37,902 bases of DNA from Acetofilamentum sp. GTDB taxonomy: Bacteria; Bacteroidota; Bacteroidia; Bacteroidales; JAADGE01. Of the stretch, positions 1-37,902 are shown piece after piece. The DNA lies in assembly GCA_020720665.1 (NCBI GenBank), contig DYOF01000010.1, positions 1-37,902 on the forward strand, read 5' to 3'. The notes under the pieces are model-generated. The model saw nothing but the letters and a program-made list of their open reading frames with translations. It had not been told where the DNA came from and ran no database searches. Made by a program: the position numbers and the translations under genes. Every line of letters begins with the position of its first letter. Within the stretch, counting starts at the first letter, position 1.

Positions 1-1712
1 TTTGGGCACAAAGTCCCGAAAAAATGAGTTATCAGGCAGTAATTCGCAACACTGGCGATGCCTTAGTTACAAACACAAGTATAGGAATGCAAATCAGCAT
101 ATTACAAGGTTCTGCAAGCGGAACAGCGGTTTATGTTGAAACGCAAACCCCAACCACCAATGCCAATGGTTTAATAAGCATTGAAATTGGTGCAGGTACT
201 GTTCAAAGTGGAGATTTTACCACAATTGATTGGGCAAACGGACAGTATTTCATTAAAACAGAAACCGACCTAACAGGCGGAACTACTTACACCATAACTG
301 GCACAAGTCAACTGCTAAGCGTACCGTATGCTTTGCATGCAAAAACGGCAGAAACTTTAAGTGGTGGCATTACTGAAACCGACCCAATTTTTGTCGCATC
401 GCCGGCAAACGGAATACTAAACGGAGACATTTCCAACTGGAACTCGGCTTTTGGTTGGGGAAACCACGCAACCGCAGGTTACTTAACAAGTTTCACAGAG
501 ACCGATGCACTTTGGTCTGCCAGTCCATCTTATGGAATTACCAACACGAATATTGCCAACTGGAATTCTGCTTTTGGCTGGGGAAATCACGCAACAGCAG
601 GTTACTTAACAAGTTTCACAGAGACTGATGCACTTTGGTCTGCCAGTCCATCTTATGGAATTACCAACACGAATATTTCAAACTGGAATTCTGCTTATGC
701 TTGGGGAAATCACGCAACAGCAGGTTACTTAACAAGTTTCACAGAGACTGATGCACTTTGGTCTGCCAGTCCATCTTATGGAATTACCAACACGAATATT
801 GCCAACTGGAATTCTGCTTTTGGCTGGGGAAACCACGCTTCGGCAGGCTACTTAACAAGTTTCACAGAGACTGATGCACTTTGGTCTGCCAGTCCATCAT
901 ACGGAATTACCAACACGAATATTTCAAACTGGAATTCTGCTTATGCTTGGGGAAACCACGCAACCGCAGGTTACTTAACAAGTTATACCGAAACCGACCC
1001 CAGCGTACCCACCGGCACCCAAAGCGGCGAAATGCAGTATTGGAACGGAACTGCATGGGTATCTGTGGCAGCTGGTAATGAAGGACAGGTTTTAACTTTT
1101 TCAGGAGGCGTACCAACATGGACTACTACAGTAGGGCTTAATGATGTGCAAAATCCCAGCACCGGCGAAATATGGATGGACCGCAACCTTGGTGCCTCGC
1201 AAGTTGCCACAAGCAGCACTGATGCCAATGCTTACGGCGATTTATACCAATGGGGGCGTTTAACCGACGGACATCAAATACGTACCTCCGGAACAACAAG
1301 CACTCTTAGCTCTACTGATAATCCCGGACATAGCAATTTTATTCTTGCACCATCTTCACCTTACGACTGGCGCAGCCCACAAAACAATAATTTATGGCAG
1401 GGTGTAAGCGGCATCAACAACCCTTGCCCAAGTGGTTACCGCCTGCCAACCGAAGCAGAATTGGAAGCAGAACGCCTAAGTTGGAGCAGCAACAATGCAG
1501 CCGGTGCTTTTGCCTCACCTCTTAAATTGCCCGTGGCAGGCTACCGCAACTACGGTAATGGTTCGCTCAGCGATGTGGGTTCCTACGGCATCTATTGGTC
1601 AAGTACCGTAGATGGTACCTACTCGCGGTACTTGTTCTTCAGCAGCAGCAATGCCAACATGAGCAGCAACCGCCGGGCGTACGGCTTCTCGGTGCGTTGC
1701 CTTAAGGATTAG
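1..1712 (+). CDS. FISUMP-domain surface fibre protein, probable DGR target (5' end outside window)
   Basis: The frame is open to the window edge. The codons before the first Met (base 24) read WAQSPEK and lead into MSYQAVIRN, a common start of the mature part of Bacteroidota surface proteins, so the signal peptide and true start lie upstream. Numbering from that Met, residues 1-120 form a beta-rich N-terminal domain, about 138-322 hold 41-residue repeats (NWNSAFGWGNHATAGYL type) resembling tail-fibre or trimeric-stalk modules, and about 378-562 are a FISUMP domain (GEIWMDRNLGA, CPSGYRLPTEAE, YWSST, GFSVRC), a C-type-lectin-like fold. This suggests a stalk with a ligand-binding tip displayed on the cell surface. 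The last ~57 residues look like a DGR variable region. GC content is clearly higher than in the genes after 2511, which hints at transfer. FISUMP call is firm; display and ligand are inference. Confidence 0.85.
   Translation, partial: WAQSPEKMSYQAVIRNTGDALVTNTSIGMQISILQGSASGTAVYVETQTPTTNANGLISIEIGAGTVQSGDFTTIDWANGQYFIKTETDLTGGTTYTITGTSQLLSVPYALHAKTAETLSGGITETDPIFVASPANGILNGDISNWNSAFGWGNHATAGYLTSFTETDALWSASPSYGITNTNIANWNSAFGWGNHATAGYLTSFTETDALWSASPSYGITNTNISNWNSAYAWGNHATAGYLTSFTETDALWSASPSYGITNTNIANWNSAFGWGNHASAGYLTSFTETDALWSASPSYGITNTNISNWNSAYAWGNHATAGYLTSYTETDPSVPTGTQSGEMQYWNGTAWVSVAAGNEGQVLTFSGGVPTWTTTVGLNDVQNPSTGEIWMDRNLGASQVATSSTDANAYGDLYQWGRLTDGHQIRTSGTTSTLSSTDNPGHSNFILAPSSPYDWRSPQNNNLWQGVSGINNPCPSGYRLPTEAELEAERLSWSSNNAAGAFASPLKLPVAGYRNYGNGSLSDVGSYGIYWSSTVDGTYSRYLFFSSSNANMSSNRRAYGFSVRCLKD
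435..988 (+). repeat. 123-bp in-frame tandem repeat (about 4.5 units)
   Basis: The marker acttaacaag recurs at 481, 604, 727, 850 and 973, an exact 123-base period (41 codons). Units are nearly identical at nucleotide level and alternate between two versions, one coding AFGWGNHA and one AYAWGNHA. The near-identity implies recent duplication or gene conversion and makes copy number likely to vary. It encodes the fibre shaft of the FISUMP protein. Confidence 0.95.
1539..1709 (+). other. Putative DGR variable region (VR) at the 3' end of the FISUMP gene
   Basis: Codon by codon, the positions that would be Asn in a template-encoded version are here TAC (1551, 1584, 1620, 1629, 1680), ATC (1590), TTC (1635, 1638), AGC (1569, 1641, 1662) and CGC (1671), with AAC kept at 1548, 1656 and 1668 and GAT at 1572 and 1611 (from AAT). 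Almost all end in C although the surrounding genome prefers T-ending codons. This is what adenine-specific mutagenesis of AAC codons produces. The final ~27 bases (GFSVRCLKD) contain few such sites and would be the region identical to a template repeat. No template repeat is visible in the window, so this is inferred from the codon pattern and the family context. Confidence 0.65.
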
Positions 1713-1746
1713 ACACTTTGATTTATTTTGACAATTTGACACTTAA

Positions 1747-1776
1747 CCATACCGTCCCGTAGGGCGGTATGGTTTT
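1747..1776 (+). terminator. Hairpin 35 bp after the FISUMP stop: terminator or DGR hairpin
   Basis: ccataccg (1747-1754) pairs perfectly with cggtatgg (1765-1772), and the interior ccc-gta-ggg extends the stem with one bulged T. Four T follow. It could be an intrinsic terminator. DGRs also commonly carry an inverted repeat just downstream of the variable region that promotes retrohoming, and the position fits that role. The sequence alone does not decide between them. Confidence 0.7.
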
Positions 1777-1808
1777 AATAGCTGCGAAGCAGGAAATTTT
1801 TTTGCTAA

Positions 1809-2309
1809 ATGACAATATTGGAAAAAATACAATGCTGTGCGGATAAAACTAAGTTTACTCTCTTTAAGGAAGGTTTGTTTTACAAATGTTATAATGAAGA
1901 TGCAATGGTTTTTACTCAAAGAGTAAGGGTGTATAAGGTAAACGGTAAACATGTAAAAAGTGTTGGTGCAGCAGTCTTTAGTTTGGGTTTTCCTGTGAGT
2001 GAGGTTGCAAAAGGGAATTTAAGTTTGGCAGGTGTTTCGGAAAAAATTGGAGCAAAGAGTCTTGAAGAAAGCGATGGAAATATAATTTTTTCGCTCAACG
2101 ATATTGTGATAAAAAAAGATTATGAAGCATGGAAAAATACCATACAAGAAGGAATTATTGAAGTAGTTAAAGAGCCGGCTACTCTATATCAGCGTCCACC
2201 CGATATAGCCGAGATAATATCAATGATAAAAAACTATGATTTAGCAAACAGCACACCAATGCAGGGATTAAGCTTTATACAGCAGTTGAAGAATCAGTTG
2301 AAAGTGTAA
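1809..2309 (+). CDS. Small DGR accessory-type protein, MutS domain I-like
   Basis: A 166-residue cytosolic protein without signal peptide or membrane segment. Residues 14-35 (KFTLFKEGLFYKCYNEDA) and about 55-70 (GFPVSEVAKG) resemble the FFxxGDFYExFxxDA core and the following GVPxH strand of the MutS mismatch-binding domain I, without the rest of MutS. Its position, just after a FISUMP gene with a variable region and just before a reverse-transcriptase start, matches DGR cassettes, where I recall MutS-like accessory proteins being described next to Avd and HRDC types. The start ATG at 1809 gives MTILEKIQ. Function in retrohoming is inference. The MutS resemblance is by eye and the residue matching the mismatch-wedge Phe cannot be confirmed. 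Confidence 0.7.
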   Translation: MTILEKIQCCADKTKFTLFKEGLFYKCYNEDAMVFTQRVRVYKVNGKHVKSVGAAVFSLGFPVSEVAKGNLSLAGVSEKIGAKSLEESDGNIIFSLNDIVIKKDYEAWKNTIQEGIIEVVKEPATLYQRPPDIAEIISMIKNYDLANSTPMQGLSFIQQLKNQLKV

Positions 2310-2391
2310 AGTTCATAAAGTGTAAAGTAGGTACTTTACAAACTTTCCGAACTTTAAACTTTATGAACTTTAAACTTTATGAACTTTAAAC
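2308..2391 (+). repeat. Inverted repeat plus 16-bp direct repeats between accessory gene and RT fragment
   Basis: A 21-base arm at 2308-2328 (aaagttcataaag...) is the reverse complement of 2351-2371 with one mismatch. The right arm is part of a 16-base direct repeat, gaactttaaactttat, at 2349, 2365 and, partly, 2381. In an intact DGR this gap would be expected to hold the template repeat, but nothing here resembles the variable region. Confidence 0.85.
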
Positions 2392-2399
2392 TAAAGCCT

Positions 2400-2507
2400 A
2401 TGGAAAGTTTTGAACAACTTCTTTATCAGTTACATTTGTCGTATTTGCAAGCCCGCAAAAACAAACGAAATACGCACAATCAACTGCGGTTCGAGATGAG
2501 TAAATAA
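2400..2507 (+). pseudogene. N-terminal fragment of a DGR-type reverse transcriptase
   Basis: ATG at 2400 opens a 35-codon frame ending TAA at 2505-2507. It begins MESFEQLLYQ and contains YLQARKNKRNT followed by LRFEMS. This matches the extreme N-terminus of bacterial group-II-like and DGR reverse transcriptases, where a (Y)xxARKxKR...xxFE segment precedes the finger domain. All catalytic parts (QGxxxS, YADD-like box) are missing. The stop lies four bases before the end of the convergent gene at 2511, so the rest was probably lost by a deletion or rearrangement with its breakpoint at about 2499-2510. The family call rests on one short motif, so it is probable rather than certain. Confidence 0.6.
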
Positions 2508-2510
2508 TGT

Positions 2511-5500
2511 TTAAAAAACGGCTCTGATATTCAAGCCTCCTGAATGTATAGTTTTATTTTCTTCTGATTTACGTCCGTTATAATTTAGTTCTATTTGTAA
2601 GTATTCAGAGATTTTTTTCTGCCGTAAAACTGACCAAATATAGTTACTTCCGGGTTTCAAACCTTCTAAAATTTCATAAGAAATTGATGAGTTTTCATTT
2701 CCTTTGAAATCCATATTTACATAGTCAAATTTGAAATTTATAATACCCTTTGTTCGGTCTGTTAAAATATATTCTGAACCTATACTGTATGATTTTAAAC
2801 CTTCTTCGCCGGTTTGATTGTTCTTATTTTTAATTTGAAAATGAATAATAAAATTTGATAATTTATTTATTTTTATATCGGTTGAAAAGTGATTTTCAGA
2901 ATTTCGGATGCTGTAATTATTATCGGTAAAAAACTCTGAACTATAGTTTTTAGTACCGTGTTTATATTCATTAGTTATTGTAATATTTTTGAAGTGTTGA
3001 TTAAGTGAATAACTAAAATAGTTGTTTTTTTTTGAGTCGGTTCCGTTAATCAGTAATAATTTGTTTCGGATATTAAAATATCCGAAATTAAATTTTGTTT
3101 TAGTTTTGAATATATTGTAATTCAGATTATTATTAAAATAATTGTTGAGTGATAATGTACTGCTGTCAGGCACTTGAATATTATAAAAAGGACTTTCGTT
3201 TGTAATTTTTCTATTAAACTTAAAAGCCGCTTTTTCAGAAAAACCTGTCAAAATTTTTTTCACACCCTTTTCATTGTTCCAAATTCTTTTAGGAATAATT
3301 TGCAATACATAATTAATAGTTTGATTATAAACAGGTTTGTATTCATTTGAAGGTAATGAAATTCTTATATAATTTGATTGGTCATTAAAATTTGCTTTTA
3401 CAAATTCGTTTAGTTCTTTTTGGTTGTTTTTATTAAAATCTTCCCAAGTAAAATATCCTTGCCCGTTTTGAACTTCAATATAAACAAATTCTTTTGCTTG
3501 TTCCAAACCCGTCATATGTTCTGCAAATAAATTATTTGTTATTGCACCTTTCAGCAATTGTGCCTTATAATCCATTTTGCCGGTTATATTTTTTTCTTGT
3601 TTAAAATCATTTATTGAATCAATTATATTAAGAATTCGGTATGAAACATTCGTTTTTAATTGCCGGTTTTTTGTATTTAAAATATTTGCTGAAAATTTAA
3701 AGTCGTGTCCTTCGGCTGATAAATTAAATTCAGAACCGTTCGGTTTAAAATCTTTACGGAATGTATAACTAAAACTATAAGGTATGATATGTTTTTCAGA
3801 TGATTTTAAATAAACTTCAGTTTGATTAAATTGATAAGAATTTGACGAAAGACTATCGTTCGGGTACATAATAAATTTATTTAGTTCACCGGAATTAGTT
3901 ACTCCGAAAATAAATTGCTTTCCGTTTGTTTCAATTTTAAATTGATAACGAATAAATGTAGTGTTCAAATCAGCTTGTTTCGATTCCAATAGATTAACAT
4001 CGACATATAAATTATACCTTTTTTTTCGTATATCTGCCTGAAACAAGTTTTTATAACTCGAATAGTCTTTATTTTTTGACAGAATATCTGTTGAGAATAT
4101 CAGTTTTCCGAAATTTTTTCTTTTATATTCTATGAATGAATATAAAAAATGTTCGTCTGTTGAAGACAGAAGGTTTTCAATGTTTCTGTCTCTTTCAAAT
4201 TCAGGGTTTCTGAATGATTCAAAAGCATTAAAATTATGATTTATGAACGAATAATCAGCACCGATATTTAATTTTGTAAAGCTTGTATCTTTATTCAAAA
4301 TATTGTATTTGAAACCGGTTTTTCCTGCAAAACCGAAATTATTTTTATCGCCGATATCTGAAAATGTATTCAAATCATTATTACTGACTGCTGATTCGAA
4401 ATACAGAAAAATCTTATGTTTAGCGTATGAAGCTCCAAAGTTAAGAACTTCCTTTTTTTGCGGACTGATTAACTTTTTAACCGGCTCGTAATTTCCTTGC
4501 GGAATACCATCCGAAGGTTGTATCCATTCATATAGTTTTCCGTTTAATGAAGATTGTAACCGGACATAGTTTCCTTTATTTTCTCCTACATATGAAAATC
4601 CGAGTCGGTATTTTGTTAGTGTGCTGTCAACAGAAAAAACATAAATATCTTTATATAATACATTGTTAATCAGCGTGTCAGATTTTTTATATAAAGGGTC
4701 TTCCGTAATTTGACTTACAACCGGGACGGCATTTAATACATTTGCATTTTCAATATCATCACCTATTTCAGACAAGACGATTTTTTGCTCATCGGTTAAA
4801 TCTTGCCTGATAGTTTGGTTTTTTGCATCAGATTCAGAGACCAGATTCAAAAAAAACCTTGAATTTTCAGTTTTAATTTTAAATTCAGAAGCTAATATAA
4901 ATCGAGCATAGCTCATTTCTGAATATTCAAATTCGGCAATAATACGAGAATCCTTTGTAATTAATTGTTGAGCGGTAAAAGTTAATTCGGCAGTGTTATA
5001 ATCAATAATATAATCATTATCATAGCCTCTGTTTAATAATTTACCGTTAATATAAATTTTTTCTGTTCCTGACAGAATAATAATAAAACTTTCCCCGTTT
5101 CCGCCGATAAGTTTATAAGGACCTTGATTCCCTTCAATTCCCTGAATTTTTTGACGATTGTAATTTCCCTTTGAAACCGATGTATTTACGGCAGAATATA
5201 CAGATTTTTTTTTATTCGTTTCAAAACGGGTTTCAAATCCGGCTCCTTGAACTTTTTTTGTGTAATTTAAAAAATATCCTTCGGGCTTTTTAATTTGAAA
5301 ATCACCGAAAATTAGTTTACTTTTCTTTCCTGTAAGTTCAATAAATACCTTGTCAAATTCTCTTAAATATTGTGAAGTCCCGTCTTCCTGAATCGGAATG
5401 TTATTGTCTGACAGATTGGCATTTATATATAAATCAGGATTTAGTTTTCCTGCTATTTGAAGGTTAAATTCAGAATTTACTGCGGCATTTTGATTATTTC

Positions 5501-5942
5501 CGAATCGAATTCCTCTTGAAATGCTTCCTGAGTTATTGAGTTCTGTATCAGAAAAAAAGTCTTCGGGTTTATCATTAATTTTGTAAGTTTTTCTTAATGA
5601 ACCGGATAAGCTGTCCTTAATTAAATCTGACGGTTTATGAGAATACGTATTTAAAAAGTTAATCGGAAATACACGGTATTTACATAATAAAATTGTTCCG
5701 TCTGTTATTGTCAGGGAATCGAAATAAATTATAGCCGCACCGTAGTTAAGTGTATAAATATCATCAGAAATAATCGAATCATTTTTTAAAAGAAAAAAAC
5801 TGCCGGGTATAATACTTAATGAATCTAATTTTAATGAAGTACCCGAGAACTCAATATTTTTTACTCTTAAATTACTTATATGCTGAGACTTTGCTATAAG
5901 AACGGAGATAATTAAAAAAACTATAATAAAGAATTTCTTCAT
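2511..5942 (-). CDS. Large outer-membrane beta-barrel protein, SprA/Sov-like N-terminal motif
   Basis: A 1143-residue exported protein with signal peptide (residues 1-19, ending AKSQ). After a beta-rich N-terminal domain, residues 142-203 carry SRGIRFGNN, SDNNIPIQEDG and EFDKVFIEL, a signature I associate with SprA/Sov-type and related large Bacteroidota barrels. The remaining ~900 residues are long runs of alternating polar and hydrophobic strands with many aromatic residues, ending in Phe (RAVF), as typical outer-membrane barrels do. It is far shorter than SprA (~2400 residues) so it is not SprA itself. The gene stands alone and its 3' end abuts the truncated reverse transcriptase. Its own C-terminus looks complete. 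Substrate or role unknown. Confidence 0.75.
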   Translation of the reverse strand: MKKFFIIVFLIISVLIAKSQHISNLRVKNIEFSGTSLKLDSLSIIPGSFFLLKNDSIISDDIYTLNYGAAIIYFDSLTITDGTILLCKYRVFPINFLNTYSHKPSDLIKDSLSGSLRKTYKINDKPEDFFSDTELNNSGSISRGIRFGNNQNAAVNSEFNLQIAGKLNPDLYINANLSDNNIPIQEDGTSQYLREFDKVFIELTGKKSKLIFGDFQIKKPEGYFLNYTKKVQGAGFETRFETNKKKSVYSAVNTSVSKGNYNRQKIQGIEGNQGPYKLIGGNGESFIIILSGTEKIYINGKLLNRGYDNDYIIDYNTAELTFTAQQLITKDSRIIAEFEYSEMSYARFILASEFKIKTENSRFFLNLVSESDAKNQTIRQDLTDEQKIVLSEIGDDIENANVLNAVPVVSQITEDPLYKKSDTLINNVLYKDIYVFSVDSTLTKYRLGFSYVGENKGNYVRLQSSLNGKLYEWIQPSDGIPQGNYEPVKKLISPQKKEVLNFGASYAKHKIFLYFESAVSNNDLNTFSDIGDKNNFGFAGKTGFKYNILNKDTSFTKLNIGADYSFINHNFNAFESFRNPEFERDRNIENLLSSTDEHFLYSFIEYKRKNFGKLIFSTDILSKNKDYSSYKNLFQADIRKKRYNLYVDVNLLESKQADLNTTFIRYQFKIETNGKQFIFGVTNSGELNKFIMYPNDSLSSNSYQFNQTEVYLKSSEKHIIPYSFSYTFRKDFKPNGSEFNLSAEGHDFKFSANILNTKNRQLKTNVSYRILNIIDSINDFKQEKNITGKMDYKAQLLKGAITNNLFAEHMTGLEQAKEFVYIEVQNGQGYFTWEDFNKNNQKELNEFVKANFNDQSNYIRISLPSNEYKPVYNQTINYVLQIIPKRIWNNEKGVKKILTGFSEKAAFKFNRKITNESPFYNIQVPDSSTLSLNNYFNNNLNYNIFKTKTKFNFGYFNIRNKLLLINGTDSKKNNYFSYSLNQHFKNITITNEYKHGTKNYSSEFFTDNNYSIRNSENHFSTDIKINKLSNFIIHFQIKNKNNQTGEEGLKSYSIGSEYILTDRTKGIINFKFDYVNMDFKGNENSSISYEILEGLKPGSNYIWSVLRQKKISEYLQIELNYNGRKSEENKTIHSGGLNIRAVF

Positions 5943-5998
5943 TTGTATAATTTATTTCGGCACTTAAAAAACGAAATTTATTACTAATATTGCAACAA

Positions 5999-7144
5999 AT
6001 GTCAGAAAAAAAGAAAATATTAATATTTATAGATTGGTTTTTACCCGGTTTTAAAGCCGGCGGGCCAATCAGAAGTGTTTCAAATATAGTCAACTCACTT
6101 TCGGAATTTTATACTTTTTATATTATTACTTCTGACAGGGATTTGGGAGATAAAAAACCATTTAAGAATGTTGAATTAAATATAGAAATTGAAAAACAAA
6201 ACTATTTTATAATTTATCTTACACCCGATAAGCAAAAATTTAGATTTTATAAAACTCTGATAAAAAAACTTAAACCGGATAAAATATACTTTAACAGTTT
6301 GTTTTCGGTAAAATTTACAATTTTACCGATGCTTGCATCTAAAAAAGTATCTTTTACCGGATCCATAATACTTACACCCAGAGGAATGCTTGGGAAGGGG
6401 GCATTAGGATTAAAAAAATCTAAAAAATTAATTTTCATACAATTCAGTAAATTTATTAGCTTATATTCAGGTATAACATGGCATGCAACAACATTTGATG
6501 AAAAAAAAGATATTATAAAATCTTTTAAATCATATTCAAATATAATTGTTGCAGGAAATATTCCTGAGAAACCTAAAAAATTTCATCAAAAGGAGAAAGG
6601 TTCTGAAATCAGATTTGTTTTTATTTCTCGTATTTCAAGAAAAAAAAACATAATATTTGCAATTGAGTTATTTAAAAATATATATAAAGAAGCAAAAATA
6701 ATATTTGATATTTACGGTCCTGTTGAAGATTCTGAATATAAACATACTTGTAATGAGGCAATAAATAATTTGCCTAAAAATATATCTGTACAATTTAAAG
6801 GAGAAGTTTCACACAAAGAAGTAACAGAGACATTAAAAAAATATCACTTCTTTCTCTTTCCTACTTTACACGAAAATTACGGACATGCAATTTTTGAAGC
6901 TTTTTCATCTTCTTGCCCTGTAATTACAAGCGACCAAACCCCATGGCTGAATCTTGAAGAAAAAAACATTGGTTGGGATATAAGTTTAAAAGATAAAGAA
7001 AAATTCCAAGCAGTTATTCAAAAATGTATTGATATGCCCCAAGAAGAATATAATAAAATGTCTGAAAATGCCTTTAATTTTGCAAAAATATTTGCTGAAA
7101 ATTCCGAAGCAATAGAACAAACGAAGAAATTATTTGAATTATGA
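5999..7144 (+). CDS. GT4-family glycosyltransferase
   Basis: A cytosolic or membrane-associated retaining glycosyltransferase, GT-B fold, acting in surface polysaccharide assembly. The N-terminal half has FLPGFKAGGPIRSVSN, the acceptor-side motif of GT4 enzymes. The C-terminal half has FISRISRKKN and the E-x7-E motif in LHENYGHAIFEAFSSSCPV that binds the sugar nucleotide. ATG at 5999 is preferred over an in-frame TTG at 5990 because MSEKKKILIFID is the normal start. Its TGA overlaps the next ATG by 4 bases, so translation is coupled to the acetyltransferase. Donor and acceptor cannot be told from the sequence. Confidence 0.9.
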   Translation: MSEKKKILIFIDWFLPGFKAGGPIRSVSNIVNSLSEFYTFYIITSDRDLGDKKPFKNVELNIEIEKQNYFIIYLTPDKQKFRFYKTLIKKLKPDKIYFNSLFSVKFTILPMLASKKVSFTGSIILTPRGMLGKGALGLKKSKKLIFIQFSKFISLYSGITWHATTFDEKKDIIKSFKSYSNIIVAGNIPEKPKKFHQKEKGSEIRFVFISRISRKKNIIFAIELFKNIYKEAKIIFDIYGPVEDSEYKHTCNEAINNLPKNISVQFKGEVSHKEVTETLKKYHFFLFPTLHENYGHAIFEAFSSSCPVITSDQTPWLNLEEKNIGWDISLKDKEKFQAVIQKCIDMPQEEYNKMSENAFNFAKIFAENSEAIEQTKKLFEL

Positions 7145-7692
7145 ACAAAACAGATTTATCTTCCTTTAATAATTCATGGTATAAACCCGGAGGAACAAAA
7201 ATAAAACGAATATTTTGGTATTATACAAATATTTTATTCTTCTTAAATCCTTGGAATCCTTTTAGTTCGCTAAAAAAAACGATATTGAAATTATACGGAG
7301 CAAATATCGGCAAAGGCTTTGTCATTAAACCGGCGGTTAATATTAAGTATCCGTGGAAATTAAAAATTGGTGATTTTGTTTGGATAGGAGAAAATGTTTG
7401 GATTGACAATTTAGACAATGTTGAAATCGGAAATAACGTCAGTATTTCGCAAGGTGCTGTGTTGTTGTGCGGAAATCATAATTATAAGAAAAGTACTTTC
7501 GATTTAATTACCGGAAAAATTATATTAGAAGATGGCGTGTGGATAGGTGCTCGAAGTATAGTAACTCCGGGTATTTTATGTAAATCACATTCCGTTTTAT
7601 CGGTAAATTCCGTCGCAACACAAAATCTTGAAGCCTATACAATTTATCAAGGAAATCCTGCAGTTGATATCAGGAAAAGAAATATAGAATAA
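7141..7692 (+). CDS. WcaF-like left-handed beta-helix acetyltransferase
   Basis: A 183-residue hexapeptide-repeat (LbH) acyltransferase of the colanic-acid WcaF type, probably O-acetylating a sugar of the glycan made by the flanking glycosyltransferases with acetyl-CoA. The family pattern is clear: FNNSWYKPG near the N-terminus, a hydrophobic segment around residues 23-45, hexapeptide coils from about 58 (IGKGFVIKPAVNIKY), the catalytic-site stretch LCGNHNYKK with its His, and GVWIGARSIVTPG. It overlaps the upstream gene by 4 bases (ATGA) and the downstream one by 1 base (TAATG). Confidence 0.88.
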   Translation: MNKTDLSSFNNSWYKPGGTKIKRIFWYYTNILFFLNPWNPFSSLKKTILKLYGANIGKGFVIKPAVNIKYPWKLKIGDFVWIGENVWIDNLDNVEIGNNVSISQGAVLLCGNHNYKKSTFDLITGKIILEDGVWIGARSIVTPGILCKSHSVLSVNSVATQNLEAYTIYQGNPAVDIRKRNIE

Positions 7693-8438
7693 TGAAATTC
7701 AGCATTATAACCGCCACATATAACAGTGAAGCTACAATTGAAGATGCTTTAAAATCTGTAGCATCTCAAAGTTATTCAAATATTGAGCATATTATAATAG
7801 ACGGCGGTTCAAAAGATAATACGCTAAAAATAATCGAAAATTATAAAGATAAGATAGCATATTTTGTAAGTGAACCCGATAAAGGTATTTATGATGCTCT
7901 GAATAAGGGAATAAATGCGGCAACCGGAGATGTAATCGGATTTTTACACGCAGATGATTTGTTTTACAGCAATTTAGTTCTTGAAAAAACAGCAAAACAA
8001 TTTAGCGAAAATATTACAGATAGTATCTACGGCGATTTATTATATGTTTCCAAAGAAAATACTGAAAAAGTTATCAGAAATTGGAAAGCCGGAAAATATT
8101 CACTCAAAAAATTGAAACGCGGATGGATGCCTCCTCATCCCACGTTTTATGTAAAAAAAGATGTGTATGTTAATTTTGGTACCTTTGATACCGATTTTAA
8201 AATTGCAGCCGATTATGATTTTATTTTAAGAGTTTTAGGGAAATATAAAATAAGCACAAATTACTTGCCCGAAATTATGATAAAAATGAGAGTCGGTGGT
8301 GAGAGTAATAAAAATATTAATAATATAATTCGTAAGATGAAGGAAGATGTAAATGCTCTTAAAAAAAACAATTTGGGTAATTGGCAAACCGTGTTTTTAA
8401 AAAATATTATTAAAATTCCGCAATTGTTTTTAAAATAA
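7692..8438 (+). CDS. GT2-family glycosyltransferase
   Basis: A 248-residue inverting GT-A glycosyltransferase, third gene of the coupled glycan cassette. Residues 1-10 (MKFSIITATY) begin the nucleotide-binding fold, IIIDGGSKDNT is the usual first Asp motif, and GFLHADD is the metal-binding DxD equivalent. GWMPPHPTFYVKK and FKIAADYDFILR match the WcaA/WcaE-like subgroup. No membrane segment apart from a hydrophobic tail. Start codon overlaps the previous stop by one base. Specific sugar unknown. Confidence 0.9.
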   Translation: MKFSIITATYNSEATIEDALKSVASQSYSNIEHIIIDGGSKDNTLKIIENYKDKIAYFVSEPDKGIYDALNKGINAATGDVIGFLHADDLFYSNLVLEKTAKQFSENITDSIYGDLLYVSKENTEKVIRNWKAGKYSLKKLKRGWMPPHPTFYVKKDVYVNFGTFDTDFKIAADYDFILRVLGKYKISTNYLPEIMIKMRVGGESNKNINNIIRKMKEDVNALKKNNLGNWQTVFLKNIIKIPQLFLK

Positions 8439-8493
8439 GTAATACTCCGTGTAATATTTAATAAATTTGTTTTCAAAAAAGCCTTAAAATATA

Positions 8494-10434
8494 ATGATTC
8501 CAAAAGAAACGGTTGATAAAATTTTTGATGCTGCCGATATTTATGATGTTGTAAAGGATTATGTTAATTTAAAAAAATCCGGTGCAAATTATAAAGGCAA
8601 TTGTCCGTTTCATAATGAAAAAACACCTTCATTTATGGTTTCTCCGGCAAAAGGAATCTATAAATGTTTTGGTTGCGGTGCAGCCGGAAATACAGTTAAA
8701 TTTGTAATGGAACACGAAAAAGTTTCGTTTCCCGAAGCACTTAAAATTTTAGCCAAAAAATATCACATTGAAATTGTCGAAGAAATTCTTTCAGAAGAAC
8801 AAACCGTCCAAAAACAGGAACGTGACAGCCTTTTAATAGTTACCGAATTTGCCAAGAATTTTTTTATACATGCTCTTCACCAAACCGATGAAGGAAAGCA
8901 AATTGCACTATCCTATTATAAAGAAAGAGGATTTACCGAAGATATTATTAAAAAGTTTGAATTAGGATGGAGCCCGAGTAAAAAAAATGCACTTACAGAA
9001 ACGGCCGTTTTAAAGGGTTATAAAATTAACTACCTTGAAGAAACCGGTTTAACCGTTATAAAAAAAGAAACAAATTATCAATTTGACCGTTTTGCCGAAC
9101 GAATTATATTTCCTATACATACACTATCAGGCAAAGTAACAGCTTTCGGCGGAAGAACATTGAAAAATGATAAAAACATTGCAAAATATTTGAATTCGCC
9201 CGAGTCAGAAATATATCACAAGTCTAAAACACTTTACGGTATTTATTTTGCAAAAACCAGCATTGTTAAGTATGATAAATGTTTTATGGTTGAAGGATAT
9301 ACGGATGTAATTTCAATGCACAGGGCGGGTATTGAAAATGTAGTGGCATCCTCCGGAACAGCTTTAACCGTTGATCAAATAAAATTAGTTCGTCGTTTCA
9401 CAAAAAACCTGAGCATTATTTATGACGGCGATACTGCCGGAATTAAAGCATCACTAAGAGGTATTGATTTAGTCTTAGCCGAAGAAATGAATTTGAAAAT
9501 CGTTTTACTGCCACACGGAGAAGACCCAGATTCATTTGCCCGAAAACAAAGTTCCGAGAATTTAATAAACTTTATAAATGAACATGAACAAGATTTTATT
9601 GAGTTCAAAACCAAATTATTAGCAGAAGAAGCAAAAACCGACCCGGTTAAAAGAGCTCAATTAGTAATGGATGTTGTTAAATCAATTGCAATTATACCCG
9701 ATACAATTTTAAGAGCAGAATATATTAAAACAACAGCTTTGCAATTAAATGTAAAAGAGGAAGTTATATATGAAGAAATTCGAAAAATACTGTTAAAAAA
9801 TTTTGAAGACGGTAAATATAAATCAATTAATAATTTAGCAGCACATGCAAAGGAACCAAAATTATTGCCTGTTGAAACAGGAGGTTTAGTTTCCGTCAGC
9901 AACGAAAAAGAAATAATTTGGTTTTTATTAAACTTCGGAAATGAAAGTATTTCCTATGATGATGACAGCGGAGAACATATTTCGGTTGCAGAATTTATTA
10001 TTAATGAAATTAAAAATGAAAGTTTAGAATTTCAAAACGTAATTTATAAAGAGATTTTTCAAGAGTATGACCAATATTTCAGCTCAAAAGAAGAATCGCC
10101 CCTGAATTATTTTTTAAATCATCCGAATGAAAAAGTCAGTTCAATTGTAGCAGAAATAATCAGTCCGAAAAAAGAACTCAGCAAACTGTGGGAGAAAAAA
10201 GGCGGCTTAACCGTGATGCCCGAACAAAATTTACACGAATCGGTACCGGAAGCGATAGAACGTTTTAAATTGCAAATTGTAAATCAAAAAATTAAAGAAA
10301 TTAATATTCAAATCTCAAATCTCAAACCGGAAGAATACGACACCGGATTGAAACCATTGCTTGAAACTCTAAGGAAAATGGCCGATTTCAAAATTGAACT
10401 GATTCAATTTACCGAAAAATCGGCACTGATATAA
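8494..10434 (+). CDS. dnaG: DNA primase DnaG
   Basis: Synthesises RNA primers at the replication fork together with DnaB helicase. The 646-residue protein has the CHC2 zinc finger (C37, H40, C58, C61 in NCPFHNEKTPSF...YKCFGCG), the primase catalytic core, and a Toprim domain with VEGYTDV near residue 266 and YDGDTAG at 310-316 carrying the metal-binding acidic residues. The rest is the helicase-binding C-terminal region. Length is usual for Bacteroidota. A lone -7-like TAAATTTG lies at 8462-8469, without a clear -33 element. It converges on the minus-strand gene ending at 10441. Confidence 0.97.
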   Translation: MIPKETVDKIFDAADIYDVVKDYVNLKKSGANYKGNCPFHNEKTPSFMVSPAKGIYKCFGCGAAGNTVKFVMEHEKVSFPEALKILAKKYHIEIVEEILSEEQTVQKQERDSLLIVTEFAKNFFIHALHQTDEGKQIALSYYKERGFTEDIIKKFELGWSPSKKNALTETAVLKGYKINYLEETGLTVIKKETNYQFDRFAERIIFPIHTLSGKVTAFGGRTLKNDKNIAKYLNSPESEIYHKSKTLYGIYFAKTSIVKYDKCFMVEGYTDVISMHRAGIENVVASSGTALTVDQIKLVRRFTKNLSIIYDGDTAGIKASLRGIDLVLAEEMNLKIVLLPHGEDPDSFARKQSSENLINFINEHEQDFIEFKTKLLAEEAKTDPVKRAQLVMDVVKSIAIIPDTILRAEYIKTTALQLNVKEEVIYEEIRKILLKNFEDGKYKSINNLAAHAKEPKLLPVETGGLVSVSNEKEIIWFLLNFGNESISYDDDSGEHISVAEFIINEIKNESLEFQNVIYKEIFQEYDQYFSSKEESPLNYFLNHPNEKVSSIVAEIISPKKELSKLWEKKGGLTVMPEQNLHESVPEAIERFKLQIVNQKIKEINIQISNLKPEEYDTGLKPLLETLRKMADFKIELIQFTEKSALI

Positions 10435-10440
10435 AACAGA

Positions 10441-10815
10441 TTAAAATTTAATTTCGTTTTCATATTTTACCGCTTTAATTTTAAAACCTGTAAATGCAGA
10501 TATTAATTTTGCACCGGTTCGTATTAATACCGAATCTGAAATTAACCAAACAACACCAATTTTACTTTTTAATTCTTTCATGGTATTTTGCCATATTGAC
10601 AGGGCTTTTGATTCATACCCCGTCATTTTTGTGCAATCCCAAATCAGCATTGATTTTTCATTCCCAATGCTTGAAAATATATCTTTCCACTCTTCAGCTC
10701 CGATTAGGGCATTTTCTTCGCAAAATTTTCCTTCAAATGTGAATTTTAAACACTCTTCTGTTTTACATTCATACAATTCAATATTAAAACTGCAATTTTC
10801 ATTTGTTGTTGTCAT
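10441..10815 (-). CDS. Hypothetical STAS-like protein
   Basis: A 124-residue soluble protein without signal peptide. I do not recognise a named family. The alternation of strands and helices, with MLIWDCTKMTGYESKAL in the middle followed by a second strand (IGVVWLISDS) and helix, resembles a STAS/SpoIIAA-like alpha/beta domain, where the Asp-containing loop sits before a helix. No conserved phosphorylatable Ser is obvious, so an anti-anti-sigma role is not supported. It is a single gene with its own promoter at 10904-10934, and convergent with dnaG. Function unknown. Confidence 0.75.
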   Translation of the reverse strand: MTTTNENCSFNIELYECKTEECLKFTFEGKFCEENALIGAEEWKDIFSSIGNEKSMLIWDCTKMTGYESKALSIWQNTMKELKSKIGVVWLISDSVLIRTGAKLISAFTGFKIKAVKYENEIKF

Positions 10816-10903
10816 CTGATATACTTCTTTAATATTTCTCTGTTACGGCATATTTAAAATAATGTTTCCTATTTTAAAACAAGCATTATCATTTAACCCG
10901 TTA

Positions 10904-10934
10904 CAAAGGTATGATACTTTTTTTCTTTTTGCAA
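10904..10934 (-). promoter_or_regulatory. Bacteroidota-type promoter for the STAS-like gene
   Basis: On the minus strand TTG (10932-10934) is followed after exactly 20 bases by TACCTTTG (10904-10911), a full match to the TAnnTTTG -7 element of the Bacteroidota major sigma factor. Transcription would start near 10897, giving a leader of ~80 bases. Confidence 0.7.
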
Positions 10935-11032
10935 TTATAACTGCAATTGAACGATAAATGTCGGTTTTTAACGTATAAACTCCTTTTTATTTGAATAATA
11001 CGATTCTTTTGCTAAGAGTTCAATTAATTCTT

Positions 11033-11061
11033 TTGCAATAAATAAAAAAAAAGTATTTTTG
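11033..11061 (+). promoter_or_regulatory. Promoter of the SAM-II riboswitch-metK unit
   Basis: TTG at 11033-11035 and TATTTTTG at 11054-11061 are 18 bases apart and match the Bacteroidota -33/-7 consensus. The predicted start (~11067) falls exactly at the 5' edge of the riboswitch P1 stem, which supports both calls. Confidence 0.65.
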
Positions 11062-11064
11062 CAT

Positions 11065-11115
11065 CGGCGGAAAGATTTGATTGCTTGCAACCGCAGAAAA
11101 AAATGCTAAAAACAT
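11065..11115 (+). ncRNA. SAM-II riboswitch (metA motif) controlling metK
   Basis: The segment shows the conserved SAM-II layout: a short P1 (gcgg at 11067-11070 with ccgc at 11091-11094) closing a loop with gatttgattgcttgcaa, then an A-rich linker and the 3' gctaaaa (11105-11111) that forms the pseudoknot. The gattt, gcttgca and gctaaaa blocks match the known core in order and spacing. SAM-II occurs in Alphaproteobacteria and Bacteroidota upstream of methionine and SAM genes and normally shuts off expression when S-adenosylmethionine is abundant. Here it would give product feedback on MetK. Recognised by eye; not folded or scored. Confidence 0.75.
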
Positions 11116-11171
11116 TACTTCTGTTATTATCTTCCCCTATAAACTTAATAATAATCTTAATTCAGTTAAAA

Positions 11172-12452
11172 ATGTCATATTTTTTTACATCAGAATCGGT
11201 ATCCGAAGGACATCCTGATAAAGTTGCCGATCAAATATCTGACGCGCTGTTAGATGAGTTTTTAAAACAAGACCCTGAGTCTAAAGTAGCTTGTGAAACA
11301 TTAGTAACAACCGGCTTAACGGTTTTAAGCGGAGAAGTTAAAACTACTGCATGGGTTGATACACAAGAAACTGCCCGAAAAGTCATAAAAGAAATCGGTT
11401 ACACTAAAGGTGAATATAAATTTGAATCAGAATCATGCGGTGTAATTTCAGCTATTCATGAACAATCATCAGATATTAATCAGGGGGTTGTAAGAGCTTC
11501 TGAAGAAGAACAAGGAGCCGGAGATCAAGGCATGATGTTCGGGTATGCCAATAATGAAACAGAAGACTATATGCCCCTTCCGATTGATTTATCTCATAAA
11601 CTACTGATTGAGATGGCTGCAATTCGAAAAGCCGGTAAACAAATGACCTATTTACGACCGGATTCAAAATCGCAAGTAACCATTGAGTACGATGAAAATA
11701 ATCGAGCAAAAAGAATTGAAACCATAGTCCTTTCAACTCAACATGATGATTTTGTTAAAGCCGTAAACGGTAAATCACAAAAACAAGCCGATGATGAGAT
11801 GTTAAGTATCATTCGTGATGATATGAAAAACATTTTAATCCCTGCTGTTAAAGATAAACTGCCCGATTCTGTAAAAGCCTTATTTAACGATGATTATAAC
11901 TTATTTGTGAATCCGACAGGAAAATTTGTAATCGGCGGACCTCACGGAGATACCGGTTTAACCGGAAGAAAAATTATTGTTGATACCTACGGCGGGAAAG
12001 GTGCACACGGCGGCGGTGCGTTTTCCGGAAAAGATTCTTCAAAAGTTGATCGTTCGGCAGCGTATGCAACACGTCATATCGCAAAAAATTTAGTTGCAGC
12101 GGGTGTTGCCGATGAAGTTTTGGTGCAAGTTGCATATGCTATCGGTATTGCCGACCCGGTAGGTTTATATGTGAATACTTACGGTACTTCAAAGGTAAAA
12201 TTATCAGATAGTGAAATTGCCAAAAAAGTGAACGCTATTTTTGATATGAGACCGGCTGCCATTGTAAAACGATTTGGTTTAAAGAACCCGATATTCAGAG
12301 AAACCGCTGCATATGGGCATATGGGGCGAAAACCTTTTTCTAAAGAAGTTACATTCGGAGCAAACGGAAATACATATAAAAAAAGTGTTGAATTTTTTGC
12401 TTGGGAAAACTTAGATTATGTCCAAAAAGTAAAACAAGCCTTTAACATATAG
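11172..12452 (+). CDS. metK: S-adenosylmethionine synthase
   Basis: Makes S-adenosylmethionine from methionine and ATP. With ATG at 11172 the protein is 426 residues and starts [17 protein letters not shown], placing the catalytic His at residue 14 as in the family. [12 protein letters not shown] and [21 protein letters not shown] are the ATP and phosphate-loop signatures. The longer in-frame TTG start at 11085 lies inside the riboswitch and adds a 29-residue hydrophobic extension foreign to the family, so I reject it. The gene is followed by a strong terminator at 12475, so it is monocistronic under SAM-II control. Confidence 0.97.
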
Positions 12453-12474
12453 AAAATTAAGAGAATATATTTAT

Positions 12475-12515
12475 TTAGGTATCATAATTTTTTTAATTTT
12501 GATACCTAATTTTTT
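12475..12515 (+). terminator. Intrinsic terminator after metK
   Basis: ttaggtatca (12475-12484) pairs perfectly with tgatacctaa (12500-12509), a 10-bp stem with a T-rich loop, followed by a run of T. Confidence 0.85.
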
Positions 12516-12536
12516 AATACACTCTAAATCAAAAAC

Positions 12537-13655
12537 ATGTCCAAAATTGCATTTATTACCGGTATAACAGGACAAGACGGTGCCTATTTGGCTGAATTTC
12601 TGCTAAAAAAAGGCTATATCGTTCATGGTTTAAAAAGAAGAAGTTCGCTGTTTAATACCGACAGAATTGACCATTTATACCTTGACCCGCATGTTGAAAA
12701 CAGAAACTTTATTCTTCATTACGGCGATTTAACCGATTCGACAAATTTAATTCGCATTATTCAAGAAATTCAGCCCGATGAAATCTATAATCTGGCTGCC
12801 ATGAGTCATGTTAAAGTCAGTTTTGAAACCCCTGAATATACAGCTAATGCCGACGGAATAGGAACTTTAAGGATATTAGAAGCCGTCAGATTGTTAGGAT
12901 TAGTAAAAAAAACAAAAATATATCAGGCATCCACCAGTGAGCTTTACGGATTAGTTCAAGAAGTACCTCAAAAAGAAACAACTCCGTTTTATCCCAGAAG
13001 CCCTTACGGAGTTGCAAAGTTATATGCATATTGGATTACCGTTAATTACCGTGAAGCATACGGAATGTTTGCCTGTAACGGAATTTTGTTTAATCATGAG
13101 TCACCCGTACGCGGTGAAACATTTGTAACCAGAAAAATTACCAGAGCAACTTCAAAAATAGCTTTAGGTTTACAAGACGTTTTATATGTCGGAAATTTAT
13201 CGGCTAAACGCGATTGGGGACATGCAAAAGATTATGTGAAGGCTATGTACCTGATGATGCAACAAGAAAAACCGGAGGATTTTGTTATTGCAACCGGAAA
13301 AACAACAAGCGTAAGAGATTTGATTAAAACGGCTTTTGGTGAAGTAGGAGCAGAGCTCGAATTTAAAGGTGAAGGAAAAAATGAAGTCGGATTTATAAAA
13401 TCGGTTAAAGGCGATTTTTTTGAACATTTACCGGTCGGTAAAATTGTTGTAAAGGTTGATGCGACTTATTTTCGACCCACGGAAGTTGATTTGTTAATCG
13501 GCGATTCGTCAAAAGCCAAAACAAAACTTGGCTGGGAACCTGAATACACTCTAAATGAACTGATTAAGGAAATGGTTCAGAGCGATTTAAAACTTATGCA
13601 AAAGGACAAGTTTTTAAAAGAATCGGGCTTTGAGGTTAAGAATTATTTTGAGTAA
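12537..13655 (+). CDS. gmd: GDP-mannose 4,6-dehydratase
   Basis: Converts GDP-mannose to GDP-4-keto-6-deoxymannose, the first step to GDP-fucose and related sugars for surface glycans. The 372-residue protein has the extended SDR fold: [10 protein letters not shown] (9-18) binds NADP, STSE (132-135) and Y157-x3-K161 ([10 protein letters not shown]) form the catalytic set, and [16 protein letters not shown] is the characteristic Gmd loop. The 3' end meets the convergent aminotransferase with a 3-base gap. No partner fucose synthase gene (fcl) is next to it. Confidence 0.96.
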
Positions 13656-13658
13656 GCT

Positions 13659-14756
13659 TTATTTAAAAAACGCTTTAAATTTTTCTTGCGGAACCGAAAC
13701 GCAAATTCTGGAATATTTTTCAGGATTTATATCGGTTCTTTTAGTAAAATAACTCAAAGGCACACTTCCTATATTCATAGCTTTTAATTCATCAAACGAT
13801 TTATTTACAATTACAAAAATTCCGATAGGAACAGTATTGCCATAGAACTCTTTAGGAAGTAAATTTTTATCTTTCAGCAATTTAATATTTGCTTTAATAT
13901 CTTCGACAGTTTTATTTTTGAATGCTGTTGTTGCTTTAATCCCTTCGGGACTTGTTAATAGTTTTTCAACCAAAATTTGCCCGAATGCATTAATTCCGTT
14001 TCCCGAATAGAGTAATCGTATGGCAAACTCATCATTAAACGCTTGATTTATGCTATGCATAAAACCGACTCTTTGACCGCTCAAACCAACTGATTTACTA
14101 AAACTTTCGGTTATAATAACATTGTCATGGTTTAATAATTTTTGATACAATTCATCTGAATGATCATAAAATAAACGACGATAGGGTCCGTCCCAAATAA
14201 CAGTGATATTTTTTTGATGCAAAATATTTAAAGTTTCAATAAGAAGTGTTTCTTCGGCTTTTTCACCGGTCGGATTATTCGGGTCACAAATAATAACTGC
14301 TGAATTTTGGTAGGTATCAGGATTATTAATAATATCTTCAAATTTATTATAAAAACACTGTTCTTTTCCGGCAATTTTTAAGGCATTTGTATAGGCACCC
14401 CAATAGAATGATGCGGAATATATTTTTTGAACAGCTAAGGTTTGGAAAACTAATGACAGTGCATGCATTCCGCCGGCAGTGATATAAATGTTTTCGTCCG
14501 AAGTTTTATTTTTGAAAAATTCATTATTAATCGCTTTTCGAAGAGGCAACATACCCTTTGAATGTGCATAATATTGAACGGCATCCGAATTAAAATCAAT
14601 TAAAGGAATAATTTCGCTTAAATCAATATTTTTTACCTGATTAATACCTCTGTTTAAGTACAGAAATTCTTTACCGCTTATACGGCTTTGTTCTCTTAAA
14701 TCCTCGCTGATTTTAACGATGGCTGAAAATTTGGCTCCGCTTATATTAAGTTTCAT
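13659..14756 (-). CDS. Class I/II PLP-dependent aminotransferase
   Basis: A 365-residue fold-type I aminotransferase. DPNNPTG (158-164) and D189/Y192 contact the cofactor and K221 in ESFSKSVGLSGQRVG is the Schiff-base lysine. The N-terminal LNRGINQ and YAHSKGMLPLRKAI match the aspartate/LL-diaminopimelate-like superfamily broadly, but the substrate cannot be named. It starts one base after the stop of folE on the same strand, so the two are almost certainly co-transcribed. Whether that implies a role in pterin-linked metabolism is not shown by the sequence. Confidence 0.88.
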   Translation of the reverse strand: MKLNISGAKFSAIVKISEDLREQSRISGKEFLYLNRGINQVKNIDLSEIIPLIDFNSDAVQYYAHSKGMLPLRKAINNEFFKNKTSDENIYITAGGMHALSLVFQTLAVQKIYSASFYWGAYTNALKIAGKEQCFYNKFEDIINNPDTYQNSAVIICDPNNPTGEKAEETLLIETLNILHQKNITVIWDGPYRRLFYDHSDELYQKLLNHDNVIITESFSKSVGLSGQRVGFMHSINQAFNDEFAIRLLYSGNGINAFGQILVEKLLTSPEGIKATTAFKNKTVEDIKANIKLLKDKNLLPKEFYGNTVPIGIFVIVNKSFDELKAMNIGSVPLSYFTKRTDINPEKYSRICVSVPQEKFKAFFK

Positions 14757-14757
14757 A

Positions 14758-15393
14758 TTATATTAATTTTGACCCGATTAAGTGAATAAACTCCTCTCGG
14801 GTTTTAGCATTGTTAAAAGCGCCTGTAAACGCCGAAGTGCTTGTGACCGAATTCTGTTTCTGTATGCCTCTGATTCGCATACACATATGTGCGGCTTCAA
14901 TAACTACGGCAACACCTAATGGTTTTAAAGTTTCATGAATTGTATCTCTGATTTGCATTGTTAAACGTTCTTGAACTTGCAGCCGTCGGGAATAGGCTTC
15001 AACAACGCGTGCAATTTTACTAAGCCCGGTTATGTATCCGTTCGGAATGTAGGCAACATGAGCCTTACCGTAAAAGGGGAGCATATGATGTTCACACATT
15101 GAGTATAAATCAATGTCTTTTACAATAACCATTTCGCTGTAATCTTCTTTAAATAAAGCACTTTTTATAATTTCTGCGGGATCCGTATTGTAGCCTTTAG
15201 TCATAAACTGCATGGCTTTTGCAACACGTGAAGGCGTTTTTTCAAGCCCTTCCCGATTTGTATCTTCGCCTAATAACTTTAAAATGGAATAATAATGTTC
15301 GGCAATCTTTTTTGTAGTTTCTTCGTTATAGGAATCGATTCTTACATAACCGAAATCCGGATCTACACCCGTTCCTTTACTTATTATCTTCAT
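14758..15393 (-). CDS. folE: GTP cyclohydrolase I
   Basis: Opens the imidazole ring of GTP to form 7,8-dihydroneopterin triphosphate, the first step of folate (and queuosine-type) synthesis. The 211-residue protein has the type I signatures: [12 protein letters not shown], the zinc ligands in [18 protein letters not shown] and the later [12 protein letters not shown], and the S-x-T/TSAFTGAF end. A ~25-residue N-terminal extension before the core is not unusual. It is first in a two-gene unit with the aminotransferase and diverges from mqnB across a 76-base gap. Confidence 0.96.
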
Positions 15394-15405
15394 ACAATAC
15401 TTTAA

Positions 15406-15436
15406 TTGGTTCTGAAATAATATTTGAATATTTTTG
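15406..15436 (+). promoter_or_regulatory. Promoter of mqnB-mqnD
   Basis: TTG (15406-15408), 20 bases, then TATTTTTG (15429-15436): a full match to the Bacteroidota -33/-7 pattern, with a predicted start near 15443 and a leader of only ~27 bases. Confidence 0.7.
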
Positions 15437-15469
15437 TAAAAATAAAATAAAACAAATTATTAAACTATT

Positions 15470-16183
15470 TTGAAAGAAAAATTAGAAATCTTAATTGTTT
15501 TTGCAACAAAAAGTGAAGCGGAAAGTTTATTTGAAGTATTTCATAATAAGAATGTTACGAAAATAACTAAGGATACATTTTTATTAAAAAATTGTAATGC
15601 AGAAATTTTAATTTCGGGTATCGGAATTCATTCAACAACTTATTACTTAACGAAAAAATTAGGCTCAAAATCATATGATTTGGTTATAAATGCCGGAATA
15701 TGCGGCAGCTTTAATGAAGATATTAATATCGGTGATTGTGTCAGTGTTATATCAGATGAATTTGCTGATTTAGGAATTGTCAACAGCAGAGGGAATTTCA
15801 GTACTTTATTTGAAGAAAAAATTCTTAAATTGAATCAAAGTCCGTATGATAACGGTAAAATCTATAATCAACTAAAATTAAATGTTGATACCGAGTTGCG
15901 TAAAGTAACGGCTATTACAGTAAATACCGTTTCGGGAAGTGATGAACAAATTGCAGCTCGATTACAAAAATTTAATCCGGATATTGAAACTATGGAAGGG
16001 GCGGCAGCAGCGTATGTTTGTAAATGTGAAAAAATTGATTTTTTACAAATAAGAGCCGTATCTAATATTGTTGAGGCTCGGAATAAAGCAGAATGGGATA
16101 TTCCTTTGGCAATTAATAATTTGGGAGATGAATTGTTCAGAATTCTGAATTCGGTTTCCGGTAATTTTAATCAATTGAAATGA
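15470..16183 (+). CDS. mqnB: Futalosine hydrolase MqnB (TTG start)
   Basis: Cleaves futalosine to dehypoxanthine futalosine and hypoxanthine in the alternative (futalosine) menaquinone pathway. It belongs to the nucleoside phosphorylase superfamily: NAGICGSF binds the base/ribose region and ETMEGAAAAYVC carries the purine-nucleosidase Glu. The start is forced: an in-frame TAA lies at 15461 and there is no ATG before the ME(G) motif late in the protein, so TTG at 15470 is the only conventional start and sits just before the conserved LEILIVFATKSEA. Its last 4 bases overlap mqnD, giving translational coupling within the same pathway. Confidence 0.9.
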   Translation: MKEKLEILIVFATKSEAESLFEVFHNKNVTKITKDTFLLKNCNAEILISGIGIHSTTYYLTKKLGSKSYDLVINAGICGSFNEDINIGDCVSVISDEFADLGIVNSRGNFSTLFEEKILKLNQSPYDNGKIYNQLKLNVDTELRKVTAITVNTVSGSDEQIAARLQKFNPDIETMEGAAAAYVCKCEKIDFLQIRAVSNIVEARNKAEWDIPLAINNLGDELFRILNSVSGNFNQLK

Positions 16184-17010
16184 TAAAACTTACATTAGGG
16201 TTTTCAACCTGTCCTAACGATACGTTTATTTTTGATGCAGCCGTTCATCATAAAATTGATACTGAAGATATTAACTTCGAGCTTGTCTTAGCCGATGTTG
16301 AAGAGTTAAATAAAACCGCATTTAAAGGAAACATTGACGTAACAAAATTAAGTTATCATGCATATGCCTATGCGGCAGATAATTACATTATTTTAAATTC
16401 AGGTAGTGCATTAGGAAATAATAACGGACCGCTGTTAATCAGTAAACGTAAGATTTATCCTGATGAGATTGATTCATTAAAAATTGCAATACCCGGAAAT
16501 TACACTACTGCAAACTTGTTGCTGGGAATAGCCTTTCCGAATGCTAAAAACAAAAAACCATACCTGTTTTCAGATATTGAAACAGCTGTATTTGATGAAG
16601 AAGTTGATGCAGGTTTAATCATTCATGAAAATCGTTTCACTTATGAGGCAAAAGGCTTAAAAAAAATTATAGATTTAGGCGAATATTGGGAAGAATTAAG
16701 CCAAATGCCGATTCCCTTAGGTTGTATTGTTATGCACAGAAAATACAATTCGGAACTTCATGAAAAACTTAGTCGAATTATTAAACGAAGCATTGAATAT
16801 GCACATAAAAACCCAAATTCTTCGCTTTCATTTATTCAACAATATGCACAAGAAATGAATGCGGAAGTTATGAAAAAACATATTGATTTATATGTAAATA
16901 ATTATTCAACAGATATAGGCGAAAAAGGAAAGCAAGCGGTTTACAGGCTTTATGATGAGGCAAAAAAAAGGAATTTAATTCCTGAAATGAGAAAAAATAT
17001 TTTTATTTGA
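16180..17010 (+). CDS. mqnD: 1,4-dihydroxy-6-naphthoate synthase MqnD
   Basis: Forms 1,4-dihydroxy-6-naphthoate from cyclic dehypoxanthine futalosine. The 276-residue protein has the periplasmic-binding-protein-like fold of the MqnA/MqnD family and starts with GFSTCPNDTFIFDAAV, which is diagnostic for MqnD; VTKLSYHAYAYA, IPGNYTTANLLL and AGLIIHENRFTY follow, the last with the catalytic His of the family. It overlaps mqnB by ATGA. The other pathway genes (mqnA, mqnC, mqnE) are not in the window. Confidence 0.95.
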   Translation: MIKLTLGFSTCPNDTFIFDAAVHHKIDTEDINFELVLADVEELNKTAFKGNIDVTKLSYHAYAYAADNYIILNSGSALGNNNGPLLISKRKIYPDEIDSLKIAIPGNYTTANLLLGIAFPNAKNKKPYLFSDIETAVFDEEVDAGLIIHENRFTYEAKGLKKIIDLGEYWEELSQMPIPLGCIVMHRKYNSELHEKLSRIIKRSIEYAHKNPNSSLSFIQQYAQEMNAEVMKKHIDLYVNNYSTDIGEKGKQAVYRLYDEAKKRNLIPEMRKNIFI

Positions 17011-17148
17011 TTCTATAATAAATTATGTATTATTTAGAAAGAATATAAATTGCAAAACTGAATGATAAATTTATTAATTGTTTTGAATAATTATAAAATA
17101 ATAATAACATTTGCAAAGAGAATTTTTTAAATTTTAAAATTATAAACA

Positions 17149-17325
17149 ATGGCTTATTTTATTAATCCCGATGAATGTACTGCTTGCGGTGCATGTATGG
17201 ATGAGTGTCCGGTAGAAGCAATATCAGCCGGTGATGATTTTTACACAATTGATCCTGAGTTATGTACAGATTGCGGAGCATGTGCAGATGTGTGTCCGGT
17301 TGAATGTATCAGCGAAGGTAAATAA
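17149..17325 (+). CDS. 2[4Fe-4S] ferredoxin
   Basis: A 58-residue electron carrier. Two classic clusters are complete: CTACGACMDECP and CTDCGACADVCP, each C-x2-C-x2-C-x3-CP. Clostridial-type length, no signal peptide. ATG at 17149 gives MAYFINPDEC. It is a single gene, 138 bases after mqnD and followed by a clear terminator at 17346. Its redox partner is not indicated by the neighbours; pyruvate:ferredoxin or similar oxidoreductases would be typical. Confidence 0.95.
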   Translation: MAYFINPDECTACGACMDECPVEAISAGDDFYTIDPELCTDCGACADVCPVECISEGK

Positions 17326-17345
17326 GTAAAAATTTACAGAAACAA

Positions 17346-17377
17346 AAAACCCGTCTTGAAGAAGTCGGGTTTTTTTT
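17346..17377 (+). terminator. Intrinsic terminator after the ferredoxin gene
   Basis: aacccg (17348-17353) with the inverted cgggtt and the inner ctt/aag pairing form a stem across a GAA loop, followed by seven T. Confidence 0.85.
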
Positions 17378-17453
17378 ATAAGTCGGTTAGTAATCTTCTG
17401 TTTAAAAAAGTGTATTTATAGCAAATGTTGGTTGCCTGCACTGCACTTACCTT

Positions 17454-17674
17454 TTACAATTCAGCGGTCATTTTTCCGAGATTTATTTTTTCGGCATCAG
17501 TGAATGTTATTTCTCGGGCAAACTCCATTTTTTTCCACAAATAAGTGTTACCCTTTTACCCTTCAGGGGTTTTGTAATTTTCATTCGGCGATCCGGTCTT
17601 TTTATTTCAATTTCAGTTGCTTCTCTTTTTTCTCCGAGTTTTCCGGTTCGGCTCAGGCTCCGGACTGAGTCGCT
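17454..17674 (-). pseudogene. Possible decayed reading frame in the 17378-17877 gap
   Basis: The stretch 17378-17877 has no intact gene. On the minus strand one frame is open from 17674 and reads ...MKITKPLKGKRVTLICGKK before a stop; shifting by one base at an A7 run (about 17528-17534) continues as MEFAREITFTDAEKINLGKM and then TAEL up to a stop at 17454. The joined ~75 residues look protein-like and this patch is less AT-rich than its flanks. I recognise no family. It may be a degraded gene end or chance. Confidence 0.25.
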
Positions 17675-17822
17675 CTATCTATCACCGAACTGTTTTCAAT
17701 AAGAAATCAATTGTTATTTGTATAATTTCACAACCTTGTTGTTAAAAAAACACCCCCTCTGAATATTTTATATATTTTCGATAATTTCACAATTATTTAA
17801 AAAATATACCCTAATTTTTTAG

Positions 17823-17850
17823 TTGCTTATAAATATTTTTATTTATTTTG
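17823..17850 (+). promoter_or_regulatory. Possible promoter of glnN
   Basis: TTG at 17823-17825 and TTATTTTG at 17843-17850 are 17 bases apart. The second element deviates at one base from TAnnTTTG. The distance to the ATG at 17878 is short but acceptable. Confidence 0.35.
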
Positions 17851-17877
17851 TACACTATACTTTAAAATATTTATTAT

Positions 17878-20070
17878 ATGCCTACAGTCAGATTCAGAGC
17901 CCTTGAAGATATTAATAAAAGAGAGATACTTGACATAGAATTTCCTTCAGATAAAATTTCAGATTATTTCGGAACCAATGTATTCGATTTGAATAAAATG
18001 CAAAAATATTTGTCAAAAGAAGCCTATCTGGGAGTTAAAAAATCAATAGAAACCGGAAATAAAATTGAAAGACGAATTGCCGACCAAATTGCAGCCGGGA
18101 TGAAAGATTGGGCAATAAGCAAAGGAGCAACACATTACACGCATTGGTTTCATCCCTTAACCGGAAATACCGCCGAAAAACACGACACTTTCTTAAACAT
18201 TGATTCTCAAGGCAATGCTTTTGAAAACTTTGACGGAGAATTATTGGCACAACAAGAGCCTGATGCATCCAGTTTTCCTCACGGCGGGTTAAGAAACACA
18301 TTTGAAGCCCGAGGTTATACCGCTTGGGATCCTTCGTCTCCTGCCTTTGTGATGGGCAAAACCCTATGTATTCCAACTATTTTCATTTCATATACCGGCG
18401 AAGCCTTAGATTATAAAACACCTTTGTTAAAATCAATTCAATCTTTGGATAAATCAGCAACAGAAGTTTGCCGGTATTTTGATAAAAATGTGAATAAAGT
18501 ATATGCAACACTCGGTTGGGAACAAGAATATTTTTTAGTTGATGAAGCACTTTATAAAGCCCGACCTGATTTAGCTTTAACCGGACGAACATTAATGGGA
18601 CATGCATCAGCAAAAGACCAACAATTAAGCGACCATTATTTCAGCTCCATCCCCGAACGCGTTTTAGCCTATATGAAAGATTTTGAAATTGAAGCACATA
18701 AGCTCGGAATCCCTATAAAAACTCGTCATAATGAAGTTGCACCGAACCAATTTGAATGTGCTCCTATATTTGAAGAAGTCAATTTAGCAAACGACCATAA
18801 TTTATTGCTGATGGAACTAATGAGAAAAATAGCAGGTAAACATAAATTCAAAGTATTATTTCACGAAAAACCATTTGCAGAAATAAACGGTTCCGGGAAA
18901 CATAATAATTGGTCGTTGGCAACAAATACCGGAAGAAACTTATTAAAACCGGGTAATACCCCAAAAACAAACCTTCAATTCTTAACTTTCCTTATTAATA
19001 TTGTTAAAGCCGTTAAAACACACAACGATTTATTAAGAGCCTCAATCGTTTCAGCCGGAAATCAACACCGTTTGGGAGCAAACGAAGCGCCTCCCTCAAT
19101 AATTTCGGTGTTCTTGGGCATTAAATTAACCGAAATTTTAAATAATATTGAACAACGCATACAAAATAAAAAAATGACTTCTGATGAAAAAACGGAATTA
19201 AAATTAGATATCGGGAAAATTCCGGAAATTTTATTAGACAATACCGACAGAAACAGAACCTCTCCGTTTGCCTTCACGGGAAATCGGTTTGAATTCAGAG
19301 CCGTAGGGTCGAGCGAAAATAGCGCAGGACCAATGATTGCGTTAAATACGGCAGTTGCCGAACAACTTCAAATATTCAAAACAGATGTTGATACACTCAT
19401 CAGTCAAAAAATGAAAAAAGATGAGGCGATATTAAAAATTTTACGAAAATATATCATCGAATCAAAAACTGTCAGATTTGAGGGTAACGGTTACAGCCGA
19501 GATTGGGAAAAAGAAGCGGAAAAAAGAGGACTTTCAAATATTAAATCGGTTTCAGAAGCTTTAAAAGCATATATAAGTAAAGAAACTGTTGAATTGTTTG
19601 AAAAACATAAAATACTTAACAGAAAAGAATTAGCGTCAAGATATGAAATTAAAATTTGTGAATACGTTCAAAAAATTCAAATAGAAGCACGCGTTTTAGG
19701 CGATTTATCAATTAATCACATAATCCCCACTGCCATAAAATATCAAAATGTTCTGATTTCAAGTGTAAAAGATTTAAAAGATATTTCGAACGATAATGAA
19801 GAATACCAAGTATTAGCAAAAAGCAGAATTGAAACCATAAAAAAAATATCAAGGCTTGCAACTGCAATAAGCTCAAAAGTTGAAGAACTGACAGATACAA
19901 GAAAAAAAGCAAATATTATCGAAAATTGCACTGACCGCATCCAAATCTATGAATTTGAAGTAAAGCCTTTTTTAGAAGATATCAGATACCACATCGATAA
20001 GTTAGAATTAATTGTTGATGACGAAATTTGGCCGTTACCAAAATATCGGGAATTATTATTTAATCGGTAA
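17878..20070 (+). CDS. glnN: Glutamine synthetase type III
   Basis: Makes glutamine from glutamate, ammonia and ATP. The 730-residue length and the signatures identify the type III enzyme common in Bacteroidota: THYTHWFHPLTG, KHDTFL, GWEQEYFLVD (metal-binding Glu pair), TRHNEVAPNQFE, and NGSGKHNNWSL. The ~170 C-terminal residues form the type III-specific helical region (RLATAISSKVEELTD). ATG at 17878 matches the usual MxxxRFxAL start. It is flanked by its own upstream region and converges with the minus-strand operon ending at 20113; no regulator such as a PII gene is adjacent. Confidence 0.97.
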   Translation: MPTVRFRALEDINKREILDIEFPSDKISDYFGTNVFDLNKMQKYLSKEAYLGVKKSIETGNKIERRIADQIAAGMKDWAISKGATHYTHWFHPLTGNTAEKHDTFLNIDSQGNAFENFDGELLAQQEPDASSFPHGGLRNTFEARGYTAWDPSSPAFVMGKTLCIPTIFISYTGEALDYKTPLLKSIQSLDKSATEVCRYFDKNVNKVYATLGWEQEYFLVDEALYKARPDLALTGRTLMGHASAKDQQLSDHYFSSIPERVLAYMKDFEIEAHKLGIPIKTRHNEVAPNQFECAPIFEEVNLANDHNLLLMELMRKIAGKHKFKVLFHEKPFAEINGSGKHNNWSLATNTGRNLLKPGNTPKTNLQFLTFLINIVKAVKTHNDLLRASIVSAGNQHRLGANEAPPSIISVFLGIKLTEILNNIEQRIQNKKMTSDEKTELKLDIGKIPEILLDNTDRNRTSPFAFTGNRFEFRAVGSSENSAGPMIALNTAVAEQLQIFKTDVDTLISQKMKKDEAILKILRKYIIESKTVRFEGNGYSRDWEKEAEKRGLSNIKSVSEALKAYISKETVELFEKHKILNRKELASRYEIKICEYVQKIQIEARVLGDLSINHIIPTAIKYQNVLISSVKDLKDISNDNEEYQVLAKSRIETIKKISRLATAISSKVEELTDTRKKANIIENCTDRIQIYEFEVKPFLEDIRYHIDKLELIVDDEIWPLPKYRELLFNR

Positions 20071-20112
20071 TAAGAACTGATTTTTAATAAAAGCGGTATC
20101 CGAAAAGCGTAT

Positions 20113-22401
20113 TTATTCAATAATAAATTCTTTTGTACCCGAAATATATTTCCCGGCTGATGTATATCCTTCAGCTTTAATAATGTATGTTCCTGCCCTT
20201 TCGGATGTTTTAAATTTGAATGTTCCGGTTTTATTTAAAGTTAATTTTGGAGACCAAAACAGAGTTGTTCTATAATCGGGTATTTTAGTTTTGGTTTTAT
20301 AACCGCAGTAATCGGTATCATAATTGCTTGTAATTGCTTGATATTTAACAAATATTTCATTTCCTGAAAATTCAATTCCCCAAAAATTATTTGTGCTTGT
20401 TGAAAACATAATTACACCGTTAAATTGCTCTTTCCCTAAAATATAAACTTGGTTTATTACTTCAATTTTTCTAAGTTTTGAAATATCCGCATTAATGATT
20501 TTTTCATTGTCAAAAATTGGAACATTATCGACTAAGACTAATGGTTTTCCGGCTAATAAATTCCCATTATTATAAACTTGGAATATAAATTTATCATTTT
20601 CTTTTCTGATTTTGCAGGAAGGGATAAGCTCAACAAAAAGCTCTAAAATATTTTTTATTCCAACGTAATCTTTAACATATTCTGTTTCTATATGGTCATT
20701 AATATTAAAAGGATTTTTTTTATGCTCAAACGGTTTTCCTTCTTCTGTGTAGTTTGAAAAATAATTTTCTACTTGCGAATTTGTGTAAAGTTCTTTAAGG
20801 TTTGCTTCATCAAGTTTTAAAATATATTTTTCAATTCGATTGTTGTTCTGTTCTGTCGGTTTAAACGGACTGCGAACATTAATTTGATAATCAATGGTTT
20901 CACTTGCATCGCAAGTTAGATAAATATCAACCAAATCATACACATCATTAACATTAAAGCTAAACTCACCCGCCGAATCTGTTTCTGTTACATGCATCTG
21001 CGGATTGTGTGATAATACGCTTAAGTAAACTTTTGTATTTTTAACTCCTTCCCCATTGCTTTTATCTATCAGGTTTCCTTTTAGTGAAATTCCGCTGTGT
21101 ACTAATTTGAAATCACTTTTATTTGAGCCGGTCTTCAATAAATTTATTTTGAAGGTTTCAGCTATAAATTTATCATACATTATCAAGATATTTTCCATTT
21201 CATTGCTGAGCATTTCACTATTCTTTTCAAAAAAATCGGATAAAATATCTTTGTCTTGAAAATAAAATGATTTTTCAAAATTATGAAAATTTCTTAATGC
21301 ATTTTTTTGTACAACAGCTATACTGAGTTCGGTTTCTTCGGCTATATTATTTGCAGATAAATTAACAGAAACGCTGTCGCCACTTTTAATATGAGAATTA
21401 TTAATGTCGATATTAATTTTTTCGGATGAATTTTTCTTTATATAAGTTGCGTTAATTTTTATAATATTGTTATCCGAATCAGTTAAAACAAAATAATTAA
21501 ATCCATTGTTAAATATCTTATTCTTAAATAGTTGTTGAAATGTGAAATTGTTTAATATGAGTTCTGAATTATCAATAATTGTTTTATTCTCATCTAAAAT
21601 AAATAATTTATATTTCTTGAAATTATCTTTATCGTTAGTTTCAACTGAATATTTGATATCTTGATTTTCATAGCGGATTTTAGTTATTAATCCTTTTTCA
21701 GAGGCGGAAGGAAACGGTATAACAACGGAATCATAAGCGTTTTTAATTACTAATTTATATTCTGTTAAAGGTTCAAAAAAGTCTTCAAAATGAATAATGT
21801 TATTCTCAGATAATTGATGTTCAACAGTTGATTCATTTTTTTGTACAAAAAACTTACTCTCCGTTTTATATTTTGAGGGAATTTTAATTATAATTTTATT
21901 TATTTTACTTAAAAGGAGCGCATCACCCTCGGGAAAAAATTCTACATCATTATCTTTTCCGACCAATAAATTATGGGAATCAGATATATTGTAAATTGTA
22001 ATATATTTACTATGAAATTGTTCCGTTTCTTTAACTGTCGAATTTGTATATGCTTTAACCAAATACAAGCCGGTTGAAATTTTTTCCGGAATTTCTAATT
22101 TTCCGTTAATTAATCCCTTATCTGTTTGATACATTTTTTGGATTACGGCTATATTTTGATTCAAATTTATTAATTCAATGTAAACAATCGTATTCTCATC
22201 GTATTCTGTTTGTTTTGATGAATTTAGGTAAAATGAAAAAAATATATTATCGTTAACAAAATAAATTTCCCTGTCGGTAAATAATGTATTTATATCTGTA
22301 TCACCTATTTGACTTTTGCTATAATTATTTGCAATGATATATTGACCAAAAAAATTAAACCAAACTAAAAGGATATACCTATAAATTGTTATTTTTTTCA
22401 T
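20113..22401 (-). CDS. Exported MG2/carboxypeptidase-regulatory/plug-like surface protein
   Basis: A 762-residue exported protein (hydrophobic signal residues 5-25). Residues ~38-140 (FTDREIYFVNDNIFFSFYL) resemble the MG2 domain of alpha-2-macroglobulin-like proteins common in Bacteroidota surface proteins. A carboxypeptidase-regulatory-like beta-sandwich follows at about 430-500 (GVKNTKVYLSV...AGEFSFNVNDV). Residues ~615-690 (GKPLVLVDNVPIFDNEKI, KIEVINQVYILG, FNGVIMFST) look like a TonB-receptor plug without a following barrel. It is last in the operon after the DUF4249 gene with an 11-base gap. Role inferred as a periplasmic or surface partner of the TonB receptor; its ligand is unknown. 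Confidence 0.75.
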   Translation of the reverse strand: MKKITIYRYILLVWFNFFGQYIIANNYSKSQIGDTDINTLFTDREIYFVNDNIFFSFYLNSSKQTEYDENTIVYIELINLNQNIAVIQKMYQTDKGLINGKLEIPEKISTGLYLVKAYTNSTVKETEQFHSKYITIYNISDSHNLLVGKDNDVEFFPEGDALLLSKINKIIIKIPSKYKTESKFFVQKNESTVEHQLSENNIIHFEDFFEPLTEYKLVIKNAYDSVVIPFPSASEKGLITKIRYENQDIKYSVETNDKDNFKKYKLFILDENKTIIDNSELILNNFTFQQLFKNKIFNNGFNYFVLTDSDNNIIKINATYIKKNSSEKINIDINNSHIKSGDSVSVNLSANNIAEETELSIAVVQKNALRNFHNFEKSFYFQDKDILSDFFEKNSEMLSNEMENILIMYDKFIAETFKINLLKTGSNKSDFKLVHSGISLKGNLIDKSNGEGVKNTKVYLSVLSHNPQMHVTETDSAGEFSFNVNDVYDLVDIYLTCDASETIDYQINVRSPFKPTEQNNNRIEKYILKLDEANLKELYTNSQVENYFSNYTEEGKPFEHKKNPFNINDHIETEYVKDYVGIKNILELFVELIPSCKIRKENDKFIFQVYNNGNLLAGKPLVLVDNVPIFDNEKIINADISKLRKIEVINQVYILGKEQFNGVIMFSTSTNNFWGIEFSGNEIFVKYQAITSNYDTDYCGYKTKTKIPDYRTTLFWSPKLTLNKTGTFKFKTSERAGTYIIKAEGYTSAGKYISGTKEFIIE

Positions 22402-22412
22402 AAAAAGTATTT

Positions 22413-23561
22413 TTAATCAATCCAAAATTCGGGTTTTTGTAATTGTCCGCCTTCGTTTCGGCAATCAATACATTGTTTATACGTTATACCGTTTGTACCA
22501 TCTTCTGCCTGAACCCAATAGTACGGCGACGAATGATTTCTTTTCCAATCAGAAATTGCAACACGGTCTGTAATCACAAGGCATTTCGAATAGTAAAAAG
22601 GAACAAAAAGTTTATCCGCAAAAATTCGTTTTTGACTGATTGAAGCAACCGAAAAATAACCTAATACAATTTCGTTTTCATTATTACAATTTACCAAATT
22701 CCCTTTAACATTAAACGGTTGTCGAGAAGTAAAAAAATCTTCTTTAGCAATCATTTGTTGGATGTTGTACCAATAATTATAAGCCGATTGCGAAATTACA
22801 TATTGATTAACCAGCAAACTGTATTTTTTTGTTAATCGTTTAGAATTCGTTCCTACAAAATTTATCGGTTGTCGAAGGATATGCGGAGCTGACAAATTTT
22901 CTGTTTTGCCGACATAGATATCTTTTACAATGTTTGAAGCCCAACAAGTTACGAGCGTATCATATCGAGGATTGGAGTAAATATAATCACCGAACCGGTC
23001 TTCAACATATGCAAGCCGATGGTCAATATCATATTCATAGGTTTCATTCATCGTCCAAAGAAAATAGTTTTCATTAACAATGCTTTCTTTTGTATCTACG
23101 TAAAATCGGAGACCGGGTAAACCGTAAGGAAATTGGCTGTCTCTAAATGTTGTTTGTTCATGATAAACAGTGTCTATTTCAATAATGTCTTTAATTTCCT
23201 GATAATCTGTTTCATAGCATTTGTCTTCATTGGTAATAACGCTAAGTTTATAGCTGTTCCCTACGATTCCTCGAAACCCCGGGCTTACCGTTGAATAAAT
23301 ACCCGGGCTTTCTTCTGATAAAATTTCAGTGTTTCCTATATCATCAATAATTTGTACTATACAGCCGGTATATGGTATTGTTTGAGGAGCATCAGTTTTT
23401 GACGATTTGGATAATGTTATTTTATAAGGTCCGGGATTGTTTGTAATAAAACCGTCAACAACTAAAAACTCTTCATATTTATCGCTATCAATGAAGAACT
23501 CTTCTTGACAAGAAAAAAGTTGTATTAAAATAAAAATTATTAAAAAATATCTAATTTTCAT
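22413..23561 (-). CDS. DUF4249 lipoprotein
   Basis: A 382-residue lipoprotein: signal peptide with lipobox LFSC, Cys18 followed by acidic QEE, which suggests outer-membrane, possibly surface, location. EFLVVDGFITNNPGPYKITLSKS, the internal beta-sandwich and the late conserved Cys pair (QCIDC) fit DUF4249, a family regularly encoded beside TonB receptors. Its start overlaps the receptor gene by 11 bases, so they are translated together. It probably binds the ligand delivered to the receptor, but what that is cannot be read from the sequence. Confidence 0.85.
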   Translation of the reverse strand: MKIRYFLIIFILIQLFSCQEEFFIDSDKYEEFLVVDGFITNNPGPYKITLSKSSKTDAPQTIPYTGCIVQIIDDIGNTEILSEESPGIYSTVSPGFRGIVGNSYKLSVITNEDKCYETDYQEIKDIIEIDTVYHEQTTFRDSQFPYGLPGLRFYVDTKESIVNENYFLWTMNETYEYDIDHRLAYVEDRFGDYIYSNPRYDTLVTCWASNIVKDIYVGKTENLSAPHILRQPINFVGTNSKRLTKKYSLLVNQYVISQSAYNYWYNIQQMIAKEDFFTSRQPFNVKGNLVNCNNENEIVLGYFSVASISQKRIFADKLFVPFYYSKCLVITDRVAISDWKRNHSSPYYWVQAEDGTNGITYKQCIDCRNEGGQLQKPEFWID

Positions 23562-26313
23562 AATTGCCTAATTTCAAATTAAATGTAATTGAAGGAATAA
23601 TTCCGCCTAAAATTGATATTTTATAACCGTGTATTTTACCGTCCACATTTCTAAACGTTATAGTGTAAGGGTTTTTTCTTGACGTTAAATTATAAAAACC
23701 TAAAGACCATGAACTGTGAGCAATTTTATTTCTTTTTAAATTGCCTTCAAAATTAAACGCCAAATCTATTCTGAAATAATCGGGAATTCGATATTCATTT
23801 CTTTTAGAATAGGCCGTTACTTGAATTTCATTCAAATAATATATTGACGTGGGATAAGTAACGGGTCTTCCCGAGGAATAAACTACATTAGAAGAAATAC
23901 TTATACGCTTCGTGAAGTTATAATTAAGGGTTAAATTTGCAGCATGCGGTCGGTCATAATTTGCCGAATATTCTATTCCGTAATTGTTCATTTCTCCGGT
24001 CATTTTATCAATTGCCGAAACCAAAGATTTTGAATATGTATAATTAATCCACCCATTTAAATTTCCGCCTTTCTTTTTAATCATAAATTCAAAACCATAA
24101 GCCTTAAGTTCACCTTGTATAACATTTGCTTCCGGGTATTTATTCGCCTTAAAACTTGCACCGTCTTTATATTCAACTAAATTTGATGTGTTTTTGTAAT
24201 ATATCTCAAAAGAGCTTTCTAAAAACAAATTAAGATAATTTTTGTAAATACCTATTGAATACTGTTCGCCCTTCATAGGTTTAAGATGCGAATCGCTTAA
24301 TTTCCAAACTCCTACTGATGAGCTTGTAACGTTTTCCGATAATTTAAAAATATATTGATGCAAAATATTATAGCTTGCTTTTATTGAGTTATCTTTATTT
24401 ATTTTATAATTTAATGAAAGCCTGTAATCAAAATCATAATTATTTTTTATAATATTATTTTTATCGTAAATTGTAGAATCAATAATGTTTATTTCATTTC
24501 TGGGTTTTGATAAATCATATAAGAAAACGGTTTTGGGTCCTAAATACATATAATTGTTTGCCCTTACACCTGCTTCAAAAGAAATGTTTTTATTAATTTC
24601 AGTGTAATATCCCAAAAATAAACTGTTATTTGATGCCTGTTCTTTCTCAAATTTCTGCGAATTAATTAATGATGAGTCATTTAACGGTAAAAAATCTCCG
24701 GGTATCAGTTCATAATATTTAGAGTTTATTCCAAAATTTAATTTGTTTTTTGGATTGAATGCCAATTTGAATTTAATCTTTAACTCACTGTGATTTATAT
24801 CGAAAGAGTTTTTATAGGCATACGATTTAATTTCACTGTTTTCTTCGTAGGTATAAAAATTAGAATGTAAGAGAGTTAATTCAGATTTTAATTTCGTATT
24901 AAAAACATGATTATAATTTATTGAAGCACCTTTATTAGAATAATTGTTTTTTATCCCGAACGATAAATCTGCTATATCATTACTTATATATGTAAATACA
25001 TCAATAGTGTTTTTATCATTCAAATTAAAAGTGAAATTGGCAAGGGCATCATAAAATGAAAGTGAGCTATTTTTAATTTCCGGATTATTAACGATGTTTA
25101 ATACCCAGTCAGAATATGTTGAACGAACACTTAGCAAATAGGATATCTTATCTTTTATTATGGGTCCTTCTGCTGATAAACGTGCGGATGTAGGACCGAT
25201 ACCACCTTTAAGCGAAAAATTATTAACTCTTCCTTTCTTGGTACTTATCTCGAAAATAGATGATAATTGTCCGCCGTATTCAATAGGGATATTGTTTTTA
25301 TAGAATTTAAATTCTTCAATAGCATCTCCGTTAAATGCTGTAAATAACCCGAAAACATGAGCTGAATTATAAACCGGCAGATTATTTATGTAAAAAATAT
25401 TTTGGTCTGTCGGACTTCCTCTTACATTAAACCCCTCAGACATTTCGCTTACGGATTGAACACCCGGCAATAATAATGCAAATTTTATTACATCTTTTTC
25501 TCCGAGTACCATCGGAAGGTTTTTAATTGATTCAACGGATATTTTTTCAAATCCCATGTTCGTACTTTTGACATTCTCATTTTGTGTTGCAGAAATGGTA
25601 ACTTCGTCAATTGCTATTGGTTTTGTTTCTAATAAAATATTATATGTTCCGTTTTTTTCAATCTCAAGATTAAAGTCTTTTCCGTACATTCCCAAACTAT
25701 TAACAGACAAAGTATAATTTCCGGGTTTTAATTCAATTTTAAAATATCCTGAACTGTTGTTAGTAATTTCATAATCCGTTTCATTTATTCTCAATAATAC
25801 GGGATAAACCGGTGTATTATTTGTCAAATTATAAACATATCCTGAAAATATTACTTTTTCCGGAAGGTTTGTTTGATTTTTTGATTTGATTGATATTTTC
25901 TCATTTATCAGACTTGAATACGTTTTAATATTTGAATCGTATGTTGAGGAATTTTTTATTGAGTCATAACTCTCCGGCTTATGTTTATAACTTAAATTAA
26001 TGTTACGTTTTAACGAAAAATTTTTAAATAAAAAGATATTTCCCAACTCATCTGAAGAAACTTTAATATGATAATCTTGCAAGCTTTCTTCTAAAAGATT
26101 TTCTAATAAGATGCTGTCAGATTTAACAATTATTTGAATATCCGGAATACTGTCTTCAAAAAAATAAAACTTAATGTTATTCTGTGATTCAGTTTTTCTA
26201 ATAAAATCATGAATGTTTTCATTTGTTTTACCGATATAAACAGACTTATTCTGAGCGTTAATTGTGTTAAAAATACTTAACAGTGCTATTAGGTATAAAA
26301 ATTTTCTAAACAT
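23551..26313 (-). CDS. TonB-dependent receptor with N-terminal STN and regulatory-like domains
   Basis: A 920-residue outer-membrane receptor. After the signal peptide (1-20) comes a secretin/STN-like domain (about 25-85, IHDFIRKTESQNNIKFYF), a carboxypeptidase-regulatory-like domain (about 155-230, YVYNLTNNTPVYPVLLRI) and the plug (about 250-345, LLPGVQSVSEMSEGFNVRG, with NIFYINNLPVYNS), then a 22-strand-type barrel ending LKLGNYEN. STN domains often signal to anti-sigma factors, but no sigma/anti-sigma pair is next to it. It lies 4 bases after the unknown exported protein gene and overlaps the DUF4249 gene. Confidence 0.93.
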   Translation of the reverse strand: MFRKFLYLIALLSIFNTINAQNKSVYIGKTNENIHDFIRKTESQNNIKFYFFEDSIPDIQIIVKSDSILLENLLEESLQDYHIKVSSDELGNIFLFKNFSLKRNINLSYKHKPESYDSIKNSSTYDSNIKTYSSLINEKISIKSKNQTNLPEKVIFSGYVYNLTNNTPVYPVLLRINETDYEITNNSSGYFKIELKPGNYTLSVNSLGMYGKDFNLEIEKNGTYNILLETKPIAIDEVTISATQNENVKSTNMGFEKISVESIKNLPMVLGEKDVIKFALLLPGVQSVSEMSEGFNVRGSPTDQNIFYINNLPVYNSAHVFGLFTAFNGDAIEEFKFYKNNIPIEYGGQLSSIFEISTKKGRVNNFSLKGGIGPTSARLSAEGPIIKDKISYLLSVRSTYSDWVLNIVNNPEIKNSSLSFYDALANFTFNLNDKNTIDVFTYISNDIADLSFGIKNNYSNKGASINYNHVFNTKLKSELTLLHSNFYTYEENSEIKSYAYKNSFDINHSELKIKFKLAFNPKNKLNFGINSKYYELIPGDFLPLNDSSLINSQKFEKEQASNNSLFLGYYTEINKNISFEAGVRANNYMYLGPKTVFLYDLSKPRNEINIIDSTIYDKNNIIKNNYDFDYRLSLNYKINKDNSIKASYNILHQYIFKLSENVTSSSVGVWKLSDSHLKPMKGEQYSIGIYKNYLNLFLESSFEIYYKNTSNLVEYKDGASFKANKYPEANVIQGELKAYGFEFMIKKKGGNLNGWINYTYSKSLVSAIDKMTGEMNNYGIEYSANYDRPHAANLTLNYNFTKRISISSNVVYSSGRPVTYPTSIYYLNEIQVTAYSKRNEYRIPDYFRIDLAFNFEGNLKRNKIAHSSWSLGFYNLTSRKNPYTITFRNVDGKIHGYKISILGGIIPSITFNLKLGNYEN

Positions 26314-26317
26314 TATA

Positions 26318-27034
26318 TCAGTTCAAAGTATTACAAAATATCATTAAATTTTCTAATTCGTAGTTTGAAGATTTATTAAAATTTATTTTTTTAGCCTTCA
26401 AATAATATATCACTTCTTTCCTTTGTACCGAATTAAATAAGCTTAAAAATTCTTTTTTTGAGTTCAAAGGAATAAATTGCTTATTTAAAACGTATAGCTT
26501 AGTTCTTAACTCGGAGAATTTCCCAAACGGAGATGTGCTGCTGTACATATCTATAAATCGTTTTTCATAAACTCTGTATAAAGACAATTGTCCCGAATAG
26601 ATTTGTTCATAGTAGGTTTTAACGGGCTTAACTGTATCGACTATGCCCGAATAAACGAATAATTTGTTATCAAATAAAACGGAATCTATCTGGAATTTAT
26701 TAACAGAAATATAGCGTTCATAATTATAAATCGGGCTTGTTTTTAAGATAATTCTGTCAGAAACTAAATCGTAGTTACATAATTGATTTGTATAAGTTCG
26801 TCCGCCCTTGTAAATTATTGCTTTATTCCATTCTTGTTCTGTCAGAAAAGGGGTTCCGACAATCCGTTTGTCAGGAAAATTGTATAAAACTCCGTTTACA
26901 ATTTCGTCATTACAAAAATTATAAGCAGTTGAATCTTTCTTGCCCTCATATCTCTGAGCTACAATAAGTTGTGTGTTAAAAAAAAATAGAATAAAAATTA
27001 GTATGTTTTTTCCTTTTTTTATCTTTTTATACAT
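26318..27034 (-). CDS. Unknown exported protein of the TonB/DUF4249 operon
   Basis: A 238-residue protein with signal peptide (residues 9-26, ending IVAQ) and no lipobox. I do not recognise a family. The mature part is mixed alpha/beta with ERYISVNKFQIDSVLFDN and many Tyr and Lys. Its start overlaps the thioesterase gene by 8 bases and its end lies 4 bases before the TonB receptor, so it is firmly in this operon and may be a periplasmic accessory of the uptake system. Confidence 0.8.
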   Translation of the reverse strand: MYKKIKKGKNILIFILFFFNTQLIVAQRYEGKKDSTAYNFCNDEIVNGVLYNFPDKRIVGTPFLTEQEWNKAIIYKGGRTYTNQLCNYDLVSDRIILKTSPIYNYERYISVNKFQIDSVLFDNKLFVYSGIVDTVKPVKTYYEQIYSGQLSLYRVYEKRFIDMYSSTSPFGKFSELRTKLYVLNKQFIPLNSKKEFLSLFNSVQRKEVIYYLKAKKINFNKSSNYELENLMIFCNTLN

Positions 27035-27437
27035 TTGGAAATGAATTTATTACTTTCATATAAGGCTCAACAGCAGACGGGCGACCGTTTATTAAAACAA
27101 CTGCAATAACTTTTGCTTTTGACATTAATTTTTGGTCGCCCTTTCTGTATATTTCTTGTAAAAATTTAATTTTTAAAGGTCCGTCTTGTTCAAAATTTAA
27201 AACAGAAATAAATGAATCTCCGCTTTTTAAAGGTAATTTATAATCAATTTCAACTTTGTAAACAACAAAATCAACTCCTTTTTTATGTAAATCGGCAAAA
27301 TTTAAACCTGCACTTTTAATAAATTCGTGTCGAGTATGTTCAAAATAATTTTGATAGACCGCGTTGTTAACTATTCCCTGAATATCACACTCATAATCAC
27401 GAACTTGCATGTGTAAACTAAACTTGTAACTTTGCAT
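27027..27437 (-). CDS. Acyl-CoA thioesterase, hotdog fold (YbgC/4HBT family)
   Basis: A 136-residue cytosolic thioesterase hydrolysing an acyl-CoA. The 4HBT signature is intact: VRDYECDIQGIVNNAVY with catalytic Asp18, then the YFEHTRHEF helix. Substrate chain length is not evident. It is the first gene of the TonB-operon block and begins 88 bases after atpG on the same strand, with no terminator visible between, so read-through from the ATP synthase operon is possible. That ATP synthase operon itself holds an acyl-CoA-binding protein gene (28427-28684). Confidence 0.9.
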   Translation of the reverse strand: MQSYKFSLHMQVRDYECDIQGIVNNAVYQNYFEHTRHEFIKSAGLNFADLHKKGVDFVVYKVEIDYKLPLKSGDSFISVLNFEQDGPLKIKFLQEIYRKGDQKLMSKAKVIAVVLINGRPSAVEPYMKVINSFPNV

Positions 27438-27525
27438 CTGATTTCATAAATAATAAACACAAAAAGAAAAAGATTAAAAATAAAATACTCTGTTTCCTTT
27501 TACTGCATGTTTTAGATATAAATTT

Positions 27526-28398
27526 TTATCCTTTTAAAGCTTCTGCGCCTGCGGTTATTTCTAAAATTTCTTTTGTAATTGCCGCTTGTCTGGCTTTATT
27601 ATATTTTAAAGTTAAGCTGCGTATCATTTCTGTTGCATTATCAGTTGCTTGGTGCATAGCCGTCATTCTTGCTCCTTGCTCAGCGGCAAATGAGTCGGTT
27701 AAAGCAGTAAACAATTGAGTTTTTAATGAGTCCGGAATTAGTGTTTCAAAAATATAGTCTTGTGTCGGTTCAAAAATATAATCTATATTATCGTTTGCTG
27801 AAGTTTCGTGTTTAATAGGCAAAAACTGCTCTTCGGTTAAAATTTGAACTGCCGCATTTTTAAATCGGTTATAAATTAAAAGTATCTTATCGTAAGTTTT
27901 TTCTTTAAATTCATACATAAATTTTTCGGCAATTTCTGAAACATTTATAAATGACATTTCATTATATATTGTATCATAATTTCCGGATACCTTATGTCCT
28001 TTTGCCGTTAAAATTTGTCCGCTTTTGGATCCTATTGTATAAATGGCAACATTTCCTTTTTTATTTTGTTCCGGATAATTATTTTCAATTAAATCAAACA
28101 CTTTTTTTACAACATTTGCATTAAACGGACCGCATAAACCTCTGTTTGAACTTATTGCAATTAATAATATTTTTTCTTCCTTTCTTGATTCAGCATAAAT
28201 ATTATCTGATGATACTCCTTTTACCTCACTCAAACGCCCTAAAATTTCATTTAATTTATTGGCATACGGTCTTAATTGAGTGATTGCATTTTGTGCTTTT
28301 CTCAATTTTGAAGCCGAAACCATCTTCATTGCATTTGTAATTTGTTTTGTTGATTTCACAGAAGTGATTCGAGTTCGGATTTCTTTCAAGTTAGCCAT
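27526..28398 (-). CDS. atpG: ATP synthase F1 gamma subunit
   Basis: The central rotor shaft of F1. 290 residues with the family N-terminus (MANLKEIRTRITSVKSTKQI, long coiled helix) and the C-terminal helix (DNATEMIRSLTLKYNKARQA). It is the last atp gene and is separated from atpA by about 650 bases holding a structured element and two inserted small genes. Confidence 0.97.
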   Translation of the reverse strand: MANLKEIRTRITSVKSTKQITNAMKMVSASKLRKAQNAITQLRPYANKLNEILGRLSEVKGVSSDNIYAESRKEEKILLIAISSNRGLCGPFNANVVKKVFDLIENNYPEQNKKGNVAIYTIGSKSGQILTAKGHKVSGNYDTIYNEMSFINVSEIAEKFMYEFKEKTYDKILLIYNRFKNAAVQILTEEQFLPIKHETSANDNIDYIFEPTQDYIFETLIPDSLKTQLFTALTDSFAAEQGARMTAMHQATDNATEMIRSLTLKYNKARQAAITKEILEITAGAEALKG

Positions 28399-28426
28399 AA
28401 AAATTCTCTATTCTTGTTATGAATTA

Positions 28427-28684
28427 TTATAAAAGGGAATTAACTAATGAAATGTATTCATCAGCCGCATCATCTTTTGATTTTCCTTTAATTGTTTCCC
28501 ATGCATTATATTTTGCTGCACCTTTAAAATCAAATCCTCCCGGACTATCTCCGCTGACATCGCCTTCTGTTGCTTGTTTGTACAATGCATACAATTTCAA
28601 AAGAATTTCGTTTGACGGTCTTTCGGATAAGGTTTGCGATTTTGCAACGGCTTCATTGAAGGCTGTATTATTATATCCCATCAT
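28427..28684 (-). CDS. Acyl-CoA-binding protein (ACBP) inside the ATP synthase operon
   Basis: An 85-residue four-helix ACBP that binds long-chain acyl-CoA in the cytosol. Counting from the second Met, the ligand residues known from bovine ACBP (Tyr28, Lys32, Lys54, Tyr73) are all present at Y31, K35, K57 and Y76, a constant offset of three; LLKLYALYKQATEGD and FDFKGAAKYNAWETIKGKS are textbook signatures (Trp of KWxAW replaced by Tyr). ATG at 28684 or 28681 is preferred to an in-frame TTG at 28693. It overlaps the 59-residue upstream gene by 14 bases and ends 28 bases before atpG. ACBPs are mostly eukaryotic and sporadic in bacteria; this genomic position is unusual. Confidence 0.93.
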   Translation of the reverse strand: MMGYNNTAFNEAVAKSQTLSERPSNEILLKLYALYKQATEGDVSGDSPGGFDFKGAAKYNAWETIKGKSKDDAADEYISLVNSLL

Positions 28685-28850
28685 AAGAATCAAATTTATT
28701 TTTTAAGTCCGGATACTTATTCCTTACTTCAAGTTTTGCCTCAGCAGTTTCAGCTTCACTATATTCCTTTAATGCTGTCAAAATTTGATATTTATTAGGT
28801 GGGTCTTCAACGATACCTCGTACAAAATCCTCATTAAATAATTTAGCCAT
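28671..28850 (-). CDS. Unknown 59-residue protein between atpA and the ACBP gene
   Basis: ATG at 28850 to TAA at 28671. The protein begins MAKLFNEDFVRGIVEDPPNK and continues as a predicted charged helix rich in Ala, Glu and Lys (EYSEAETAEAKLEVRNKYP). It has no membrane segment or signal. The frame is supported by the overlap with the ACBP start (last 14 bases) and by codon usage like the neighbours. I recognise no family. A role with the ACBP or as an F1-interacting peptide is possible but unsupported. Confidence 0.75.
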   Translation of the reverse strand: MAKLFNEDFVRGIVEDPPNKYQILTALKEYSEAETAEAKLEVRNKYPDLKNKFDSYDGI

Positions 28851-28870
28851 AAATCATAATTTTTAATGTA

Positions 28871-29005
28871 AAAAAATAAAAACTCTCTCCATATCACATA
28901 AACAAAAATGGAAACAAAAACCTTAAATATGAAACCGTTCCAAGTTTCTATACCATCATAGGAATTAGAAAAATAAACGATAGCGGTCGATATGAAAGAG
29001 AGTCT
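28871..29005 (-). ncRNA. Long closed inverted repeat with T-run between atpA and the 59-aa gene
   Basis: On the minus strand gactctctttcatatc (from ~29004) pairs with gatatggagagag (ending 28883) with one bulge or wobble, closing ~90 bases that contain two further small hairpins (gaaac/gtttc across 28931-28948 and ctat/atag at 28948-28961, which share one base). A run of T (28880-28871) follows the closing stem. It could be a structured RNA, an elongated terminator/attenuator, or a small mobile element with ~15-bp terminal inverted repeats. No reading frame crosses it. Confidence 0.6.
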
Positions 29006-29045
29006 TAATATAATTAAATATTTAAATATAATTCATCGGTATTAA

Positions 29046-30629
29046 TTAATTTTGTTTATAAGCTGATGAAATGTTTTTTGCAACTTCTTCTAAAACAGAT
29101 GTTTCGGCATCAGTAAAAGTACCTTTTGAAAGAGCATCAAGGACACCGGCATGTTTTGTTTTTAAAAAGTCTAAAAATTCTTTTTCAAATTCCTTAACTT
29201 TATCAACAGGTACATCTCTTAATAAACCTTTTGTTCCGGCAAAAATTATTGCAGTTTGTTCTTCTACTTTAAATGGTTCAAACTGACCTTGTTTCAGGAT
29301 TTCAACATTTCTTCTGCCTTTTTGTAAAACAGATAAGGTTGCAGCATCTAAATCGGAACCGAACTTTGAGAATGCTTCTAATTCACGATATTGGGCTTGA
29401 TCTAATTTTAATGTTCCGGCTACTTTTTTCATTGATTTTATTTGGGCATTTCCTCCCACCCGCGAAACTGAAATACCGACATTAATAGCCGGTCTGATGC
29501 CGGAATTAAATAAATCAGAGTCTAAAAAAATTTGCCCGTCTGTAATAGAAATTACATTCGTAGGAATATACGCCGAAACGTCACCTTCTTGTGTTTCGAT
29601 AATTGGTAGTGCAGTTAAGGAACCTCCGCCTTTTACTTTGCCTTTTAATGAATCGGGAACATCGTTCATTTGAGATGCAATTGTATCATCATTAATAACT
29701 TTTGCAGCACGTTCTAACAATCTTGAATGTAAATAAAATACATCACCCGGATAGGCTTCACGCCCGGGCGGACGTCTTAATAAAAGCGAAACTTCGCGAT
29801 ATGAAACAGCTTGTTTTGATAAATCATCGTAAATGATTAAAGCCGGTCTTCCGGTATCTCTGAAATATTCTCCGATGGCAGCACCTGCATAGGGTGCATA
29901 AAACTGTAAAGCTGCCGGATCGGCTGCAGTTGCAGATACTATTGTCGTGTAGGCAAATGCACCGTGTTCTTCAAGAGTTTTTGCGATATTGGCAACTGTT
30001 GAACCTTTTTGACCTATAGCAACATAAATACAATAAACCGGTTTCCCTTTATCATAAAATTCTTTTTGATTTATTATTGCATCAATTGCAATAGCCGTTT
30101 TTCCGGTTTGTCGGTCACCGATTATTAATTCGCGTTGTCCTCTTCCTATCGGAATCATTGAATCAATTGCCTTTATACCGGTTTGAAGCGGTTCGTTGAC
30201 GGGTTGTCTGAAAATTACTCCGGGAGCTTTACGTTCCAAAGGCATATTAAATTTTTCACCGGTAATTTCACCTTTTCCGTCAATTGCTTCACCGAGTGTA
30301 TTAACAACTCGTCCTAACATACCTTCACTTACATTTATTGAAGCAATTTTGTTTAAACGCTTTACAGTATCTCCTTCACCGATTCCTTGAGAAGGTCCTA
30401 ACAAAACGGCTCCGACATTGTCTTCTTCAAGGTTCAATGCAATTCCCTGAACACCGTTTTGGAACTCAATCATTTCATTATATTTAACACCTTGAAGCCC
30501 GTAAATACGAGCAATACCATCACCGACTTCTATTACGGTACCGACTTCTTGAAATTCTGTTTCCGAACTGATTCCTTTCAGTTGTTGTTTTAGTATTTCT
30601 GATACTTCTGCGGGATTTATGCCTGCCAT
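29046..30629 (-). CDS. atpA: ATP synthase F1 alpha subunit
   Basis: Non-catalytic nucleotide-binding subunit of F1, three copies alternating with beta. 527 residues with Walker A GDRQTGKT at 171-178, the IYDDLSKQA Walker B-like strand, and the alpha signature [14 protein letters not shown]. Start [13 protein letters not shown] is typical. It follows atpH after 33 bases. Confidence 0.98.
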
Positions 30630-30662
30630 ATTTTTAATTTTATAAAATTGTGGTTTATTATG

Positions 30663-31199
30663 CTATGCTTTTAATAATTCATTTTTAATATCTTTCAATT
30701 TCGTAGCTACTCCGGCATCGAATTGAAGATTTTCGACGGTTAAAATAAATCCGCCGAGAATATTTTTATCTGTAGTTTGACTTAATTCTACTTTTGTTTT
30801 AAATTCTCTTGAAATTATATCTGATATTTCTTTGTTTAAATTTTCATCTGTTTCAAATGCCGTTGTCAGCTGAACTGATTTTATTCCGTTATGTTCTCTG
30901 AATAAAGCTCTGTAATTTACTGCTATACTTTTTAAATAAATTTCTCGTTTATGTTCGGTTAATAGTTTAAAAAATCTTAAGCTTAAATCATCAACATAAT
31001 TTTTAAATACCTGATTGAAAACAGTTTGCTTTTTTGACGGAAAAATAACCGGATTCTCCAAAAATGCTTTGAATTCCGGTGAATTTGATGATTCTTCGAT
31101 TAATTGCATATCTTTATTAATTGCTTCTGCTTTTTTTTCTTCTAAAGCAATATCAAATAAAGCTCTTGCATATCTAACCGTAACTCTGTTTGTATTCAT
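30663..31199 (-). CDS. atpH: ATP synthase delta subunit
   Basis: Stator subunit linking F1 alpha to the b-subunit stalk. 178 residues with the family start (VTVRYARALFDIALEEKKA) and C-terminal motif (TDKNILGGFILTVENLQFDAGV). Six bases separate it from atpF. Confidence 0.96.
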   Translation of the reverse strand: MNTNRVTVRYARALFDIALEEKKAEAINKDMQLIEESSNSPEFKAFLENPVIFPSKKQTVFNQVFKNYVDDLSLRFFKLLTEHKREIYLKSIAVNYRALFREHNGIKSVQLTTAFETDENLNKEISDIISREFKTKVELSQTTDKNILGGFILTVENLQFDAGVATKLKDIKNELLKA

Positions 31200-31205
31200 C
31201 TGTAA

Positions 31206-31700
31206 TTAATTCAATTTTATGTCTTTCAATAATGAATTTGCGTATTCAATTTGTTTAGAATCTGTTTCTAAAGATTTCTTTAATACTTTTTCTGCAATAC
31301 TTACCGACAAAGATACGACTTGTGATTTAATTTCATTTATTGCGCTTAATTTTTCACTTTCAATTTGAGCTTTTGCAGCACGGAGTATTTTATCGGCTTC
31401 TGCTTTTGCTTCTTCTTTAGCATCCGACAATATTTTTTCCTTTACATCACGTGCATCGCTTAAAAGTTTTTCTCGTTCAACACGAGCTTCTTGCAATATT
31501 TTTTCATTATCTGATTTTAAACGAGCCATTTCATCTTTTGCTTTTTCAGCTGATTTTAACGCTTCTTCAATTGAATCTTCACGTTGTTTTAACATTTTAA
31601 GAATCGGTTTCCATGCATATTTTTTGAGTAAAAACAAAACAGCAAGAAATGACACGGTCATCCAAAAAATTAATCCGAAATCAGGTGTTACTAAACCCAT
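31206..31700 (-). CDS. atpF: ATP synthase Fo b subunit
   Basis: Peripheral stalk. 164 residues: one N-terminal membrane helix (DFGLIFWMTVSFLAVLFLL, residues 7-25) followed by a long charged coiled coil (KQREDSIEEALKSAEKAKDE...). Length and layout are standard. Preceded by a terminator-like hairpin after atpE. Confidence 0.97.
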   Translation of the reverse strand: MGLVTPDFGLIFWMTVSFLAVLFLLKKYAWKPILKMLKQREDSIEEALKSAEKAKDEMARLKSDNEKILQEARVEREKLLSDARDVKEKILSDAKEEAKAEADKILRAAKAQIESEKLSAINEIKSQVVSLSVSIAEKVLKKSLETDSKQIEYANSLLKDIKLN

Positions 31701-31750
31701 AGTATTGAATTATAATTATTTAATAAGAAAAGTTTTTCGTTTACTTTTTT

Positions 31751-31788
31751 AAAAAAGAGTGAGAAAAAGCCAACCGCTTATCTCACTC
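31751..31788 (-). terminator. Terminator-like hairpin between atpE and atpF (probable attenuator)
   Basis: On the minus strand gagtgaga (31788-31781) pairs perfectly with tctcactc (31764-31757), an 8-bp stem with a 16-base loop, followed directly by six T. It lies 12 bases after the atpE stop and within the operon, so partial termination would give more c-subunit (about ten per complex) than b-subunit. Confidence 0.75.
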
Positions 31789-31799
31789 AATTAATTTGA

Positions 31800-32072
<273 letters not shown>

Positions 32073-32082
32073 TTAAAAATAA

Positions 32083-33186
32083 TTAATGATGTTCTTCTGT
32101 TGCCATACCGAAATATAAAGCAGACAAAAGTGTAAAAACATAGGCTTGGATAAATGCTACTAATAATTCAAGCAAAGTTAAAAATATGGTAAACGCTACA
32201 GAAAAAACAGCACCTCCGTATCCTGCAGCTGCTCCGCCCATATTTCCGAAAATGAAAATTAAACTGAAAAAACCTAATGCCACAATGTGCCCTGCCGAAA
32301 TATTTGCAAACAACCGAACCATTAAAACAAAAGGTTTAATAAACATACCGAGTATTTCAACAAAAGGCATTAGTGGTATAGGTAATTTTAACCACCAGGG
32401 AACTCCGGGTGTATTAACCATATGTGTCCAATAATTTTTATTTCCGTTAATTGTTGTAATTACAAATGTAAATAAAGCCAAAACCAAAGTAACCGCAATA
32501 TTACCGGTTAAATTTGCACCACCCGGAAAAAACGGAACTAAACCCATTAAGTTATTAATAAAAATGAAGAAAAAAATACTTAATAAATAAGGTGTAAACT
32601 TCATATATTTATGTCCTAAGGATGCTTTTGCAATATCATCGCGAATGAACAAAATTAATGGTTCTAATAAGGACTGAAAACCTTTAGGAGCCTGCCCTTC
32701 TCTTTTTTTATAGGCATTGGCAACAGAAATAAAAATCCAAAGAATTATTATTATGCTGAAAAATAAGGACAGCGTATTTTTTGTTATGGATATATCATAG
32801 GGTCTGATTTCTTTTCCGTCAATAAGTTCTACGACTTTCCCCTTATTCGGGTTATCATTTCCTTCGGCAATTTTAAAATTTTTATATGTTGAATGTCCGT
32901 GTTGAAATTCAGAGGACATAAAAAAAAAGAAGCCTGAATAGTTGCTGTAAACAATTATCGGTAAAGGAATGCTGATATGTGTTTCGCCAAAAGTTGCAAT
33001 ATGCCATCCGTATTCATCACCCACATGCCCCATTATCATTTCGCCGGGATTAAATTCTTTTTGATGTTCCGTTTCAATTGAGTGATTCCCGGTTTTCTCT
33101 TGATGTTGAGAAAAAATCTTTTGTGAAAAAATCAAAAAAATTAAACTGAATAAACCTATTATTAAACTTCTGAATGTATTTAACAT
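32083..33186 (-). CDS. atpB: ATP synthase Fo a subunit with N-terminal exported extension
   Basis: Stator channel subunit against the c-ring. The 367 residues include an N-terminal signal-like segment (residues 1-27, ending IFSQ) and a ~110-residue extension (DEYGWHIATFGETHISIPL) before the first typical membrane helix at about 135, as in other Bacteroidota AtpB. The essential Arg is R291 in VLMVRLFANISAGH. First gene of the operon after the promoter at 33221-33251; atpI is not adjacent, and atpD/atpC are not in the window. Confidence 0.96.
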   Translation of the reverse strand: MLNTFRSLIIGLFSLIFLIFSQKIFSQHQEKTGNHSIETEHQKEFNPGEMIMGHVGDEYGWHIATFGETHISIPLPIIVYSNYSGFFFFMSSEFQHGHSTYKNFKIAEGNDNPNKGKVVELIDGKEIRPYDISITKNTLSLFFSIIIILWIFISVANAYKKREGQAPKGFQSLLEPLILFIRDDIAKASLGHKYMKFTPYLLSIFFFIFINNLMGLVPFFPGGANLTGNIAVTLVLALFTFVITTINGNKNYWTHMVNTPGVPWWLKLPIPLMPFVEILGMFIKPFVLMVRLFANISAGHIVALGFFSLIFIFGNMGGAAAGYGGAVFSVAFTIFLTLLELLVAFIQAYVFTLLSALYFGMATEEHH

Positions 33187-33220
33187 AAAGCGATTTTAAT
33201 ATCGTAACTATAAACGTTTG

Positions 33221-33251
33221 CAAAATTAAATAATAATTAACAATTAAACAA
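33221..33251 (-). promoter_or_regulatory. Promoter of the ATP synthase operon
   Basis: On the minus strand TTG (33251-33249), 20 bases, then TAATTTTG (33228-33221): a full consensus Bacteroidota promoter with a predicted start near 33214, giving a leader of ~28 bases before the atpB ATG. Confidence 0.7.
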
Positions 33252-33332
33252 TCTTAATTTTGAAAAACAATGCTTCATTTCGTATTTATTTATTAAGTAA
33301 ATTTTATATTTACATTTTTCAGTGTATTAAAA

Positions 33333-34340
33333 ATGGTATTAACACTTATTTTCTTAAAGAAAACTTCCTTACGAAAGATTTTGAATGCAATTCATCTTAA
33401 ATTTGAATATGTATGTTCTGTTTTCTTCGGAAGAACAGTCAGAAAATCCTATCCGATAAGCCTTTCAGTTGAACCGACAACGTTTTGCAACTTAAATTGT
33501 CCTGAATGCCCTGCCGGAACGAACAATTTAAATCGCTTGAAAGGAAATATTGATTTTGAATTATACAAAAAGATATTAGATGAAACGGCTCCGTTTTTAA
33601 TGAATTTAATACTCTATTTTCAGGGAGAACCATTTTTAAATCAGGAAATTATAAAGATGATTGAATATGCTTCAAAAGAAAAAAGGGTTTTTACAAGTAC
33701 ATCAACTAACGGACATTTTATTAATTCAAAAAATGCTGAGGATATTGTGAAATCGGGTTTAGATAAAATCATTTTTTCGATAGACGGCTTCACTCAGGAA
33801 ACCTATGAAAAATATAGAAAAAACGGAAATTTGAATACCGTTTTAAATGCCCTAAAAGAAGTTGCCGAACAAAAACGAAAACTGAAATCCAAAACACCGT
33901 TTATTGTCGTTCAATTTTTAGTTTTCAAATTTAATGAACACGAAATACCTGAAATTAAAAAATTGTGTAAACCATTAAAAGTTGATAAACTTGAAATTAA
34001 ATCAGCACAAATATATAATTATCAAAATGCTGTTGACCTGATACCGACCATAAAAAAATATTCTCGTTACAAGCAGGATAAATCCGGTTCGTTTATAATT
34101 AAAAATAAATTGAAAAATCGGTGTAAACGATTATGGGAATCATCTGTAATTACTAATACCGGAGATGTTTTAGCTTGTTGTTTCGACAAAAATGCCGATT
34201 ATTCTTTCGGGAATATTCAAACCGATACATTTAAAATAATTAATAACAGTTTGGCTGCAAAAAATTTCAGAGAAAAATTATCAACCAATCGAAAACAAAT
34301 TGATATTTGTAAAAATTGTACAGATGGTTTATATAAATAA
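33333..34340 (+). CDS. Radical SAM protein with SPASM domain
   Basis: A 335-residue radical SAM enzyme. C52, C56 and C59 (TTFCNLNCPEC) bind the catalytic [4Fe-4S] cluster, FQGEPFL is the GGE-like SAM contact, and FSIDGFTQETYEKYRK continues the barrel. The C-terminal half has the SPASM cysteines (NRCKRLWESSVITNTGDVLACC and DICKNC), for an auxiliary cluster. The substrate is not clear: SPASM proteins include peptide-modifying and carbohydrate/anaerobic maturase types, and no precursor peptide gene is adjacent. Confidence 0.9.
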   Translation: MVLTLIFLKKTSLRKILNAIHLKFEYVCSVFFGRTVRKSYPISLSVEPTTFCNLNCPECPAGTNNLNRLKGNIDFELYKKILDETAPFLMNLILYFQGEPFLNQEIIKMIEYASKEKRVFTSTSTNGHFINSKNAEDIVKSGLDKIIFSIDGFTQETYEKYRKNGNLNTVLNALKEVAEQKRKLKSKTPFIVVQFLVFKFNEHEIPEIKKLCKPLKVDKLEIKSAQIYNYQNAVDLIPTIKKYSRYKQDKSGSFIIKNKLKNRCKRLWESSVITNTGDVLACCFDKNADYSFGNIQTDTFKIINNSLAAKNFREKLSTNRKQIDICKNCTDGLYK

Positions 34341-34364
34341 AAAAAGACTCTGAAAATTTCAGAG
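34339..34364 (-). terminator. Terminator for the Spy-like gene (possibly bidirectional)
   Basis: ctctga (34348-34353) pairs with tcagag (34359-34364); on the minus strand a run of T follows (34345-34339). It sits between the convergent radical SAM and Spy-like genes. Confidence 0.7.
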
Positions 34365-34381
34365 CCTTATTTATTGTTTAA

Positions 34382-34816
34382 CTATTTTCGAGGACCCATA
34401 TTCGGACAATTTCTCTTTTGTCCGGCATGCATATCAAAAAAAACTCTTTGGTCTTCGGTTAAAATCAGACGAATTTCTTGATGATGTTTCGCTCTTTTTT
34501 TTGCCGTTGAAGTTTTTATAGCACCGATTTCATCAATCAATTTAGACACTTCATCCATATTAACTTTTTCACCGGTTGATAGTGTATGTAATCGAGCTTC
34601 TTTTTCTTTCAGCTCATTTCTAATCGGCAGCATTTCTTTCATATTAGCTGTTCTCATGTCCTGCAATTTGGTTTTTTGTGCTTCGGTTAAATCAGGAATA
34701 TTCATAAATCCTTTATTTTCGAATTTACCTTGTCTGAAACCTTCCTGACCTTGTGCAAAAATACTGCCTGATAAGAAAAGTAAAACTGCAATAATCATTA
34801 AATTTTTTGATTTCAT
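34382..34816 (-). CDS. Spy/CpxP-family periplasmic protein
   Basis: A 144-residue periplasmic protein: signal peptide (residues 1-21, ending IFAQ), then a long helical body with two LTxxQ motifs (LTEAQKTKL and LTEDQRVFF), the mark of the Spy/CpxP chaperone-like and heavy-metal-sensing family. The C-terminal tail contains one Cys. It may buffer periplasmic stress or bind metal; no adjacent two-component system supports a more exact call. Confidence 0.85.
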   Translation of the reverse strand: MKSKNLMIIAVLLFLSGSIFAQGQEGFRQGKFENKGFMNIPDLTEAQKTKLQDMRTANMKEMLPIRNELKEKEARLHTLSTGEKVNMDEVSKLIDEIGAIKTSTAKKRAKHHQEIRLILTEDQRVFFDMHAGQKRNCPNMGPRK

Positions 34817-34904
34817 CTTGTTTGATTTTAAGTATTAAAAAATTAATTTGTTTGTTTGTTTACCTTTTGACTTTAATCAAGCAAAAAGGTTTAAACGATA
34901 CTAT

Positions 34905-34933
34905 AAAAAAACTACTTTTAAGGGCAGTTTTTT
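34905..34933 (-). terminator. Weak terminator after rfbB
   Basis: The A-run plus act (34905-34914) pairs with agtttttt (34926-34933), an AT-rich stem with a 12-base loop, 18 bases after the rfbB stop on the minus strand, followed by T on that strand. Confidence 0.5.
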
Positions 34934-34951
34934 AATTTTTCAAATGATTTT

Positions 34952-36007
34952 CTATCTCTTAAAATACTGTTCTTCATAATATTGCTCGTATTTACCGCTG
35001 ATAATATTATTCAGCCATGTTTCATTATTCAAATACCAATCGACTGTTTTTTCCAAACCTTCTTCAAACTGCAATGAAGGTTTCCAACCGAGTTCTTTTT
35101 GAATTTTCGAGGAATCAATGGCATATCTTAAATCGTGTCCGGCTCTGTCTTTCACGAAAGTAATTAATTTAGCGGAACTACCTTGCGGTCGCCCTAATTT
35201 TCTGTCCATAATTTCACATAACTTATGAATTAAATCAATATTAGTCCATTCATTATTTCCTCCGATATTATATGTTTCACCGTTTTTACCCTTATGAAAA
35301 ATCAAATCAATGGCAGAGGCATGATCTTCAACAAATAACCAATCTCTTATATTTTCACCTTTTCCGTATATAGGAATCGGCTTTTCGGTTTTAATATTAT
35401 TAATCGCCAAAGGAATAAGTTTTTCAGGAAATTGGTTTGCTCCGTAATTATTTGAACAGTTTGACAGAACAACGGGTAATTTATATGTATGCATATATGC
35501 CCGAACTAAATGGTCTGAACTTGCCTTTGATGCAGAATAGGGACTTCTGGGGTCATAAGCTGTTTGTTCTGTAAAAAAACCGATATCTTTTAATGAGCCA
35601 TAGACTTCATCGGTTGAAATATGATAAAAACGTATTTTTTCGAGATTATCTTTCCGGAAATTTCTTGCTGCATTCAGTAAATTAACCGTTCCGACAATAT
35701 TTGTCTGAATAAATGCACCCGGATCTGATATTGAACGATCAACGTGTGATTCGGCTGCTAAATGAATAATCCCGTCAAAATCATATTTCCGAAATAAGTT
35801 TTCAATAAAATTAGTATCCGTTATATCGCCTTTTTCAAAAATATAATTTTGGGTTTCTTTAATATCCGACAGATTTTCAAGATTTCCCGCATAAGTCAAT
35901 TTATCTAAATTAACTATTTTATAATCAGGATATTTATTTACAAATAATCTTACGACATGAGAACCGATAAATCCTGCACCTCCGGTTATTAATATTGTTT
36001 TATTCAT
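34952..36007 (-). CDS. rfbB: dTDP-glucose 4,6-dehydratase
   Basis: Converts dTDP-glucose to dTDP-4-keto-6-deoxyglucose, for rhamnose and other deoxysugars of surface glycans. The 351-residue SDR has TGGAGFIGSH (8-17) for NAD, the acid/base set T132-D133-E134 (STDEVYG), and Y157-x3-K161 (RSPYSASK). No rfbA, rfbC or rfbD is next to it, so the rest of the rhamnose pathway must lie elsewhere. A lone -7-like TATTTTTG sits at 36052-36045 on the minus strand. Confidence 0.96.
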   Translation of the reverse strand: MNKTILITGGAGFIGSHVVRLFVNKYPDYKIVNLDKLTYAGNLENLSDIKETQNYIFEKGDITDTNFIENLFRKYDFDGIIHLAAESHVDRSISDPGAFIQTNIVGTVNLLNAARNFRKDNLEKIRFYHISTDEVYGSLKDIGFFTEQTAYDPRSPYSASKASSDHLVRAYMHTYKLPVVLSNCSNNYGANQFPEKLIPLAINNIKTEKPIPIYGKGENIRDWLFVEDHASAIDLIFHKGKNGETYNIGGNNEWTNIDLIHKLCEIMDRKLGRPQGSSAKLITFVKDRAGHDLRYAIDSSKIQKELGWKPSLQFEEGLEKTVDWYLNNETWLNNIISGKYEQYYEEQYFKR

Positions 36008-36085
36008 GATTTTAATAAATAATTTTCAGTTTAATTTCAAAGCACAAAAATAGGATAATTATCTCGGGAACATATTCTTTTTTAT

Positions 36086-36093
36086 TAATTTTG
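36086..36093 (+). promoter_or_regulatory. -7 element before nadB
   Basis: TAATTTTG is a perfect -7 match, 21 bases before the nadB ATG, but no TTG lies at the proper distance upstream. If used, the leader would be very short (about 14 bases). Confidence 0.35.
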
Positions 36094-36113
36094 TGATTTT
36101 AATATACGAATTC

Positions 36114-37688
36114 ATGACAAAACAGGCTGATTTTTTAGTAATTGGTTCCGGTTTAGCCGGATTGATATATGCATTAAAAGTTTCTGAATACGGAAAAGTA
36201 ATTGTTGTTACAAAAAGCAATATCAGCGAAACAAATACAAATAAAGCACAGGGAGGTGTAGCTTCGGTTGCTCACACACCGGATTCTTTTGAAAAACATG
36301 TACAAGATACCCTCGTTGCCGGTGACGGATTATGTGATGAACATGTTGTAAGAACAGTTATAGCTGACGGACCCGAAATGATTCAAGAATTAATTGATAT
36401 GGGTGCAGAATTTGATAAAAACAAAGACGGCAGCTATAATTTAGGAAAAGAAGGCGGACATTCGGAGAATAGAATTTATCATCATAAAGATAAAACCGGT
36501 GCCGAAATACAGCGTGTTTTAACCGAGAAAGTTCTTCAAAATAAAAATATTGAAGTGTATGATAATTACTTTGCCGTTGATTTAATTACTCAACACCATT
36601 TAGGATTCACAATCATCCGCGACAGCAATAAAATTGAATGTTACGGTGCATATGTCATAAATCCGAATACAAATAAAGTTGAGCGTTTTCTGTCAAAAAT
36701 TACATTTATAGCAACCGGCGGTTTAGGAAATATCTACGACATTACGACCAATCCTATTGTAGCTACCGGCGACGGTATTGCAATGGCTTATCGTGCAAAA
36801 GCATTAATAAGCGACATGGAATTTGTGCAATTTCATCCTACGGCATTATTTAATAAAAATGAACGTCCGTCTTTCCTTATTACAGAAGCATTAAGAGGTT
36901 TCGGAGCTGTTTTAAGGAATAAAAAAGGTGAAGCATTTATGTCCAAATATGATTCGCGTAAAGATTTAGCTCCCAGAGATATTGTTGCAAGAGCCATAGA
37001 CGCAGAAATGAAAATAAGCGGAGATGAGCATGTTTACTTGGATTGTACTCATTTGAATGCCGATGAATTAAAATCGCATTTTCCTAATATCTATGAAAAA
37101 TGTTTAACAATTGACATTGATATAACTAAAAACTATATTCCTGTGGCACCTGCGGCACATTATTTGGTCGGTGGAATTAAAGTTGATTCGCAAGGCAGAA
37201 CCTCAATAAAAAATTTATTTGCTGCCGGCGAAGTAACATCAACCGGATTACACGGAGCTAACCGACTGGCTTCAAACTCCTTACTTGAAGCATTGGTATA
37301 TGCCGACAGAGCATCCGAAACCTCTGTACAATTAATAAACTCAATACCTATCAGAGAAAATATTCCCGAATGGAAAGATGAAGGAACGAAACATCCTGAA
37401 GAAATGATTTTAATTACTCAAGAATTTAAAGAATTGCAGCAAATTATGACCTACTATGTCGGTATTGTTCGTTCTGATTTGCGTTTAAACAGAGCCTTAG
37501 CACGTTTGGAAACTTTATATCTTGAAACCAAAGCTTTATATGATAGTTCAACCGTATCAAAAGAAATTTGTGAACTCCGAAATTCGATAAATATTGCTTA
37601 TTTGATAATAAAAATGGCTAAAGCCAGAAAAGAAAGCAGAGGCTTACATTATACACTTGATTACCCTGAAAAGGGAAAGATTTTGTAA
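36114..37688 (+). CDS. nadB: L-aspartate oxidase
   Basis: Oxidises aspartate to iminoaspartate, the first step of de novo NAD synthesis (quinolinate pathway). The 524-residue FAD enzyme has VIGSGLAGLIYA at 10-21 for FAD, NTNKAQGGVASV, FVQFHPTAL, RDIVARAID and TGLHGANRLASNSLLEAL, the full succinate-dehydrogenase/NadB flavoprotein set. ATG at 36114 (MTKQADFLVIG) is chosen over an in-frame GTG at 36093, which sits inside the promoter element. No nadA or nadC is adjacent in the window. Confidence 0.96.
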   Translation: MTKQADFLVIGSGLAGLIYALKVSEYGKVIVVTKSNISETNTNKAQGGVASVAHTPDSFEKHVQDTLVAGDGLCDEHVVRTVIADGPEMIQELIDMGAEFDKNKDGSYNLGKEGGHSENRIYHHKDKTGAEIQRVLTEKVLQNKNIEVYDNYFAVDLITQHHLGFTIIRDSNKIECYGAYVINPNTNKVERFLSKITFIATGGLGNIYDITTNPIVATGDGIAMAYRAKALISDMEFVQFHPTALFNKNERPSFLITEALRGFGAVLRNKKGEAFMSKYDSRKDLAPRDIVARAIDAEMKISGDEHVYLDCTHLNADELKSHFPNIYEKCLTIDIDITKNYIPVAPAAHYLVGGIKVDSQGRTSIKNLFAAGEVTSTGLHGANRLASNSLLEALVYADRASETSVQLINSIPIRENIPEWKDEGTKHPEEMILITQEFKELQQIMTYYVGIVRSDLRLNRALARLETLYLETKALYDSSTVSKEICELRNSINIAYLIIKMAKARKESRGLHYTLDYPEKGKIL

Positions 37689-37902
37689 AGTCAGAAGTTT
37701 GAAGTCAGGAAACTGAAGTTTGCTCTATTTTATGCTATTTTTAAAACCCAATCATCATGTTCATTAGATTAAATGAGACATCGTAGAATTTATTAAATTC
37801 TTCAGATGAAACACCCGGGTAAAACGATTTTTTACACACAAGAGCATGACTAACGGAAGATATTATTTAATGCAGATTTATAAAGGTGTTCCTATCTGCG
37901 GG
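37689..37902. other. No gene recognised; possible remnant on the minus strand
   Basis: Nothing firm in the last 214 bases. On the minus strand a frame is open from 37866 to a stop at 37741 and ends in protein-like sequence (SFYPGVSSEEFNKFYDVSFN, then LMNMMIGF), but a stop lies in frame at 37867 and no start codon is convincing. It may be the 3' end of a decayed gene. Confidence 0.3.

Follow-up and report, generated by a model that had tools for sequence, protein, structure and literature searches.

A truncated MSL-type diversity-generating retroelement with a probably frozen FISUMP target in an Acetofilamentum genome

The closest described case of diversity-generating retroelement (DGR) targets that have outlasted their machinery comes from Treponema denticola. 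According to the parts of that report dealing with DGR loss, isolates without reverse transcriptase (RT) and template repeat (TR) keep adenine-biased targets, which are described as likely leftovers, and its Table 1 gives zero TR and zero RT for eight of 17 isolates (PMC4891356). In the DGR of Bordetella phage BPP-1, a hairpin is reported to be required, with a stem whose sequence is free to vary (PMC3240598). MSL (MutS domain I-like) and HRDC are named among the known DGR accessory proteins (PMC10053308), and Fib_succ_major targets have been reported for human-microbiome DGRs (PMC4159848). In another study, DGRs are sorted into active and inactive elements by their variation, an approach that, by its own statement, would miss targets remote from the RT (PMC8144416). 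Surveys that start from the RT overlook targets stranded like the one described here. Among the matches listed from mostly non-subscription literature, no title or abstract opening names an RT-truncated MSL-type DGR.

The window analysed here comprises 37,902 nucleotides from Acetofilamentum sp. and is the whole of contig C43 (DYOF01000010.1) of its assembly, a metagenome-assembled genome (MAG) of 237 contigs that is 99% complete. A preliminary description, made from the sequence alone, had read its first 2507 positions as a DGR without catalytic RT and TR. The window very probably contains the 5' remainder of an MSL-type DGR, which was disabled by truncation and whose target is frozen.

The FISUMP target and its variable region

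The target gene (positions 3 to 1712, plus strand) is fibre-like, contains repeats, and ends in a C-terminal FISUMP (Fib_succ_major) domain. It was delimited by its ORF, by Pfam and NCBIfam profiles, and by the homologue at locus L084. The ORF encodes 569 aa, and comparison with L084 indicates that the 5' end, about 19 codons, is lost at the contig start. The FISUMP region was analysed as a stretch of 184 residues (1158 to 1709, plus strand). Within it, the Pfam profile Fib_succ_major matches residues 399 to 568 (approximately 1197 to 1706) with an E-value of 6.8e-8 and 33.4 bits, marginally below the cut-off of 33.9, while NCBIfam TIGR02145 reaches 34.3 bits, below its cut-off of 41.65. These last 184 residues are 71 to 77% identical to five aligned FISUMP domains that adjoin full-length RTs (L087, L088, L092 twice, and L093; the alignment was made without L097). 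The FISUMP-type end attributed to the fibre protein in the preliminary description is thus present. Matches within the same genus are distant, with at most 40% identity. The structure model of the domain, with a pLDDT of 33, is too poor for use in a fold search, and a PDB sequence search with the domain gave just three antibody matches at chance level (E 0.19 to 0.35).

The variable region (1527 to 1709, plus strand) was compared over 183 bases, a little more than the 1539 to 1709 of the first reading. Its origin was examined with the TR of L088, a locus in the Salinivirgaceae bacterium GH45 MAG (JAQICC010000147.1). The window differs from this TR at 21 of 57 adenines and at 5 of 126 other positions (Fisher P 2.2e-8), and all five non-adenine differences fall on third codon positions. 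If the mismatches are classed by the window's own base, 0 of 36 adenines are affected, as is expected of a copy and not of a template. As the differences are concentrated at the adenines of the L088 TR, the target appears as the product of DGR activity: judged by this comparison, it was once diversified by a DGR with an L088-like TR, and chance is excluded. The variable-region pattern suspected from the codons alone is therefore borne out, with the corresponding TR located in a relative and not in the host genome.

The same adenine bias is seen with six of the seven TRs used, all of which come from relatives. Differences affect 21/56 adenines and 10/127 other positions for L087, 22/56 and 10/127 for L091, 27/59 and 19/124 for L086, 24/56 and 21/127 for L092, and 27/59 and 21/124 for L093. 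The exception is L085 (15/36 and 40/147), for which the bias is not significant (P 0.07). Where variable regions are compared with the TR of their own locus, non-adenine differences amount to zero for L087, L088, the second target of L091, and the second domain of L092, and to 3/124 for L093. The TRs of two further genomes, G032 and G066, were rejected as the window's template type, as they align only with gaps and with many non-adenine differences. Following established DGR biology, the RT would once have reverse-transcribed the TR RNA, misincorporating bases at adenines, and the resulting cDNA would have overwritten the end of the target gene.

From the hairpin to the truncated reverse transcriptase

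An inverted repeat just past the target's stop codon had been noted before, and the search located it at 1745 to 1774 (plus strand), starting 32 nt past that stop codon. This hairpin has a 13-bp stem, which includes one G-T pair, and a 4-nt loop, CGTA. It is followed by T-rich sequence, so that it could equally well serve as a transcription terminator. In a search of 16 rows for the best inverted repeat past the target stop, 15 gave stems of 8 to 14 bp and one, L096, a stem of 7 bp; the rows cover loci other than L089, L098 and L100 to L103, and leave aside the first L092 domain. The stems of L093 and L096 enclose long loops and are doubtful as hairpins. In most of the relatives examined a hairpin is present, and stem sequences vary among loci with pairing maintained. 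A second small hairpin, CTGC-GAA-GCAG (1782 to 1792, plus strand), was recognised by eye; a CCGC-type hairpin of the relatives apparently corresponds to it.

The small MutS-like gene of the preliminary description corresponds to the ORF at 1809 to 2309 (plus strand), which is assigned by profile and homologues as the DGR accessory gene MSL. It encodes 166 aa and is apparently complete. Its match to MutS_I is weak (19.1 bits, cut-off 20.6); the L088 homologue clears the cut-off with 23.4 bits. Homologues of MSL occur in five of 148 genomes searched, the host genome being one of them. Searches of viral contigs (single-sequence and alignment) and of phage records (single-sequence) found no MSL relative, and a phage origin is therefore unsupported here. 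Past the gene lies an AT-rich spacer (2310 to 2399, plus strand) in which a AAACTTTATGAACTTT unit is repeated; no such spacer was seen between MSL and RT of L085 to L089.

Codons 1 to 33 of a DGR RT then occupy positions 2400 to 2498 (plus strand), within an ORF at 2379 to 2507. Their translation is MESFEQLLYQLHLSYLQARKNKRNTHNQLRFEM, and the RT of L088, likewise located after MSL, starts with MESFEHLLYQLHLSYLQARKNKRNTHNQLRFEMYQEEG. The two are 96.97% identical over 33 residues, and the relatives contain intact RTs with N-termini like that of the stub. The preliminary description had counted 35 codons; the first 33 hold, while the final two codons and the stop (2499 to 2507) are non-RT sequence.

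These positions form the junction (2499 to 2507, plus strand). The similarity to RT stops at 2498, sequence shared with another contig of the same assembly, C111, begins at 2502, and the stop codon lies at 2505 to 2507. Beyond the junction lies a host gene in convergent orientation (2511 to 5942, minus strand), whose product of 1143 aa has no Pfam match. Of 99 genomes searched for this gene, 47 gave a match, the host's own included, and a comparison of downstream neighbours revealed none common to the whole genus. The 249 bp shared with C111 are identical at 247 positions. On C111, this host sequence adjoins fcl, which we take to be GDP-fucose-synthase-like, directly at the 3' end of the convergent gene. 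Since the same host sequence lies beside a different gene on C111, the sampled strains may not be uniform at this locus. The gene gcvP is single-copy and located on C111, which suggests that this contig is part of the main genome bin; it does not separate a strain mixture from a duplication.

The arrangement on C111 bears on the history of the junction. The piece may have been truncated before its arrival and have entered as one block where fcl meets the convergent gene, in which case C111 would represent the empty site of another strain. Such an origin is compatible with the main explanation and has a minor but real share of the probability. It agrees with the direct contact of fcl and the convergent gene's 3' end and with the start of the shared sequence at exactly 2502. 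Furthermore, no MSL was found among the listed genomes of the same genus (n = 13) and of the same family (n = 7), so the element was probably acquired. However, the left border lies outside the contig. On C111, moreover, only 249 bp of the convergent gene are present before a recurrent sequence sets in, presumably the end of an IS1634-type element, so that C111 may reflect a separate rearrangement. In addition, the frame of the neighbouring gene in L084 enters antisense DGR sequence, which resembles a deletion.

An assembly artefact is much less probable still. A chimera at 2499 to 2502 would join the end of a complete DGR to host sequence, and it would be in keeping with a MAG contig that begins at the window's first position, with the joining of the same host sequence to fcl on C111 instead, and with the drop in G+C from 41 to 50% at positions 1 to 1800 to 25 to 35% past 1800. 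Assemblers, however, join sequences over long exact overlaps, and the two sides have, by eye, no more than a few bases in common there. A similar joint is found in another MAG, where RT codon 7 of L084 lies against a convergent gene, and the target is kept and the RT lost in two strain-named records (L091 and L094) as well.

In the favoured history, a later rearrangement would have severed the RT gene at codon 33 and placed the remaining piece in the vicinity of the convergent host gene. The RT body, Avd, and TR would have been taken away in this process. Without template and enzyme, the target would no longer be rewritten; it would evolve like an ordinary gene and hold its last version.

Intact relatives and the missing machinery

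The order FISUMP target, MSL, RT, Avd, and TR is found in L085, L086, L087, L088, L092, L093, and L097. In L089, MSL, RT, and Avd are present and a FISUMP-like match lies downstream; its target side is at the contig edge. For L088, Pfam matched RVT_1, bAvd, and MutS_I. The window follows L088 in gene order and sequence up to the cut, and the two pair with a support of 0.93 in a small FastTree phylogeny of 12 loci. As neither the catalytic RT nor the TR was found in the assembly, the layout proposed initially, a DGR from which both are removed, describes the locus well. A more distant arrangement, with the TR ahead of Avd and RT, occurs in L098 (contig G066:C23), L100 (contig G032:C646), and L102; in G032 and G066, the order is target-MSL-TR-Avd-RT. 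The latter two had suggested that TR and Avd were lost from between MSL and RT, which was overturned by the closer L085 to L088, L092, and L093. In the closest intact elements, RT is followed by Avd and Avd by the TR. Loss of the 3' part in one truncation therefore accounts for all that is missing (RT body, Avd, and TR), and a single event probably removed all three.

In L092, a single 803-aa frame next to the full DGR encodes two FISUMP domains. By eye, L088 and L091 resemble each other over some 70 bp past the TR, and L084, L091, and L096 do so at the end of the neighbouring gene ahead of the target.

The missing parts were searched for in the whole host assembly. Pfam RVT_1 had no match in this genome, with the control positive in three of 14 genomes. 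With the L088 RT as query, the only match was window 2400 to 2504 (35 residues, E 2.7e-14), and no RT was found beyond this stub. This E-value excludes chance for the stub, and as the query detects the stub, its silence on the remaining RT is meaningful. A more distant RT query had no match in the host genome and missed the stub, too; the L088 query therefore carries the weight for the absence of RT. For the TR, blastn of 1500 to 1709 against the host genome returned the region itself and two short matches with E-values of 0.887 and 5.76. Avd gave no match in a search of the host genome run without a positive control.

The preliminary description had left two fates for the target, frozen or served in trans. 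As RT beyond the stub, TR, and Avd were not found in the host assembly, the frozen state is favoured; service in trans by an unassembled full DGR is less probable but conceivable, given the fragmentation into 237 contigs and the start of the window inside the target. In its explicit form, the latter idea makes the window a satellite, with target, hairpin, MSL, and RT start duplicated from a full DGR elsewhere and the target rewritten from there. The intact hairpin and variable region of the window would suit a satellite, as would the duplicate targets of L091, the first with a 5' MSL piece; T. denticola has been reported to carry remote targets (PMC4891356). This origin is nevertheless improbable, as an assembly that is 99% complete yielded no RT beyond the stub, no TR, no Avd, and no second FISUMP gene, and as the stretch around another DGR-like RT of Mesohalobacter (L110) has no blastn similarity to the RT-less locus of that genome (L094).

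RT-less loci in relatives and comparison with known systems

A contig scan with the MSL alignment gave 20 loci, and all counts of RT presence refer to this set: nine loci have a full-length RT, two an incomplete one, and nine none. The full-length frames measure 409 to 435 aa (L085 to L089, L092, L093, L097, and L100). Of the incomplete ones, L098 has a frame of 237 aa and L102 runs off its contig. No RT is present at L084 (7 codons only), L090, L091, L094, L095, L096, L099, L101, and L103. In seven of the nine genomes with RT-less loci, the L088 RT had no match genome-wide at E 0.001. Two of the nine loci come from strain-named, non-MAG records. One is Flavivirga jejuensis KACC 14158 (L091), where RT matches are limited to two weak ones (28% and 26%); judged by their motifs, the translations do not look like DGR RTs. 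The other is Mesohalobacter halotolerans (L094), whose other DGR-like RT (48%) has its own repeat pair.

The breakpoints, judged by eye from translations, vary. The cut at RT codon 33 in the window and at RT codon 7 in L084, there against a convergent NUDIX gene, contrasts with cuts inside MSL near codon 71 (L094 and L095), 47 (L096), 36 (L099), and 43 (L101, with a frameshift). In L091 and L103, MSL runs into the TR or the sequence preceding it; the residues ahead of the L091 TR resemble those ahead of the L088 TR, so an internal deletion is likely in L091. In L090, a full MSL is followed by an unrelated gene and, further on, by a TR-like repeat for which 7 of 32 differences lie outside the repeat's adenines. 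Contig ends lie about 50 bp past the cut in L099 and about 1 kb past it in L095. In the tree, RT-less L099 groups with intact L087 (0.99), and RT-less L084, L091, and L096 group together (0.90). This mixture of RT-less and intact loci makes several independent losses likely.

Target frames are open in L084, L090, L091 (both targets), L094, L095, L096, and L099, with those of L090 and L094 reaching the edge of the sequence covered; these checks covered loci other than L089, L098, and L100 to L103. The target of L101 appears decayed. At L091, the first of the two targets is followed by the MSL fragment. Outside the 20 loci and uncounted, G123 (L008) has a distant FISUMP-like end and an MSL piece without RT. 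A genome of the same order as the host (G024) encodes an ORF of 1238 aa in which three FISUMP domains carry three different variable regions, and had no match to the L088 RT, the distant RT query, or MSL.

Adenine bias is seen in 12 of 12 RT-less rows (P 1.5e-12 to 1.8e-3). Non-adenine differences from the best foreign TR number 5 to 21 in these 12 rows and 10 to 25 in seven rows from intact loci; six TRs were used, L085 having been dropped for its just 36 adenines and partly overwritten appearance. The window has the lowest value, 5, which suggests that its loss is recent, a reading that depends on which foreign TRs happen to be known. Taken together, the loci suggest that MSL loci have commonly and repeatedly lost the RT while keeping the target. 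The target of the window is presumably still expressed and useful. A tentative extension, more likely wrong than right, is a hit-and-run use, in which MSL-type DGRs would diversify a FISUMP surface protein and then be destroyed repeatedly, downstream of the hairpin and at varied points, with the target kept and some frozen targets multiplied (compare G024). If this were true, DGR loss would be favoured by selection because it fixes a binder that has proved successful. Frozen targets permit testing whether selection keeps variable proteins once diversification ends.

Among intact elements, L088 offers the closest comparison. It shares the order target-hairpin-MSL-RT with the window, its FISUMP domain is 77% identical, and its TR is nearly identical to the window's variable region outside the adenines, but its RT body, Avd, and TR have no counterpart in the window. 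In the functional DGR of BPP-1, the variable region is likewise followed by a hairpin whose loop measures 4 nt; this hairpin differs in its loop consensus, GRNA as opposed to CGTA, and in a stem of 8 instead of 13 bp (PMC3240598). The leftovers of T. denticola share with the window an adenine-biased target in a genome without RT and TR. They belong to another organism and another target, and the relevant part of that report describes no RT stub, whereas the window keeps MSL and is cut inside the RT gene (PMC4891356). Targets left without RT and TR are thus already known from T. denticola. The interesting parts here are the recurrence in relatives and the clean anatomy: the window gives the exact anatomy of a DGR's death, with the RT gene cut and the target, hairpin, and accessory gene left in place.

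Sequence flanking the remnant

Downstream of the MutS domain I-like (MSL) gene lies an AT-rich spacer (2310-2399 of the window) made up of repeated AAACTTTATGAACTTT-like units. It is 77% similar to positions 9468-9557 of L010, a stretch of genome G032, where this sequence is located between the MSL gene and the template repeat (TR). The G+C content is 41-50% in the target region (1-1800) versus 25-33% past 2700, in a profile extending to 7800. This compositional contrast is consistent with acquisition from elsewhere.

The assembly contains two copies of the 3' end of the convergent host gene, one at 2502-2750 of the window and one at 5177-5425 of L073 (contig C111), with 247 of 249 bases identical. 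The copy in the window adjoins the remnant of the diversity-generating retroelement (DGR); the copy on C111 adjoins a gene which we take to be fcl, and continues into the end of a presumably IS1634-like element. The double occurrence reflects either a strain mixture or a duplication.

Incomplete reverse transcriptases in other assemblies

Two further DGR reverse transcriptases (RTs) end early. One, in genome G086 (L048, 63-839), adjoins a short repeated sequence close to the contig end, and the other, in G066 (L009), is a 237-residue frame. Judging by these sequences, broken DGR RTs thus appear not to be rare in the assemblies examined.

Template repeats, targets and neighbouring genes of related loci

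The TR of L085 (3559-3741), a locus with a full-length RT, is poor in adenine codons in its 3' half, as if a variable region had overwritten it; it contains 36 adenines in total, whereas each of the other six TRs compared has 56-59.

Genome G024, of the same order as the host, encodes a 1238-aa ORF with three FISUMP domains (L131, 4306-8022, minus strand), which carry DGR-type variable regions, all three different; a search of this genome for RT and MSL gave no match to either. In Flavivirga jejuensis (L091, 1600-6700), the locus comprises two targets and one TR but neither RT nor Avd. All differences between the second variable region and this TR fall on adenines of the TR, affecting 21 of the 56.

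Some neighbours recur. By eye, a similar gene, encoding a SYSVGQVVY-type protein, is located 5' of the target in L091 (1157-1666), L084 (871-1386; likewise RT-less) and the RT-containing L092 (2254-3426). Farther downstream, a DUF4369/thioredoxin-like gene, assigned by Pfam in the L091 copy (6732) and likened to it by eye in the others, is found in L131 (2084), in L088 (4982) and L093 (5926), both with full-length RT, and in L090 (1604) and L094 (3786), both without. These common neighbours hint at a larger conserved cassette around the loci.
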